Positions 1-60,056 of a stretch of 60,056 bases of DNA are shown here, piece after piece; the stretch's first letter is position 1, and each line of letters starts with the position of its first letter. A program made the translations under genes and the position numbers. This stretch comes from Kiritimatiellia bacterium (GTDB taxonomy: Bacteria; Verrucomicrobiota; Kiritimatiellia; CAIQIC01; Lenti-01). Where the stretch lies: contig JAFYAC010000073.1 in NCBI GenBank assembly GCA_017540905.1, positions 1 to 60,056 on the forward strand, written 5' to 3'. The notes beneath the pieces are model-generated. The model made no database searches. It was not told the DNA's origin and saw nothing but the letters and a program-made list of their open reading frames with translations.

Positions 1-1
1 A

Positions 2-133
2 TGGGCCACCCTTCGCCTCCGCCACGGCCGCGACCGGGCCCATGACCTCTTCGTGGAAGCCCTGGACACCCTGGCCGCCAATCCTTCCTCATCCATCCCG
101 GACCTCCTCTTCCCCTTGCCCTCCAATCCCTGA
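2..133 (+). CDS. C-terminal fragment of an unidentified protein
   Basis: An open frame enters from the left edge and stops with TGA at 131-133, giving 43 visible residues. The charged, Ala/Leu-rich stretch around RDRAHDLFVEALDTLAANP has normal helical protein character and the codon bias of the neighbours, so this looks like the tail of a real gene starting outside the window. No domain can be recognised from so short a piece. A promoter-like sequence follows it, so it is probably the last gene of its own transcript. Confidence 0.45.
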   Translation, partial: WATLRLRHGRDRAHDLFVEALDTLAANPSSSIPDLLFPLPSNP

Positions 134-161
134 CCCCATACAACGTGGTTGGGGTTGTGCC

Positions 162-190
162 TTGCACGGGGGAGGGGAATGGGGTAGAGT
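162..190 (+). promoter_or_regulatory. Probable sigma70-type promoter for the UVR-motif gene
   Basis: TTGCAC at 162-167 and TAGAGT at 185-190 are separated by 17 bases. The spacer is almost entirely purine. Transcription would start near 197, giving a leader of about 22 bases before the GGAG-preceded ATG at 219. Seen by eye only. Confidence 0.5.
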
Positions 191-218
191 TATGACTTTC
201 ACTTCTGGAGAACCAACG

Positions 219-1046
219 ATGGGACAGGACATTCAGGAAATTGCCGGCGGGTGGGAGTACGATCCCAACGAGACGCGGGCGCGCTGGATCGAGGGCGCCG
301 ACGGGCGCCGCAAGCTGCAGCTGCGCCTCGATCTCGGCGTGTTCCAGATGGAACCCGACGGGCGCCCCGACGGCACCCGCCCGCACCAGTACCCGTCGCT
401 GCTCGAGTACTACCTCGCCGAGGAGCGCAAGCGCACCCACGGCGTCCTCGCCGAGCCCCTCGACTCCGACGCCTGCGCCCAGCTCCAGCAGGAGGCCATG
501 CAGTTCTATTACCGCATCATGGCCTGCCACGCGCTCGGGGAATGGGTGCGGGTGCGCGACGACAGCGACCACGCGCTCGACCTGATTGACCTCGCGTCGG
601 AATACGCCGCGGACGACGAGACGGCGTGGCATTTCTCGCAGATGTTCCCCTACATGCGCATGATGAACGCGCGGGCGCTCGCCGAAATCGCCATGGGCGA
701 GGGCAATTACGCCGAGGCCGCCAAGCAGGCGCAGGAGGCCGTCGACGAAATCGAGGGCTTCTACAAGGAGAACTACGACGACGTCAACGAGGACGGCTCC
801 GAGGTCTCCACGCCGGGCGAGCTTATATCGGTGCGCGAGCTGCTCGCCGAGGTCGAGAAGCGCCGCCCCATGACCGAGACGGAGACGCTCCAGCGGGAGC
901 TCGCGCGCGCCATCGAGCTCGAGAACTACGAGCGGGCGGCGCAGCTGCGCGACAAGCTCCGCGGCATGAAGGGGTTCGGCCACGGGGGGGTACGCGGCGG
1001 CGCGAAGAAGCGTCCGCGCGCGGGGGGCGGCGGGGGCGGGGAATGA
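219..1046 (+). CDS. UVR-motif-containing protein
   Basis: A 275-residue soluble protein. Its C-terminal part (about residues 222-251) contains the heptad-like UVR motif, ELARAIELENYERAAQLRDK, known from UvrB, UvrC and McsA, where it mediates protein-protein contact. The rest is acidic and helical and matches no catalytic family I recognise; residues after about 252 form a Gly/Arg/Lys-rich tail. The ATG at 219 was chosen because GGAG at 207-210 sits 8 bases upstream; ATG 192 is in frame but falls at the predicted transcription start. The stop overlaps the next gene's ATG (ATGA), so the two are translationally coupled. The function is unknown. UVR motifs also occur in stress regulators, so a DNA-repair role should not be assumed. 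Confidence 0.75.
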   Translation: MGQDIQEIAGGWEYDPNETRARWIEGADGRRKLQLRLDLGVFQMEPDGRPDGTRPHQYPSLLEYYLAEERKRTHGVLAEPLDSDACAQLQQEAMQFYYRIMACHALGEWVRVRDDSDHALDLIDLASEYAADDETAWHFSQMFPYMRMMNARALAEIAMGEGNYAEAAKQAQEAVDEIEGFYKENYDDVNEDGSEVSTPGELISVRELLAEVEKRRPMTETETLQRELARAIELENYERAAQLRDKLRGMKGFGHGGVRGGAKKRPRAGGGGGGE

Positions 1047-2764
1047 GTTCCGGCCGGGGCGTGGCAGCGGCCTGCCTGGCGTGGGCGGCGGTCGCGGCGG
1101 CGGGGCCGCAACTGTACCTGGGGAGCGAGGGATGGGGGGCGGTGGCGGGGGAGGACGGGAAGACGGCATGGATCGGGCGGGTACCGGCGGGGGCGGATAG
1201 CGTGGAGGCGGACGGGGTGGTTTTGGCCGTGGCGGACGGGCGGCCGCTGCCGGCGGGGGCGGCGGAGCTGCCGGGGAAGAACAATCCGTTCGGGGACTGC
1301 ATCGTGCGGTCGCTGACGGGGCGGTTCGACGCGGCAATCAAGGGTAGAAGCTGGTCGCTCATCGGGTCGTCGGCGGGCAAGGCGGGGGAGTTCGCGCGGA
1401 TGAAGGACGCGAAGGGGGGCGACCTCAAGCTCGTCTTCACCTTGGAGGACGCGCGCAGCGGCGCGAAGTGGCGGCTGGTGCCGGAGCGGATGGCACAGGA
1501 GGGCGGGGTGTATTCGTGGTTCCGCGGGTCGGCGCGGGCGTACGCGGGGACGCTGGACGACGGCAAGATCGACTGGCTGATCGCGACGGAGAAGATGGGG
1601 GACGGTCGGTGGGTGGTCCAGGGGCGGGTGCTGCTGATGGAGAAGGAGGAGCGTTTCTTCCGGCTCCGCGCCGGGGTGGCGGATGCGGCGGGGGCGATAC
1701 CCGTCGCAGGCTGGAACGGCGGCGCCGAGCAGGCGGCCGGGGTCGCGGTTCGGCGCGACGACGGGGCGGCGGTGGCGTTGCTGGCGGATTTGTCGGAGCC
1801 GCGCCGCATGCGGGCGGTACTGGACGCGGCGGAGGACGGGATGGCGCTGGAGTTCGATTTGGCGGCGACGCCGTCCACGGCCAATTTCCCGCGGCGGGCG
1901 GCCTTCTCGGTGACGCTCGAAACGTGGAAGGACGCCGGCGGGGACGCCGCGGCGCTGGAACGCGCGGCGGCGGAACGCTGGGTGCGCCCGGTCGCGGGCG
2001 GCGAAACGCTCTCCAGTGGCGATGTGTCGCAGATGCAGTCGGCCGTGGAATGTCCCGGCCGCGAGACGTGGGGCGCGGCCGACGCTTTCACCGACCCCGA
2101 CGATGCCTGGGGATGCCTCGAAGTCCTATCCAGCGGCCTCGCCCCCGACGGCCGGACCGTCGCCAAGGCCCGCGCCACGGCCCGCTCGTGCGCCGCGCGG
2201 GACGCCGAGGGGCGTCCGTCCGTGGCGCTGCTCCCGGATGGCCGCGCCCGTTGCCCGGTGAACCTGGACCCCGACCTGCGCATGCCGTTTTCGGCGGGCG
2301 TGAACCGCGGACAGTGGGCGCGCGAACGGTTCCTGTCGGACTGCACGACGGGCACGTGGGTTTGCGTGGAAGTTGCGGGAGAGGGGTTGGATTGGCAGGC
2401 GCGCGCGCTGGAGATGTGCGACTATCCCGCGGTGTGGGAGGCGGACACGTGGCGTCCCGCCGTGGCGTTGGCCCACGCGGAAGCCGAATGGTTGCTGGCG
2501 ATGGCCTGCGCGGTACGGGGCGCCGGCGGCCGCCTGTGCGTGCTGGACGACGGGACGTATGCGCCCTTCACCACCCACGCCGCCGACGCCGTGATGTCGG
2601 GCGCGGTGGACGAGCCCGCCTTGCGGCGCGCGCGGTTGCTGGCTGGCGGCCGTCCCTGCGTGTGGTCGGAGGCCGCCGCGAAGGCGCGGGGAGCGGGGGA
2701 GGAGGAGCTGGCGAGCGCGGAGCGGCTGGCGTGGGAGCTGGGGTTTGTGGTGCTCGGGGAGTGA
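1043..2764 (+). CDS. Secreted hypothetical protein
   Basis: A 573-residue protein with an N-terminal hydrophobic Ala-rich stretch (residues 5-20) ending in an AAAG-type site, read as a Sec signal peptide; this suggests a periplasmic or extracellular location. The start overlaps the stop of the UVR-motif gene by 4 bases. The mature part has many W/G/D positions and paired cysteines (for example around SAVECPGRETWG and LSDCTTGTWVC), suggesting a disulfide-containing beta-rich fold. I do not recognise a family. Downstream is a 116-bp gap with a strong hairpin and then the LpxC-like gene. Confidence 0.7.
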   Translation: MSSGRGVAAACLAWAAVAAAGPQLYLGSEGWGAVAGEDGKTAWIGRVPAGADSVEADGVVLAVADGRPLPAGAAELPGKNNPFGDCIVRSLTGRFDAAIKGRSWSLIGSSAGKAGEFARMKDAKGGDLKLVFTLEDARSGAKWRLVPERMAQEGGVYSWFRGSARAYAGTLDDGKIDWLIATEKMGDGRWVVQGRVLLMEKEERFFRLRAGVADAAGAIPVAGWNGGAEQAAGVAVRRDDGAAVALLADLSEPRRMRAVLDAAEDGMALEFDLAATPSTANFPRRAAFSVTLETWKDAGGDAAALERAAAERWVRPVAGGETLSSGDVSQMQSAVECPGRETWGAADAFTDPDDAWGCLEVLSSGLAPDGRTVAKARATARSCAARDAEGRPSVALLPDGRARCPVNLDPDLRMPFSAGVNRGQWARERFLSDCTTGTWVCVEVAGEGLDWQARALEMCDYPAVWEADTWRPAVALAHAEAEWLLAMACAVRGAGGRLCVLDDGTYAPFTTHAADAVMSGAVDEPALRRARLLAGGRPCVWSEAAAKARGAGEEELASAERLAWELGFVVLGE

Positions 2765-2771
2765 GGGAGGG

Positions 2772-2791
2772 GTGGCCGGCGGAGCGGCCAC
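2772..2791. other. Hairpin with GGCCGNCGGAGCGGCC core
   Basis: A 7-bp perfect stem (GTGGCCG / CGGCCAC) with a 6-base loop begins 7 bases after a stop codon. There is no T-run on either strand, so it is not a textbook Rho-independent terminator. Its core is identical to the terminator hairpin at 10833-10852 while the two outer pairs differ in a compensatory way. The remaining bases up to 2880 hold nothing recognisable except a weak TTGGCG-17-TATCGG promoter match at 2828-2856. Confidence 0.45.
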
Positions 2792-2880
2792 GGGTAGAAC
2801 CTGTAATGCGAGGCGGGCGGTAAACGGTTGGCGAGGTGGCGGGATTGTGGTATCGGTTGGGGGATGAAAGGCGGCATGTG

Positions 2881-3924
2881 ATGAACGACGACAGCAATCC
2901 GATCGGACGGGTGATCAGCGGACCGGTGGCTCCCCTCGAGCGCGCCGCGGCGGCGTGGCGCGACCAGCCCGTGGACTGGGACCGAATGGCCGAGGCCAAG
3001 CCGTACGCCGTGCGGCGCGAGCAGACCACCATCGAACGGCCCGTCACCGTGCGCGGGCGGGGGACGTTCTTCGGCAAGAGCATCCGCACGCTCACGTTCT
3101 GCCCCACCGACGCGGAGGGGTGGTGGTTCGAGCGGACGGATCTGCCCGACAGCCTGCCCGTGCGGTGCTCGATACGCAACGTGTGGACGACCGGCAGCAT
3201 CGTCAGCAACATCGTGCTCCGCAGCGGGTCGCCCCACAACTACATCCGCATGGCCGAACACATGATCGCCCTGCGCATGGGGCTCGGCATCGACAATCTG
3301 CGCATCCGCATCGATTCGGGCGATCCGCCGCTCTTCGACCGCGGCAGCAAGGAGCTCGTCGAGGCGCTCGACAGCGCGGGACGGCGGCGGGCGGGGCGGC
3401 CGGTGCCGTACGTGACGGTGCGGGAGAAGGTCACCGTATCCAACGGGCACGGCGGGTTCCTGACGCTGGTTCCGGCGGAGGCGGGGAATCCGTCGCTGGA
3501 GCTGGACGTCGCGCTCGCGTTCCGCACGGCGATCGGGCAGCAGCGGATCCGGTTCGCCGTGGACCCGGCGACGTTCGCCTACGGGGCGACGGCGCGGACC
3601 AACGCGTCGGCCGGCACGGTGCTGTTCTGCCGGACGCTCGGATGGATGTTCGCCGACGTGCGGAACCTGGGGTACACGTTCGAGAACCTGCTCGTCGCGG
3701 GACGCTTCCGCTACTGGAACCGCGCGCTGCTCGAGCACGACGGCAAGTCGCTGGAAGCGGCCTGGCACCGGGCGTGCCTGGACCTGCTGGCGGCCATCGC
3801 GCTCATCGACGACGGGCTCTTCGTCGGCAAGATCGTCTCCTACAAGTCCGGCCACGGCCTGGACGTGGAGATGGTGCGGCGCCTGTACCAGGAGTCGCTG
3901 CTGACGCCGTTCACGCCGGCCTGA
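2881..3924 (+). CDS. Divergent LpxC-like deacetylase (lipid A family)
   Basis: A 347-residue protein aligning along its length with LpxC, the zinc-dependent UDP-3-O-acyl-GlcNAc deacetylase of lipid A synthesis. Matches include the AEHMIALRMGLGIDN segment (Glu126/His127, equivalent to E. coli Glu78/His79), RTLGWM, and YKSGHGLD with His325 (equivalent to His265). The second zinc-site segment reads W-H-R-A-C-L-D (His296, Asp301), whereas canonical LpxC has H-K-x-L-D. Aligned on the Asp, the zinc His is replaced by Arg297 and the catalytic Lys by Ala298, with a His one residue earlier. It is also about 40 residues longer at the N terminus. It may be an altered or inactive paralogue, or a family acting on another sugar. 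Start: ATG 2881 with AAAGG about 10 bases upstream. The O-antigen polymerase-like gene follows after 10 bases. Confidence 0.8.
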   Translation: MNDDSNPIGRVISGPVAPLERAAAAWRDQPVDWDRMAEAKPYAVRREQTTIERPVTVRGRGTFFGKSIRTLTFCPTDAEGWWFERTDLPDSLPVRCSIRNVWTTGSIVSNIVLRSGSPHNYIRMAEHMIALRMGLGIDNLRIRIDSGDPPLFDRGSKELVEALDSAGRRRAGRPVPYVTVREKVTVSNGHGGFLTLVPAEAGNPSLELDVALAFRTAIGQQRIRFAVDPATFAYGATARTNASAGTVLFCRTLGWMFADVRNLGYTFENLLVAGRFRYWNRALLEHDGKSLEAAWHRACLDLLAAIALIDDGLFVGKIVSYKSGHGLDVEMVRRLYQESLLTPFTPA

Positions 3925-3934
3925 GGAACTCGCG

Positions 3935-5395
3935 ATGGCACGCGCGGACACGGCGGCGGTTCCGGCGGCTGCGATGCCGGAAGCCCCCGCGAGTAGCTTC
4001 CTGAGCCTCGCGGCATTCCGGATGCTGCTGGTCTACATCGTCGTCCTGTTCGTCCAGCCGCAGAACCGCTTCACGTTCCTCTGGCCGTTGCATATCGCAG
4101 ACTTGTCCTTCATGGGGGCGGTGGGGTTGCATATCATGGCATGCGTGCAGGACCGGCGGCCCATCATGCGGTTCGGACCGGCGACCATCGTGTCGATGCT
4201 GTTGCTGATGTTCGCGATGTTGTCGCAGTATACTGGAGAATACCAGACATCCACCGCATGGAACTCGTATATTGATATCATCGTCAAGAATGCCACACTG
4301 TGCATTCTACTGGAAGCGATGATGACGAGCGTCCCGCGCGTGATGGTGACCCAGCTGGTGGTGCTGGTGTCCACGTTGTGGTGGCTCAAGGCCGGCATTC
4401 GTTTGGCCCAGGCCGGTGCCACCTACTCGGGCGACCGCCTGATGGGGGCGGCGGTTGGCATGATCGAAAACCCCAACAGCTTTGCCTATTTTCTTTGTGT
4501 GTTCCTGCCGGTCTATCTTTGGATGTCCCGCCACTGCCGCCGCCGTTGGGAGCGGTGGGCGTTCTTGGCCGGGGCCTTGGCCGACATGTACATCGTCTTC
4601 AAGACCGGTAGTCGCACCGGATTGTTCACACTGTGCCTTCTTGCTCTTTTCCTCCTTCCGCGCTACGGCCATCACAATATCAAGAACCTTGTCCTGATTG
4701 TACTTGCCGTTGCCGTGCTTCTCCCGATGAGCGGCGAACGGAACATCCAGCGGTTCAAGACCATTCCCCAGTCTGTAAAAGGATTCCTCGGCCTGGGCAA
4801 GGCCCAAGAGCATGAAGGCCCGATGACTCAAGACGAACAAAGTGCCGATGAACGCGCCCGAAAGAACGAGCACACATGGGGTTTGATCAAAGAATATCTG
4901 CTGTTCGGGGTAGGGGTGTGGCCTGACCCTTCACGATATCCGAGCCGCTGGGGGATGGCGGGCGGGGAAGTCCATTGCGAAATCTTGATGGCCGGCCGGC
5001 AGATGGGCATCATCGGCATGGGGCTGTATGTATCGTACTGGACCATTTTGCTTGTTGGCGGCGGAATTATTCGGCGACGAAACAAACAAACTTGGTCGGC
5101 GCTGGCGGATTTGGGATGGACGTTCCAATTGCAGGGCGTTTGCCTGATTGCAGGAGGTTCTTTCTGTCCGAGTGCATGGAATCCGCCCATGATGATTTTG
5201 GCGGCGAGCGTGTCCGCGTTGATGGGGTTGACAGGAGGTGGAAGGTCGGCTGGGGGTGAAGCGCATGTGGAGCCTGTGCCGAAGCCAATTCGCTATGAAC
5301 GGCTGGTGACACAAGGTCAGGGAACGGCGGGCGGCAAGGAATCCACAGACGGGGGTAATGGAGCGAATCCAGGCAAAAACTCCATCACAGCGTAA
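3935..5395 (+). CDS. O-antigen ligase/polymerase-like membrane protein (Wzy_C family)
   Basis: A 486-residue multi-spanning inner-membrane protein. VQPQNRF near the first helix is typical of exosortase-associated and O-antigen ligase-like proteins. NPNSFAYFL and the TGSRTG motif, followed by two hydrophobic helices and a long periplasmic loop (around residues 265-320), are hallmarks of the WaaL/Wzy superfamily, which polymerises or ligates lipid-linked glycans. The tail after about residue 440 is hydrophilic. From about 4200 to 5300 the DNA is visibly richer in A/T than either neighbour, which is common for horizontally exchanged Wzy genes. It is probably co-transcribed with the LpxC-like gene. 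The 3' end overlaps the convergent flippase-like gene by 11 bases. Confidence 0.8.
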   Translation: MARADTAAVPAAAMPEAPASSFLSLAAFRMLLVYIVVLFVQPQNRFTFLWPLHIADLSFMGAVGLHIMACVQDRRPIMRFGPATIVSMLLLMFAMLSQYTGEYQTSTAWNSYIDIIVKNATLCILLEAMMTSVPRVMVTQLVVLVSTLWWLKAGIRLAQAGATYSGDRLMGAAVGMIENPNSFAYFLCVFLPVYLWMSRHCRRRWERWAFLAGALADMYIVFKTGSRTGLFTLCLLALFLLPRYGHHNIKNLVLIVLAVAVLLPMSGERNIQRFKTIPQSVKGFLGLGKAQEHEGPMTQDEQSADERARKNEHTWGLIKEYLLFGVGVWPDPSRYPSRWGMAGGEVHCEILMAGRQMGIIGMGLYVSYWTILLVGGGIIRRRNKQTWSALADLGWTFQLQGVCLIAGGSFCPSAWNPPMMILAASVSALMGLTGGGRSAGGEAHVEPVPKPIRYERLVTQGQGTAGGKESTDGGNGANPGKNSITA

Positions 5396-6356
5396 TTTCG
5401 CACTGTGATGCGAGGAGGGCGAAGAGGGCGGCACCGAAGAGGGACCAGAAGGTGCCGGCGAGGTAGTTGAGGAGGGAAAGGGCCAGGGCGGGGGCGGCGG
5501 GGATGCCGAGGGGGGCGAGGAGGGCCACGAAGAGGGCTTCGCGGATGCCCAGGCCGCCCGGGGTCAGGGGGATGGCGGAGAGGACGGTGATGACAGGGAA
5601 GATGGCCAGCCATTGGGGCCAGGGGATGGTGAGCGAGAGGGCCAGGGAGAGGGCGTGGCAGGCGGCGGCGAGGAGGAGGAGGTTCGCGAGGGAAAGGAGG
5701 GTGGCGATGGCGGCGGCGCGGGGATTGCGTCGGGGGAAGGTGAAGGCGGTGTGGAGTCGGGCGAGGAGGGGGTGGGTGCGGGAGGGGAGGAGGCGGGCGG
5801 CGAGATGCCAGGGGGTGGAGGTCAGGGCGGCGACGGTGGCGGTGGCCCCGGCGAGGGCGAAGAGGAGCATCAGCCAGGAGGCTTTGCGCCAGGCGGGGTC
5901 GGCCAGGCGGGCGCGGAGGTCGGGGAGGAGGGAGAGGCAGCCGAAGGCAAGGGTGGCGAGGAGGCCGATTCCGCGGTCGATGACGACGCTCGCCGCGGCT
6001 TCGGCTTCGCGTCCGGGATGGCGGCGGGCCGCGGCGTAGGCGCGGTAGAGGTCGCCGCCGCACGCGCCGAAGAAGAAGGCGTTGAAGAATTGTCCGGCGA
6101 AGAAGGCGCGGAAGGTGGCGGCAAAGGGATTGGGGAGGGCGAGGGCCCGGAGGAGGAGGTGCCATCGCACGGCGCCCGCGAGGAGGGCGAGGAAGGTGAG
6201 GGCGAGGGCGGCGGCAACGCAGCCGGGGGCGCTGTGGAAGAGGGCGAGGGCGTCGAGTACCGAGCGGGGGCCGATGCAGTGGATGAGCCATGCGAGGAGG
6301 GCGAGGGCCGCGAGGGGGCGGAGGAGGGACGTCCAGCGGACGCGGCGGGGGGGCAT
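5385..6356 (-). CDS. Flippase-like / LPG_synthase_TM family membrane protein (UPF0104)
   Basis: A 323-residue integral membrane protein with about seven to eight helices. Family signatures are visible in order: AGAVRWHLLLRAL, FNAFFFGACGGDLYRAY, ASVVIDRGIGLLATL and LTPGGLGIREALF near the C terminus. Relatives include the membrane half of MprF and glycolipid-associated UPF0104 proteins; a role in lipid or polyprenyl-linked substrate translocation is plausible but unproven. It starts 3 bases after the Rmd-like gene ends, as last gene of a four-gene operon, so a role in surface-glycan export is the natural inference. Confidence 0.8.
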   Translation of the reverse strand: MPPRRVRWTSLLRPLAALALLAWLIHCIGPRSVLDALALFHSAPGCVAAALALTFLALLAGAVRWHLLLRALALPNPFAATFRAFFAGQFFNAFFFGACGGDLYRAYAAARRHPGREAEAAASVVIDRGIGLLATLAFGCLSLLPDLRARLADPAWRKASWLMLLFALAGATATVAALTSTPWHLAARLLPSRTHPLLARLHTAFTFPRRNPRAAAIATLLSLANLLLLAAACHALSLALSLTIPWPQWLAIFPVITVLSAIPLTPGGLGIREALFVALLAPLGIPAAPALALSLLNYLAGTFWSLFGAALFALLASQCEITL

Positions 6357-6359
6357 GGG

Positions 6360-7283
6360 TCAGGCCTCGGCGATGGAGCGGTAGAGGTCGGTGAGGGTCT
6401 GGCGGAGAGGTATCTGCGGGGTCCAGCCGGTGTCGGCGCGGAGGCGGTCGGTGGAGTAGGCGGGGTGGGCGTCGGTGGGGCGCCAGAGGGCGGGATCGAC
6501 GGCGAGGGAGGGGCGGATGCCGGAGATGTCGCAGAGGGCGTCGAGGAGGTCGCGGATGGAGACGGAGGAGGGCGAGGCGATGTTGTAGGCGGCGCCGGGG
6601 GTTCCGCGTTCGAGGAGGAGGAGGTAGGCGCGGACGACGTCGCGGACGTCGGTGAAGTTGCGGCGGCTGTCGAGGTTGCCGACGCGCATCTCGGTGGGGG
6701 CGCGTCCGGCGGCGATGTCGGCGAGCTGCCGCGCGAAGGCGGAGGAGACGAAGCGGGGGGACTGTCCGGGGCCGATGTGGTTGGCGGGGCGCGCGACGAG
6801 GAGGGGGAGGCCGTGGCGGGCGGCGTAAAAGCGGGCGGCGGTGTCGGCGGCGGCCTTGGTGACGCCGTAGATGTTGTCGGGGGCCAGGGGGGAGTCTTCG
6901 GTGAAGGCGGCGCCGGCGGCGGGCGCGGAGCCGTAGACTTCGGCGGACGTGACGAGCAGGACGCGCGTCGTGGGGCGCAGGGTGCGCACCGCGTCGAGGA
7001 CGTTCAGGGGGCCGACGGTGTTGACTTGGAACACCATCTGGGGATGCTCCCACGCGACGGGGACGAAGGCAATGCCGCCGAGGTGGAGGATGGCGTCGGG
7101 CGCGAAGGTTTCCAAGGCGGCGCGGATGGAGTCGGGGGAGGTGGCGTCGAAGGGGAGGTAGGGGAGGTTCGGGGGCGGGGTTCCCGCGACGTCGCCGCCG
7201 CATACGTCGTGGCCCGCGGCGCGGAAGGCCGCGACGGCGTGGCGTCCGACGAAGCCGTTGCATCCGGTGACGAGGATTTTCAC
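6360..7283 (-). CDS. rmd: NAD(P)-dependent epimerase/reductase, GDP-6-deoxymannose reductase-like
   Basis: A 307-residue short-chain dehydrogenase of the extended NDP-sugar type. It has VTGCNGFVGRH (nucleotide-binding GxxGxxG), TSAEVYG, the catalytic pair in YGVTKAAAD, and the run RPANHIGPGQSPRFVSSAF followed by VGNLDSRRNFTDVRDVVRAY. The latter two are highly characteristic of RMD enzymes, which reduce GDP-4-keto-6-deoxymannose to GDP-rhamnose for LPS. The partner dehydratase Gmd is not in the window. The start is GTG at 7283, whose GTGA overlaps the stop of the ThiF-like gene, indicating translational coupling. Confidence 0.85.
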   Translation of the reverse strand: MKILVTGCNGFVGRHAVAAFRAAGHDVCGGDVAGTPPPNLPYLPFDATSPDSIRAALETFAPDAILHLGGIAFVPVAWEHPQMVFQVNTVGPLNVLDAVRTLRPTTRVLLVTSAEVYGSAPAAGAAFTEDSPLAPDNIYGVTKAAADTAARFYAARHGLPLLVARPANHIGPGQSPRFVSSAFARQLADIAAGRAPTEMRVGNLDSRRNFTDVRDVVRAYLLLLERGTPGAAYNIASPSSVSIRDLLDALCDISGIRPSLAVDPALWRPTDAHPAYSTDRLRADTGWTPQIPLRQTLTDLYRSIAEA

Positions 7284-8038
7284 GGGCGGGCCTCCGGCGC
7301 GGCGGCGCGGGCGCAGCAGGGGCAGTCGGCGCGGCGCGCGGCCTGGATGGAGCGGAAGGTGGCGGTCAAGCCGTCGTAGACGAGGAGGGCGTCGGTGTGG
7401 AGGCGGCCGATGCCGGTCAGATGCTTGATGGCTTCGACGGCCTGCAGGGAGCCGACGACGCCGGGGATGCCGCCGAGGGGGCCGGCCGGGGGCGCGGGGG
7501 GCGGAGCGTCGGGGAAGACGCAGCGGAGGCAGGCGGTGCGGCCGGGGAGCACGGTGAGGAGCTGGCCGGAGAAGGCGTCGATGGCGCCGATGACGTAGGG
7601 TTTTCCGAGGAGGGCGCAGACATCGGCGACGAGGGCCTTGGAGGCGAAGGAGTCGGTGGCGTCGATGACGAAGTCGTAGGGCGAGAGGATGTCGCGCGCG
7701 GTGTCGGCGGCGAGGCGCGCGGGATGGGGCCGGAGCGTGACGTGCGGGTTCAGCGCGCGCAGGTGCGCTTCGGCGGATTCGGTCTTGGGGCGGCCGATGT
7801 CGGAGGTGGCGTGCAGAATCTGCCGCTGGAGGTTCGAGAGGTCCACGATGTCGCCGTCGGCGAAGCCGATGGTGCCGACGCCCGCCGCCGCGAGGTAGGC
7901 CAGGGCCGGGGAGCCGAGGCCGCCGCAGCCTACGACGAAGACGCGTCCCTTGCGGAGGCGTTCCTGGGCGGCGGTGCCGAAGCCGGGCAGGTCGAGCTGG
8001 CGGGCGTAGCGTTGGCGTTCTTCGGGGGAAAAGAGCAT
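7280..8038 (-). CDS. HesA/MoeB/ThiF family E1-like adenylyltransferase
   Basis: A 252-residue E1-like enzyme. VVGCGGLGSPALAYLA is the ATP-binding glycine loop, followed by FADGDIVDLSNLQRQILH (adenylation-site Asp and Arg residues) and two CxxC pairs (CLRC near residue 172 and CPCC near residue 243) for structural zinc. ThiF/MoeB enzymes activate the C-terminal Gly of ubiquitin-like sulfur carriers for thiamine or molybdopterin synthesis. No ThiS or MoaD partner and no other cofactor gene is nearby; it sits instead between a GYF-domain protein and a nucleotide-sugar reductase. A distinct role, for example sulfur or carrier-protein activation, cannot be excluded. Confidence 0.85.
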   Translation of the reverse strand: MLFSPEERQRYARQLDLPGFGTAAQERLRKGRVFVVGCGGLGSPALAYLAAAGVGTIGFADGDIVDLSNLQRQILHATSDIGRPKTESAEAHLRALNPHVTLRPHPARLAADTARDILSPYDFVIDATDSFASKALVADVCALLGKPYVIGAIDAFSGQLLTVLPGRTACLRCVFPDAPPPAPPAGPLGGIPGVVGSLQAVEAIKHLTGIGRLHTDALLVYDGLTATFRSIQAARRADCPCCARAAAPEARP

Positions 8039-8047
8039 GGCGGGGCG

Positions 8048-8566
8048 TCAGAGGGAGCCGGATACGGTGTCGGCGATGGCCGCGAACGACAGGTGGACGC
8101 CCGCCAGGAAGAGCACGATCGCCAGGACGATCATGACGATGTACACCCATCCGGCCGCGCAGAACACCGTGCGCAGGCGCAGCAGGAAGGGGAGGGTTTC
8201 CTCGTGGACGTAGGGGGTCCGCTCGAGCGTGGAACGGGCGCCGAGCAACGCGATGCCCGCCACCAGCAGGGGGATGTTCCACGGGAGGAGGAGCAGCAGC
8301 GGGAGCGAGACGATGATCGTGCAGATGCCGTCGAACAGCATCCAGGCGCAGAGGCCCGCCGGGAGGGGTACGCGGCCTTCGCCGAGCGGCGGGGCGGCGG
8401 TCAGGTCGAGCGCGTCGCGGAGGGGGACCCAGTTGGCGAGGCCTTCGCGCCAGACGAGGGTGCCGGCGGAGAGGAGCCCGTCGATGTAGCCCTGGCGGAT
8501 CCTGCGTTCGTCGTAGGGGCCGCGCTTGTCGGAGGTTTTCGGGTCAACGTAATACCAGTTCACCAT
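8048..8566 (-). CDS. GYF_2-domain (DUF4339) membrane protein
   Basis: A 172-residue protein. Residues 1-55 carry the GYF_2 pattern: NWYYVDP, GPYDERRIRQGYIDGLL and TLVWREGLANWVPL, a small domain thought to bind proline-rich or other peptides on the cytoplasmic side. Residues about 75-170 form three or four hydrophobic segments. AAGG precedes the ATG. It heads the operon with the ThiF-like, Rmd-like and flippase-like genes (gaps of 9, -4 and 3 bases). No specific function can be assigned. Confidence 0.75.
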   Translation of the reverse strand: MVNWYYVDPKTSDKRGPYDERRIRQGYIDGLLSAGTLVWREGLANWVPLRDALDLTAAPPLGEGRVPLPAGLCAWMLFDGICTIIVSLPLLLLLPWNIPLLVAGIALLGARSTLERTPYVHEETLPFLLRLRTVFCAAGWVYIVMIVLAIVLFLAGVHLSFAAIADTVSGSL

Positions 8567-8671
8567 GGTGTGCCTTGCTTGATGGCTCCACTATGCCACA
8601 ACACGGCGCGAAAGAAAGGCCGAAATGAAACGCCCGGAATCCCGGAACGGGCGGGAACAGGAGGCGGGATG

Positions 8672-9694
8672 TCAGGGATGGGCGAGGGCGCGCGCCAAGC
8701 GGGGCAGGGCGGCGGCGGGACGGATGTTGTGGGTGAGGAGGTCGCGGATTTCCTCGACGGCCGTCACGCGGCGGAGGGCGGCGGGGAAGGCCAGGCCTTC
8801 GGTTTGGGCGAGGATGGCCTGCGCTTCGGAAGGGAAGTGGAGGGGTGGCGTGGCGGGGTCCTTGAGGGCGGCGAGGACGTCGCGCTGCCAGTTCTGGACC
8901 ATGGCGAGGACTTCTTCCTGCTCTTCCTTCACGCGGGTGGCGACGCGGGCTTCGATGGTGTCCTTCGCGACCTTGGGCATGTCGTCGGGGGGGGCGGCGC
9001 GGGCGGCCGCCTTGCGGCCCTTGCCCTTGGAGGGGGCCTTGGCCTGGACTTCGGCTTCGGCGGCGGCGGTGGCGCGCTGCTCTTCTTCGGCGCGGACGCG
9101 GTCTTCGAGTTCGGCCAGCGGCGCGAGGAGCTGGTCGGACCAGGCGAACACGTCGGCGGGGCGCCGGGCGGGCGGATTGCGAAGGAGGTCCAGGACGTGG
9201 GGATACCAGGGTTTGGCGGTGAGGTCCTCGGTTTCGGCGACGTCGACGGTCTGGGCGCGCGAACGCACGGTCGCCAGCAGGGCGGAGGGGGTGGCGGTGA
9301 CGAGGATGAGCAGGCTGTTCGGCGGGGGCTCTTCGAGGGTCTTGAGGAGGATGTTCTGGGCGTCGGGGTTGAGTCGGTCGGCGAAGAGGATGACGCAGGC
9401 CTTCCAGCCGCCTTCGTAGGAGGTGAGGGAGAGGAAGTCGATGAGGGCACGGGCGTCTTCGGCGCGGATCTGCCGGGATTTGCTTTCGGGCTCGACCCAG
9501 CGGATGTCGACGTTTTTGTAGAGGTCGGCCGGGGCGTCGGGGGCGTCGTAGAGGAGGTGGAGGATGGCCTCCGCGGCCGCCAGCCCGCCACCGCGGGGGC
9601 GTCCGGAAACGATCAGGGCGTGGGGCATCCGTCCGGCGGCGATGGCGCGGCGGAAGTGTTCGGCGACGGCGGCGATGTCGGGGGAGGCGGGCAT
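8672..9694 (-). CDS. holB: DNA polymerase III delta-prime subunit
   Basis: A 340-residue clamp-loader subunit. It shows the expected N-terminal AAA+ order: FRRAIAAGRMPHALIVSG at the start, an ATP-loop position without Lys (SGRPRGGGLAAAE, as is usual for delta-prime, which does not hydrolyse ATP), KACVILFADRLNPDAQNILLK, then TLEEPPPNSLLILVT and the sensor-like TVRSRAQTVD. Residues about 220-250 are an unusual Ala/Lys/Glu-rich insertion predicted to be flexible. The start ATG at 9694 has AAAGGA upstream and its own promoter at 9716-9744. Confidence 0.88.
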   Translation of the reverse strand: MPASPDIAAVAEHFRRAIAAGRMPHALIVSGRPRGGGLAAAEAILHLLYDAPDAPADLYKNVDIRWVEPESKSRQIRAEDARALIDFLSLTSYEGGWKACVILFADRLNPDAQNILLKTLEEPPPNSLLILVTATPSALLATVRSRAQTVDVAETEDLTAKPWYPHVLDLLRNPPARRPADVFAWSDQLLAPLAELEDRVRAEEEQRATAAAEAEVQAKAPSKGKGRKAAARAAPPDDMPKVAKDTIEARVATRVKEEQEEVLAMVQNWQRDVLAALKDPATPPLHFPSEAQAILAQTEGLAFPAALRRVTAVEEIRDLLTHNIRPAAALPRLARALAHP

Positions 9695-9715
9695 GGGTGG
9701 TTCCTTTTGGGGGCC

Positions 9716-9744
9716 AATATATGGCAGGGGGCTGGTGGTTGCAA
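9716..9744 (-). promoter_or_regulatory. Probable promoter of holB
   Basis: On the minus strand TTGCAA (9744-9739) and TATATT (9721-9716) are separated by 17 bases. This is a close match to the sigma70 consensus, with a predicted start about 15 bases before the holB ATG. Confidence 0.6.
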
Positions 9745-9805
9745 GCCAGTCCGCGGGTGGGGCAAAGGACGGGGGCAAGCCCCCGAACCCCCGGGGGGCG
9801 GAGGG

Positions 9806-10768
9806 TCAGTCCTTGAGGGAGAGGCGGGCGGAGGGGATGGAGTGTCCGGATGGGTCGAGGACGCCGGCGAATTCGGCGACGACGGTGCCGGGGAGGGTGC
9901 GGAGGCGGAAGAGGAGGATGTAGTGGCGGTAGTATTTGGAGGGGATGATTTCGCTGGAGGGGACGGAATCGATGCCGCCGCGGGCGGCGCCCACGATGGT
10001 GGCGCCGGTGCCCAGGCCGAGGGCGAGGAGGGGGCCGCCGGTGGCGGCGATTTCGGCTTCGGCGGCGTCCCGGTCGTAGTTGCCGGAGGGTTCGGTGGAG
10101 AGGAGCTGCTGGCCGCAGGCGCGGTAGATGGCCCGGCCGGGCTCGCGGGTGGCGTCGATGGCGGCGAAGGCCAGTCCGTTGGTCACGGTGGTCGCGATGC
10201 AGGCGGAGAGTTCGGGGTCGAGGCCGTCGGCGGGGGAGGGGATGGAGCCGTCGTCGCCCTTGCCGTAGTGGGAATGGGCGGTGCCGGCGGCGTAGGTGTC
10301 GTGGCGGAGGACGTAACGGAGGCCGATGCGGCGGAGGGCGGCGGCCTCGTCTTCGTTGACGCGGTAGAGGCAGAGGACCTCGGCGAGGGAGGAGGGGCCT
10401 TCGTCGTAGAGGCCGGCATTGCGCTCGCGGACGGGCTCGGAGGTGTTGTCGTCGGGGCCGCGGTAGAGGCCGCCGACGGTGCCGGCGGCGCCGCGGCCCG
10501 CGTAGTCGTAGCCGCCGCCGGGGGAGGAGGAGGTTCCGGCGTCGAGGAGCGAATCGAGGCGGTCGAGCTTGCCGTCGTTGGCGGCGAGGAAGGTTTCGAC
10601 GGCCCGGCCCGTCGCGAGCTGGTTGGCGACGGAGACGGAACGGGCGGCGCGCTCGCGGATGGCCCCGATGCGGTTGACGGCCAGGGTGGACAGGAGGGAG
10701 AGGATGGCGATGACGACGATGAGTTCGATGAGGGTGAAGCCGGCGGGGGATTTGGAGGGTGTTTTCAT
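9806..10768 (-). CDS. Type II secretion pseudopilin / prepilin-type protein
   Basis: A 320-residue protein with a classic class III prepilin leader: positively charged start, KSPAG|FTLIELIVVIAIL, cleavage after Gly10 and Glu at position +5 of the mature protein, followed by one long hydrophobic helix. GspO/PilD would cleave and methylate it. The rest (about 280 residues) is longer than a standard GspG and resembles the large pseudopilin-like proteins common in PVC genomes. It is far from the secretin cluster at 21-26 kb, but is the only pseudopilin in the window. Confidence 0.85.
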   Translation of the reverse strand: MKTPSKSPAGFTLIELIVVIAILSLLSTLAVNRIGAIRERAARSVSVANQLATGRAVETFLAANDGKLDRLDSLLDAGTSSSPGGGYDYAGRGAAGTVGGLYRGPDDNTSEPVRERNAGLYDEGPSSLAEVLCLYRVNEDEAAALRRIGLRYVLRHDTYAAGTAHSHYGKGDDGSIPSPADGLDPELSACIATTVTNGLAFAAIDATREPGRAIYRACGQQLLSTEPSGNYDRDAAEAEIAATGGPLLALGLGTGATIVGAARGGIDSVPSSEIIPSKYYRHYILLFRLRTLPGTVVAEFAGVLDPSGHSIPSARLSLKD

Positions 10769-10821
10769 GGCATTGGGTATCAGCGACGGGGAGGGGGGGA
10801 GGGTTCAGGGAAGGGGGGCGG

Positions 10822-10852
10822 AAAAAAGAAAACCGGCCGACGGAGCGGCCGG
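10822..10852 (-). terminator. Rho-independent terminator of the LpoB/YcfL operon
   Basis: Read on the minus strand, a 7-bp GC stem (10852-10833, CCGGCCG / CGGCCGG, 6-base loop) is followed by TTTTCTTTTTT. It lies 48 bases after the stop of the last envelope-operon gene and before the pseudopilin gene, so it separates the two transcription units. Confidence 0.8.
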
Positions 10853-10899
10853 GAGCGGAAGACACAGGGGAAGAACCCCGGGGAAGGAAAGGGAGGGGG

Positions 10900-11676
10900 C
10901 TAGAATTCGCGGGCGTAGAGGGAGCCCTTGCGGGGGACGGTGGCGTCGGGGAGGGGACGGGCGTAGGCGTTGGCGTCGTTGACGCGGAAGACGCGGACGG
11001 GGCCGACGGGGGCCGGGGTGTCGCGGCCGAATTCTTCGCCGGTGAAGGGGGAAATGAGGGGCTCTTCCTCGACGACGGCCTGGAGGACCATGCCGGGGCG
11101 GAGGCCGGAGGAGAGGCCGCGGTCGAGGGTCAGGGAGTCCTGTCCCTGCTTGCGGAGGATGCGGCACTCGAAGGGGATGGCGTCCACGCGGCGCTGCATG
11201 TCGGCCCGGACGACGCGCTTCCACTGTTTCAGGGCGGCGGGGTTGCGGGAAGCGGGGGAGACGAAGGAGGCGATCAGTTCGCGGCGTGCGGCGTCGGTGA
11301 GCTGGAGGGAAACGAAGGACTGGCCTTCCTCGGAGAAGACTTCGCCGGAGATGCGGTAGGTGAAGGCCGGGGCGTTGCGGGCGAGGGCGCGGTCGCCTTC
11401 GAGGAGGTCGACGCGCGGGGAGGAACGGAGCGTGCCGAGGAGTTCGTCGCGGTAGAGCGCGGCGATGTCCGGGTCCCCCTTGAAGGGCGGGCAGATGACG
11501 GCATGGCGGAGGGTGGAGAGGGGGGGGATCTCCGCGGCGGGGATGGAGGCCGCGGCTTCGGCTTCGGCGGCGTAGTCGCCATCGTCCGCGTCCGGCTGCT
11601 GTGCGGGGGCGGCGGCGGGGGCGAGGAAGGCGAGGGAAAGAAGGGCGGCAAGGGCCGCCCGGATGGGGTTTGTCAT
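10900..11676 (-). CDS. Secreted protein of the LpoB/YcfL operon
   Basis: A 258-residue protein with a signal peptide (residues 1-25, ending AAPAQ). The mature part begins with an acidic Ala/Asp/Glu linker, then HAVICPPFKGDPDIAALYRDEL, which resembles the start of CsgG/FlgT/LpoB-like domains that open with a beta strand and 'fix-address' helix. A central segment, YRISGEVFSEEGQSFVSLQLTD, follows. Towards the C terminus LSSGLRPGMVLQAV is like FlgT C-terminal SH3-type repeats. The exact family is uncertain. It is the last gene of a six-gene envelope operon and is followed by a terminator. Confidence 0.7.
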   Translation of the reverse strand: MTNPIRAALAALLSLAFLAPAAAPAQQPDADDGDYAAEAEAAASIPAAEIPPLSTLRHAVICPPFKGDPDIAALYRDELLGTLRSSPRVDLLEGDRALARNAPAFTYRISGEVFSEEGQSFVSLQLTDAARRELIASFVSPASRNPAALKQWKRVVRADMQRRVDAIPFECRILRKQGQDSLTLDRGLSSGLRPGMVLQAVVEEEPLISPFTGEEFGRDTPAPVGPVRVFRVNDANAYARPLPDATVPRKGSLYAREF

Positions 11677-11701
11677 GGGAATCCTCGTGGGGGAATGGCG
11701 G

Positions 11702-12223
11702 TCAGAAGGCCATGTTGATGACGGGGAAGAAGGTCAGGGGGCCGTCGTCGATGAGGTTGATGAGGCCGATTTGGACGCCGCGGAGGGAGACGGCCTGGTT
11801 GACGATGCCGATTTGCAGGCCGGTCATGTCGTTGGCCTTGTTGAAGGCGCCGAGGAGGATGCCGGAGGCGTCGCCCGCGACGGAATTGAAGAAGCCGACG
11901 GCCAGGCCCGCGAGGGCGGCGTCGTAGTTGCTGATGCCGACTTCGACGCCGGAGAAGTGCATCTCCGAGGTGTTGAAGAGGTTCGCGCGGATGGCCCGGA
12001 TGTCGTCGCCGAGGGAGACGAGGCCGAGGTCGATGCCGGTGACCGTGGTGTTCCGGGAGGCGGCCAGGTTGAGGCGCAGGCCGACGACGTCGGTCTCCTC
12101 CGGGAAGATTTGGCAGGAGGAACCGGCGATGCCGAGCTGGAGGGGCGTCCAGGAGGGGGCGGCGAGGGCGGCGGTGGCCGAGAGGAGGGCGGCGAGGGAG
12201 CAGGCGAAGAGGCGGGTTTTCAT
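11702..12223 (-). CDS. Small secreted beta-repeat protein (LA_2272-like)
   Basis: A 173-residue protein with a clear signal peptide (MKTRLFACSLAALLSATAALA). The mature part is built of short repeating strands with the pattern G-x-x-x-G-h-x-N: VVGLRLNLAA, VTGIDLGLVS, FSGVEVGISN, ASGILLGAFN, MTGLQIGIVN, LRGVQIGLIN. This is typical of LA_2272-type surface repeat proteins, which probably form an outer-membrane or surface beta structure. AAAGG lies upstream of the ATG. It sits between lpoB and the last operon gene (gaps 65 and 25 bases). The role is unknown. Confidence 0.75.
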   Translation of the reverse strand: MKTRLFACSLAALLSATAALAAPSWTPLQLGIAGSSCQIFPEETDVVGLRLNLAASRNTTVTGIDLGLVSLGDDIRAIRANLFNTSEMHFSGVEVGISNYDAALAGLAVGFFNSVAGDASGILLGAFNKANDMTGLQIGIVNQAVSLRGVQIGLINLIDDGPLTFFPVINMAF

Positions 12224-12288
12224 GGGATGGGGCCTTTCTGTGGAAGAGAACGGTTGAAAGCGGATAGCGAAAAGACGGTGGGGGCGGG

Positions 12289-12870
12289 TCAGAAGATGGA
12301 GCGGACCTTGGTCTTGCGGATTTCCTTTTCGTCGGCCCAGTCGATGGTGCCGGTGCGGAGGTTGCGCAGGTTGAGGGTGAACTTGTAGTAGACGTCGGTG
12401 ACGCGGCCGAACTTCTGCTCGATTTCGGAGAGGTTGGCGGTGAGCATGTATTCGGCGGCGACCTGCTGGCCGAATTGGACGGGGTTGGCGGCGGCCTGCT
12501 GCTGGTAGGCGAGTTCCTGTTGGAGGGAGGCTTCGGTGGTGCGGTCCTGGAAGGTGAAGCGGCCGGAGCGGATCAGGCGCGTGCGGATGGAGTCGGTGAT
12601 GGATTCGGTGTCGATGTGCTGCATGGTCTTGTTCTTGACGGGATCGATGATGAGCACGGGGCGGTGCCCGTCGGCCGGCAACGGCGCGGTGGCGAGCATG
12701 GAATCGACCATGGCGGTCGCAGTCTGCTGGAGGTCGGAGGAGCCGAAGTCGGTGCTGAGGGGCTTGGTGGAGGTGGGGTCGCCGTAGTCGATGGTGGTGG
12801 CGCAACCGGCGAGGAGGAGGGCGGCGGCGAGGGCGGCGGCGGGGAGGAGGAGGAGGTTGGCGGATTTCAT
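12289..12870 (-). CDS. lpoB: Penicillin-binding protein activator LpoB-like lipoprotein
   Basis: A 193-residue lipoprotein with lipobox LLAG|C (Cys23). The mature domain follows LpoB/COG3417: RPVLIIDPVKNKTMQHIDTESITDSIRTRLIRSGRFTF, then EYMLTANLSEIEQK and YYKFTLNLRNLRTGTIDWADEKEIRK. In enterobacteria LpoB spans from the outer membrane to activate PBP1b. YcfL is encoded immediately upstream, as in E. coli (ycfL-lpoB), which strongly supports the assignment. AAAGG precedes the ATG. The cognate PBP is not in the window. Confidence 0.88.
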   Translation of the reverse strand: MKSANLLLLPAAALAAALLLAGCATTIDYGDPTSTKPLSTDFGSSDLQQTATAMVDSMLATAPLPADGHRPVLIIDPVKNKTMQHIDTESITDSIRTRLIRSGRFTFQDRTTEASLQQELAYQQQAAANPVQFGQQVAAEYMLTANLSEIEQKFGRVTDVYYKFTLNLRNLRTGTIDWADEKEIRKTKVRSIF

Positions 12871-12938
12871 TGGGGAAGGACCTTTCTTGGTTGGAGGGTT
12901 GGAGGGTTTCCGGGGTTTCGGGGAAATGGGAAGGGGCA

Positions 12939-13385
12939 TCAGTGGATGTACTTCTTGGAGCGGTCGGCTTCGCGGATGCGGATGCGGAAGGACTCGGCGG
13001 CGGCGGAAGGGGCGACGCCGATGACGGGGCGCGTTTCGCGGCCTTCGAGGGTGAGGACGTGCCAGGGTTCGGCGTCGGGGTCGATTTCGATGCCGTTGGC
13101 GTCGCACCAGACGAACTTGTACTGGACCTGGACGCTCTTGTTGCGGGCGGAGGTGAGGGTGAGGCGGGCGCGGAGCAGGCCGTTGGCCGTCTGGTCGGTG
13201 CGGACGTTGCCGAGGAGGACCTGGCGGGCCAGACGGGTGTTGTCGGCCTGGAGGTACTGCTGGTAGACGCCGTATTCGTCGGGGGCGACGGTGGCGGTGA
13301 CGCCGGTGGTGTTGGGGGCGGCGCAGCCGGCGAGGATGGCGGCGGCGGCGGCGAGGGCGAGGAGGGGGACGGGGGTGGGTTTCAT
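12939..13385 (-). CDS. ycfL: YcfL family (DUF1425) lipoprotein
   Basis: A 148-residue lipoprotein with lipobox ILAG|C (Cys21). The core has the YcfL/COG5633 pattern: LLGNVRTDQTANGLLRARLTLTS, VQVQYKFVWCDANGIEID and a tail with ESFRIRIREADRSKKY. AGGAG lies upstream of ATG 13385. YcfL lies next to lpoB in many Gram-negatives; its function is not established. The AT-rich heptamer array lies just upstream of this gene, in the 124-bp gap after the PEGA gene. Confidence 0.85.
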   Translation of the reverse strand: MKPTPVPLLALAAAAAILAGCAAPNTTGVTATVAPDEYGVYQQYLQADNTRLARQVLLGNVRTDQTANGLLRARLTLTSARNKSVQVQYKFVWCDANGIEIDPDAEPWHVLTLEGRETRPVIGVAPSAAAESFRIRIREADRSKKYIH

Positions 13386-13426
13386 GGGTGTCTCCTGGGG
13401 GTTGGGGGGCGGGTTGGGGGGGGGCA

Positions 13427-13513
13427 AATTTTGAATTTCAGATTTCAGATTTCAATTTTCAACAATCTCAGATTTCAGATTTCAAATCTCAGATTTCAGA
13501 TTTCAAATCTCAG
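13427..13513. repeat. AT-rich heptamer/21-bp tandem array (family C, copy 1)
   Basis: This 87-bp tract is built from CAGATTT, CAAATCT and CAATTTT-type heptamers. From about 13468 it contains two consecutive 21-bp units, each made of three heptamers. It begins at the TGA stop of the PEGA gene and ends 42 bases before the YcfL start. It is strikingly A/T-rich against GC-rich surroundings. A second copy lies at 43696-43759. Confidence 0.85.
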
Positions 13514-14610
13514 GGTTGGGCGGGGGGGAGGTCGACGAGGACGCCGGTGGGGGCGTCGGAGCCGATGGAGAGGACTTGGGGGGCGCCGTCGATGCGGGTG
13601 AAGCTGTTGGAGGCGGCGACGGCCTGGCCGTGGGCGAGGGCGGCCTGCGCCTCGGCCTGCTGGCGGATGACGTCGTCGTCGCGGTCCTGGGCCATCTGCT
13701 GACCGCGGCGGTCGAGGCCGGAGCCGGAGTATTCGAGGGCGATGTCGAGGGTCTGGCCGTCGCGGAGCTTGACGCTGTTTTCCCAGGCGGCGTAGCCTTC
13801 CTTGGAGACGCGGAGGCGGTGGACGCCGGGGGCCATGCGGAAGGTGCCGGGGGCGGTGCCGATCGCCACGCCGTCGAGTTCGACGGTGGAGGCGGCGGGG
13901 GCGTTGACGGTGACTTCGATTTCGTCGGCGGCCGCGGCGGTGGCGGTTCCGGCGATGGAGCCGGCGTCGAGGGAGCCGGAGGAGACGGCGGACTGGACGC
14001 GGGAGGCGATTTCGCGGGAGCCCTGGTCGAGCATCATGTCGAGCTGGTCGTAGGCGGCGGTCTGCTGGAAGGCGGTGTCGGTGATGCGGTCGGTGACGGT
14101 GACGCGGTCGCCGTAGAGCTGGGAGCCGTCGCGGCCGTCGAGGACGCGCAGGGCGATGCGGAGGACGCGGGTGCGGCTGGTGGTGGGGAGGCCGTAGGCC
14201 TGGGAGCGGACTTCGTTCTCGGCCACGGAGACGATGGAAGCCATCACGAGGCAATCGGCGTCGAGGGTGCGGGCGACGTTGAGGGCGCTGGCGGCTTCGG
14301 AGGGGGTGGTGTCGACGGCGCTTTCGCCCTTGGCGGACTGGAGGAGTTCGAGGGCGCGGTGGAGCGCCTCGGGGTAGGCGGCGTCGGTGGGGGAGGCGGC
14401 GCTGCGGTCGAGGACGTCCTCGGGTCGCACGACGGAGAAACCGGCCTGGGAGAGGTCGCTGGCGAGGGTGTCGGCGAAGGCTTCGAGCTTGGAGTCGAAG
14501 GCGGCCCCGGCGCGGTTCTGCACGAAGAGGGCGGCACGGGGGGCGGCGAGCGCGGCGGCGGCCAGCAGGCTGCATCCAAGCCAGGCGGAAAGCAATTTTT
14601 TGTTCATCAT
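13510..14610 (-). CDS. Secreted PEGA-domain protein
   Basis: A 366-residue protein with a signal peptide (MMNKKLLSAWLGCSLLAAAALAAP). The first half, ALFVQNRAGAAFDSKLEAFADTL and onward, resembles CsgG/TolB-like sensor folds that scan for gene-product names. Residues about 215-290 contain a PEGA domain: IEVTVNAPAASTVELDGVAIG then GTFRMAPGVHRLRVSKEGY and WENSVKL. PEGA domains are small surface-exposed beta modules. AAGGAG lies 9 bases before the first of two adjacent ATGs. It is the second gene of the envelope operon, 28 bases after the COG3014 gene. Confidence 0.78.
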   Translation of the reverse strand: MMNKKLLSAWLGCSLLAAAALAAPRAALFVQNRAGAAFDSKLEAFADTLASDLSQAGFSVVRPEDVLDRSAASPTDAAYPEALHRALELLQSAKGESAVDTTPSEAASALNVARTLDADCLVMASIVSVAENEVRSQAYGLPTTSRTRVLRIALRVLDGRDGSQLYGDRVTVTDRITDTAFQQTAAYDQLDMMLDQGSREIASRVQSAVSSGSLDAGSIAGTATAAAADEIEVTVNAPAASTVELDGVAIGTAPGTFRMAPGVHRLRVSKEGYAAWENSVKLRDGQTLDIALEYSGSGLDRRGQQMAQDRDDDVIRQQAEAQAALAHGQAVAASNSFTRIDGAPQVLSIGSDAPTGVLVDLPPAQP

Positions 14611-14638
14611 TTCGCGGGTCTCCTTGGAGGTTCGGTTC

Positions 14639-16135
14639 CTATGGTTGCACAAACGCGTGGGAATAGAAAGCCCAATCCGCGCGCGTGACGTACAACAGGG
14701 TCGTTTTGCCGGGCGCGAGGGTTACAGGCAGGTCGATGCCGCCGCCGCCGGCCCAGCGGAGGGAGGCGGTGGCGGTGCCGGAGGAGGCGTCGGGCCAGGC
14801 TTCGGCGGCCTGGATGGTGTCGGGGAGGGTCAGCCAGCTGCGGAGGTCGGCCTGCTCGGAAGCGACGTTGTAGAGGCTCAGGAGGAGGACGGCGGCGTCG
14901 GCGCCGCCGGAATGCTGGTCGTGGCCGTGGCCGTGGTAGTGGCCGCCGTCGATGTTGCCGGCGGCGCCCAGGGCGGCGCTCTTGGCGACGGCCCGGGCGA
15001 TCTGGCGCGCCAGGATGCCCGGCATGCGCTCGGAGAGGGCGCGGGCCGCGAGCGAGGAGATGCGGCAGAGGGGGGCCAGGGGCGCGTCGGGGGCGCCGGG
15101 GACGTGCAGGGTGATGCGGCCGGCGGGGCTGGGGCATTTGCCGTAGACGGGGATGTTGATGGCGCCGAGGCCGCCTGAGACGGGGAAGGGGATGTAGAGG
15201 TCGGCCTTCTGCGCGACGTGGCCTTCCTCGACCATGACCACGAGGTGGGCCTTGCCGGCGTAGGCTTCCGTGCCGGCGGCGGGGGTGGACGCGGCGTCGG
15301 GGAAGCGGCGGGAGAGGTCGGCGAGGTCCTCGCGCATGCCCAGGCGCTTGGCGAGGCGGATGGCGGAGGTCTGGAGGGCGGGGGTGGAGGGGGCGAGTTC
15401 GAGGGCGCGCTTGTAGTCGATGTAGGCGTCGTTGGCTTCGCCGCGCATCTCCCAGACGACGGCGGAGAGGAAGAAGACCGCGGCGTTCAGGAAGGAGTTC
15501 TTGGCCTGCCCGGCGAGTTCGTCGAGCCCGGCGTAGGCCTTGGAAACGGCGGTGCGGGTCTCGGAAGGGGCGTCCGCCAGCGGGTCGGAGGCGGAGGAGT
15601 CGTTGCGGGAGGCGGCCTTGGCGACTTCGGCGTCGTGCTGCCTGAGGGCCTCCTCCTGGACGCGGTTGGCGCGGCGGATTTCGACGCCGGCGCCGTCGAG
15701 GTCCCGGGAACCGAGGTAGTTGAGGGCCTGGTAGTGGTGGACGAGGGCCTGCTCGTAGGCGGGGGCGCGGTACTCGATGGCCTTGTCGTTGACCAGGACG
15801 GCGGAGGCCTGCTGGGCGGCGACCCTGGCCGCGAACACCGCTTCGTCGCCCTGCGCGGCGGTGCGGGCGATGGCCTTGTCGAAGGCGTCGCGCGAGGCGG
15901 CGTAGTCCCCGTAGAGCTGGGCGGTGCGGCCGGCTTCGCTGGCGAAGAGGACTTCGTCGCGGCCCTGGATGCGCGAGACCAGTTCGGCGGTGGCCGGACG
16001 GAGGTCTTCGCCGCGGTCCATCGGACCGAGGACAACCTGGTTCACGCCGGTGGGATAGTGGCTGAAAGTGCCGCAACCGGCGAGGAGCGCGGCGGCGAGG
16101 GGCGCGGCTATCGGATGGAGCGTGCGGGGAAGCAT
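14639..16135 (-). CDS. COG3014-family lipoprotein with TPR-like region
   Basis: A 498-residue lipoprotein with lipobox LLAG|C (Cys21). Residues about 50-270 are helical with TPR-like pairs (LYGDYAASRDAFDKAIA, EMRGEANDAYIDYKRALEL). The C-terminal half is beta-rich and contains a His-rich loop (HYHGHGHDQH, about residue 400), possibly metal binding. COG3014 proteins are encoded next to LpoB (COG3417) and YcfL (COG5633) in several Gram-negatives, and that association is kept here. It is the first gene of the operon. The Shine-Dalgarno sequence is weak; the start was chosen for the lipobox. Confidence 0.78.
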   Translation of the reverse strand: MLPRTLHPIAAPLAAALLAGCGTFSHYPTGVNQVVLGPMDRGEDLRPATAELVSRIQGRDEVLFASEAGRTAQLYGDYAASRDAFDKAIARTAAQGDEAVFAARVAAQQASAVLVNDKAIEYRAPAYEQALVHHYQALNYLGSRDLDGAGVEIRRANRVQEEALRQHDAEVAKAASRNDSSASDPLADAPSETRTAVSKAYAGLDELAGQAKNSFLNAAVFFLSAVVWEMRGEANDAYIDYKRALELAPSTPALQTSAIRLAKRLGMREDLADLSRRFPDAASTPAAGTEAYAGKAHLVVMVEEGHVAQKADLYIPFPVSGGLGAINIPVYGKCPSPAGRITLHVPGAPDAPLAPLCRISSLAARALSERMPGILARQIARAVAKSAALGAAGNIDGGHYHGHGHDQHSGGADAAVLLLSLYNVASEQADLRSWLTLPDTIQAAEAWPDASSGTATASLRWAGGGGIDLPVTLAPGKTTLLYVTRADWAFYSHAFVQP

Positions 16136-16215
16136 GGCGGGAATGTAGCGCAGACCATGGCGGATGTCATGCGGAAAAGGGGCGGTTTTCCAGGCGGCGG
16201 GGAATGGTGGAGCGG

Positions 16216-16256
16216 TTTTCCAACCATTGGAAAAAAAGTTTCCAACCATTGGAAAA
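16216..16256. repeat. TTTTCCAA-N3-TTGGAAAA dyad repeats (family B, 2 units)
   Basis: Two inverted-repeat units (16216-16234 and 16239-16256) have arms TTTTCCAA / TTGGAAAA and central triplet CCA. They lie between the stop of glmS and the start of the COG3014 operon, both on the minus strand. The other arrays are at 42091-42190 and 59823-59894. Confidence 0.85.
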
Positions 16257-16278
16257 CCGGGGCGGGGCGGGGGAGCGG

Positions 16279-18123
16279 CTACTCGACGGTGACGGACTTG
16301 GCGAGGTTGCGGGGTTGGTCGATTTCGCAGCCGCGGAGGCGCGCGACGTGGTAGGCGAAGAGCTGGAGGGCCACGACGGAGACGATCGGCGCCAGTTCGC
16401 GGGAGGTCGGGGGGAGGGTGATGGCGTCGTCCACGGCGGCGGCCGCCTCGGAATCGCCTTCGGTGACGAGGCCGATGACGGGGGCGCGGCGGGCGCGGCA
16501 TTCCTGGACGTTGCCGAGGGTCTTTTCCTTGCCCGGGATGTCGGCGAGGAGGGCGACGACCGGGGTCTCGGGGCAGAGCAGCGCGATGGGGCCGTGCTTG
16601 AGTTCGGCGGCCTGGTAGCCTTCGGCGTGGACGTAGGCGATTTCCTTGATCTTGAGCGCGCCTTCGAGGGCGGTGGGATACAGGATGCCGCGGCCGATGA
16701 AGAACATGTCGTTGGCGGTGGCGTGCTTTTCGGCGGCGCGCGCGATGGCGTCGTTGCGCTCGAGGACGGCGGAGATGAGGTCGGGGATGCGCATGATTTC
16801 GGCGACGAGCCGGATGCCTTCCTCGCGGGAAAGGCGGCGGGTGCGGCCGAGCTTGAGGGCGGTCATGAGCAGGGCCGTGACCTGCGCGGTGAAGGCCTTG
16901 GTGGAGGCGACGGAGATTTCGGGGCCGGCGTGCAGGTAGACGCCGCGCCCGGCTTCGCGCGCGATGGTGGAGCCGACGACGTTGCAGAGGCCGGAGACGA
17001 GGGCCCCCTTGCGGATGGATTCGCGCACGGCGGCCAGCGTGTCGGCGGTTTCGCCGGACTGGGAGAGGGCGATGACCCAGTCGTCGGGGCCGACGATGGG
17101 GTTGCAGTAGCGGAATTCGGCGGCCTGTTCGGGCGAGGCCGGGATGTCGGCGAGGTCCTCGAAGAGGTATTTGCCGACCATGCCGGCGTGCAGGGAGGTG
17201 CCGCAGCCGATGATGACGAGGCGGCGGATGGCGGCGAGTTCGCGCGGGGAGAGGTTCAGTCCGGAGAGGATGGCGGTCCCGCCAGTGGGGTCGAGGCGGC
17301 CGCGGATGGTGTTGCGCAGGGCGTCGGGCTGCTCGAAGATCTCCTTGAGCATGAAGTGTTCGTAGCCGCCCTTCTCGATGGCGCCGATGTCCCAGTCGAC
17401 TTCCTGGACTTCGCGCGAGACGGGGGCGTTGTCGAGGGAGTGGATGTCCACGCTGCCGGGGGTGATGCGGGCGACGTCGCCGTCCTTGAGGTAGATGACC
17501 TGGCGGGTGAAGGCGACGATGGCGGAGACGTCGCTGGCGACCACGATGTCGCTCTCGCCGACGCCGATGACGAGGGGGGAACCCTTGCGGGCGACGATCA
17601 TTTCGCCGGGGTGCTTGGAGGAGACGAGGGCGATGCCGTAGGTGCCTTCGACGCGGCGGAGGGCCTTGCAGGTGGCGGCGAGGAGGTCGCCCTGGTCGTA
17701 GTGGGCGACGAGGTGGGCCAGGACTTCGGTGTCGGTCTGGGAGACGAACTGCACGCCGCGCTTTTCGAGGCCGGCGCGGAGGGAGGCGTAGTTTTCGACG
17801 ATGCCGTTGTGGACGAGGGCGAGGGTGCCGCCGGCGGCGAGATGGGGGTGGGCGTTCTCGCGGGTGGGCAGGCCGTGGGTGGCCCAGCGGGTGTGGGCGA
17901 TGCCGATGGTGCAGCGGCGGCGGTCCTCGTCGGAAAGTTCGCGCTTGAGGAGGGCGTCGAGTTCGGCGACCTTGCCGGTCTGCTTGTAGACGCGCAGGCC
18001 GTCGGGGGCCGCCAGGGCGACGCCGGCGGAGTCGTAGCCGCGGTACTCAAGGCGGTGGAGACCGCTGACCAGGGGGCCGGCGGCGGGGGTGCTGCGGGAC
18101 ATGAAGCCTACGATTCCACACAT
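16279..18123 (-). CDS. glmS: Glutamine--fructose-6-phosphate aminotransferase (isomerizing)
   Basis: A 614-residue enzyme making glucosamine-6-phosphate for peptidoglycan and LPS. The N terminus MCGIVGF supplies the nucleophilic Cys of the class II glutamine amidotransferase. LHRLEYRGYDSAG, TRWATHG and two SIS sugar-isomerase domains follow (GCGTSLHAG, SQSGETADT, STKAFTAQVT, KEIAYVHAEGYQAAELKHGP). The C terminus ends KSVTVE exactly as in well-studied GlmS. It is the last gene of the ruvC-murE group and probably also has its own promoter within the end of murE. No glmS ribozyme structure was recognised in the 54-bp leader. Confidence 0.97.
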   Translation of the reverse strand: MCGIVGFMSRSTPAAGPLVSGLHRLEYRGYDSAGVALAAPDGLRVYKQTGKVAELDALLKRELSDEDRRRCTIGIAHTRWATHGLPTRENAHPHLAAGGTLALVHNGIVENYASLRAGLEKRGVQFVSQTDTEVLAHLVAHYDQGDLLAATCKALRRVEGTYGIALVSSKHPGEMIVARKGSPLVIGVGESDIVVASDVSAIVAFTRQVIYLKDGDVARITPGSVDIHSLDNAPVSREVQEVDWDIGAIEKGGYEHFMLKEIFEQPDALRNTIRGRLDPTGGTAILSGLNLSPRELAAIRRLVIIGCGTSLHAGMVGKYLFEDLADIPASPEQAAEFRYCNPIVGPDDWVIALSQSGETADTLAAVRESIRKGALVSGLCNVVGSTIAREAGRGVYLHAGPEISVASTKAFTAQVTALLMTALKLGRTRRLSREEGIRLVAEIMRIPDLISAVLERNDAIARAAEKHATANDMFFIGRGILYPTALEGALKIKEIAYVHAEGYQAAELKHGPIALLCPETPVVALLADIPGKEKTLGNVQECRARRAPVIGLVTEGDSEAAAAVDDAITLPPTSRELAPIVSVVALQLFAYHVARLRGCEIDQPRNLAKSVTVE

Positions 18124-18152
18124 GGGTGTCTCCTTTGTTCGATGGGCGCGGG

Positions 18153-18181
18153 AGAATCGTGCGAATCGGCACGGGAGTCAA
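18153..18181 (-). promoter_or_regulatory. Possible internal promoter of glmS
   Basis: Minus-strand TTGACT (18181-18176), 17-base spacer, GATTCT (18158-18153). It overlaps the murE stop codon. The leader to the glmS ATG contains AAAGGAG. The -10 match is moderate. Confidence 0.4.
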
Positions 18182-19713
18182 GCAGAAACGGGGGTGGATC
18201 GGAGGGCGTCGCGGAGGAGGGCGCGGTCGTCCATCGGGGTGCGGCGGGCGGAGGGGCCCTCCTGGTAGGTTTCGTGGCCCTTGCCGGCGACGACGACGAT
18301 GTCCCCGGGGCGGGCCAGGCGAAGGGCGGCGCGGATGGCGGAGGGACGGTCGGGATCGGCCAGGACCGGCGCGCGGGCGCCCATTCCGGCGCTGATTTCG
18401 CGGAGAATGGCGTCCGGCGGCTCGTTGCGGGGGTTGTCGCTGGTCAGGACGACGGCATCGGCCAGGTCGGCGGCAATGCGGCCCATGACGGGGCGCTTGG
18501 TGGGGTCGCGGTCCCCGCCGCAGCCGAACACGCACCAGAGGCGGGCGGGCGGCACGGCGAGTTCGCGGAGGGTGCGGAGAAGGTTTTCGAGCGCGTCGGG
18601 GGTGTGGGCGTAATCGACGAAGAGGTGGCGTCCGCCCGCGGGATCGGGGACGCGTTCGAGGCGCCCGGGGACGCCGGGCATCCCGGCGAAGGCGTCCGCG
18701 AGGGCGGCGGGAGGTGCGCCGAGCGCGCAGGCGGCGGCGGCGGCGGCCAGGGCGTTGGCGACGTTGTAGCGGCCGATGAGGGGAAGGCGGATGTCGGCGT
18801 CGCCCCAGGGCGTGAGCAGGCGGAAGGCCGTGGCGTCCGGGGTGCAGCGGACCGCCGCGGCCCGGACTTCGGCGGTGGTGGGCGTGGCGGCGGGGTCGAG
18901 GGAAAAGCGGATGCGGGGCAGGCCGGCGAGGCAGGGCTCGGCGGCGAGGCGGCGGCCGTAGGGGTCGTCGGCGTTGAGGATGGCCGGGGCGGCGGGGGCG
19001 GGTTGGGCGGCGAGGGATTCGAAGAGGAGGCGCTTGGCGGCGTAGTATTGTTCCATGCCGCGGTGGTAGTCGAGGTGTTCGGGGGTGAGGTTGGTGAAGA
19101 CGGCGGCGGCAAAGCGCACGCCTTCGAGGCGGCGCGCGCAGAGGCCCTGGGAAGAGACTTCCATCGCGGCGGCGCGCTGGCCCGCGGCCAGGGCTTCGGC
19201 GAAGATGCGCTGGAGGTCGGGCGCTTCGGGGGTGGTGCGGGAGGCGGGGACGGAGTGGCCCGCCCACTCGTAGCGGACCGTGCCGACCAGCGCGCAGGGC
19301 GTGCCGGAGGCTTCGAGAAGGCGGCGAAGCATGAAGGCGGTGGTGGTTTTGCCGTTGGTGCCCGTGATGCCGCAGACCCGCAGGTCGCGGGTGGGGTCGC
19401 CGTAAAAGACGGCGGCGGCGGCGGCCATGGCACCGCGGGCGTCGGACGCGCGGATGGCGGGGACGTCGGCGGGGAGGTGGAGCGGGGCGGCGGCACCGTC
19501 CTGGAACAGGACGGCGACCGCACCGCGGGCCAGGGCGTCGGGGACGAAGCGGGTGCCGTCGTCGCGGGCTCCGGGAAGGGCGAAGAACAGGTCCCCGGGG
19601 CGGGCTTGGCGGGAGTCGTAGCAGAGGCCCGCGATGGCGGGGCCGCCGGGAGGGGCGGAGAGAAGGGGGGTGCGGGCGGAAAGTTGGCGGATGAATGTGG
19701 GCCAGTCCATCAT
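18178..19713 (-). CDS. murE: UDP-MurNAc-L-Ala-D-Glu--meso-diaminopimelate ligase
   Basis: A 511-residue Mur ligase acting in the cytoplasm. N-terminal domain with CYDSRQARPGDLFFAL; ATP loop GITGTNGKTTT; TNLTPEHLDYHRGMEQY; carbamylated-lysine region AAKRLLFESL; FVDYAHTPDALENLL; and TSDNPRNEP near the C terminus. The DNPR tetrad is the known determinant for meso-diaminopimelate, so the peptidoglycan is predicted to be DAP-type. AAAGGA lies ahead of adjacent ATG codons; the first was used. murF and the rest of the dcw cluster are absent, so it lies outside the usual division cluster. Confidence 0.95.
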   Translation of the reverse strand: MMDWPTFIRQLSARTPLLSAPPGGPAIAGLCYDSRQARPGDLFFALPGARDDGTRFVPDALARGAVAVLFQDGAAAPLHLPADVPAIRASDARGAMAAAAAVFYGDPTRDLRVCGITGTNGKTTTAFMLRRLLEASGTPCALVGTVRYEWAGHSVPASRTTPEAPDLQRIFAEALAAGQRAAAMEVSSQGLCARRLEGVRFAAAVFTNLTPEHLDYHRGMEQYYAAKRLLFESLAAQPAPAAPAILNADDPYGRRLAAEPCLAGLPRIRFSLDPAATPTTAEVRAAAVRCTPDATAFRLLTPWGDADIRLPLIGRYNVANALAAAAAACALGAPPAALADAFAGMPGVPGRLERVPDPAGGRHLFVDYAHTPDALENLLRTLRELAVPPARLWCVFGCGGDRDPTKRPVMGRIAADLADAVVLTSDNPRNEPPDAILREISAGMGARAPVLADPDRPSAIRAALRLARPGDIVVVAGKGHETYQEGPSARRTPMDDRALLRDALRSTPVSA

Positions 19714-19796
19714 GGGAGGGTGTCCTTTCGGGGGGTGGGGGAGGAGGGGAAAAGCAAAACACATAGGCGAGGAAGGGGGGACGGAGGGGCGCGGGC

Positions 19797-20501
19797 TCAT
19801 AGGGTGGGGGTGGGGGAGAGAAGGCCGTTGGCGAGGGTGAGGCGGAGGGCGGAGGCGGGGGCGGTCCAGGCGGGGTGGTGGGTGACGAGGAGGAGGGTGG
19901 TTCCCGCGCGGTTGAGGGCGGCGAAGAGGTCCATGATGCGGGCGGCGGAGGCGGGGTCGAGGTTGCCGGTGGGTTCGTCGGCGAGGAGGAGGGTCGGCGG
20001 GTGCACGATGGCACGGGCGATGGCGACGCGCTGCATTTCGCCGGCGGAGAGGAGGCGGGCCGGTTGGCGGGTTTTGTCGGCAAGGCCGACGCGGTCGAGG
20101 GCGGCCAGGGAGCGGGCGCGGATGTCGGCGGGCGGGTCGGAGAGGTAGCGGAAGCGGAGTTCGACGTTGGCCAGGGCGCTGCGGCCGGGAATCAGGCAGA
20201 ATTTCTGGAAGACGGTGCCGACGGCGGTCTTCCGCAGGTCGGTGCGGGCGCGGTCGGGTAGGGCGGTGACGTCGCGACCGTCGAAACGGAAGGTCCCGGC
20301 GTCGGGCGGGAGGAGGAGGCCGGCGACCATGAGGAAGGTGGTCTTGCCGGAGCCGGAGGGGCCGGTGACGACGGCGTAGGCGCCGCGCGGGAGGGTGAGG
20401 TCGATGCCGCGCAGGATTTCGACGTCGCGGCCGTCGGCGGCACGGAAGCGCTTTCGGACGCCCTCCATGCGGAGGACCGGGATGTCGGCGGGGGGCGGCA
20501 T
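19797..20501 (-). CDS. ABC transporter ATP-binding protein, LolD/MacB type
   Basis: A 234-residue ATPase: Walker A GPSGSGKTT, Q-loop VFQKFCLIPG, signature LLSAGEMQRVAIARAI (LSAGE rather than LSGGQ, as in some LolD/FtsE relatives), Walker B LLLADEPTGNLD and switch LVTHH. The single-domain form and overall pattern fit the LolD/MacB/FtsE group, which pulls lipoproteins or substrates from the inner membrane. No permease gene is adjacent, so it works with a partner encoded elsewhere. Its ATG overlaps the ruvC stop by one base (TGATG). Confidence 0.88.
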   Translation of the reverse strand: MPPPADIPVLRMEGVRKRFRAADGRDVEILRGIDLTLPRGAYAVVTGPSGSGKTTFLMVAGLLLPPDAGTFRFDGRDVTALPDRARTDLRKTAVGTVFQKFCLIPGRSALANVELRFRYLSDPPADIRARSLAALDRVGLADKTRQPARLLSAGEMQRVAIARAIVHPPTLLLADEPTGNLDPASAARIMDLFAALNRAGTTLLLVTHHPAWTAPASALRLTLANGLLSPTPTL

Positions 20502-21001
20502 CAGATGGGGGTGGCGGGGAAGTAGGTGTGGTTGGTCTGGAGGTGGCAGAGGGCCAGCGCCATGGCGTCGGTGGCGTCGTCGGGCGGGGTGTCCTTGAGG
20601 GCGAGGATGGAGGCGACCATGCGGGCGACCTGGTCCTTGGGGGCCGCGCCCCAGCCGGTGATGTTCTGCTTGGCGGAGCGGGGGGAGTATTCGTACACGG
20701 GGACGCCGGCGACGGCGCAGGAGGAGATGGCGACGCCGCGGACTTCGCCGAGGACGAGGGCGGTCTTGCCGTTCTTGAAGTAGAAGCCGCCTTCCATGGA
20801 CGCGGCGGCGGGGGTGTAGGCGGCGACGAGTTCGTCGATGCGGTTGCGGATGGTGCGGAGGCATTCGGAGTGAGGGGCCTTGGGGGGCATCTTGACGACT
20901 TCCCAGTGGAGGCAACGCATGGTGGAGCCGGAGGATTCGATGACGGCAAGGCCGGTACCGCGGAGGGAGGCGTCGATGCCGAGGACGGTGGTGGAGGGCA
21001 T
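20501..21001 (-). CDS. ruvC: Holliday junction resolvase RuvC
   Basis: A 166-residue endonuclease that cuts Holliday junctions with RuvAB. The acidic catalytic residues are in place: Asp10 (LGIDAS), Glu70 (SMEGGF), Asp142 and Asp145 (DDATDAMALAL). It also has YSPRSAKQNITGWGAAPKDQVARMV, equivalent to the conserved PxxVK/KxQ region. The length is normal. ruvA and ruvB are not in the window. It is the first gene of the minus-strand group leading to glmS. A 262-bp intergenic region separates it from the divergent secretion operon. Confidence 0.93.
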   Translation of the reverse strand: MPSTTVLGIDASLRGTGLAVIESSGSTMRCLHWEVVKMPPKAPHSECLRTIRNRIDELVAAYTPAAASMEGGFYFKNGKTALVLGEVRGVAISSCAVAGVPVYEYSPRSAKQNITGWGAAPKDQVARMVASILALKDTPPDDATDAMALALCHLQTNHTYFPATPI

Positions 21002-21224
21002 GGTGGATTCCTTGGATGGCTTTGGAAGGGGAGGAACGACCTACAGGTACAAAGGGGAAAACAATTGCAGAGGGCAAGGGAGAACGGACGATTGGGGCCA
21101 GGAGGGGAAAATGAAAAGGGTGGAGGAATGGAAGTGCATGCGGGAATGGAAGACGAAATGGGCGGCGGGGACAAGAAAAATCGGCGGGGGAGCCTCCCGG
21201 ATGGGTGCAGGGCCGAATGCGGGG

Positions 21225-21254
21225 TTGCATGGGAAGGGGAAGGGAGGGTATATT
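21225..21254 (+). promoter_or_regulatory. Probable promoter of the type II secretion operon
   Basis: TTGCAT (21225-21230), 18-base purine-only spacer, TATATT (21249-21254). The ATG at 21264 is only 10 bases beyond the -10 hexamer, so the transcript would be nearly leaderless although GAAGGG overlaps this stretch. Confidence 0.5.
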
Positions 21255-21263
21255 GAAGGGGTT

Positions 21264-22760
21264 ATGGCCAATGCTTGGGCAACCGGTGTGTGCGTCAGGC
21301 CGGACGGGCTGGAATGGACCGTCCTGCGGCGCGCGAAGGAGTCGTGGGACGTTCATTCCCGCGGCTCGGCGGTGTTTGGTCCGGCGGGGGGCGACGCCGC
21401 GGAGGGGGCGGATGCGGATGCAACGGCCGCGACGCTTCCGCCGCCGGAAGCGTCCGACTCCGCCCACATGGACTGGGGAAAGTGGACGGCGGAGGCGCTG
21501 CGTCCGCACCTGAAGTCGATGAGGGGGAAAATATCCGTCGTCCTGCCGATGGACCAGGCGCTGGTGCGGCTGGAGACGTTCCCGTCGGGGGACGCGGAGG
21601 AGCTGTACGGGATGGCCGGGCTCCAGACGGACAAACTCTCGCCCTTCCCGGAGGAGGAGACGGCGACGGGCGTCGAGACGCTGGAGTGTTCCGAGGCGGA
21701 GTCGCTGGTCGCGCTCGCCATCGTGCGCGCGGATGCGGTGGAGAAGGCGGGGGCGCCGTTCTTGGAACTGGGGTCGCTGCCGGACGCGGTGGACGTGGAG
21801 CCGCTGGCGTGGTGGTGGGGCGCGAGGAAGCTGCTGGGCGAGTCGCCGCGCGGGGGGAGGATCGTGCTGCGGGCGGAGGCGTCGGGGCGCATCGCGATGG
21901 CGGTGGCGCACGGGGCGCGGCCGATCGCGTTCGGGGCGCTGCCGCCGCTGCCGCCGGAGGGGGCGGACGGGGGGTGGCTGGAGGAGGCGGCCGAGGAGGT
22001 GTCGTATGCGCTGACATCGCTGGAGAGCGCGTGGGGCGCGGAGGGGGCGCTGAAGATGTCGGTGGTGGCGCCGGAGGGCGTCGACGTGTCGTGGGCGGCG
22101 GGGCTGGCGAAGGCGCTGGGGGCGTCGGCGCCGGAGACGGTGAAGGCGGAGGAGGTTCCGAGCGTGTCGGAGGGGGCGGCGCGGCGCTTGGCGGAGCCGG
22201 CGGAGCCGCTGTGGATGGACCTGGCGCCGGCGGCGTGGCGGGAGGAGGACGAGCGCCGCCGCGGGAACCGGGTGCTGATGGGGGCGGCGACGGTGTTCGT
22301 TGCGCTGTGGCTGCTGGCGCTGGGGGTGTTTTTCACGATGCTGAACGTGCGCCGCGCGCGCCTGTCGGATTTGGAGGCGAAGGTGGAGGCGGTGGAGAAG
22401 CCGGCGGCGGAGGTGCGGCGGCTGAGGGCGAAGGTGATGGACTTCGCGGCCTACGCGGACCGGAGCCGCTCGGCGCTGGAGTGCCTGCGGGCGATGAGCG
22501 AGGCGCTGCCGCCGGGCGTGGAGCTCAACTCGTTCATCTACCGCAAGGGGACGTCGCTGACGCTGCGCGGCGAGGCGGACGATTCGGAGCGCATCTACGC
22601 CTTCACGCGCGGCCTCGACGAGTCGGGGCTGTTCGACGACGTGAAGTCGGACGGCATCAGCATGAAGCCGGGCGCGGGCGGCGGCGCGGCGAAGTACACC
22701 TTCGGCATCACGGCCGCGCTCCCCGGCAACGGCGACGAAGCGGAAGGCGGTGCGCCGTGA
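21264..22760 (+). CDS. GspL/PilM-PilN-like type II secretion assembly protein
   Basis: A 498-residue inner-membrane protein. The N-terminal about 330 residues have the actin-like PilM/GspL-cytoplasmic character (ISVVLPMDQALVRLETFP, PFPEEETATGVETLE), followed by a single transmembrane helix (about 338-358, VFVALWLLALGVFFTML). Next come a coiled-coil and a PilN/GspL ferredoxin-like domain (LRAMSEALPPGVELNSFIYR, SLTLRGEADDSERIYAF). It would anchor the secretion ATPase to the membrane with the downstream PilO/GspM-like protein and the secretin. The start ATG 21264 directly follows a promoter. The next gene begins inside its stop codon (GTGA). Confidence 0.75.
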   Translation: MANAWATGVCVRPDGLEWTVLRRAKESWDVHSRGSAVFGPAGGDAAEGADADATAATLPPPEASDSAHMDWGKWTAEALRPHLKSMRGKISVVLPMDQALVRLETFPSGDAEELYGMAGLQTDKLSPFPEEETATGVETLECSEAESLVALAIVRADAVEKAGAPFLELGSLPDAVDVEPLAWWWGARKLLGESPRGGRIVLRAEASGRIAMAVAHGARPIAFGALPPLPPEGADGGWLEEAAEEVSYALTSLESAWGAEGALKMSVVAPEGVDVSWAAGLAKALGASAPETVKAEEVPSVSEGAARRLAEPAEPLWMDLAPAAWREEDERRRGNRVLMGAATVFVALWLLALGVFFTMLNVRRARLSDLEAKVEAVEKPAAEVRRLRAKVMDFAAYADRSRSALECLRAMSEALPPGVELNSFIYRKGTSLTLRGEADDSERIYAFTRGLDESGLFDDVKSDGISMKPGAGGGAAKYTFGITAALPGNGDEAEGGAP

Positions 22761-23317
22761 AGATGGCCCCCCGCGAACGCAATCTCCTATTCGCGACGCT
22801 GGCGGTGGCGCTGCTGGCGGGCACGTGGGCGTTCCTGGCTCCACAGCGCGCGGAGTGGAAGGACTACCGCGACCGCCGCGACGACCTGGACGACCGCCTG
22901 GCGAAGGCGGAGCGCATGCTCGGCCAGCAGGCGGACGTGGAGACGCGCCTGGCGGAGTTCCGCAAGGGCGTACCGGTGTTCGCCGAAGGCAAGCGCGCGG
23001 AAGCGGAGCTGTTGCCGGAGGTGGACCGGATGGCGAGCCGCCACGGCCTGGCGCTGGTGCGGCGGTCGGCGTCGGACAAGGAGCGCGAGGCGGGCGACCT
23101 CTACGAGACGACGCTCACCTGCGAGTGGGAGGGGACGCTGGACGCGCTGGTGCATTTCCTGTACGACCAGCAGTCGCAGGGCGTGGTGTCGGACATCCGG
23201 CAGCTGCGCATCCAGCCGCAGACGGGCGCGAAGCTCGGCACCCTCAAGGGCGGCTTCGAGATGGACTGCGCCTACCGCCGCGAGGCCGCAGGCGCCAGTG
23301 AGGAGGCCGCCGAATGA
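22757..23317 (+). CDS. PilO/GspM-like type II secretion inner-membrane protein
   Basis: A 186-residue bitopic protein: short cytoplasmic start, one transmembrane helix (about residues 11-27, LFATLAVALLAGTWAFL), a coiled-coil (RDRRDDLDDRLAKAERML), then a small periplasmic domain with LPEVDRMASRHGL and the PilO-like VHFLYDQQSQGVVSDIRQLRI. GTG at 22757 overlaps the preceding stop; ATG 22763 is the alternative start. Its position between the GspL/PilN-like gene and the secretin supports the assignment. Confidence 0.78.
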   Translation: MKMAPRERNLLFATLAVALLAGTWAFLAPQRAEWKDYRDRRDDLDDRLAKAERMLGQQADVETRLAEFRKGVPVFAEGKRAEAELLPEVDRMASRHGLALVRRSASDKEREAGDLYETTLTCEWEGTLDALVHFLYDQQSQGVVSDIRQLRIQPQTGAKLGTLKGGFEMDCAYRREAAGASEEAAE

Positions 23318-23356
23318 CCGCGATGGCGCACAACCCGTCCCGGACGCGGAAAATCC

Positions 23357-23399
23357 CGATTGCAGTCGATTGCAATCGATTGCAGTCGAATGCAATCGA
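23357..23399. repeat. 10-bp palindromic tandem array (family A, copy 1)
   Basis: Four units of CGATTGCARY/CGAATGCAAT in exact 10-bp period, closed by CGA. It lies in the 136-bp gap between the PilO-like gene and gspD, inside one operon. Consensus CGATTGCAAT repeated head to tail is self-complementary. Further copies are at 36808, 37680 and 55259. Confidence 0.9.
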
Positions 23400-23453
23400 A
23401 AAACCCGCCCGGGCCGCAAGGAGACGTTTGACCACAACGACGGAGTCGAGAGC

Positions 23454-26315
23454 ATGAACCACGCGAAGCACCATCCCTCCCTCTGGCAGCGGGGCCTGTC
23501 GGCCCTGCTCGCGGTGGCGTTCGCCGCCGCGGAACTCGCCCCCGCGGCCGCCTACGCCCAGGGCGACGAAACGCGCGCACGGGTGCGGCGCCTGCGCGAA
23601 CTCAACGAGGCGCGCCAGCGCGCCGCCGCCGCCGCGCCCGTGCCCGGCGACGCGGACGCCGCCGCCGATGACGCCGCGCCCTCCGCGCCCGCGCCGCGCT
23701 CCTTCCCCTCCGCGCGCGATCCCGCCGCCGGCGCCGACGCGGGCGACGAGGACAGCATCTGGCAGTTCAACCTCGTCAAGGACGCCCCCCTCGACGCGCT
23801 CCTCGACATGTATTCGCAGGTCACCGGCCGCACCATGATCAAGGCGCCCGGCGTCAACGCCACCTTCCCCAACATCAAGGTCAAGGAAAAGCTCACCAAG
23901 TCCGAGATGCTCCAGGTCATGGACAGCCTGCTTTCCATGAACAACATCTCGCTGGTGCCGCTGGGAACGCGGTTCTACCGGGTCGTGCAGATCGACAAGG
24001 CGTCCACCGAGGGCATGTCCATCCAGACCGAGGTCCCCGAGGGCGGCTACCCCGAGAGCGACGCGCTGGTCAGCCAGCTGATCCGCCTGAAGTACCTCGG
24101 GATGGAGGACGCCAACAACATCGTCGGCGCCATGCTCCACGGCTACGGGAAGGTCCAGCGGCTCGACCGCATCAACAGCCTCCTCGTCCTCGAAACCTCC
24201 ACCAACCTGCGCCGCATCAACGACATCCTGGAAATGGTCGACCAGCCGACTGAGCTCAACGTCGAGACCAGCGTCTACGTCATCCGCCACGCCAAGGCCG
24301 CCGACATCGCCGCCCGCCTCAACGAACTCGCCAGCGACAGCGAGCAGAAGGAAGAAGTTGCGCGCGTCGCCGAGCCCCGCTTCCCCCGCCGTCCCCCCAG
24401 CATGATGCGCGCCCGCCAGCCCGCCGCCGCCGCCGAGGACGCCGCCCAGCCCAGCGCCGCCTCCACCGCCGCCACCGCCGCCGAGAAGGGCATCATCCAG
24501 GGCAAGGTCAAGATCCTCACCGACGAGCGGACCAACATCATCATCGTCATCACCAACCCCGTCAACCTCCCCTTCTTCAACATGATCGTCAACGCCCTGG
24601 ACGTCTCCGTCGATCCCGAAGTCGAGGTGCAGGTCGTCAACCTCGAATTCGCCGACGCCGAGGAAATGGCGTCGCTGCTCAACAACTTCATCGGCGCCTC
24701 CTCCTCGTCCAGCGAGTCGAGCAACGTCCCCGGCGGCGGCCGCTCCACCGCCAGCGGCGACGACTCGCGCGCGCAGGCCCTGGAGAATTTCGTCCGCGCC
24801 CGCGCCAGCGCCGCCGACCGCAACGCCGCCAAGGAAGCCGTCGCCAAGATCGGGCAGCTCTCCAGCGACACCAAGATTTTGGCCGACACCCGCACCAACA
24901 CCATCCTGCTCATGGGCACCAAGGGCGACATCGCGGCGCTGCTCGAAGTCATCAAGAAAGTCGACATCATGCTCGCGCAGGTCCTCATCGAGGCCGTCAT
25001 CCTCGAAGTCAACCTCCACAACGACTCCTCCTACGGCATCAGCTGGCTCCAGAAGTCCATGACCGCGTACAACGCCAAGAACGTCAACGGCATCTCCGTC
25101 AAGAACCCCGTCGTCTCGTGGGGCGGCTCGTTCGGGGGCAACAACTTCGGGACCGTGGCGGGCGACACCGTCAGCCGCGCGTTCGCGGGGGGCACGGGAC
25201 TGAGCTACTTCTTCACCTTCACCGACCTCAACATGGACGCCGTCCTCGACATGGTCGCCTCCAGCGGCGAGGGGCGCGTGCTGGCGACGCCGGTCATCCT
25301 GACCACCGACAACACCGAAGCCTCCATCATCTCCGGCCAGAGCGTGCCCATCCGGACGGGCGACTCCAGCTACTCCTCCGGCACCTACTACGGCACCTAC
25401 GAATACAAGGACGTCGGCATCGAGCTGAAGGTCAAGCCGCGCATCAACCCGTCCCGCTACGTCACGCTCGAGATTTCGCAGTCCGCCAACACCCTCGGCG
25501 ACCAGACCGACGTCGGCAACGGCTCGACCATGTACAAGATCAACAAGCGCGAACTGACCGCGTCCATTTCCCTCCCGTCGCGATCCACCATCGTGCTGGG
25601 CGGCCTCGTCGAGACCGACTACTCCTCCAGCGAAAGCCACATCCCGATCCTCGGGAGCATCCCGATCATCGGCGCCCTCTTCCGCAGCGAAAACAAGACC
25701 CGCCAGCGCACCGAGCTGCTGGTGCTCATCACCCCGTACGTCCTGATGACCCCCGAAGAAGCCCGCGCCGAGACCGAGCGCCTCCACCGCGCCTCCAACG
25801 TCGCGGCCGAGGACTGGTACCGCGGCTGGTCCGACTCCTCCCTCGCCCCCTTCTCCCCCGCCAAACTCAAGGAAATGCGCAAGAAGGAAAAGGCCAAGCA
25901 GGAAGGCGTGACGCTGCGGACGCTCGACGACGTCGCCCCCGGCGGTGCCGTCCGCGCGTCCGGAGGCAGCGGTACGGCGCCGCTGGCCGTGATTCCCGCC
26001 GACCTCTCCCCCGACTCCCCGGGCGGGGCCCTGCCCGACATCGCCCCCGACGCCGACGAATCCCCGCTGCCGGCGCCCGAAGACCCCGTGACGGCCGCCC
26101 CCTTCACCTTCGATGCCACGGCGGCGGCCGCCTTCGCGACCCCCGCCGATGACGACGCCATCGCGCCGCCCGCCCCCGAAGCGGACGGGGCCCCGGAGGT
26201 TGACGGCGAGGGTGAGGGCTCGGAACCCGCCGCTCCCGCCCCCCGCCGCTCCCTTTTCTCCCGCACCACCGTCAAAACCGAAGATCCCCGCCCCAGCATG
26301 TTCCCCGCGCCTTGA
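23454..26315 (+). CDS. gspD: Type II secretion system secretin GspD
   Basis: A 953-residue outer-membrane secretin. Signal peptide, then a low-complexity Ala/Asp/Pro linker (about 45-95). N0 domain (FNLVKDAPLDALLDMYSQVTG) and N1-N3 ring domains follow (LIRLKYLGMEDANNIVGAML, SVYVIRHAKAADIAARLNEL), with long Ala/Ser-rich insertions. The secretin core is ADTRTNTILLMG, AQVLIEAVILEVNL, GRVLATPVILTTDN, IELKVKPRINPS, ISLPSRSTIVLGGLVETD and IPILGSIPIIGALF. There is no lipobox. A C-terminal Ala/Pro/Asp/Glu tail of about 130 residues is longer than in proteobacterial GspD. GGAG lies 8 bases before ATG 23454; AAGGAG further up has no in-frame start near it. Confidence 0.93.
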   Translation: MNHAKHHPSLWQRGLSALLAVAFAAAELAPAAAYAQGDETRARVRRLRELNEARQRAAAAAPVPGDADAAADDAAPSAPAPRSFPSARDPAAGADAGDEDSIWQFNLVKDAPLDALLDMYSQVTGRTMIKAPGVNATFPNIKVKEKLTKSEMLQVMDSLLSMNNISLVPLGTRFYRVVQIDKASTEGMSIQTEVPEGGYPESDALVSQLIRLKYLGMEDANNIVGAMLHGYGKVQRLDRINSLLVLETSTNLRRINDILEMVDQPTELNVETSVYVIRHAKAADIAARLNELASDSEQKEEVARVAEPRFPRRPPSMMRARQPAAAAEDAAQPSAASTAATAAEKGIIQGKVKILTDERTNIIIVITNPVNLPFFNMIVNALDVSVDPEVEVQVVNLEFADAEEMASLLNNFIGASSSSSESSNVPGGGRSTASGDDSRAQALENFVRARASAADRNAAKEAVAKIGQLSSDTKILADTRTNTILLMGTKGDIAALLEVIKKVDIMLAQVLIEAVILEVNLHNDSSYGISWLQKSMTAYNAKNVNGISVKNPVVSWGGSFGGNNFGTVAGDTVSRAFAGGTGLSYFFTFTDLNMDAVLDMVASSGEGRVLATPVILTTDNTEASIISGQSVPIRTGDSSYSSGTYYGTYEYKDVGIELKVKPRINPSRYVTLEISQSANTLGDQTDVGNGSTMYKINKRELTASISLPSRSTIVLGGLVETDYSSSESHIPILGSIPIIGALFRSENKTRQRTELLVLITPYVLMTPEEARAETERLHRASNVAAEDWYRGWSDSSLAPFSPAKLKEMRKKEKAKQEGVTLRTLDDVAPGGAVRASGGSGTAPLAVIPADLSPDSPGGALPDIAPDADESPLPAPEDPVTAAPFTFDATAAAAFATPADDDAIAPPAPEADGAPEVDGEGEGSEPAAPAPRRSLFSRTTVKTEDPRPSMFPAP

Positions 26316-26388
26316 TGCGTTGGTCCTTCCTGCGGGAATCACCTTCCGAAACTTTTCCCTACATCGGCCTGTGTCCGATACAACCGCC

Positions 26389-26416
26389 TTGACGCCGTCA
26401 AGTGCGCGTGTATGAT
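26389..26416 (+). promoter_or_regulatory. Promoter with operator-like dyad for the giant mosaic gene
   Basis: TTGACG (26389-26394), 16-base spacer, TATGAT (26411-26416). The -35 hexamer is the left half of a perfect dyad TTGACG-C-CGTCAA (26389-26401), and a TGATATCA palindrome overlaps the -10. This suggests regulation by a dimeric repressor or activator. The predicted leader is about 36 bases. Confidence 0.65.
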
Positions 26417-26458
26417 ATCATCAAATTGAATCACCAATTGGAACGAACGGAGCGGCAT

Positions 26459-29400
26459 ATGGAACACGCGAAAACGAAGCAGGTTGCCGGTTGGCTGGCG
26501 GCGGGACTGGGGCTGTGGCTGGCGGCGGGCACGGCGTGGGCGCAACACCTGGCACCGGTGAATCCGGCGTTCGCCAAGTGGATGAAGGACGGCGGCAAGG
26601 AAGCCGCCGCCGCGCGCCGGGCCGCGGCGCGGGCGCGGGGCGATGAAGGGCCGTCGCTGGGATACGTCCCCGAGGTGGCCGACCTGTCGTATCTGGCCGA
26701 TTTGAACGATTCCATGGAATGCGGCGTCTCCGCGGGCCGTCCCGCCCGCTACGACCTGCGCGACGAGGGCCGCGTGACGCCGGTGCGCGACCAGGGCACC
26801 CACCCGACGTGCTGGGCCCACGCGGCAATGGCGTCGTTGGAGCCGTCGGCGAAGGCGTCGGTGGGGGTCGATCCAGACTGGTCGGAGGGCCACATGGCGG
26901 CGAACCACGGATGGAGCGCCTCCGTGGAGGACGGCGGCAACGCCATGATGGCGTCTGGCTACCTCCTGCGCTGGGGCGGTCCGGTGGCGGAAGCGGACGG
27001 GGATTCCCCGGCGGCGTCCCCCGAAGCGCACGTGCAGCGCACGCGCTGGGTGCCGGGCAAGGTGGCCGCCCTGGACAACGACCGCATCAAGGACGCCATT
27101 GTGGCGCACGGCCCCCTCTATGCGGGCTTCTGGTGGTCGGAAGGCTACTACGACCCGGCACACGCCTCCTTCCGCGCGCCCGCCGAGGCGCTGGGCCGCT
27201 CCCCGAACCACGCGGTGGCGCTGGTCGGCTGGGACGACACCTATCCGCGCGGCAATTTCCGCGATCCGCCGCCCGGCGACGGCGCCTGGCTGGCGAAGAA
27301 CAGCTGGGGGGAGGACTGGGGCGACGGCGGCTTCTTCTGGGTATCCTACTGGGATGCGACGCTGGGCCGGAACACGATGCACGCCTTCGCCGGCGTGGAG
27401 GCCGCGGACAACTACGACGCGGTCTGGGAGCACGATCCGCTGGGGTTCGTGGGCAGCGTGGGCGGCACGGGCAGCACCGCGTGGGGCGCGAACGCGTTCA
27501 CGGCGGCGTCGGCGACGAAGATCGCGGCGGTGGGCTTCTGGGCGCTGGCGCCGCGCACGAGCTACCACCTGTGGGTCTACGCCGGCGGCACGGCCGGCAA
27601 ACCGCGTTCCGGGCGCCTGCTCTCCGACCAGAGCGGCAACCTGGACGACGCCGGCTACGTGACGGTCCCGCTGGAGACCCCGGCGGAGGTGGCGGCGGGC
27701 GAGCGCTTCACGGTGGTGGCGAAGCTGACGACGCCGGGCTACAAGTACCCGCTGGCGGTCGAGTACCAGGTCCACGGCGCCACCGACGCCGCCAACGCCG
27801 CCAAGGGCCAGAGCTTCCTGAGCCTGGACGGCCAGACATGGAGCGACTTCACGGAGAAGGTTCACGCGACGGCCAATTTCTGCCTCAAGGCCTACGCGAA
27901 GTCCGGCGAAACCGCGCGCACCCTCGCCGGCCTGGCGATCTCGGGCCCCGGCAGCATCGCCTCCGGCAAGAGCGCGGCCTACGCCTGCGAAGCCCGCTAT
28001 TCCGACGGCTCCGCGCGCCCCGTGGCCCCCGCGTGGAGCATCGCGGAAGGCGCCGCCTGGGCGGCCGTCGACGCCGCGGGCACCGTGACGGTGGGGGAGG
28101 TGGACGGGACCGTCCGCGCGACCCTGCGCGCCGACTACGAAGAATCCGGCACCTCCGCGAGCGCCGAATGGACCTTCGAGGTGACGGCCGCGGCCCCGGC
28201 GGCCCCGTCGGGCCTGGTGGCGACCGAAGGCACCGAGACCTCGTGCGTCCGCCTCTCGTGGGATGCCACGGCGGGCGCGGCGACCTACGCCGTCTGGCGC
28301 AGCCCCACCGCCGAATCCCGCAATGCCGCCTACCTGGGCGCCAGCTCCGTCCCGCGCTACTCCGACACCACAGCCCTCCCCGGCACCGATTTCACCTACT
28401 TCGTCAAGGCCCGCAACGGCACCGGCACCAGCCCCTTCTCCGACGGAGCCGCCGGCTGGCGCGCCCTTTCCGCCCCGGCGGGCGTCGAAGCCGCCGACGG
28501 TACCGACCTGGACGCCGTGCCCGTCTCGTGGGAAGCCTCCGAAGGCGCCGCCGCCTACCGCGTCTGGCGCGCCCCCGCGGACGCCGGCGACGACGGCGAT
28601 TCCGACGCCTGGACCGACCTCTCCGGCTGGATCGTAGACCGGACCTTCCTCGACACCACCGCCGAACCCGGCGTCCCCTACCGCTACGCCGTTTCCGCGG
28701 CCGTCACCCCGTCCGGCTGGCGCGAAAGCGCCCCGAGCCTCTGGGACGAAGGCCGCCGCGCCGTCCCCGTCACCCTCTCCGCGCTGGAAATCAACGGCCC
28801 CGTGACGCTCGAATCCGGCGCCACTGGCGACTACCGCTGCACCGCCGTCTACACCGACGGCTCCCGCATCCCGGACGTCCCCGCCGCCTGGACCGCCGAC
28901 GCCGGCACCCTCGAAGCCGCCGGAGACGGTGCCCTCGCCCGCTGGACGGTCCCCGTTGTCGCCGCCAACGCATCCGTCCTCCTGCGCGCCGCCTGGACCG
29001 ACGACGCCGGCACCGCCGCCGAAGCCGCCCGCGAGGTTGCCGTCACCCCCGTGCGCCCCGCCGCCCCGGCCTCCATCGAAACCCTCGCCGCGACCGTCGA
29101 CGGCGTGACCGTCGGCTGGACGCCATCCCCCGGCGCCTCCGGCTACGTCCTCTGGCGCGGCACCGATGCCGCCGACCGCGGTGAACTGGCCGAAACCGCC
29201 GACACCGCCCACTCCGACACCGGCGGCGAACCCGGCACCACCTACCGCTACTGGGTCGCCGCCGCCAACGCCGCCGGAGCCAGCGAACCCTCCGCCGCCT
29301 TCGCCGAGGCCACGCGCCTTGTCGCCGCTCCCGCGCGCGTCACCGCCACCCATGGCGCCCGCGCCGCCGCCGTCACCGTATCCTGGGTCCCCGGTCCCGG

Positions 29401-32400
29401 CGCCACCCACCACCGCGTCTGGCGCGCCGACGCCCCCGACGCCGAAAAAACCGCCCTCGGCGATTGGGTCCCCGCCACCGCCTGGGCCGATGCCACCGCC
29501 GAACCCAGTGCCGAATACCGGTACTGGGTCGAATCCGCCGCCGATGCCGACGGCAAGGCCTCCGGCGGCCTCTCCGCGCCCGTCGCCGGCTTGCGCCTTG
29601 CCCCCCGCGAGGCCGTCGAAGTCATCGTGGACGGCCCCGGCGAGGTGTCCGCCGGCACCAGCGCCGCCTATGCCGCCACCGTCGCCTTCAACGACGGCAC
29701 CTCCGAGGCCGCCGCCGTCGCCTGGAACGTATTCGGCGGCGCCGATTGGGCCGCCATCGATGCCGACGGCGTCCTGACCGTCTCCGCGGCCACCGCCGAC
29801 GCCACCGTCGCCGTCGTCGCCTCCTGGACGCCCCCCGAAGGCTCCTCCACGCCCCTCGAAGGCCGCCTTATGGTCGCCGTGCACGGTGCCGCCGAGGCCA
29901 GCGCCGAAATCACCGACGCCGTCCTCCATGCCCGCTGGCCGTGGAACGGATGGGTCGATGTCGATTACACCATCGTCACCGCCCCCGAGGGGCAGACCGC
30001 CACCGTCAGCCTCTCCGGCTGGGACCTCGACCATCGCGAAGCCCTCGCCGCCCGCACCCTCGAAGGCGATGGCGCCGACGGCGAACCCGTATCCGCCGGC
30101 CCCCACCGCCTTTCCTGGAACCTCGGCGCCGACCACCCCGGCTTCCATGCCCGGGAATTCCGCGTATCCATGGGCGCCACCCCGTGGGTTCCGGACGCAC
30201 CGGGCGGCGACAAACAGCCGCAGCGCGTGGACTTCGCGCCCATCGGACCGCAGACGCCGACTGCCCGCGTGGAATTGCGGGCGACGGCGACCAGCGGCGG
30301 CGCGGTGGCGTTTGCCGTGGTGTCCGGTCCGGGGGAGCTGGATGGCAACGTGCTGACGTTCACCGGTCCGGGCCGCGTCGTCGTGAACGCGACGCAGGCC
30401 GGGGACGCCGAGTGGGCGGCGGCGACGGCGACGCAGAGCGTTCTCGTGCTCGCGGACGCGGCCGACAACGTCTGGCTGGTGGTGGACATGAGCGCAGGCC
30501 CGGAGGCCGTTTCCTGGCCCGTCGACTGGCTGGACGCAGAGCCGGAAGGCGGCTTCAACACCGCCCTCTACAAGACCGACAAGCTCGTCCTGCGCCGCAT
30601 CGCCCCGGGAACCTTCACGATGGGCAGCCCCGCCAGCGAACTGGGCCGCTGGGATGACGAGGACCGGCACGAAGTGACCCTGACAAAACCCTTCTTCCTG
30701 GGCCTCTTCGAGGTGACGCAACGCCAGTGGGAGCTGGCACTGGGAACCCGTCCGAGCTACTTCACCAACGACTCCTGCTACGCGACCCGTCCGGTCGAGC
30801 CGGTGAGCTACGAAGACATCCGGGGGCGCGCGGCGGGCGAACGCTGGCCCGCCGACAACGGCGTGGACGACGGCAGTTTCCTGGCCGTCGTCCGCGCAAA
30901 GACGGGGCTTTCGTTCGATCTGCCGACCGACGCGCAATGGGAATGGGCCTGCCGCGCGGGCACCACGGCCATGCTCAACAGCGGCAAGGACCTGACCGGT
31001 ACCGCCACCTGCCCGAACCTCGACGAACTCGGCCGCTACTGGGGCAACGGCGGGCAGAACGGCACGCCCTCCTGCGGCACGAGCGCCGGGACGGCCGAGG
31101 TCGGCAGCTTCCTGCCCAATGCGTGGGGCCTCTACGACATGCACGGCAACGTGTGCGAGTGGTGCCTGGATTGGTACGTGCCGTCGCTTGGGACGGGTGC
31201 GGTAACGGATCCGTCTGGACCCGCGTCGGGTTCCACCCGCGTGCTGCACGGCGGTGGCTGGGTGCATTCGGCCCGGTTCTGCCGGTCGGCGGCGCGCCAC
31301 TACCGCGACCCGGCGGAAATCTTCAACGGCTACGGCTTCCGTCTGGCCTGCACGGCCAGCGGGAAGCGCGTCCAGCGCGTCGTCTTCGCGCCAGTCGGCC
31401 CCCAGGCGGTCGGCGGGCGCGTGGAATTGGCCGCGACGGTGACGAGCGGCGGGCCGGTGGCGTTCTCGCTCGTGTCGGGGCCGGGCGCTCTGGACGGCAA
31501 CGTGCTGACCTTCACGGGCGAGGGGACCGTGGTGGTCCTCGCCACGCAGGGCGGCGACGAAACGTGGGAGGAGGCGTCGGCCACGCTGTCGGTCTTCGTG
31601 ACCGCGACGGCGGAACACCGCTACGCCATCGTCCCCTGCACCGGCGGCTGGCATGCGGCAAAGGCCGATGCCGAGGCGCGCGGCGGCCATCTGGCGACCA
31701 TCACCAGCGCCGAAGAATGGGCGGTCGTCACCAACCAGTTCGGAGCGCAGCTGCCCGGGTGCTGGATCGGCGGCACGGACGAGGCCGAAGAGGGGAACTG
31801 GACGTGGGTGACGGGCGAGCCGTGGACCTTCACGTGGTGGGGGCCCGGCGAACCGAATGGCGGCACGCACCAGAACTACCTCTGGATTCACATCGGAAGC
31901 GTCGAGGCGTATCGTTGGGATGACAGCCACGCGCCCTATTGCGAAGCCACGAAGTACCTGCTCGAAATCGAAGGTTCCGCCCCCGCCGGGAAGGAAGCGG
32001 CCATGGTGACGCTGGGCGGGCTCTCGCACGTGTACGACGGCACGGGCAAGGCCGCGACCGTCACGACCGAGCCGGAAGGCTTGGCTGTTCGGGTGACGTA
32101 CGACGGCGGCGAAGCCTTGCCGGTCGCGGTCGGCGAGTATGCGGTCGAGGCCACGGTGGTCGATGCGCAGTGGGAAGGCAGCGCAACTGGTGTGCTGGTC
32201 ATCGAAGCCGCGCCGGAGCCGGAACACCGCTATGAAATCGTCGAATGGACCGGCGGCTGGATTTCGGCCAAGGCCAATGCCGAGGCGCGCGGTGGACATC
32301 TGGCAACCATCACGAGCGCCGAGGAATGGGCCGTCATCACCAACCAGTTCGGCCGCCAGTTGCTGGGTTGCTGGCTGGGCGGAACCGATGCCGTGGCCGA

Positions 32401-33988
32401 AGGCGACTGGCGCTGGGTGACCGACGAGCCGTGGACCTTCACGTGGTGGGGCTCCGGTGAGCCGAACGGTAGAACGCGCCAGAATTACCTCTGGATTCAC
32501 ATCGACAGTGTTGGAACATATCGGTGGGATGACAACCAGACACCTTGCTCGCAGGCCACGAAATATTTGCTGGAAATCGACGGGTTGGAGCCTGCCGGGA
32601 AGGAACTGGCCACGGTGACGCTGGGCAGCCTCTCGCACGTGTACGACGGTTCCGGAAAGGCCGCGACCGTCACCACGGTTCCGTCTGGGTTGACCGTTGA
32701 GGTGCTGTACGACGGCTGCGAAGCGCTGCCGGTCGAGGTCGGCGAGTACGCGGTCGAGGCCACGGTGGTCGATGCCATCTGGCAGGGAAGCGCCAGTGGG
32801 GTGCTGACCATCTCGCCTGCATCGGCGACGAACCACCGCTACGAAATCGTGTCATGGACCGGCGGCTGGCTCGAAGCCAAGGCCGACGCCGAGGCGCGCG
32901 GCGGGCATCTGGCAACCGTCACGAGCGCCGAAGAATGGGCCGTCATCACTAACCAGTTCGGCTCGCAGCTGCTTGGATGCTGGCTGGGAGGCACCGACGC
33001 CGAAGTCGAAGGCGACTGGCAGTGGGTGACCGGCGAACCGTGGTCGTTCACGTGGTGGGGCCCAGCCGAACCGAACGGCGGGACGGCACAGAATTACCTG
33101 TGGGTCCACATCGGCAGCACGGCATCGTTCAAGTGGGATGACAGCCAGACGCCCTATTACGAAGCCACGAAGTATCTGCTGGAAATCGAAGGAGCCGAAC
33201 CGGAGGAGCCCGTGACTCCGGCACACCGCTACGAATTCGTCCCCTGGACCAACGGATGGCTCGAAGCCAAGGCCGACGCCGAAGCGCGCGGCGGGCATCT
33301 GGTGACCGTCACGAGCTCCGAAGAATGGGCCGTCATCACCAACCAGTTCGGCTCGCAGTTGCTCGGATGCTGGCTTGGGGGCAGCGACGCCGAGACCGAG
33401 GGCGACTGGCAGTGGGTGACGGGTGAACCGTGGACGTTCTCGTGGTGGGGTCCCGGCGAACCCAACAGCGGAAAGACGCAGAATTATCTATGGGTCCACC
33501 ACCAGAGCACGGCCTCCTTCAATTGGGATGATCGCGAATCGACCTGTGATGAAATTGCGGGGTACATTCTGGAAATCGAAGAATCGGAGCCAATTCCGGT
33601 GGAACACTTCTACGAGTTTGTCCCCTGGACCAACGGATGGCTCGAAGCCAAGGCCGACGCCGAAGCGCGCGGCGGGCATCTGGCAACCGTCATGAGCGCC
33701 GAAGAATGGGCCGTCATCACCAACCAGTTCAGCTCGCAGCTGCTTGGATGCTGGCTTGGTGGCAGCGACGCCGAGACCGAGGGCGACTGGCAGTGGGTGA
33801 CGGGCGAACCGTGGACGTTCTCGTGGTGGGGCCCCGGCGAACCCAACAGCGGAACCAAACAGAATTACCTGTGGATACACAACCGTAGCACCTCGGAATT
33901 CCGCTGGGATGACTCCCAGTCGCCGTATTACGAGGTCGTGGGCTACATTCTTGAAACCGAGGGGGAAGCCCCCGAAGGCTCGTTGTGA
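26459..33988 (+). CDS. Giant secreted mosaic protein: papain-like peptidase, FN3/Ig, SUMF1 and five C-type lectin domains
   Basis: A 2509-residue exported protein. Signal peptide 1-29; C1A papain-like peptidase about 90-310 with Gln112, Cys118 (THPTCWAHA), His251 (SPNHAVALVGWDD) and Asn281 (AKNSWGEDWGDGG), so likely active. A lectin-like domain (about 315-483) follows. About 490-1140 alternates Ig-like and fibronectin III modules. A SUMF1/FGE fold spans about 1380-1635 (APGTFTMGSP, LPTDAQWEWACRAG, GLYDMHGNVCEW, GYGFRLA), flanked by two similar Ig-like modules; the copper-site motif reads GGGWVHSARFC, with one of two Cys lost. Five 121-residue C-type lectin domains follow, with two MBG-type domains between the first three. 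The lectins carry EPN, the mannose-type calcium motif. GGAG lies 6 bases before the ATG. Likely role: glycan-targeted adhesion and proteolysis. It heads an operon with the next two genes. Confidence 0.9.
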   Translation: MEHAKTKQVAGWLAAGLGLWLAAGTAWAQHLAPVNPAFAKWMKDGGKEAAAARRAAARARGDEGPSLGYVPEVADLSYLADLNDSMECGVSAGRPARYDLRDEGRVTPVRDQGTHPTCWAHAAMASLEPSAKASVGVDPDWSEGHMAANHGWSASVEDGGNAMMASGYLLRWGGPVAEADGDSPAASPEAHVQRTRWVPGKVAALDNDRIKDAIVAHGPLYAGFWWSEGYYDPAHASFRAPAEALGRSPNHAVALVGWDDTYPRGNFRDPPPGDGAWLAKNSWGEDWGDGGFFWVSYWDATLGRNTMHAFAGVEAADNYDAVWEHDPLGFVGSVGGTGSTAWGANAFTAASATKIAAVGFWALAPRTSYHLWVYAGGTAGKPRSGRLLSDQSGNLDDAGYVTVPLETPAEVAAGERFTVVAKLTTPGYKYPLAVEYQVHGATDAANAAKGQSFLSLDGQTWSDFTEKVHATANFCLKAYAKSGETARTLAGLAISGPGSIASGKSAAYACEARYSDGSARPVAPAWSIAEGAAWAAVDAAGTVTVGEVDGTVRATLRADYEESGTSASAEWTFEVTAAAPAAPSGLVATEGTETSCVRLSWDATAGAATYAVWRSPTAESRNAAYLGASSVPRYSDTTALPGTDFTYFVKARNGTGTSPFSDGAAGWRALSAPAGVEAADGTDLDAVPVSWEASEGAAAYRVWRAPADAGDDGDSDAWTDLSGWIVDRTFLDTTAEPGVPYRYAVSAAVTPSGWRESAPSLWDEGRRAVPVTLSALEINGPVTLESGATGDYRCTAVYTDGSRIPDVPAAWTADAGTLEAAGDGALARWTVPVVAANASVLLRAAWTDDAGTAAEAAREVAVTPVRPAAPASIETLAATVDGVTVGWTPSPGASGYVLWRGTDAADRGELAETADTAHSDTGGEPGTTYRYWVAAANAAGASEPSAAFAEATRLVAAPARVTATHGARAAAVTVSWVPGPGATHHRVWRADAPDAEKTALGDWVPATAWADATAEPSAEYRYWVESAADADGKASGGLSAPVAGLRLAPREAVEVIVDGPGEVSAGTSAAYAATVAFNDGTSEAAAVAWNVFGGADWAAIDADGVLTVSAATADATVAVVASWTPPEGSSTPLEGRLMVAVHGAAEASAEITDAVLHARWPWNGWVDVDYTIVTAPEGQTATVSLSGWDLDHREALAARTLEGDGADGEPVSAGPHRLSWNLGADHPGFHAREFRVSMGATPWVPDAPGGDKQPQRVDFAPIGPQTPTARVELRATATSGGAVAFAVVSGPGELDGNVLTFTGPGRVVVNATQAGDAEWAAATATQSVLVLADAADNVWLVVDMSAGPEAVSWPVDWLDAEPEGGFNTALYKTDKLVLRRIAPGTFTMGSPASELGRWDDEDRHEVTLTKPFFLGLFEVTQRQWELALGTRPSYFTNDSCYATRPVEPVSYEDIRGRAAGERWPADNGVDDGSFLAVVRAKTGLSFDLPTDAQWEWACRAGTTAMLNSGKDLTGTATCPNLDELGRYWGNGGQNGTPSCGTSAGTAEVGSFLPNAWGLYDMHGNVCEWCLDWYVPSLGTGAVTDPSGPASGSTRVLHGGGWVHSARFCRSAARHYRDPAEIFNGYGFRLACTASGKRVQRVVFAPVGPQAVGGRVELAATVTSGGPVAFSLVSGPGALDGNVLTFTGEGTVVVLATQGGDETWEEASATLSVFVTATAEHRYAIVPCTGGWHAAKADAEARGGHLATITSAEEWAVVTNQFGAQLPGCWIGGTDEAEEGNWTWVTGEPWTFTWWGPGEPNGGTHQNYLWIHIGSVEAYRWDDSHAPYCEATKYLLEIEGSAPAGKEAAMVTLGGLSHVYDGTGKAATVTTEPEGLAVRVTYDGGEALPVAVGEYAVEATVVDAQWEGSATGVLVIEAAPEPEHRYEIVEWTGGWISAKANAEARGGHLATITSAEEWAVITNQFGRQLLGCWLGGTDAVAEGDWRWVTDEPWTFTWWGSGEPNGRTRQNYLWIHIDSVGTYRWDDNQTPCSQATKYLLEIDGLEPAGKELATVTLGSLSHVYDGSGKAATVTTVPSGLTVEVLYDGCEALPVEVGEYAVEATVVDAIWQGSASGVLTISPASATNHRYEIVSWTGGWLEAKADAEARGGHLATVTSAEEWAVITNQFGSQLLGCWLGGTDAEVEGDWQWVTGEPWSFTWWGPAEPNGGTAQNYLWVHIGSTASFKWDDSQTPYYEATKYLLEIEGAEPEEPVTPAHRYEFVPWTNGWLEAKADAEARGGHLVTVTSSEEWAVITNQFGSQLLGCWLGGSDAETEGDWQWVTGEPWTFSWWGPGEPNSGKTQNYLWVHHQSTASFNWDDRESTCDEIAGYILEIEESEPIPVEHFYEFVPWTNGWLEAKADAEARGGHLATVMSAEEWAVITNQFSSQLLGCWLGGSDAETEGDWQWVTGEPWTFSWWGPGEPNSGTKQNYLWIHNRSTSEFRWDDSQSPYYEVVGYILETEGEAPEGSL
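31613..33964 (+). repeat. Five near-identical C-type lectin coding repeats
   Basis: Units of exactly 363 bp start at 31613, 32222, 32831, 33221 and 33602. Units 1-2 and 2-3 are separated by MBG-domain spacers of about 246 bp, units 3-4 and 4-5 by short linkers (27 and 18 bp). Long stretches encoding GGHLATVTSAEEWAVITNQF are almost identical at DNA level, indicating recent duplication or gene conversion. Differences concentrate after the YLW(I/V)H segment. Confidence 0.92.
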
Positions 33989-34011
33989 GCGAAACGGAGA
34001 GGAGCAAAGCG

Positions 34012-36087
34012 ATGAAAAAGAGCATTTTTGCTGTTTTGGCGGTGGCGTTGGTGGGGCTGTGGGCCACGGCTTCGTGGGGATGGGACTCGAACGTGGTCCG
34101 CGTGGACACACGGCCCGGCCTCGGCGGCCACATCGGCATGGGCGAAGAAGAAGTGGGTACGCCTGCCGGAGGCCCTGTTCGTTCATGGGATACGACGGAA
34201 GGCGCAGACGGCTGGACCACGCTGGAAAGCGCCGGGGAAACGGCCGACGTGTGCGTCCTGAACACCCCCGAAGTGGTTGGTGGACGGCTGGAGCAGGAAG
34301 CATGGTGGGATGCCGACCGCGTGCGAATGGTCCGCGACGACGTGGTAGTCGCCCCCGGCTCGCGCCTCTGGCTGGAGCCGGGCGTGGCCGTCAAGTTCGC
34401 CGAAGGCGCGCGAATCGTCGTGGAAGACGGCGGTTCGCTGGTCGCGCGCGGGGCCCATTTGGCCGATGCCGCGGATGATTCCGTCGGCGGCGACACCAAT
34501 CTCGACGGTGATGCAACCGCGCCGGACGGCACCGAAAGCTGGCTCGGCGAACCGACTGTCGCCGCACTGGTCCGCGTGGCGCTGGCGGACGGGACCGGGA
34601 CGGGATACCCGGACCGGTTCTATACCCCCGGCGAACCCTATGGCCCACTGCCGGAGCCGTCGCGTCGCGGAGCCCTCTTCTCCGGTTGGTTCACCGAACC
34701 CAACGGCGGCGGGACGGTTGCGCGGCCGGATGTCCCCGTCGCGGCGGGTACGACCGCCCTCTACGCGCTTTGGATTCCGCTTCGCGTGGCCATCGAACCG
34801 GCCTCCGCCACCCTGCCCGCCGCTGGCGGTACGGGGAGCTTCGGCGTCTCGGCCAACGCCGACTGGACGGCCGTAGCTGATGCGGACTGGCTCGGCGTTA
34901 CCCCCGGCGAAGGCACCGGCGATGGCCGCGTGGAATACACGGCGGACGCCAACGAATCCGGCGACGGCCGGTTCGCCACGATCCGCGTCCAGCTCGCCGG
35001 AGCGGATGGCTTCCGCGACTTCACCGTCGAGCAACCCGGCATCCCCGCCGTGGCCGCCCCGGTCATCGACCCCGCCGACGGCACCGAATTCGAGGGCAAC
35101 CTCGAGCGCGTCTTCATCACTTGCGCCACCGAAGGAGCCCTCGTGCGCTACACGCTCGACGGAACCGACCCCGGCGAGGGCAGCGCGGTCTATGCCGGCT
35201 CGTTCAACGTCTTCGACACCACCACCGTCAAGGCCCGCGCCTTCGCCGAAGGCATGAGGCCCAGTCCCGTCGCCTCCTCCCGCATCGTCCGCCTGCGGAC
35301 CCTCGCCGAGGCCATCAACCAGCCCCTGTGGAACGTCGCCACCGATGGCGCCAGCCCCTGGACGGTCGTTTCCGACACCACCCACGACGGTGCCTTCGCC
35401 GCCCGCAGCGGAACCCTCGGGAACAACCAGACCAACCGCCTGTACGCGACCGTCGAGGGTGCCGGTACCCTGGCGTTTTGGTGGAAAGTCTCGTGCGAGG
35501 ACGATCCGTCCGTGTACGACAACTGGGATTTCGTCTCCTTCTCCGTGGACGGCGTCGAAGCCGCCCGCATGGATGGCGACTCCGGCTGGGGCCGCTTCGA
35601 AAAGGCCATTGCCGGCGAAGGGGCCCACCTGCTGGAATGGACCTACCGCAAGGACCGCGGCGACGAAACCGCCACCGAGGATGCCGCCTGGGTGGACCAG
35701 GTCACCTGGGAACCCACCGTCGGCGACATCGCCGTGCCCGTCTCCTGGATGGAAGGCCTCGGCCTTCTCGGCGCCGGAGACGACCCCGCCGCCGCCGCCG
35801 ATGCCGATCCCGACGGGGATGGCCTCACCAACGCCCAGGAATACTTCCTCGGCACCGACCCCAACGATGCCGATTCCGCTCTCGAAATCGGTGTCGAAAT
35901 GGTCGATGGCCACCTGCACCTCATCTGGCAACCGGACCTCGTCGGCGGCAACTACCGCGTCGAAGGGAAGAAATCCCTCGTCGGCGACGCCGATGAAGAG
36001 TGGGTGGACATCACCGACGGACTCGACATCGAAAAGAGCCAATACAACTTCTTTCGCATCAAGGCGGTGCCCCCCCAGGCCCAGTAG
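34012..36087 (+). CDS. Secreted modular protein (InlB-repeat, BACON, chitobiase C-terminal-like, calcium-repeat)
   Basis: A 691-residue exported protein with signal peptide (1-23, ending TASWG). Modules visible in order: a beta-helix-like entry (about 95-150); a Listeria/Bacteroides InlB-type repeat ending LFSGWFTEPNGGG and ALYALW; a BACON-like domain (IEPASATLPAAGGTGSF ... FTVEQPG); a chitobiase C-terminal-like domain (LVRYTLDGTDPGEGS, VKARAFAEGMRPS); and a MAM/concanavalin-like domain (GTLAFWWKVSCEDD, FSVDGVEAARMDGDSGWGRF). It ends with a calcium-binding thrombospondin-3 motif (DADPDGDGLTNAQEYFLGTD). GGAG lies 7 bases before the ATG. Binding to glycans or partners on the cell surface is inferred from module content; no catalytic domain is seen. 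It follows the giant peptidase gene by 23 bases. Confidence 0.82.
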   Translation: MKKSIFAVLAVALVGLWATASWGWDSNVVRVDTRPGLGGHIGMGEEEVGTPAGGPVRSWDTTEGADGWTTLESAGETADVCVLNTPEVVGGRLEQEAWWDADRVRMVRDDVVVAPGSRLWLEPGVAVKFAEGARIVVEDGGSLVARGAHLADAADDSVGGDTNLDGDATAPDGTESWLGEPTVAALVRVALADGTGTGYPDRFYTPGEPYGPLPEPSRRGALFSGWFTEPNGGGTVARPDVPVAAGTTALYALWIPLRVAIEPASATLPAAGGTGSFGVSANADWTAVADADWLGVTPGEGTGDGRVEYTADANESGDGRFATIRVQLAGADGFRDFTVEQPGIPAVAAPVIDPADGTEFEGNLERVFITCATEGALVRYTLDGTDPGEGSAVYAGSFNVFDTTTVKARAFAEGMRPSPVASSRIVRLRTLAEAINQPLWNVATDGASPWTVVSDTTHDGAFAARSGTLGNNQTNRLYATVEGAGTLAFWWKVSCEDDPSVYDNWDFVSFSVDGVEAARMDGDSGWGRFEKAIAGEGAHLLEWTYRKDRGDETATEDAAWVDQVTWEPTVGDIAVPVSWMEGLGLLGAGDDPAAAADADPDGDGLTNAQEYFLGTDPNDADSALEIGVEMVDGHLHLIWQPDLVGGNYRVEGKKSLVGDADEEWVDITDGLDIEKSQYNFFRIKAVPPQAQ

Positions 36088-36116
36088 CGGAACGCCCACA
36101 GGGAAAGGAGCAAACC

Positions 36117-36779
36117 ATGCTGGTTGTGGATCGGTTGGAAGTGGCAAGGGAATTGGCGGAAGGCGCGCGGGTGCTGGACATCGGCGGGGCCCTGATGCCG
36201 GAAACCAGGGAAGAGGATGCCTTCACAAAGCGGTACCGGCGGATCCGGGCGGGGGCGCGGGAATACCGTGTCGTCGATTACCAGCAAAAGCCCGGCGTGG
36301 ACGACATCGTGGACCTCAACCGCCCCGGCTCCGTGGAGGCGCTGCGCGGCATCATCGACGCCTACCGCCCGGAAGTCATCCTGGCGATGGAAGTCCTCGA
36401 ACACGTCAACTACCACTACGAAGCGATGAACGCGCTCGCGCATGCCGTGGCGGACCTTGGCAGCACGGTGTGGATTTCCCTCCCGAACAACGGCTCGTGG
36501 ATTGTGAACGCGCAGAAGAGCTGGTGGTACGACCATTCGGTGGCGTTTTTCCGGGACATCGCGTGGCGTTTCGTCACCCGCTCCGACCTGGGCACCCACG
36601 CCGTGCAGATCGCCCCGTGCATGGGCCACCACGTCCGCTGGTGGCCGCTGGTGTACGCGGCCGCCTTCTGCCAGCCCATGTCCTGGGGCTTCCTGGTCCG
36701 CCCCCGGGACGCCGGCCGCAAGCCCGGCGCCGCCAACGAACGGAGGCTGGCCGAGTTCACGCGCCGGCACTTCGCGTAG
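36117..36779 (+). CDS. Class I SAM-dependent methyltransferase
   Basis: A 220-residue Rossmann-type methyltransferase: ARVLDIGGAL (motif I), VVDYQQKPGVDDIVDL (motif II acidic loop) and ILAMEVLEHVNYHYEAMNAL, with the EVLEHV signature of Methyltransf_11/23 proteins. The substrate is unknown; similar stand-alone enzymes in glycan clusters methylate sugars. AAAGGAG lies 6 bases before ATG 36117. It is the third and last gene of the giant-peptidase operon and faces the four-helix-bundle gene across a repeat array. Confidence 0.8.
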   Translation: MLVVDRLEVARELAEGARVLDIGGALMPETREEDAFTKRYRRIRAGAREYRVVDYQQKPGVDDIVDLNRPGSVEALRGIIDAYRPEVILAMEVLEHVNYHYEAMNALAHAVADLGSTVWISLPNNGSWIVNAQKSWWYDHSVAFFRDIAWRFVTRSDLGTHAVQIAPCMGHHVRWWPLVYAAAFCQPMSWGFLVRPRDAGRKPGAANERRLAEFTRRHFA

Positions 36780-36807
36780 GGTGGGGGTGGGGGTGGGTGG
36801 GGGGCTT

Positions 36808-36850
36808 CGATTGCAATCGAATGCAGTCGAGGGCAATCGAATGCAATCGA
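36808..36850. repeat. 10-bp palindromic tandem array (family A, copy 2)
   Basis: Four 10-bp units of the CGATTGCAAT type plus a closing CGA lie between the 3' ends of two convergent genes, 11 bases from the stop of the four-helix-bundle gene. It forms the right-hand (3') flank of that gene; copy 3 is on its 5' side. Confidence 0.9.
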
Positions 36851-36861
36851 ATTGACCGGCT

Positions 36862-37617
36862 TCAGAGAGGGCGGTGGCCCTTGCAGGTGGGGTGCGCGCT
36901 GCAACCCCAGAAATCGCCGTAGGGGCCGTGCCGCAGGCGCATGGGGGAGCCGCAGGTTGGGCAGGCTGGGGCGTCGTCGGGGGCGGGTGGGCCGCCTTGG
37001 CCGCGGCGGTAGGCGATCCGTGCGGCGGTCATCCGTTCCGTGGCGCCGCCGTTGCGGGTGAAGTCGTCCGCGACGCGGCGGAGCAGGTGCCCGAGCGTGG
37101 CGAGAGTCCGGGTGAGGAGGATGAGGAGGACGTTGGCCGCTCCCTCCTGGTCGCCACCAGCGAAGAACGGGGCGAACTTCGCGCGTTGCGCGATGAGGTG
37201 CATCGCGAAATCATGGTTGATGTCGTTCCCATAGGCCGCCGGATCGAGGCGCACGGCGAACACGGCCTTGGCCTCGGGTGAATCGGCCGCCAAGGGCGGC
37301 ACCCCGCGGTCCACGAGGAACGTGATGTAATCGTCGCGCAGCTCGCAGAGCGGCGCCTTGGCGACATTCAGCAGCTTGAGGGCGGTCTGCGCGGAGGTGG
37401 CGATCCGCTCGCACCCCTCGGTGATGTTCTTGACGCCGGAGCGGGCCGCCTGGGTCATCTGGTCGAACTGTCGCCCGCATGGATCGGTGGAGTGGGGGAG
37501 GTGGCGGCGGCAAAACGCCAGCGTTTCCAGCTGCACGAGGTTCGCCAGGATGTAGGCGTCGAGGCGCTTGTAGCCCGTGGAGGGGAGGAGGATGGGGAGT
37601 GGCGTGGGGGTGCTCAT
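36862..37617 (-). CDS. Four-helix-bundle (S23-like) protein with topoisomerase-type zinc-ribbon tail
   Basis: A 251-residue protein. Residues about 15-105 match the four-helix-bundle/S23 family found in 23S rRNA intervening sequences (YKRLDAYILANLVQLET, QAARSGVKNITEGCER, LKLLNVAKAPLCELRDDY). A less conserved helical region (about 110-200) follows. Residues 219-251 form a C4 zinc ribbon like the C-terminal repeats of topoisomerase I: Cys219, Cys222, Cys239 and Cys245 with the core GPYGDFWGC. The combination corresponds to the 'four helix bundle suffix domain' architecture. Nucleic-acid binding is inferred from the ribbon and family, not demonstrated. It stands between smc and a convergent methyltransferase gene, with a family A palindromic array on each side, which suggests insertion as a unit. 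Confidence 0.85.
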   Translation of the reverse strand: MSTPTPLPILLPSTGYKRLDAYILANLVQLETLAFCRRHLPHSTDPCGRQFDQMTQAARSGVKNITEGCERIATSAQTALKLLNVAKAPLCELRDDYITFLVDRGVPPLAADSPEAKAVFAVRLDPAAYGNDINHDFAMHLIAQRAKFAPFFAGGDQEGAANVLLILLTRTLATLGHLLRRVADDFTRNGGATERMTAARIAYRRGQGGPPAPDDAPACPTCGSPMRLRHGPYGDFWGCSAHPTCKGHRPL

Positions 37618-37679
37618 GGGGCGAAAATGGCACAAGGCGGGGGCATGCGCAAGAAGGAAAAGAACGAGAGTTCCGAATT

Positions 37680-37712
37680 CGATTGCAGTCGACAGCAATC
37701 GATTGCAATCGA
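37680..37712. repeat. 10-bp palindromic tandem array (family A, copy 3)
   Basis: Three 10-bp units plus closing CGA, 62 bases upstream of the four-helix-bundle ATG and 18 bases after the smc stop. Because the unit is self-complementary, this array can pair with copy 2 on the other side of the gene. Confidence 0.9.
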
Positions 37713-37730
37713 GAAAAAGGCAACGGCGCC

Positions 37731-40700
37731 TCAGCGGCCGCCGGTGTCTTTTTCGAGGTCGGAGCGGAAGCGCATGGAGACGATCTTGGAGATGCCGCGC
37801 TTTTCCATCGTCACGCCGTAGAGGGCGTCGGCTTCGGCAATGGTCTGGCGGTTGTGGGAGATGACGATGAATTGCGTCGTCGCCAGGAACTGCTTGAGCA
37901 TGCCCAGGTAGCGGGAGATGTTGGTGTCGTCGAGGGCGGCGTCGAGTTCGTCGGTCAGGCAGAAGGCGCTGGGCTTGACCTTGAAGAGGGCGAAGAGAAG
38001 CGCCACCGCGGTCAGGGTGCGCTCGCCGCCGGAGAGAAGGGATACGGTCTGGAGTTTCTTGCCGGGCGGGCGGGCGATGATGTCGATGCCGGATTCGAGG
38101 ACGTTGACTTCGTCCACGAGGACCAGTTTGGCGGAGCCGCCGCCGAAGAGGTGCTTGAAGAGTTCCTGGAAGCTTTCGTTGACTTTGTTGAAGGTGTCGG
38201 TGAAGAGGGTGGTCGTGGTGTCGTTGATCTTGCGGATGAGGTCGGTGAGCTGCTGCTTGGCCTGGACGAGGTCGTCGTTCTGCTGGGTCAGGAAGGCGTA
38301 GCGTTCTTCGAGTTCCTGGGATTCTTCGATGGCGACGAGGTTGACGGGGCCCAGGGCCTGCAGTTTGGCGCGCAGGTCGGCGACGAGGGCTTCCAAGGCG
38401 TCGCGGTCGGCGGGTTCGCCGGATTCGTCCCATTCGGGGGCGGCGGCCTTGGCGATGTCGGCGGGCTGGAGGGTGTAGTCGGCGGCCATGCGGTCGAGGA
38501 GGTTCTGCCGGTGCAGGTTCTGCCGGGAGAGGTCGAGTTCGATGGCGTTGCGCCGCTCGCGGACGGTGTCGAGTTCGGCGCGGCCGCTGTGGAGTTCGGC
38601 GTCGCGCCGGACGAGCTCGGTCTGGCGGGTTTCGCGTTCGGCGCGGGCGTCGGCGAGCTGGGTGCGGCGGGCGGCGAGTTCGGCTTCGAGCGGCGGGATT
38701 TTCTGTTCGGCGGCGGCGGTTTCGTCGGCGAGTTTGGCGAGGCGGGCGCGGTAGGTGTCGATGCCCTGGCCGCGCTCGCGGATGAGGGTTTCGAGTTCGG
38801 AAATGCGCGCCTGGAGGGGGGCGGAGCGGGCCTGGAGGCCGTCGAGCTGCTGGCGGAGGCCGGAGAGGGCGACGCGGCATTCGGTGGCGGCGTCGAGGAG
38901 TTTGGTGCGCTCTTCTTCGCGCTGGCGGAGGGTTTCGGAGTCGGCGGCGGACTGGGCGCGGAGTTCGTTCTGGCGGTTGCGGGCGGTCTCGGTGGCGGTG
39001 GCGATTTCTTCGCGGCGCCGGGTGCCGGCGCCGGTCTTCTTGAGGAGGCTTTCGAGTTCCCAGGTGATGGATTCGAGGCGCTTTTGGGTCTGGGCGGATT
39101 CGCGTTCGACCATGCGGATTTCGCCGTCGGCGAGGGCGAGTTCGCGGTGGGCTTTTTCGAGGGTGTCCTGGGCGGAGCGGAGGGCGTCCTTGGCGGTGGC
39201 TTCGTCCTTGCGCAGGAGGTCGAGGGCGGAGCGCTTGGCGTCGGTGTCGGCGCGCAGGCGGTCGAGGTCGTCGCGCCACTCGGCGAGCTGGTGGGCGCGG
39301 GAGAGGGGGGTGCTTTCCTTCTCGCCGGGGGCCCAGTACTCGACGGAGCCGCCGGGGCGCACGACGAGGCCGTCGCGGGTGGCGTAGATGGCTCCGGCGG
39401 GGATGGGGGAGGGGAGGTCGGCGGCGGCGGGCACGACGCGCACGGGGGCGAGGAGGCGCCGGAGGAGGGGGGCGAGGGGGGCGGCGGCCTTTACGTGGGC
39501 GAGGAGGGGCTCGCCGGGGAGGGTGTCGTCGGCGGGGGCGTCGGCGTCGGGGCCGTCTACGGGGAGGAGGCGGACGGTGCCGGCCTTGGCGGCCTGGAGG
39601 TTCTTGGCGATGTCGAGGGCGCGGGCGGGGTCGGCGACGAGCACGGCGTCGAGCCAGGAGCGGAGGACGGCTTCGAGGGCGGTCTTGTGGGCCTTGTCGG
39701 CGCGGAGCTTGTCGGCGAGGGCGCCGAGGACGTCCTTGGGGTTGACGCCGGGGACGGTCTTCTTTTCGAGGAGTTTTTTGGCACCGGCCGAAAAACCCTG
39801 GGCTTCGGCCTGGGAGCGTTCGAGGAGGTGGATCTGGGCTTCGCGGGCGGCGGTGGAGGAGGCGAGGGCGGAGAGGTCGCGCTGGAGGGCGGCGAGCTGG
39901 GCGGCGCGGTCGGTCTGGGCCTGGCGGAGCGATTCGGCGGCGGCGCGGGCGGACTCGGCGGCGGCTTGCTTGGCGGCGCGGGCGGTGGTCATGGAGGCGA
40001 GGCGCTCGGCGTAGGAGGCGGCGGCGCGCTCGGCTTCGGCCTTCTCGGCGGCGGCGCGCTCGCGGCGGAGGAGGTCGGTGCGCTCGCGGGCTTCGAGGGC
40101 GGCGAGCTCGTTCTGGAGGGAGGAGAGGCGGGAGTCGAGCGACAGGGCCTCGTTGCGCATGGCCTGGAGGCGGGCGCGGACCTTCTGGGTTTCGAGGTCG
40201 TGGGCGTAGAGTTCGGCCTGGGATTTCTCCACGGCGGCGCGGGCCTGCTCGTGGGATTCGGCGGCGGCGGCGAGGTCCTTCTGGAGGGTCTCGAGTTCGG
40301 CGCGGTGGTGTGCGAGGGTGAGCTTGGCGGACTCCGTTTCGCGGGAGTCGCGCTGGGAGAGGGCGTCGAGTTCCTGGGCGCGTTCGCGGTTGACGCGGAT
40401 CAGCTCGCGGGCCCGGTCGAGGGCGCCGGTCGCCTCGGAGGAGGCGTCCATCGCGGCGGCGATGCGCTGTTCGACGGCCGCCATGTCCTGGCGGAGGGCG
40501 TTGGCTCGGGCTTCGGCTTCCTCGACGGCGGCGCGCAGCTCGGCCTCGCGGGCGGTGCGGGCGGCGAGCTCGGTTTCGAGGGCGGATATGGAGGTGGCGA
40601 GTTCGGCGAGCTTGCCGCGGGCGAGCCATACGTCGCTCGCGCGGAGGCGCTCCTGGAGGGCCTTGTAGCGCTTGGCCTTGCCGACCTGGCGCTGGAGGGA

Positions 40701-41309
40701 GATGATCTGGCGCTTGACCTCCTTGAGAATGTCGCCGAGGCGCAGGAGGTTCGCTTCCGTGTGCTCGAGCTTGCGGATGGCCTCCTTCTTGTCCGCCTTG
40801 TACTTGCTGATGCCGGAGGCTTCCTCGAAGACTTCGCGGCGGTCGTCGGGGCGGGAGGAGAGAATCTGGTCGATGCGGCCCTGCTCCATCACGGAGTAGG
40901 AGTTCGTGCCGAGGCCGGTGTCCATGAAGAGCCGCTGGATGTCCTTGAGGCGGCAGGCGGCCTTGTTGAGGAAGTACTGGCCCTCGCCCGTGCGGAAGAC
41001 GCGGCGGGTGACCGTCACCTCGTTGTACTCGGTGCCGAGCGTGGACTCGCAGTCGGCGAGCGTGAGGCTGACCTCGGCCATGGCGAGGGGGCGGGCGGTG
41101 TCGGTGCCGCCGAAGATGACGTCGGTCATCTGGCCGCCGCGGAGGGCCTTGGGGGACTGCTCGCCGAGGACCCAGCGGATGGCGTCGGAGACATTGCTCT
41201 TGCCGCAGCCGTTGGGCCCGACGATGGCCATCATGCCAGGCTCGAAGACGAGCTTCGTCCGCTCGGCGAAGCTTTTGAAACCGACCATTTCGAGGGCTTT
41301 GAGATACAC
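37731..41309 (-). CDS. smc: Chromosome segregation protein SMC
   Basis: A 1192-residue condensin ATPase. N-terminal head YLKALEMVGFKSFAERTKL with Walker A GPNGCGKSN (about residue 31), LRGGQMTDVIFGGT, YFLNKAACRLKDI and MEQGRIDQIL. Two long coiled-coil arms flank a hinge (about 520-680, PKDVLGALADKL ... GAIYATRDGLVVRPGG). The C-terminal head has signature LLSGGERTLTAVALLFA and Walker B-D loop LTDELDAALDD. The normal start is GTG at 41309 (V-Y-L-K-A-L), with AAGGAG 10 bases upstream; the frame extends further 5' but the residues before this are not SMC-like. ScpA and ScpB are not in the window. A hairpin sits just upstream of the ribosome-binding site. Confidence 0.95.
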   Translation of the reverse strand: MYLKALEMVGFKSFAERTKLVFEPGMMAIVGPNGCGKSNVSDAIRWVLGEQSPKALRGGQMTDVIFGGTDTARPLAMAEVSLTLADCESTLGTEYNEVTVTRRVFRTGEGQYFLNKAACRLKDIQRLFMDTGLGTNSYSVMEQGRIDQILSSRPDDRREVFEEASGISKYKADKKEAIRKLEHTEANLLRLGDILKEVKRQIISLQRQVGKAKRYKALQERLRASDVWLARGKLAELATSISALETELAARTAREAELRAAVEEAEARANALRQDMAAVEQRIAAAMDASSEATGALDRARELIRVNRERAQELDALSQRDSRETESAKLTLAHHRAELETLQKDLAAAAESHEQARAAVEKSQAELYAHDLETQKVRARLQAMRNEALSLDSRLSSLQNELAALEARERTDLLRRERAAAEKAEAERAAASYAERLASMTTARAAKQAAAESARAAAESLRQAQTDRAAQLAALQRDLSALASSTAAREAQIHLLERSQAEAQGFSAGAKKLLEKKTVPGVNPKDVLGALADKLRADKAHKTALEAVLRSWLDAVLVADPARALDIAKNLQAAKAGTVRLLPVDGPDADAPADDTLPGEPLLAHVKAAAPLAPLLRRLLAPVRVVPAAADLPSPIPAGAIYATRDGLVVRPGGSVEYWAPGEKESTPLSRAHQLAEWRDDLDRLRADTDAKRSALDLLRKDEATAKDALRSAQDTLEKAHRELALADGEIRMVERESAQTQKRLESITWELESLLKKTGAGTRRREEIATATETARNRQNELRAQSAADSETLRQREEERTKLLDAATECRVALSGLRQQLDGLQARSAPLQARISELETLIRERGQGIDTYRARLAKLADETAAAEQKIPPLEAELAARRTQLADARAERETRQTELVRRDAELHSGRAELDTVRERRNAIELDLSRQNLHRQNLLDRMAADYTLQPADIAKAAAPEWDESGEPADRDALEALVADLRAKLQALGPVNLVAIEESQELEERYAFLTQQNDDLVQAKQQLTDLIRKINDTTTTLFTDTFNKVNESFQELFKHLFGGGSAKLVLVDEVNVLESGIDIIARPPGKKLQTVSLLSGGERTLTAVALLFALFKVKPSAFCLTDELDAALDDTNISRYLGMLKQFLATTQFIVISHNRQTIAEADALYGVTMEKRGISKIVSMRFRSDLEKDTGGR

Positions 41310-41328
41310 GGGTAGAAAACTCCTTACC

Positions 41329-41349
41329 GCGCCGCGGAGGGAGCGGCGC
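41329..41349. other. Hairpin in the smc leader
   Basis: A 7-bp perfect stem (GCGCCGC / GCGGCGC) with a 7-base loop lies immediately 5' of the smc ribosome-binding site on the minus strand. It could affect translation initiation; no further evidence is visible. Confidence 0.35.
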
Positions 41350-41768
41350 GCAACCGGGGAATCATGCCCCAACCCCCTCCCGGAATCAACCTGGAAAGTG
41401 GCGCCGGCAGGAACGGGAGAGAACGGGAGGGAAAGGGGCTGGAACGGGAGGGATCAGGCTCGCGGCGCGAAACACGGAGCGGGCGGAGGAAGGAGGGACG
41501 GAGGGTTTTGGAGGTGGAGTTTGTCGGAGGGGTATCCACGCTCAGAAAACGCACTTCAAACTCTTTTCCGTGGCCAAGGCAGGGAAACGCCGGAGCGACG
41601 CCCCTCCAGTCAACCACCGTGTCTCCTTCCTTTGCCGCTCCGTGTTTGCGCCGCAGGCAGGGATTGCCAGGCAACGCATTTGCGTCAAATAATTTGATTC
41701 TTTTTGTAATCTTGTGGAACGACCAATGGGATTTCACGATTGCAAGGAGCAAGAATGGCGACAGGATA

Positions 41769-42050
41769 CGCCCCCCTCCGAGAGGGGGGTGGCGCGGCCA
41801 TGAATGGGATGTCCATGCATGGGAAAAGACAAGCGGTAGGGGCCGTGACGGGGGGAGTACTTCGGTCAGGCGTCGCGGCAAGCGCGACTTCACACCGGCA
41901 ACAAACGAGCCTTTTGTGGATGGACCAAGTGGAAGCATGCATCGACGGCCCCCCGCAGCACTCCCCCCGCCGCCCTTTCCCTTCGCTTCAAAGGATCAAT
42001 CCAATCACCAATCCTTCCACCGGGCGCCACCCCCCTCTCGGAGGGGGGCG
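41769..42050. repeat. Perfect 27-bp inverted repeat enclosing 228 bp
   Basis: The 27 bases at 41769-41795 are the exact reverse complement of those at 42024-42050. Each arm is itself a hairpin (CCCCCCTC-CGA-GAGGGGGG, 8-bp stem) followed by TGGCGC. The enclosed 228 bp has no convincing gene. It may be a small non-autonomous element, or two copies of one hairpin repeat in opposite orientation. Confidence 0.8.
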
Positions 42051-42090
42051 AATGCTTGCGCACACCCCATGCTCTGAATGCGTCGAATGA

Positions 42091-42190
42091 TTTCCAATCG
42101 TTGGAAAACGGGTGAAAAACTTTTCCAATCATTGGAAACAATGCACAAATTTTTCCAACCATTGGAAAAATTTTTTCCAATCATTGGAAA
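42091..42190. repeat. TTTTCCAA-N3-TTGGAAAA dyad repeats (family B, 4 units)
   Basis: Units at 42091-42108, 42121-42138, 42150-42170 and 42171-42190 have central triplets TCG, TCA, CCA and TCA. Arms are conserved while centres and spacers vary. This is the largest array of the family in the window. Confidence 0.88.
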
Positions 42191-42294
42191 CCGGATTTTC
42201 AACGGCGAACAAGCGGATTGTGCAAAATCCGGGCGGCGTGGTTCCGGCGTCGGGGTGGGGGTGCCTTGCGTCCGGAAGCCGGCTGGCCTTCATC

Positions 42295-43674
<1,380 letters not shown>

Positions 43675-43695
43675 TGGGTGGTCAGGGGGGAGTTC

Positions 43696-43759
43696 GAATC
43701 TCAGATTTCAAATTTCTGAATTTTGATTTTAGATTTCAAATCTCAAATTTCAGATTTGG
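43696..43759. repeat. AT-rich heptamer array (family C, copy 2)
   Basis: A 64-bp tract of CAGATTT, CAAATTT and TAGATTT-type heptamers, less regular than copy 1. It lies 21 bases upstream of the purB start, and on the minus strand reads GAAATCTGA-type units in the same orientation relative to the downstream gene as copy 1 upstream of ycfL. Confidence 0.8.
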
Positions 43760-43765
43760 AAGCGG

Positions 43766-43796
43766 AAAAAAGAAAGGCGGCGCGTGGGGCGCCGCC
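43766..43796 (-). terminator. Rho-independent terminator of the TPR-protein gene
   Basis: On the minus strand an 8-bp GC stem (GGCGGCGC / GCGCCGCC, 5-base loop) is followed by TTTCTTTTTT. It lies 15 bases after the TAA of the TPR gene and before purB, so the two are separate transcripts. Confidence 0.8.
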
Positions 43797-43811
43797 TGGG
43801 GGAGGGAGGGG

Positions 43812-44594
43812 TTACTCGGCGGGGGCTGCTTCCGCGGGGGCCGCTTCTTCCGCGGGGGCCGCTTCTTCCGCGGGGGCCGGTTCTTCGGCGGGGGCCGGTT
43901 CTTCGGCGGGGGCGGCGGCGGCGGCTTCGGCGGAGCGCTGTTCCTTCTTGAGGAAGAGGAGGCCGGATTCGGCCTGGCCGACGGCTTCGGGGGAAGCGGC
44001 GGTGGCGATCATTTCCTCGTAGACGGCGCGGGCGTCGTCGTAGCGGCCGTCGGCGGCGTAGGCGCGGGCGGCGCCGAGCTGGGCCTGGGGGAGGAGCGGG
44101 CTGCCGGGGTGGTCGTTGGCGAAGAGGGTGTAGGCTTCGGCGGCTTCGGTGTAGCGTTCGAGGGCTTCGAGGCTGGCCGCGATGCCGAGGCGGGCGCTGT
44201 CGGCGAGCATGTGTTCGGGATAGCGCGCGGTGAAGAGGCGGTAGGCGTCGAGGGCTTCCTCGAAGCGGTTCGCGTTGTAGTACTCGGCGGCCGCGCTGGC
44301 GAGGGCGATGGGCGCGGTGGGCGCGTCGGGCGCCTGGTCGGCCTGCATCTGGAACTCCTCCGGCGTGCGCGCGGTGAAAAGCGCCTGGGCGGCGGCCGCG
44401 GCGGCGTTCGCCTTGTGCGCGCGCCAAGCGTTCACGCCGAGCAGAATCACGACGGCGATGGCGACGCCGATGGCGGCGGGCTTGCCGTATTCGGAAATCC
44501 AGGACTTGAACTGCCGGACGTCGGCGGATTCGGCGAGCTTGGGGTCCGCGGGGGCGGGGGTGGAGGGGGTGGAATCGGTTGGTTGGTCTGCCAT
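43812..44594 (-). CDS. YfgM-like TPR membrane protein with APAEE-repeat tail
   Basis: A 260-residue protein with a cytoplasmic N terminus, one transmembrane helix (about 39-57, AAIGVAIAVVILLGVNAW) and a periplasmic TPR region (FEEALDAYRLFTARYPEHMLADSARLG, YTEAAEAYTLFANDHPGSPL, YDDARAVYEEMI). This layout matches YfgM/TPR_21 proteins, which assist periplasmic folding with PpiD/SecYEG. The C-terminal about 35 residues are a run of APAEE/EEAAP units encoded by 18-bp tandem repeats. It ends in a terminator and is divergent from the LUD gene. Confidence 0.82.
   Translation of the reverse strand: MADQPTDSTPSTPAPADPKLAESADVRQFKSWISEYGKPAAIGVAIAVVILLGVNAWRAHKANAAAAAAQALFTARTPEEFQMQADQAPDAPTAPIALASAAAEYYNANRFEEALDAYRLFTARYPEHMLADSARLGIAASLEALERYTEAAEAYTLFANDHPGSPLLPQAQLGAARAYAADGRYDDARAVYEEMIATAASPEAVGQAESGLLFLKKEQRSAEAAAAAPAEEPAPAEEPAPAEEAAPAEEAAPAEAAPAE
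43815..43917 (-). repeat. 18-bp tandem repeats encoding the APAEE tail
   Basis: Imperfect units related to CTTCTTCCGCGGGGGCCG (plus strand), about five copies, falling into two subtypes (TTCCGC and TTCGGC). The period is a multiple of three, so copy-number change keeps the frame; the tail length is likely to vary between strains. Confidence 0.7.
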
Positions 44595-44696
44595 GGTTGG
44601 AATCCTTCGCTGGTTGGTAAAACGCGCGGATTGTGTACCCGGACGGGGAAAAAACGCAAGCCGCTTTTTTCGGTGGGCGCCGGACCGCGGTTTGCG

Positions 44697-44724
44697 TTGC
44701 GTTGGGGGGCGGAGGTGGTAGGAT
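44697..44724 (+). promoter_or_regulatory. Possible promoter of the LUD-domain gene
   Basis: TTGCGT (44697-44702), 16-base G-rich spacer, TAGGAT (44719-44724), followed by AGAAGGAG and ATG 44748. An overlapping TTGCGT at 44692 gives a longer spacer. Confidence 0.4.
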
Positions 44725-44747
44725 GGGGGGAGAAGGAGAATCCGAGC

Positions 44748-45377
44748 ATGGACGAGAACGTCGCGAAGAGGAATGCGTTGCTGGCGGAAAAAGTCATCCG
44801 CGGGCTGGAGTCGAGGAACATGGCGGGGTACTGGGCGCCCGACCGGAAGGCGGCGCTGGCGAAGGCCCTGGAGCTGATCCCGGAAGGGGCGTCGGTCGCG
44901 ATGGGCGGTTGCATGAGCGCGCGGGAAATCGGGCTGGTGGACGCGCTCAAGGGCGGGAACTACCGCTTCATCGACCGGGACGCGTACGCGGACAAGCGGG
45001 CGGCGATGATGGCGGCGTACGACGCGGACGTGTTCCTCTCCAGCGCGAACGCCATCACGGAGGACGGCGTGATCGTGAACATCGACGGGAACTCGAACCG
45101 CGTGTCGGCCATCGCGCAGGGGCCGCGGAAGGTCGTGTTCATCGTGGGGATGAACAAGGTGTGCGCGGACTTCGATTCGGCGCTGAAGCGGGCGCGCAAC
45201 GTGGCGGCCCCCATCAACGCCCAGCGGTTCGGGCTCGACACGCCGTGCTCGAAGACGGGAGCCTGCATGGACTGCAAGTCGCCCGACACGATCTGCTGCC
45301 AGTTCCTGGTGACCCGGTTCTCGCGGCACCCGGGGCGCATCCACGTGGTGCTGGCGGGGGAGAGCCTGGGGTATTGA
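44748..45377 (+). CDS. LUD-domain protein (LutC/LUD family)
   Basis: A 209-residue stand-alone LUD-domain protein (DUF162). Recognisable are the N-terminal KALELIPEGASVAMGGCMSAREIGL, the central DVFLSSANAITEDGVIVNIDG with NRVSAIAQGPRKVVFIVGMNK, and the C-terminal cysteine-rich segment CSKTGACMDCKSPDTICCQF typical of this subfamily. LutC takes part in L-lactate oxidation with LutA and LutB, but neither partner is present, so a lactate role is not supported by context. AGAAGGAG lies 9 bases before the ATG. Confidence 0.87.
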   Translation: MDENVAKRNALLAEKVIRGLESRNMAGYWAPDRKAALAKALELIPEGASVAMGGCMSAREIGLVDALKGGNYRFIDRDAYADKRAAMMAAYDADVFLSSANAITEDGVIVNIDGNSNRVSAIAQGPRKVVFIVGMNKVCADFDSALKRARNVAAPINAQRFGLDTPCSKTGACMDCKSPDTICCQFLVTRFSRHPGRIHVVLAGESLGY

Positions 45378-45412
45378 CGCGCCGCCGCCGCGCGGCCGCG
45401 GGCGACGGGGCG

Positions 45413-45441
45413 GTTGACAAAACGGGGGGGGCGCGCCAGAA
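45413..45441 (+). promoter_or_regulatory. Promoter of proS
   Basis: A perfect TTGACA (45413-45418), 17-base G-rich spacer, CAGAAT (45436-45441). The predicted leader is about 38 bases with GGAG before ATG 45486. Confidence 0.6.
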
Positions 45442-45485
45442 TCGGCGGAAAACGAAAAATCCACCGAATTCCCGGAGTAGACACC

Positions 45486-47063
45486 ATGAGCAATCCCAAC
45501 GCATCCGCCAAACCCGCCAAGGGCGCCCCGCAGCAGGCGTCCGACGGCATCACCCCGCGCGCCCGCGACTACGGGCAGTGGTACCTGGACGTCGTCAAGC
45601 GCGGCGACCTCGCCGAGCATTCGTCCGTCCGCGGGTGCATGGTCATCAAGCCCCACGGGTACGCCATCTGGGAGCGGTTGCAGCGCGAGCTGGACGACCG
45701 GTTCAAGGCGACCGGGCACTCGAACGCGTATTTCCCGATTTTCATCCCGCTCTCCCTGCTGGCGAAGGAGGAGGAGCACGCGGCCGGCTTCGCGAAGGAA
45801 TGCGCGGTGGTCACCCATTACCGGCTCAAGGCGGTGGACGGGAAGGTCGGCGTGGACCCCGAATCCAAGCTGGAAGAGCCGCTGATCGTGCGTCCGACGA
45901 GCGAGACGATCATCTGGAACCAGTACAAGAACTGGATCCAGAGCTACCGCGATCTGCCCATCCTGGTCAACCAGTGGGCGAACGTGGTGCGCTGGGAGAT
46001 GCGTACGCGGCTGTTCCTGCGGACGGCGGAGTTCCTGTGGCAGGAGGGGCACACGGCGCACGCGACGGAGGCCGAGGCGCGCGAGGAAGTCTCGCGGATG
46101 CTCGAGGTCTACGCGGACGTGGCGGAAAACGTCATGGCGGTGCCCGTCGTGCGCGGCCACAAGACCGAGGGCGAACGCTTCGCCGGCGCCGTGGACACGC
46201 AGTGCATCGAAGGCATGATGCAGGACGGCAAGGCCCTCCAGATGGGCACGAGCCACTACCTCGGGCAGAACTTCGCGAAGAGCGCGGACGTCAAGTTCCT
46301 CAACAAGGAAGGGCAGCTCGAATACGTGCACGCGACGAGCTGGGGCGTCTCGACGCGCCTGATCGGGGCGCTCATCATGACGCACTCCGACGACAACGGG
46401 CTGGTGCTGCCGCCGAAGCTCGCGCCGGTGCAGGTGGTCGTGATTCCGATCTACAAGACCGCCGAGGAGCAGGCGGCAACGACCGCCGAGGCCAACGCCG
46501 TCGCCGACGCGCTCAAGGCCAAGGGCGTCCGCGTCAAGGTGGACGACCGCGAAGGCATGCAGCCCGGCGCGAAGTACTACGAGTGGGAGCGCAAGGGCGT
46601 GCCGGTTCGCATCGAGGTCGGGCCGCGCGACCTGGAGAAGGGGTCGCTCTGCCTGGTGCGGCGGTTCGTCATCGAGAACGACGGCGAGACCGAGCAGGAG
46701 CTCCGCAAGCGCAAGAAGCAGTTCGTTCCTCGCCAGGAGGCCATCGACGGGCTGCCGGCGCTGCTGGACACGCTGCAGAAGGAGCTGCTGGAGCGGGCGC
46801 GGAAGATCCGCGAGAAGAAGACGCGCGTCATCGACACGCTGGAAGACTTCGAGAAATTCTTCAAGGAAGAAGGCGGCGGCTTCGCCTGGGTGCACTGGGC
46901 GGGCGGCCGCGCCGAAGAGGAAGAAATGGCCAAGCGCTACGAGACGAGCATCCGGTGCATCCCGTTCGACGACCAGATTCCCGAGGCCGCGCGCGGCGCG
47001 GGGACGTGCATCCTGACCGGGAAGCCGAGCGAACGGCGCGTCCTGATGGCGAAGGCGTACTGA
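45486..47063 (+). CDS. proS: Prolyl-tRNA synthetase (archaeal/eukaryote-type)
   Basis: A 525-residue class II synthetase. It begins with [35 protein letters not shown] and has [14 protein letters not shown], class II motif 2 around [18 protein letters not shown], the catalytic [12 protein letters not shown], and [13 protein letters not shown]. It lacks the large editing insertion of bacterial-type ProS and has the zinc-like C-terminal extension ending in KAY. This is the 'type 3' form found in archaea, eukaryotes and scattered bacteria. GGAG lies 9 bases before ATG 45486, with a promoter just upstream. Confidence 0.96.
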
Positions 47064-47099
47064 CGGTCCGGGGGGGGGCATGGCATCGGAGGTGGCAGC

Positions 47100-48380
47100 A
47101 TGAACGGCGACGACAACGGCAGCGAACTGTTGAGGACGGCACGCGCGCGGCTCGACCGCGTGGCGGAACGCATCGGCCTCGAACCGTGGATCCACGCGCG
47201 CATGGAACAGTGCCAGCGGTCGCTGGTGGTATCGGTGCCGACCCGCATGGACGACGGGTCGGTGCGCGTATTCCAGGGCTTCCGCGTGCAGCACAACGCG
47301 GAGCGGGGGCCGACCAAGGGCGGTGTGCGGTACCATCCGGGGCTCACGCTCGGGGAGGTCCAGGCGCTCGCGATGCTGATGACCTGGAAGTGCGCGGTCA
47401 TCGGGCTGCCGTACGGGGGCGCGAAGGGCGGCGTGGTCTGCGATCCGCACGGGATGAGCCCGCGGGAGATCGAGCGGATGACGCGGCGGTACACGGCCGA
47501 GATTTCGCTGCTCATCGGGCCGAACAAGGACATTCCGGCGCCGGACGTGGGGACCGGGCCGCAGATCATGGCGTGGATGATGGACACGTATTCGATGACC
47601 GTCGGCCACTCGGTGCCGGGGGTCGTGACAGGCAAGCCGGTGGAGCTCGGCGGCAGCCTCGGGCGCCTGGAGGCGACCGGACGTGGGGCGGCCACGGTGC
47701 TGATGGCGGCCGCGGACCGCCTGGGACTGTTGCCGGCGCAGAGCTCGGTGGCGATCCAGGGCTTCGGCAAGGTGGGGCGGGCGGCGGCGAAGTACCTGCA
47801 CGGGCGGGGGTTCCGCATCACGGGGGTCACCAACTCGCGCGGCGGGGTGTTCAGTCCGCGCGGGTTGGACATCCCGGCGCTGCTGGCGCACGTGAGGGAG
47901 GCGCCCGACGGCGGGTTCGGCGGGTTCGGCGGCGGCGAGGTGGTCGCGGACGGGGCGGCGGCGAACGCGCGGCTGCTGTCGATGCCGGTCGACATCCTGG
48001 CGCCTTGCGCGATGCAAAACCAGATCACGGCGGATAACGCGGCGTCGGTGCGTGCGAAGATCGTGGTGGAGGGGGCGAACGGGCCGACGACGCCGGAGGC
48101 GGACGCGATTCTGGAGGGGAACGGGGTCACGGTGGTGCCGGACATCCTGGCGAACGCGGGCGGGGTGTCGGTGTCGTATTTCGAGTGGGTGCAGGACCTG
48201 CAGGCGCACTTCTGGGAGGAGGAGGACGTCAACCGGTCGCTGGAACGGCTGATGCTGCGCGCGTGGAACGACGTGGCGGGCGTCGCCGAGCGCGAGAAGT
48301 GCCCGCTGCGCGAGGCGGCGGAAATCCTGGCCGTGTCGCGCGTGGCACGCGCCACCAAGCTGCGGGGCATCTATCCGTGA
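47100..48380 (+). CDS. Glu/Leu/Phe/Val dehydrogenase (glutamate dehydrogenase-like)
   Basis: A 426-residue amino-acid dehydrogenase. The substrate domain has GFRVQHNAERGPTKGGVRYHP and the catalytic-lysine segment LPYGGAKGGV; then PAPDVGTGPQIMAWMMDTYS. The NAD(P) domain has VAIQGFGKVGRAAAKYL, and VEGANGPTTPEAD and LANAGGVSVSYFEWVQ follow. These fit glutamate dehydrogenase (GdhA/GudB type), linking ammonia and 2-oxoglutarate to glutamate; other family substrates cannot be excluded by eye. GGAGGTG precedes ATG 47100. The stop overlaps the next gene's GTG. Confidence 0.92.
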   Translation: MNGDDNGSELLRTARARLDRVAERIGLEPWIHARMEQCQRSLVVSVPTRMDDGSVRVFQGFRVQHNAERGPTKGGVRYHPGLTLGEVQALAMLMTWKCAVIGLPYGGAKGGVVCDPHGMSPREIERMTRRYTAEISLLIGPNKDIPAPDVGTGPQIMAWMMDTYSMTVGHSVPGVVTGKPVELGGSLGRLEATGRGAATVLMAAADRLGLLPAQSSVAIQGFGKVGRAAAKYLHGRGFRITGVTNSRGGVFSPRGLDIPALLAHVREAPDGGFGGFGGGEVVADGAAANARLLSMPVDILAPCAMQNQITADNAASVRAKIVVEGANGPTTPEADAILEGNGVTVVPDILANAGGVSVSYFEWVQDLQAHFWEEEDVNRSLERLMLRAWNDVAGVAEREKCPLREAAEILAVSRVARATKLRGIYP

Positions 48381-49105
48381 AGCGGCCGCGGCTCTGGATC
48401 GTCGCGCCGCATCCGGACGACGAGTGCATCACGGGGCTGCTCGCGCTGCGGTTGCAGCGGGAGTGCGGGTTCGGGGTGACCGTCTCGCCGGCGACGCTGG
48501 GGAGCCTGCGCGCGCGGCGGGCGGCCCGGCGGGAGGAGCTGCGGGCGGCGTGCGCGGCGCTGGGGTGGGTGCCGTGGTTCGGCGCGGCGATGACGGACGA
48601 CCCGCAGGAAAAAGTGCGCCGCCTGGCGGCGCGCTGGCGGATGGAGCGGCCGGACCTCGTGTTCCTGCCGCACGCGCTGGACAACCATCCCACGCACCGC
48701 GCCACCCACCGGTGGGGCGCGGCGGCGATGGATGCGGCGGGCGGGGCGTTCCGGGCGGTGGAGACCGAGTACTGGCATCCGTTGCTGCGGCCGAACCTGA
48801 TGGTTGCCGCGTCCGCGGGCGACCTCCGCGACCTCGCGGCGGCCCTCTCCCTGCACAGGGGGGAGGTCGCGCGCAACGACTACGCGTCGCGGCTGCCGGA
48901 CTGGATGTCGGACAACGTGCGCCGCGGCGCCGAGCTGGTCGGCGGCCCCGGGGCCGGGGCGCCGAAGATGGCCCATGCCACGTTGTACCGGGCGCGGATC
49001 CGCGAGGGCGGGCGTTGGCGGGCGGCCGGTGGCGGACTGATTGCCGGGCAGGAGGAGTTGGCGCGGTGGGTGGCGCGGTTCCTTCCGGCGGTGCCGCGGG
49101 CGTGA
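48377..49105 (+). CDS. PIG-L family deacetylase
   Basis: A 242-residue protein opening with LWIVAPHPDDECITGL, the zinc-binding PHPDDE motif of LmbE/PIG-L N-deacetylases. A second-site HALDNHPTHRATHR (HPDH-like, usual for the third zinc ligand) follows. Known members remove acetyl groups from GlcNAc conjugates, mycothiol or bacillithiol precursors, or natural-product sugars; the substrate here is unknown. The start is GTG at 48377, overlapping the dehydrogenase stop (GTGA), so the two are coupled although functionally unrelated. Confidence 0.85.
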   Translation: MKRPRLWIVAPHPDDECITGLLALRLQRECGFGVTVSPATLGSLRARRAARREELRAACAALGWVPWFGAAMTDDPQEKVRRLAARWRMERPDLVFLPHALDNHPTHRATHRWGAAAMDAAGGAFRAVETEYWHPLLRPNLMVAASAGDLRDLAAALSLHRGEVARNDYASRLPDWMSDNVRRGAELVGGPGAGAPKMAHATLYRARIREGGRWRAAGGGLIAGQEELARWVARFLPAVPRA

Positions 49106-49140
49106 AGGAGCCAGCTTGGAAGGCTGGTTCGGTTTGGGCA

Positions 49141-49169
49141 TTGATTTTCGGAAGGGGAGGGGGTAGAGA
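49141..49169 (+). promoter_or_regulatory. Possible promoter of the carboxypeptidase gene
   Basis: TTGATT (49141-49146), 17-base mostly purine spacer, TAGAGA (49164-49169). The ATG at 49177 is 8 bases after the -10, so the transcript would be leaderless or nearly so; no ordinary Shine-Dalgarno is correctly placed. Confidence 0.4.
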
Positions 49170-49176
49170 TGGGGCC

Positions 49177-50271
49177 ATGAAGAAACGCATAACCATCCTG
49201 TCGTTCCTGGCCGTGGTGGCCGGGCTGGCCTTCCAGGCGGCCGCGGCGCCGATTTCGCGGAACCCCTACGTCGGGGCGATCGCCGTCGACGCGCGCACGG
49301 GCGCGGTGCTGTTCGAGGACAACGCGGACCGCCCGGCGTACCCGGCGAGCATGCTCAAGCTCGTGGACATGTTCCTGCTGCTGGACCGCGTCCAGCAGGG
49401 CAGCCTGCGTCTCGACGACATGGTGCGGGTCACCAAGGAAGCCGCCGACATGGGCGGATCGCAGGTGTGGCTCGACGTGCGCGAAAGTTTCAGCGTGGAG
49501 GACCTGATGTACGCGCTGATGATCCAGTCGGCCAACGACGCGGCGGTCGCGCTGGCCATCCACGCGGCGGGCACGCGCGAGGCGTGGGTGGAGCAGATGA
49601 ACGCGAAGGCCCGCGAGCTGGGGCTCTCTCGCGTGACGCACTTCCAGTCGCCGCACGGCCTCCCCCCCGGCAAGGGGCAGCGGCCGGACATCACGACGCC
49701 GCGCGATTTCGCCAAGCTCTGCCAGGCGCTGCTGGCGGCGCACCCGGAGGTGCTGAAGTACACGTCCGAGACCTTCCGGCTCTTCCGGGCCAACACCCCG
49801 AATCCGATGGAAATGCGCAACCACAACCCGCTGCTGCGCGGCCTGGCCGGGGGGATGGCCGAATGCGACGGCCTCAAGACGGGGTATTTCCGCGACGCGG
49901 GGTACTCGATCGCCCTCACAGGCGAGCGGGACGGCGCGCGGGCCATCGTGGTCATCATGGGCTGCGAGGACAAGAAGGTCCGCAACGCCAAGGGCGCCGA
50001 ACTGCTGCGCCTGGCGCTCTCCAAGGCATCCCGCGCCCCCGTTGCGCCCGCTCCGGCCGTTGCCGCGCCCGCGCCGGAAGCCGAAGGGGCGGCCGACGCT
50101 CCGACCGACGATGCCGAAGAGGCCGATGACGGTGCGGAGGACGCGGAAGAAGAGGCCGCCGCCGCCGAGCCCCATGGCCATGCCTGGCGGACCATCGGCC
50201 TGGTGGCGCTGGTGCTGTTCCTCGGCGCGGTCGCCGGGATGGTGGTGCAGCGGCGCCTGCTGCTGAAATGA
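49177..50271 (+). CDS. D-alanyl-D-alanine carboxypeptidase (PBP5/6-like)
   Basis: A 364-residue S11 serine peptidase trimming peptidoglycan stem peptides in the periplasm. Signal peptide 1-24; SxxK at Ser58-Lys61 (PASMLKL); SxN at 118-120 (QSAND); KTG at 234-236 (LKTGY). The catalytic domain is followed by an acidic Ala/Pro/Glu linker (about 285-335) and a C-terminal transmembrane helix (about 341-358, TIGLVALVLFLGAVAGMVV) with basic residues after it, replacing the amphipathic anchor of E. coli PBP5. The stop overlaps the queA start (ATGA). Confidence 0.92.
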   Translation: MKKRITILSFLAVVAGLAFQAAAAPISRNPYVGAIAVDARTGAVLFEDNADRPAYPASMLKLVDMFLLLDRVQQGSLRLDDMVRVTKEAADMGGSQVWLDVRESFSVEDLMYALMIQSANDAAVALAIHAAGTREAWVEQMNAKARELGLSRVTHFQSPHGLPPGKGQRPDITTPRDFAKLCQALLAAHPEVLKYTSETFRLFRANTPNPMEMRNHNPLLRGLAGGMAECDGLKTGYFRDAGYSIALTGERDGARAIVVIMGCEDKKVRNAKGAELLRLALSKASRAPVAPAPAVAAPAPEAEGAADAPTDDAEEADDGAEDAEEEAAAAEPHGHAWRTIGLVALVLFLGAVAGMVVQRRLLLK

Positions 50272-51320
50272 ACACCTCCGATTTCGATTACGAGCTGCCG
50301 CCGGAACGCATCGCGCAGGAGCCGCCGAAGGAGCGCGACGGCGGGCGCATGATGGTGCTCGACCGCGCCGCGCAGTCCATCCGGCACGCGCGGTTCGCCG
50401 ATTTGCCCGATTTCCTGGATCCGGGCGACCTGGTGGTGGTCAACGACACGCGCGTGATTCCCGCGCGCGTCTTCGGCCGCAAGGCCCGTCCCGGCACGGG
50501 CGGCAAGGTGGAGCTGCTCCTGCTGGAGGATCTCGGGCGGGGTGAATGGGACGTGCTGATGCGGACGCGGCGGCGTCCGGAACCGGGCGAGCGGATCATC
50601 CTGGGCGACGGCGCCGCCACCGCCACGCTGCTGGAGGACGGGGAGCTGGGCCGCGCACGCGTGAAAATCGAGTCGGAGCGGCCCTTCCTGGAGGTGTTGG
50701 ACGCCATCGGGCTGACGCCGTTGCCGCCGTACATCCAGCGGAAGGCGGAGCAGGGCGGGTTGCGTCCAGAGGACAAGGTGCGCTACCAGACCGTCTACGC
50801 GCGCGAGCCGGGGGCGGTGGCGGCACCGACCGCCGGGCTGCACTTCACGCCGGCGGTGTTCGGGCGGCTTGCGGCCAAGGGCGTCGGCAAGGCCAACGTC
50901 ACGCTGCACGTCGGCATCGGGACGTTCCGTCCGGTCAAGGTGGACGTCGTCGAAGAACACCGCATGGACGAGGAGCGCTGGTGGATTCCCGAAGAGACCG
51001 CGCGCCGCATCGCGGAGACCAAGGCCGCGGGGCACCGCGTCGTGGCGGTGGGCACGACGACCTCGCGCACGCTCGAAAGCGCCGCCGCGCGGCCGGAAGG
51101 GTTCGGGGCGGGGCACGGGCGGACGGACATCTTCATTTACCCGCCGTACCGATTCCGGATGGTGGACGCGATGGTCACGAACTTCCATCTGCCGAAATCC
51201 ACGCTGATCATGATGATCAGCGCGTTCGCGGGCCGGGAGTTCGTGCTGCGGGCCTACCGCGAGGCCATCGAAGCGGGGTATTATTTCTACAGCTACGGCG
51301 ACTGCATGCTGATCCTGTGA
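50268..51320 (+). CDS. queA: tRNA preQ1(34) S-adenosylmethionine ribosyltransferase-isomerase
   Basis: A 350-residue enzyme making epoxyqueuosine in tRNA. Typical features: FDYELPPERIAQEP at the N terminus, GDLVVVNDTRVIPARVFGRK, TAGLHFTPAV, HVGIGTFRPV and TNFHLPKSTLIMMISAFAG. The length is normal. It begins inside the stop of the carboxypeptidase gene. queG, tgt and other queuosine genes are not in the window. Confidence 0.97.
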   Translation: MNTSDFDYELPPERIAQEPPKERDGGRMMVLDRAAQSIRHARFADLPDFLDPGDLVVVNDTRVIPARVFGRKARPGTGGKVELLLLEDLGRGEWDVLMRTRRRPEPGERIILGDGAATATLLEDGELGRARVKIESERPFLEVLDAIGLTPLPPYIQRKAEQGGLRPEDKVRYQTVYAREPGAVAAPTAGLHFTPAVFGRLAAKGVGKANVTLHVGIGTFRPVKVDVVEEHRMDEERWWIPEETARRIAETKAAGHRVVAVGTTTSRTLESAAARPEGFGAGHGRTDIFIYPPYRFRMVDAMVTNFHLPKSTLIMMISAFAGREFVLRAYREAIEAGYYFYSYGDCMLIL

Positions 51321-51343
51321 CGGGCATGCAAGGGAACGGACAG

Positions 51344-52063
51344 ATGCAGAAGCCGACGGTGTCCATCATCACGTCCACCTACAACCGCTCGGGATTGCTC
51401 CGGCGGGCCATCGATTCGGTGCGCGCCCAGCGGGACGCTCCGCCATGGGAAATGTGCATCGTGGGCGACTGCACGCCGGACGACACGGAGGCGGTCGTGG
51501 CGTCGTACGGGGACGCGCGCCTGCGGTTCCACAACCTGCCGGAGAAGTCGCCGCCGCGCGCCCACGGGGCCATTGCCAAGAACTGGGGCGTGTTCGAGAT
51601 GGCGCGGGGGGACTGGATCGCATACCTGGACGACGACGACGAGTACCGGCCGGACTTCCTGCGGCGGATGTTCGCGGCGGTGGAGGCGGACCCGGGGTGC
51701 CCGGTGTTCTACTGCCGCTGCCAGTACCGCGACAAGGCGACGGGGCGGCGGATTTTCGGCAATCCCTTCCAGGGCTGGCTGCACCGGTGGAACCGGGAGA
51801 AACTGCAGCGCTACAACTTCATCAACACCGCCAACGTGGTCCACACCAAGGCGCTGATCGAGCGGGTCGGAGGATGGAACCCCGGGGATTACTTCGACGA
51901 CTACGACTTGTGGAAGCGGATGTCGGCCGTGACCGATTTCCATTACGTGAACCGGCCCCTGGTGGTGTCGCACGTTCCGGATTGCCCGCCCTTCTTCAAG
52001 CGCCTCTTCACCAAGGGCGTGAAGATTCTGCTGCACGGGCGGCGCCTGGAAGACCAGGGATAG
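51344..52063 (+). CDS. Family 2 glycosyltransferase
   Basis: A 239-residue GT-A enzyme: TVSIITSTYNRSGLLRRAIDSV at the N terminus, nucleotide-sugar and metal site at WIAYLDDDDEY (about residue 98), then CRCQYRDKATGRR, and WNPGDYFDDYDLWKRMS in the acceptor/catalytic-base region. AGGGA lies 9 bases before ATG 51344; an ATG at 51326 is in frame but less well placed. It is probably co-transcribed with queA and is the first of a surface-glycan group. The donor sugar is unknown. There is no transmembrane segment. Confidence 0.88.
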   Translation: MQKPTVSIITSTYNRSGLLRRAIDSVRAQRDAPPWEMCIVGDCTPDDTEAVVASYGDARLRFHNLPEKSPPRAHGAIAKNWGVFEMARGDWIAYLDDDDEYRPDFLRRMFAAVEADPGCPVFYCRCQYRDKATGRRIFGNPFQGWLHRWNREKLQRYNFINTANVVHTKALIERVGGWNPGDYFDDYDLWKRMSAVTDFHYVNRPLVVSHVPDCPPFFKRLFTKGVKILLHGRRLEDQG

Positions 52064-52333
52064 GGACCGGGGCGGCGGCGGGGCGGTTGATTGTGTCCCC
52101 GCTCGGCAAAACGGGGTTGTCGAGGGAGGGAAAGAAGGAGTAGAAAAAAGGCATGACTTGGACGAATGCCATGGTGGCGGCGGAGCCGATGCGATTGTTT
52201 GGACCGCATGCGGCCGTCGAACGGACGGACGGGGCGCGGAGCGGTGCGCCGCGGGCGTCGTCCCTGACCCCCTGGCCAGCAATCCGCCTGCGGAGCCGTC
52301 CGACAAACCGCACGAAGGCCACAGGGCGCTGCC
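52064..52333 (+). promoter_or_regulatory. Promoter and long leader of the glycan operon
   Basis: TTGTCG (52117-52122), 18-base purine spacer, TAGAAA (52141-52146). The leader to ATG 52334 would be about 180 bases. A 63-codon open frame (52153-52344), preceded by GAAGGAG about 13 bases away, overlaps the start of the next gene and could be a leader peptide, but its composition is not convincing. A weak hairpin (CCCCG / CGGGG) precedes the promoter at about 52097-52116. Confidence 0.35.
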
Positions 52334-53218
52334 ATGAAGATTGACTCTGGACAAGGCGCCCTCCCCCGGGCAAGCGTCCTGGTCCGCGCCCGGAACGACG
52401 AGGCACTGGTCGGGCGCACGCTGGAAGGGATTTTCGCGCAGGAAGGCGCGCCGGAGTTCGAGGTGGTCGTGTGCGACGACGCGTCGACCGACCGCACGCG
52501 CGAGGTTGCGGCGCGCTTCCCGGTGCGGTTCGCCGATCCGCCGCCGGGGGCGTACATGCCGGGGCGGACGCTGAACGCGCTGGTGCGGGAGGCGCGCGGC
52601 GACATCGTGGTGTTCAACAACTCCGACGCCGTGCCGGCCGGCCGCGACTGGCTCCGGGAGCTTGTCGCGCCGCTGCTGGAAGCGCCGGACAGGCCGCGCG
52701 CGTGCTTCGCCAACCAAGTGCCGCGCGCGGACGCGCGGGAGACGGTCCGGCGCGACCACGCGAGGGCGTTCGGGGACGGCAAGGTGCAGGCGACCTGGCG
52801 GTTCTTCTTCTCGCTCGCCAGCTCCGCGACCTGGAAGCGGCTGCTGCTGGAGGCGCCGTTCGACGAAACCATCCGCTACTCCGAGGATGTCGAATGGGCC
52901 TGGCGCAACTCACGGAGGGAGCGCGAACCGGTGGAAATCGTGTACTGCCCCCGTGCGCGCGCGGAGCACTCCCACAACTACACGCTGCGCGAGATGGCGC
53001 GGCGCTTCCGCGGCGAAGGGGTGTCCGACCGCATCATCTTCGGAGACCGCCCGGCGCTGGCGCGCGAACTGGCCGGGGCCGCCCGCGAGACGCTCCGCGA
53101 CTGGGCGTGGCTCGCGCCCCGTCCGCGCGGCTGGCCCGAAATCCCGTGCGCGCCGGTCCGCCGCCTGGTCCAGCGGCTCTCGCACTGGCGCGGAACCCGT
53201 GAAGGAGGACAGCCATGA
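52334..53218 (+). CDS. Family 2 glycosyltransferase, rhamnosyltransferase-like
   Basis: A 294-residue GT-A enzyme: ASVLVRARNDEALVGRTLEGIF, FEVVVCDDASTDRTREVA, and IVVFNNSDAVPAGRDWL (metal-binding region NNSDA rather than DxD). An acceptor-side segment, EDVEWAWRN, is followed by RAEHSHNYTLREMARRFRGEG, typical of rhamnosyl/dTDP-sugar GT2 proteins. The start is within a long leader. It overlaps the pyruvyltransferase-like gene by 4 bases (ATGA). Confidence 0.86.
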   Translation: MKIDSGQGALPRASVLVRARNDEALVGRTLEGIFAQEGAPEFEVVVCDDASTDRTREVAARFPVRFADPPPGAYMPGRTLNALVREARGDIVVFNNSDAVPAGRDWLRELVAPLLEAPDRPRACFANQVPRADARETVRRDHARAFGDGKVQATWRFFFSLASSATWKRLLLEAPFDETIRYSEDVEWAWRNSRREREPVEIVYCPRARAEHSHNYTLREMARRFRGEGVSDRIIFGDRPALARELAGAARETLRDWAWLAPRPRGWPEIPCAPVRRLVQRLSHWRGTREGGQP

Positions 53219-54330
53219 AGATTCTGCTCGGCGGCATCCCGCTCGGATGCGACAACATCGGCGACGAAGCCATCCTCGCGGGCGTGGCGGGCATGCTCAA
53301 GGCGGGGTTGCCCGGCGTGGAGCTGGCCGTCGCGACGGCGGACCCCGCCACCGGCCCGCTCCTGGGCGTCGGGACGGTGCCGCCGTACGGGTTCGCGGGC
53401 GTCCCGGCGGACGGATTCGCCGACGCCGTGCGCGCCCACGACGCGTACGTCTGGTGCGGCGCAACCGGCCTCTCCGACTACCCGCACACCGGCCTCGACC
53501 TGCTCGAGGCCGCGCAGCGCGCCGGCGTCCCGGCCTATGTCTGGGGCGTCGGCATGGACGACGAGCTCAACCCCGTCTTCTTCCGCGCCGCGGGCCGCCG
53601 CCGCGCGCTGCTCGCCGCGACCGGGCTGCTGGGCATCTACGAGCGCCGCCTCCGGGCGCGCCTGGCCCGCCGCATCGCGCGCATCCTGCCGCGGTGCCGC
53701 GGCGTGTGGCTGCGCGACCCGCAGAGCGCGGAAATGCTCGCCCGAACGGGCTACCCCGGGGCCGGCGTCACCGCCGACTCGGCGCTCCTGCTCGCGCCGC
53801 CGCCCCGTCCCGCCGCCGCCTCGCCGCGCCACCGCCTCGGCCTGTGCATCTCGACGCAGCGGCAGGTGTCCGACCTCGACGGCGTGCGCCGCCTTGCCGA
53901 CGCCGTGCGCGCGGAGGGCGGCGAGGTCCTCGGCATCCCGATGAACCCGAAGACCGACCGCGGCCTCCTCTCCCGCCTCGGCGTGGACTGCATGGAGGGG
54001 GACACGCCGGACGCCGTGATGGCGGCGGCCGCGTCCTGCGACGTCGTCGTGTCGAGCCGCCTGCATCTGCTCATCCTCGCCGCGATGGCGGGCACGCCGG
54101 GCATCGGCGTCGCCCGCGGCTCCAAGATCGCGAACTGGCTTGCCAACTTCGGCGAAACGCCCGCCGGAAGCGTCGCCGACTGCGACTGGGGCGCCGTGCT
54201 TGCGCGCGTGCGGGAGGCATTCCGCTCGCCCGGCGACTGGCCCGTGCGGCGGGACGTCGCCTTCGCCCGCCTCCGCGCCCGCTTCGACGCGGCGCGCGCC
54301 GACTTCCTCGCGAGGCTCGCCGCGCCGTGA
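53215..54330 (+). CDS. Polysaccharide pyruvyltransferase family protein (CsaB/WcaK-like)
   Basis: A 371-residue protein with the family opening ILLGGIPLGCDNIGDEAILAGV, then DAYVWCGATGLSDYP, VPAYVWGVGMDD, WLRDPQSAEMLARTGY with TADSALLL, LGLCISTQRQV, and the late CDVVVSSRLHLLILAAMAGTPGIGVARGSKI (SSRLH motif). Members transfer a pyruvyl ketal from PEP to a sugar of a surface polymer, adding negative charge. GT-B fold and cytoplasmic location are expected. It is coupled to both neighbours by 4-base overlaps. Confidence 0.88.
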   Translation: MKILLGGIPLGCDNIGDEAILAGVAGMLKAGLPGVELAVATADPATGPLLGVGTVPPYGFAGVPADGFADAVRAHDAYVWCGATGLSDYPHTGLDLLEAAQRAGVPAYVWGVGMDDELNPVFFRAAGRRRALLAATGLLGIYERRLRARLARRIARILPRCRGVWLRDPQSAEMLARTGYPGAGVTADSALLLAPPPRPAAASPRHRLGLCISTQRQVSDLDGVRRLADAVRAEGGEVLGIPMNPKTDRGLLSRLGVDCMEGDTPDAVMAAAASCDVVVSSRLHLLILAAMAGTPGIGVARGSKIANWLANFGETPAGSVADCDWGAVLARVREAFRSPGDWPVRRDVAFARLRARFDAARADFLARLAAP

Positions 54331-55319
54331 AGATTCTCCTCTATCTGGACCCGTCCCCCGTCCGCGGCGGCATCGAAATCTACGCCGACCGCCAGGGCGG
54401 CCGCCTGCGTGCCGCGGGGCACGAAGTCGCCGTCGCGGACCGCATAGACCCGGACGCCCTCGCGCGCGCCGACGCCGTTTACGTCCACAAATGCGCCTCC
54501 GTGGACGACCTCGCCGCGTTCCCGCCCGACAAGACCACGGTGTACATCCACGACCACGAACCCGTCTGCCCCCGTACCTACGCCTACACCCCGCTCGGCC
54601 ACACCTGCACCCGCCCCGGAGCCCTCTGGCCGTGCCTCTTCTGCGCGCCCGCGTGCCGCGACTGGCGCGGCGCCCTCCGCCGCGTCCTGTCCCAGCGGCG
54701 CCGCAAGGAACTGCTCGCGCGGGTCGCCCGGCTCGTCGTCATATCGGAGTTCATGAAGTCGCGGCTTGTCGCCAACGGCCTGCCCGCGGAAAAAATCGTT
54801 GTCTCGCCGCCCGATCCGGCCGAATTCCCCCGTCCGGAGGGGAGCGTTCCCGGCCCCGTGGACCTCCTCTACGCCGGGCAGCTCCTCCGCGGCAAGGGTG
54901 TGCAGGTTCTCCTGCGCGCGATGGCCCTCATGCGGCGTCCGCGCACGCTCGACGTCATCGGCACCGGCAACATGGAGGCGGAACTGCGCTCGCTGGCCGA
55001 CCGGTTCGGCGTTGCCGGGCGCGTCCGCTGGCGCGGCTTCTCCGCCGACGTCCCCGCGTGGATGGCGGCCGCCGCGTGCGTCGTCGTGCCGAGCGTCTGG
55101 CAGGAGCCCTACGGGCTGGTCGCCGCCGAAGCCGTCGCGCTGGGCCGCCCCGTCGTCGCCAGCGACATCGGCGGACTGCCCGAAGCGTGCGGCGGCAAGG
55201 CCGTGCTCGTGCCGCCGGGGGACGCGGCGGCCCTGGCGGAGGCGTTGGATTCGAACTTCGATTGCAATCGACCGCAATCGACTGCAATCGACTGCAATCG
55301 CGCCAGGAGTTGCCCATGA
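54327..55319 (+). CDS. Family 4 glycosyltransferase with repeat-derived C terminus
   Basis: A 330-residue GT-B enzyme. The N-terminal domain begins ILLYLDPSPVRGGIEIYADRQ. A cysteine cluster (CPRTYAYTPLGHTC, CLFCAPAC; about residues 75-112) is common in a GT4 subgroup. The donor domain has DLLYAGQLLRGKGVQVLL, DVIGTGNMEAEL, and CVVVPSVWQEPYGLVAAEAVALGRPVVASDIGGLPE with the usual catalytic Glu pair. After VPPGDAAALAEAL the last about 20 residues come from a family A 10-bp repeat array (DCNR...TAIDCNR) and replace the usual C-terminal helices, so the protein appears truncated and re-terminated. GTG start at 54327, coupled to the gene before; the stop overlaps the next ATG. Confidence 0.87.
   Translation: MKILLYLDPSPVRGGIEIYADRQGGRLRAAGHEVAVADRIDPDALARADAVYVHKCASVDDLAAFPPDKTTVYIHDHEPVCPRTYAYTPLGHTCTRPGALWPCLFCAPACRDWRGALRRVLSQRRRKELLARVARLVVISEFMKSRLVANGLPAEKIVVSPPDPAEFPRPEGSVPGPVDLLYAGQLLRGKGVQVLLRAMALMRRPRTLDVIGTGNMEAELRSLADRFGVAGRVRWRGFSADVPAWMAAAACVVVPSVWQEPYGLVAAEAVALGRPVVASDIGGLPEACGGKAVLVPPGDAAALAEALDSNFDCNRPQSTAIDCNRARSCP
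55259..55300. repeat. 10-bp palindromic tandem array inside a coding end (family A, copy 4)
   Basis: Four 10-bp units (first canonical, others CGACCGCAAT/CGACTGCAAT) end 6 bases before the AGGAG that serves the next gene. It lies wholly within the last codons of the GT4 gene and stays open in its frame. Confidence 0.9.
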
Positions 55320-56455
55320 CCGACACCCCCGTCAAAGCCTTCGTCTTCGTAGATGCCCTCGGCTGGAAGCAGGTGCAGAAGTACCGCTTCCTGGAGGACC
55401 TCCTCCCGCACCGCCGCGCCATCGAGATGCAGTTCGGCTACAGCTGCACCGCGATCCCGACCATCCTGACCGGACAGCCCCCGGCGGTCCACGGCCACCT
55501 CGCCTTCTACGACTACGCGCCGGAGCGCAGTCCGTTCAAGGCCGCGCGTTTCATCGCCCCCTTCATGCGCCCGGAGTCCTTCTGGCGGAGGGGGCGCGTG
55601 CGGAACGTGCTGTCCCGCTTCGTCAAGCGCTGGTGCGGCTTCACGGGCTACTTCCAGCTCTACAGCGTCCCCTTCGAGCGGCTCCCGTACCTCGACTACT
55701 GCGAGAAGACCGACCTCTTCGTCCCCGGCGGTCTCGCGCCCGTGCCCAACCTCGCCGACGCCTGGACCGCCGCCGGCCATCACTGGCACATCTCCGACTG
55801 GCGCAAGACCGAGGAGGAAAACTTCCGCGCCGCCGCCGATCTCTTCCGCCGCGGCGCCGTCGACCGCGCCTTCGTCTACTCCGCCGCGTTCGACGCCCTC
55901 CAGCACGACCACGTCGGCAACGACGGCGCCCTCCGTCCCAAGGTCGAAACCTACGCCGCCTCCATCCGCGCCCTCCGCGACGCCCTCGCCGCCGCAGGGC
56001 GGCCCTTCGAGCTCACCGTCTTCTCCGACCACGGCATGACCCCGCTCCGCGGCACCGCCGACATCCCCGCCGCGCTCGCCAAGACCGGCCTCGCCTGGGG
56101 CCGCGACTACGCCGCCGCCATCGACTCCACCATGCTCCGCTGCTGGTGGCTCCGGCCCGGCGCGGAGGAAAAAGTCCGCGGCGCCCTCGCCGCCGCCGCC
56201 ATCCCCGGACAGTGGCTCTCCGACGACTACCTCCGCCTCCACGGCGTATGGCGCGAGGACCGCAAGTTCGGCGACGCCATCTACCTTGCCCCGCCCGGCA
56301 TCCAGTACGTCCCCGGCGACATGGGCGTCAAGCCCCTCAACGGCATGCACGGCTACGATCCGGCGGACGAAGACTCCCTGGCCGCCTGCCTCTCCACCAT
56401 CCCCATCCCCGACGGCGTTTGCCGCGTCCGCGACTACTTCTCCCTGATGGCCTGA
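55316..56455 (+). CDS. Alkaline phosphatase superfamily (type I phosphodiesterase-like) protein
   Basis: A 379-residue cytoplasmic protein with the metal-site pattern of nucleotide pyrophosphatase/phosphodiesterases: KAFVFVDALGWKQV (first Asp), GYSCTAIPTILTGQPPAVHGH (nucleophile region, Ser/Thr in SCTAIPT), YSAAFDALQHDHVG (Asp and His) and VFSDHGMTPL (Asp-His), with a late GMHGYDP (His). No signal peptide is seen, so it acts inside the cell. It is coupled by ATGA to the GT4 gene at the end of a glycan operon. It may remove or transfer a phospho-group on a glycan precursor or lipid carrier; the substrate is not predictable. Confidence 0.82.
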   Translation: MTDTPVKAFVFVDALGWKQVQKYRFLEDLLPHRRAIEMQFGYSCTAIPTILTGQPPAVHGHLAFYDYAPERSPFKAARFIAPFMRPESFWRRGRVRNVLSRFVKRWCGFTGYFQLYSVPFERLPYLDYCEKTDLFVPGGLAPVPNLADAWTAAGHHWHISDWRKTEEENFRAAADLFRRGAVDRAFVYSAAFDALQHDHVGNDGALRPKVETYAASIRALRDALAAAGRPFELTVFSDHGMTPLRGTADIPAALAKTGLAWGRDYAAAIDSTMLRCWWLRPGAEEKVRGALAAAAIPGQWLSDDYLRLHGVWREDRKFGDAIYLAPPGIQYVPGDMGVKPLNGMHGYDPADEDSLAACLSTIPIPDGVCRVRDYFSLMA

Positions 56456-56510
56456 CGCATCACGCCGTTCCGGGCGTGCTCTGTTGCGGCGGGCGACGGA
56501 CGGAAAGGGA

Positions 56511-59678
<3,168 letters not shown>

Positions 59679-59822
59679 GGGGGCGGCCATTCCCGCTACG
59701 GCGGACGTGCAGAAACGCGTCCCTCCCCGTGGAGAGCGCCACGAACGGGCCACACCTCCGCCACGATGGCTTGGAAAGGTTTTTGGGGGGCACGATCCGG
59801 TCGCTCGGCGGGAAGCGGGGAG

Positions 59823-59894
59823 TTTTCCAATGATTGGAAAATTTTTTTCCAATGGTTGGAAAACTTCGTCCTGTTTTTTCAATGGTTGGAAAAA
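59823..59894. repeat. TTTTCCAA-N3-TTGGAAAA dyad repeats (family B, 3 units)
   Basis: Units at 59823-59841, 59842-59863 and 59874-59894 have central triplets TGA, TGG and TGG. The third unit has lost one C of the left arm. They follow the hydroxyacid dehydrogenase gene. The gene-free stretch 59679-60056 otherwise holds only the adjoining MITE-like element. Confidence 0.85.
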
Positions 59895-59918
59895 TGTCCC
59901 GGGGTGGAATGGGACGGC

Positions 59919-60056
59919 TAGAGCAAATTAAGAAAAAGTGTAGTCGCAAGCCGGGGAGGGCCCGGCTTCGTCCGGGCCTGGTTTTTCGTCCTTGCACACG
60001 GCCGCGACAAAGCGCGGCCCTCCCGAAACGGCTACAGCATTTCTTAAACCGCTCTA
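59919..60056. mobile_element. MITE-like element with 25-bp terminal inverted repeats
   Basis: The 25 bases at 59919-59943 match the reverse complement of the last 25 bases of the window (60032-60056) at 19 positions, both beginning TAGAGC and sharing TTAAGAAA and TGTAG. The 138-bp interior has two GC hairpins: GGCCCGG-CTTCGT-CCGGGCC followed by TTTTT (about 59959-59986) and GGCCGCG-ACAAAG-CGCGGCC (about 60000-60019). No coding capacity. The first hairpin plus T-run could also terminate transcription. The window ends exactly at the right repeat, so a target duplication cannot be checked. Confidence 0.7.

What the first reader, a model, noticed from the sequence alone, without database searches (positions are those of the whole stretch)
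36808..37712. Four-helix-bundle/zinc-ribbon gene enclosed by complementary palindromic arrays: an IVS-like cassette outside rRNA
Seen: the S23-like gene at 36862-37617 has a family A 10-bp palindromic array 11 bases after its stop and another 62 bases before its start; the only other copies in 60 kb are two single arrays. Because the unit is self-complementary, the two arrays could pair and enclose the gene in a stem. Known: S23-type four-helix bundles are encoded in intervening sequences of 23S rRNA, where the ORF sits in a long stem. Inferred: this may be a mobile or RNA-processed cassette in ordinary intergenic DNA, with the zinc-ribbon tail as nucleic-acid binding part. It is the best candidate in the window for an undescribed element.
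Basis: partly seen in the sequence, partly recalled or inferred. Interest (0 to 1): 0.8.

Follow-up and report, generated by a model that had tools for sequence, protein, structure and literature searches.

The report
Helix-bundle gene bracketed by own repeats
In an uncultured gut-type bacterium and in a number of distant relatives, a gene for a small helix-bundle protein sits between two blocks of short repeats that go with that gene, and in the window's genome the same repeats are scattered widely, which suggests an undescribed kind of gene-plus-repeat element that moves.

Summary
Observation confirmed; interpretation half right. The 251-aa gene (36862-37617, -) encodes a four-helix-bundle-suffix protein (TIGR04258) with a Top1-type zinc ribbon; its predicted bundle matches S23/IVP and Avd structures. 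It lies between two arrays of a TCGANNGCNN decamer. The decamer is not private to it: it recurs through the genome, mostly just behind stop codons (49 of 59 intergenic arrays within 60 nt; random placement 19 of 64).

The gene-array link is nevertheless real. In sister species G002 the array-gene-array unit occurs with other neighbours, homology stopping at the arrays. Among 97 distinct homologue loci scored, 53 share a repeat between both flanks, against 5 of 232 control genes. Paralogues carry different repeats; repeat similarity tracks protein similarity; 78 of 79 array-scored rows fall in one clade. In four relatives an array interrupts the gene itself, in frame.

It works most like a REP/RAYT pair, with an S23/Avd-fold protein in place of the transposase. 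Mobilisation by the protein is inferred, not shown. The IVS-like (rRNA, RNase III) reading is not supported. Nine searches of an open-access library listed no description of the association.

The parts
36806..37712 (-). whole unit: array 1 - helix-bundle gene - array 2; the stretch homologous to G002 C95, with different neighbours there
   Evidence: blastn window 36806-37712 = L136 8963-8052, 82%; neighbours differ
36807..36850 (.). array 1, four decamer units, 11 nt after the helix-bundle stop and 27 nt after the methyltransferase-like stop
36862..37617 (-). 251-aa four-helix-bundle protein with suffix domain and C4 zinc ribbon
37679..37712 (.). array 2, three decamer units, 61 nt before the helix-bundle start and 18 nt after the smc stop
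23356..23399 (.). dispersed copy of the array, 38 nt after a called stop codon; same array at the orthologous place in G002 (L154)
55258..55301 (.). dispersed copy of the array near the 3' end of a called 330-aa gene; array at the matching place in G002 (L161)

Best explanation
A two-part element that works like a REP/RAYT pair. Part one is a protein: an S23/Avd-type four-helix bundle plus a suffix domain and usually a zinc ribbon, whose gene sits between two copies of its own short repeat array. Part two is the array family itself: tandem units of about 7-10 bp, palindromic or arranged so that the array folds into a hairpin; in the window's genus scattered singly through the genome, for this family mostly just behind stop codons. 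I propose that the protein recognises its cognate array (as hairpin ssDNA, RNA or duplex) and promotes copying or joining of array-bounded segments: usually a bare array, sometimes array-gene-array, occasionally a gene fragment. SHOWN: the unit and its altered neighbourhood between sister species, the association across taxa, different repeats for different paralogues, near-restriction to one clade, tracking of protein by repeat, arrays inside the gene, 3'-end placement. INFERRED: that the protein binds the array and moves it.
For: Unit in altered neighbourhoods: window 36806-37712 = G002 L136 8963-8052; the methyltransferase-like homology ends inside array 1, the smc homology inside array 2; the 523-aa gene beside the unit in G002 is 95-97% collinear with G000 L034 up to the array edge, behind which the two differ. 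Association: flank-to-flank repeat score >=16 in 56 of 100 homologue loci (53 of 97 without three genes held twice); in the 67 loci that also gave controls, 46 of 67 against 5 of 232 other genes. Different repeats: 18 loci in four genomes read by eye, repeats on both sides in 13, on one side in 5. Two other families are dispersed too: CTAGATA in 4 of 28 genomes, GACTTGC in 3 of 28 (reversed control 1 hit in one other genome) and not in G000, where that paralogue was not found either. Clade: 78 of 79 array-scored rows in one clade of 116 rows, 1 of 39 outside. Tracking: Mantel rho 0.25 and 0.31, p 0.001 each, the floor of 999 permutations. In-frame arrays inside the gene in L170, L171, L172, L177, and a 3' gene half behind an array in G004. 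3'-end placement: 49 of 59 against 19.4 +- 3.6 of 64. Fold S23/Avd.
Against: No catalytic domain is recognised and no movement was observed. 44 of 100 homologue loci lack a matching repeat pair at score 16; among the loci from related (same-class) genomes only 7 of 28 have one, against 49 of 72 in the named set. Further, mostly more distant loci fare worse at score >=14: 0 of 10 chosen because only the bundle matched (5 of them proved longer on re-alignment), 1 of 9 without zinc ribbon (a tenth, L313, could not be scored), 5 of 20 further paralogues. G001 has the arrays without an orthologue of this protein. In Prevotella tf2-5 the repeat is hardly dispersed (8 of 10 matches are at the gene itself). 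Unit order in the arrays is not arranged for hairpin pairing (32 of 56 fold better than permuted, p 0.12). Gene order is scrambled in this genus, so breaks in array-bearing gaps could be ordinary rearrangement.
Confidence: 0.55

Rival explanations
1. The arrays are gene-3'-end elements (terminators, mRNA stabilisers or roadblocks) and the helix-bundle protein is the factor that binds them; it controls its own gene through the flanking arrays and does not move anything.
For: 49 of 59 intergenic arrays within 60 nt of a stop codon; stable hairpins; in 14 of 20 comparisons of a G000 gene end with its match in the fetched G001/G002 stretches a clear array is kept, 3 degenerate, 3 without (the stretches were chosen around arrays, so this is biased towards presence).
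Against: Does not explain the changed neighbourhood of array-gene-array, arrays inside the gene's own coding sequence, or weak dispersal in Prevotella. No U-tract was noticed behind the few arrays read by eye (not tested systematically).
Confidence: 0.25
2. Ordinary rearrangement: the arrays are a REP-like family spread by something else, and homologous recombination between copies shuffles genes, this one included.
For: Gene order is scrambled across the genus; arrays persist without the gene in G001; a MITE-like family and two other palindrome families share the genome.
Against: Does not explain why helix-bundle-suffix genes from Bacteroidales to Kiritimatiellae carry flanking repeats far more often than control genes in the same loci, with different families, or why repeat and protein similarity go together.
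Confidence: 0.12
3. IVS-like RNA cassette: the two arrays pair over the gene and the transcript is cut out by RNase III, as with S23 ORFs in 23S rRNA.
For: S23-type fold; complementary arrays on both sides; IVS elements are stems enclosing an S23 ORF (PMC4990558, passages read).
Against: No rRNA found here; each array folds locally; in the homologue loci with a flank match the direct match exceeds the inverted one in 50 of 56; most arrays examined are solitary.
Confidence: 0.06

Closest known systems
REP elements with RAYT transposases (REPtrons, BIMEs, REPINs)
   Same: Gene delimited by copies of its own palindromic repeat; repeats scattered between genes; repeat and protein similarity track each other; gene fragments caught between repeats (PMC2817692, passages read; the names REPtron and REPIN from listings and recall). 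RAYT genes evolve fast; here the gene is 82% identical in DNA against 92% and 98% for its two neighbours, but other window genes also fall to 71-85%, so speed is not established.
   Different: No Y1/HUH transposase domain in the protein; arrays are tandem 7-10-bp units rather than single 20-40-bp palindromes; not all genes have both repeats.
S23/IVP proteins of 23S rRNA intervening sequences
   Different: Not in rRNA; extra suffix domain and zinc ribbon; repeats dispersed through the genome.
Avd, accessory protein of diversity-generating retroelements
   Different: No reverse transcriptase among the few neighbours scanned; the genome was not searched for one.
NCBIfam TIGR04258, four helix bundle suffix domain
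   Same: This gene is a member by curated cut-off.
   Different: The family is only a name; the one search for it in papers found none.

Membership tests
TIGR04258 four helix bundle suffix domain | profile score above curated cut-off | tested here: met
   44.4 bits against 40
PF05635 / S23 IVP | profile score above curated cut-off | tested here: not met
   PF05635 19.6 against 33.8; TIGR02436 22.6 against 24
PF05635 / S23 IVP | four-helix-bundle fold like XCC0516 | tested here: met
23S rRNA intervening sequence | located inside a 23S rRNA gene | tested here: not met
   no Rfam match in the window at gathering thresholds; neighbours are a methyltransferase-like gene and smc
23S rRNA intervening sequence | terminal complementary sequences | tested here: met
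   36-nt arms, 89% complementary
23S rRNA intervening sequence | excision by RNase III | not testable with these tools
   needs RNA
REP/RAYT | gene flanked by its own repeats, which are also dispersed in the genome | tested here: met
   for this family; for two others; weak in Prevotella
REP/RAYT | Y1/HUH tyrosine transposase encoded | tested here: not met
   Pfam on P0001 shows zinc-ribbon families and IVP only
REP/RAYT | GTAG or CGTC tag at one end of the palindrome | tested here: inconclusive
   none noticed by eye in the decamer arrays printed; no tag search was run
REP/RAYT | repeat and protein similarity track each other | tested here: met
   Mantel p 0.001 in two hand-picked sets of 40 and 31 loci, pairs of 85% identity or more left out; shared organism ancestry not removed
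DGR (Avd) | reverse transcriptase and template/variable repeats nearby | not tested
   the seven window proteins scanned with Pfam, P0001 included, are not RTs; the genome was not searched for RTs
anti-phage defence | match in PADLOC | tested here: inconclusive
   no match for P0001

The most novel reading that the evidence does not exclude
S23/Avd-fold helix-bundle proteins with a suffix domain are the trans-acting half of an undescribed class of mobile short repeats, found here in loci of Bacteroidota, Kiritimatiellota, Lentisphaerota and Verrucomicrobiota. They move hairpin arrays (and now and then themselves) without any known transposase, integrase or reverse transcriptase domain. The S23 ORFs in rRNA intervening sequences and Avd in retroelements would then be related uses of one nucleic-acid-handling bundle, which would explain why an S23 gene sits in a stem in rRNA.
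Probability: 0.4. Interest if true: 0.93.

Novelty: new variant of a known kind. Interest (0 to 1): 0.8.

Why it matters
S23/IVP proteins have been known as fellow travellers of rRNA intervening sequences for decades, with no known function (PMC4990558, passages). Here a large branch of related proteins is tied to private short repeats, dispersed in at least one genus, which gives a concrete, testable role: recognising and spreading a hairpin array. If true it adds a second, transposase-free answer to how short palindromic repeats spread in bacteria, and possibly an owner for repeat families that have no transposase partner (CGTC-tagged REPs are reported as such in PMC3733652, passages; I did not test whether they pair with these genes).

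Tried and rejected
IVS-like RNA cassette: rejected as the leading reading (no rRNA found; local hairpins; solitary arrays).

Arrays private to the gene: rejected; dispersed genome-wide, in 4 of 97 related genomes.

My interim view that the gene and arrays are unrelated: it rested on looking for the decamer only at paralogue loci. It fell when the flanks were read and the paralogues showed other repeats. An earlier count said EVERY paralogue is enclosed on both sides; that overstates: by eye 13 of 18 on both sides, 5 on one side.

Selection on hairpin pairing between units: no support.

Tandem-periodicity test instead of flank-to-flank matching: weaker but same direction; both flanks >=14 in 16 of 99 against 4 of 232 controls, either flank in 49 of 99 against 44 of 232 (L060 left out as a duplicate). 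Three genes are held twice in the 100 loci (L060/L169, L068/L185, L075/L210). The 232 controls come from 67 of the 100 loci only; the loci are too short to give any.

Plasmid and phage carriage: 1 of 72,556 plasmid records (a 568-kb Prevotella nigrescens record), 0 of 50,697 phage records. PADLOC: none. PHROGs: best E 0.0013, unknown function, zinc-ribbon part only.

Clean empty site for the unit: not obtained. In G002 the sequence behind array 2 is not what follows the solo array in G000, so a simple insertion is not shown, only changed neighbours at arrays. Since intergenic DNA diverges fast and arrays resemble each other, the exactness of these breaks is partly forced.

Tree: quick method, several long branches, some genes held twice. 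L057 and L147 score 'no' there although one search shows CTAGATA repeats on both sides (the downstream one lies beyond a C-terminal extension), and L058 has repeats on one side, so restriction to one clade is not strict.

Array conservation: of 20 comparisons of a G000 array-bearing gene end with a match in G001/G002, 14 keep a clear array, 3 a degenerate one, 3 none (L042 against L165, 96.5%; L040 and L045 against the same 85% match in L149, which may not be the orthologue).

Literature: nine searches of open-access PMC papers; none of the listings showed this association, though several had far more hits than were listed. PMC10910872 names '23S rRNA IVP' in a figure legend on CRISPR adaptation-module associations (that passage only). 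For PMC4990558, PMC2817692, PMC3733652 and PMC10053308 I saw passages only.

Full report

NOT PRIVATE TO THE GENE. A two-unit pattern has 85 + 84 matches in the 3.5-Mb genome and none for the reversed control. Of 97 related genomes searched, 4 (the window's own, two of its genus, one of a sister genus) carry it, while 73 of 97 encode a relative of the protein. In the stretches I fetched there are 64 distinct arrays (36 G000, 26 G002, 2 G004; stretches chosen around arrays and helix-bundle genes). Five lie in called genes; of the other 59, 49 are within 60 nt of a stop codon. Placing 64 arrays at random in intergenic gaps gave 19.4 +- 3.6 (highest 28 in 300 trials) (genes called by my own script). 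Of 20 comparisons of a G000 array-bearing gene end with a match in the fetched G001/G002 stretches, 14 keep a clear array, 3 a degenerate one and 3 none; the stretches were chosen around arrays, so presence is favoured. Arrays differ by whole units (2 to 4 units, L046/L162; 4 to 5, L055/L159).

THE UNIT CHANGES NEIGHBOURS. In G002 (a Kiritimatiellae genome, RGIG6649 from sheep rumen, by way of L169) the homologue of window 36806-37712 runs from the outer edge of one array to the outer edge of the other (82%), but on the other side of the methyltransferase-like gene; smc (98%) is elsewhere without the gene. G001 has smc without the gene, followed by another repeat family. None of the 29 other smc loci held (26 other genomes, about 1.5 kb of flank at most) encodes the gene. 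The 523-aa gene beside the unit in G002 (looks like an antiporter or complex I subunit; not searched) is 95-97% collinear with G000 up to a solo array, after which the two genomes differ. Caveats: this genus is scrambled over the parts compared, and arrays help to end an alignment. Array 2 in G002 lies between two gene starts, so it is not merely the 3'-end element of smc.

THE ASSOCIATION IS GENERAL BUT NOT UNIVERSAL. One search scanned named genomes with the protein; the best 80 of 96 confirmed loci were kept. With 29 loci, 100 loci with full-length genes and at least 150 nt on both sides were scored: the best ungapped match between the 220-nt flanks is >=16 in 56 of 100, against 5 of 232 other genes in the same loci (Mann-Whitney p 8e-24 on the scores; loci are not independent). 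Without three genes held twice it is 53 of 97; in the 67 loci that gave controls 46 of 67; in named genomes 49 of 72; in the same-class set only 7 of 28. The repeats differ: 10-bp TCGA units in the nearest Kiritimatiellae-type loci, 8-bp units in many Bacteroidales; over all taxa period 8 is found in 45 of 65 flank arrays >=14. In four related genomes I read the flanks of 18 loci (orthologues included): by eye repeats on both sides in 13, one side in 5, with distinct families. Two of these are themselves dispersed: CTAGATA in 4 of 28 genomes (50, 32, 107 and 23 strand matches) and GACTTGC in 3 of 28 (21, 19, 13; reversed control 1 hit in one other genome), not in G000, where that paralogue was not found either (G000 is 84% complete). 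In Prevotella tf2-5, 8 of 10 matches are at the gene itself, so dispersal is not universal.

SUBFAMILY AND TRACKING. Mostly more distant loci do worse at score >=14: 0 of 10 chosen because only the bundle matched (5 proved longer on re-alignment), 1 of 9 scorable without zinc ribbon, 5 of 20 further paralogues. In a quick tree of 155 rows, 78 of the 79 rows scored >=14 lie in one clade of 116 rows (SH-aLRT 99), 1 of 39 outside; 22 label changes against 52 shuffled, 0 of 500 as low. L057, L147 and L058, outside that clade, have repeats by eye that the score missed. Shared repeat 7-mers rise with protein identity (pairs of 85% or more left out): rho 0.25 in 40 Bacteroidales loci scored >=14 and 0.31 in 31 other loci picked by hand, Mantel p 0.001 each, the floor; relatedness of the organisms is not removed.

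ARRAYS INSIDE THE GENE. In L170, L171, L172 and L177 an array lies in frame between bundle and suffix domain (34 to 128 nt, read as a linker), and in G004 the 3' half of such a gene follows an array behind an unrelated gene's end. This mirrors rayt 3' ends caught in BIMEs (PMC2817692, passages).

HOW IT MOST LIKELY WORKS. Arrays fold locally as hairpins (z -2.9 to -13 as RNA in 9 of 9 tested; -3.0 to -10.9 as DNA in 7 of 7), though unit order is not tuned for pairing. I infer that the bundle, helped by suffix and zinc ribbon, recognises its cognate array and promotes copying or joining at arrays. The near-invariant stretch from D45 to S60 and E67, R71, T74, S75, T78, E92 (invariant columns) are the residues to mutate first. 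The chemistry is unknown; a host enzyme may do the cutting.

WHAT IS NOT SHOWN. Binding, cutting, movement, expression. The rivals, above all a 3'-end binding factor, stand until tested.

Noticed in passing
41731-42082: About 352-bp repeat with 38-bp inverted ends (I11); 22 listed places in G001 at 79-91% identity and 2 in G002 (scored candidates are capped): MITE-like.
   Followed up: no
16215-16257, 42090-42212, 59822-59893: Second palindrome family TTTTCCAAYCATTGGAAAA, tens of listed places in G001 and G002 and 28 arrays in the fetched stretches; none of the 18 helix-bundle loci read has these flanks.
   Followed up: partly
13413-13513, 43697-43757: AT-rich arrays of an ATTTCAG-like 7-mer, five in the fetched G000 stretches.
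   Followed up: no
22501-60056: Gene order is scrambled between species of this genus although several genes are 95-98% identical: neighbouring window genes match many different contigs of G002.
   Followed up: partly
26459-33988: 2509-aa protein with papain-type protease, lectin-like, FGE-sulfatase, five C-type lectin and MBG matches; tandem repeats of 76-79% identity in this region.
   Followed up: no
L172 2996-7450 and L176 4624-9417: Seven (L172) and four (L176) TCGA-type arrays lie inside one very long reading frame next to the helix-bundle gene; a gene with the words RYPWNG lies close by in L170 and L176 (in L172 and L177 the printed piece of a like gene was cut short).
   Followed up: partly
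L340 2938-3627: Prevotella nigrescens 568-kb record: annotated four helix bundle suffix gene with CCTAG-type repeats seen downstream only.
   Followed up: partly
L150 3045-3071: In G001 the smc 3' end carries the GACTTGC repeat family in place of the decamer array.
   Followed up: yes
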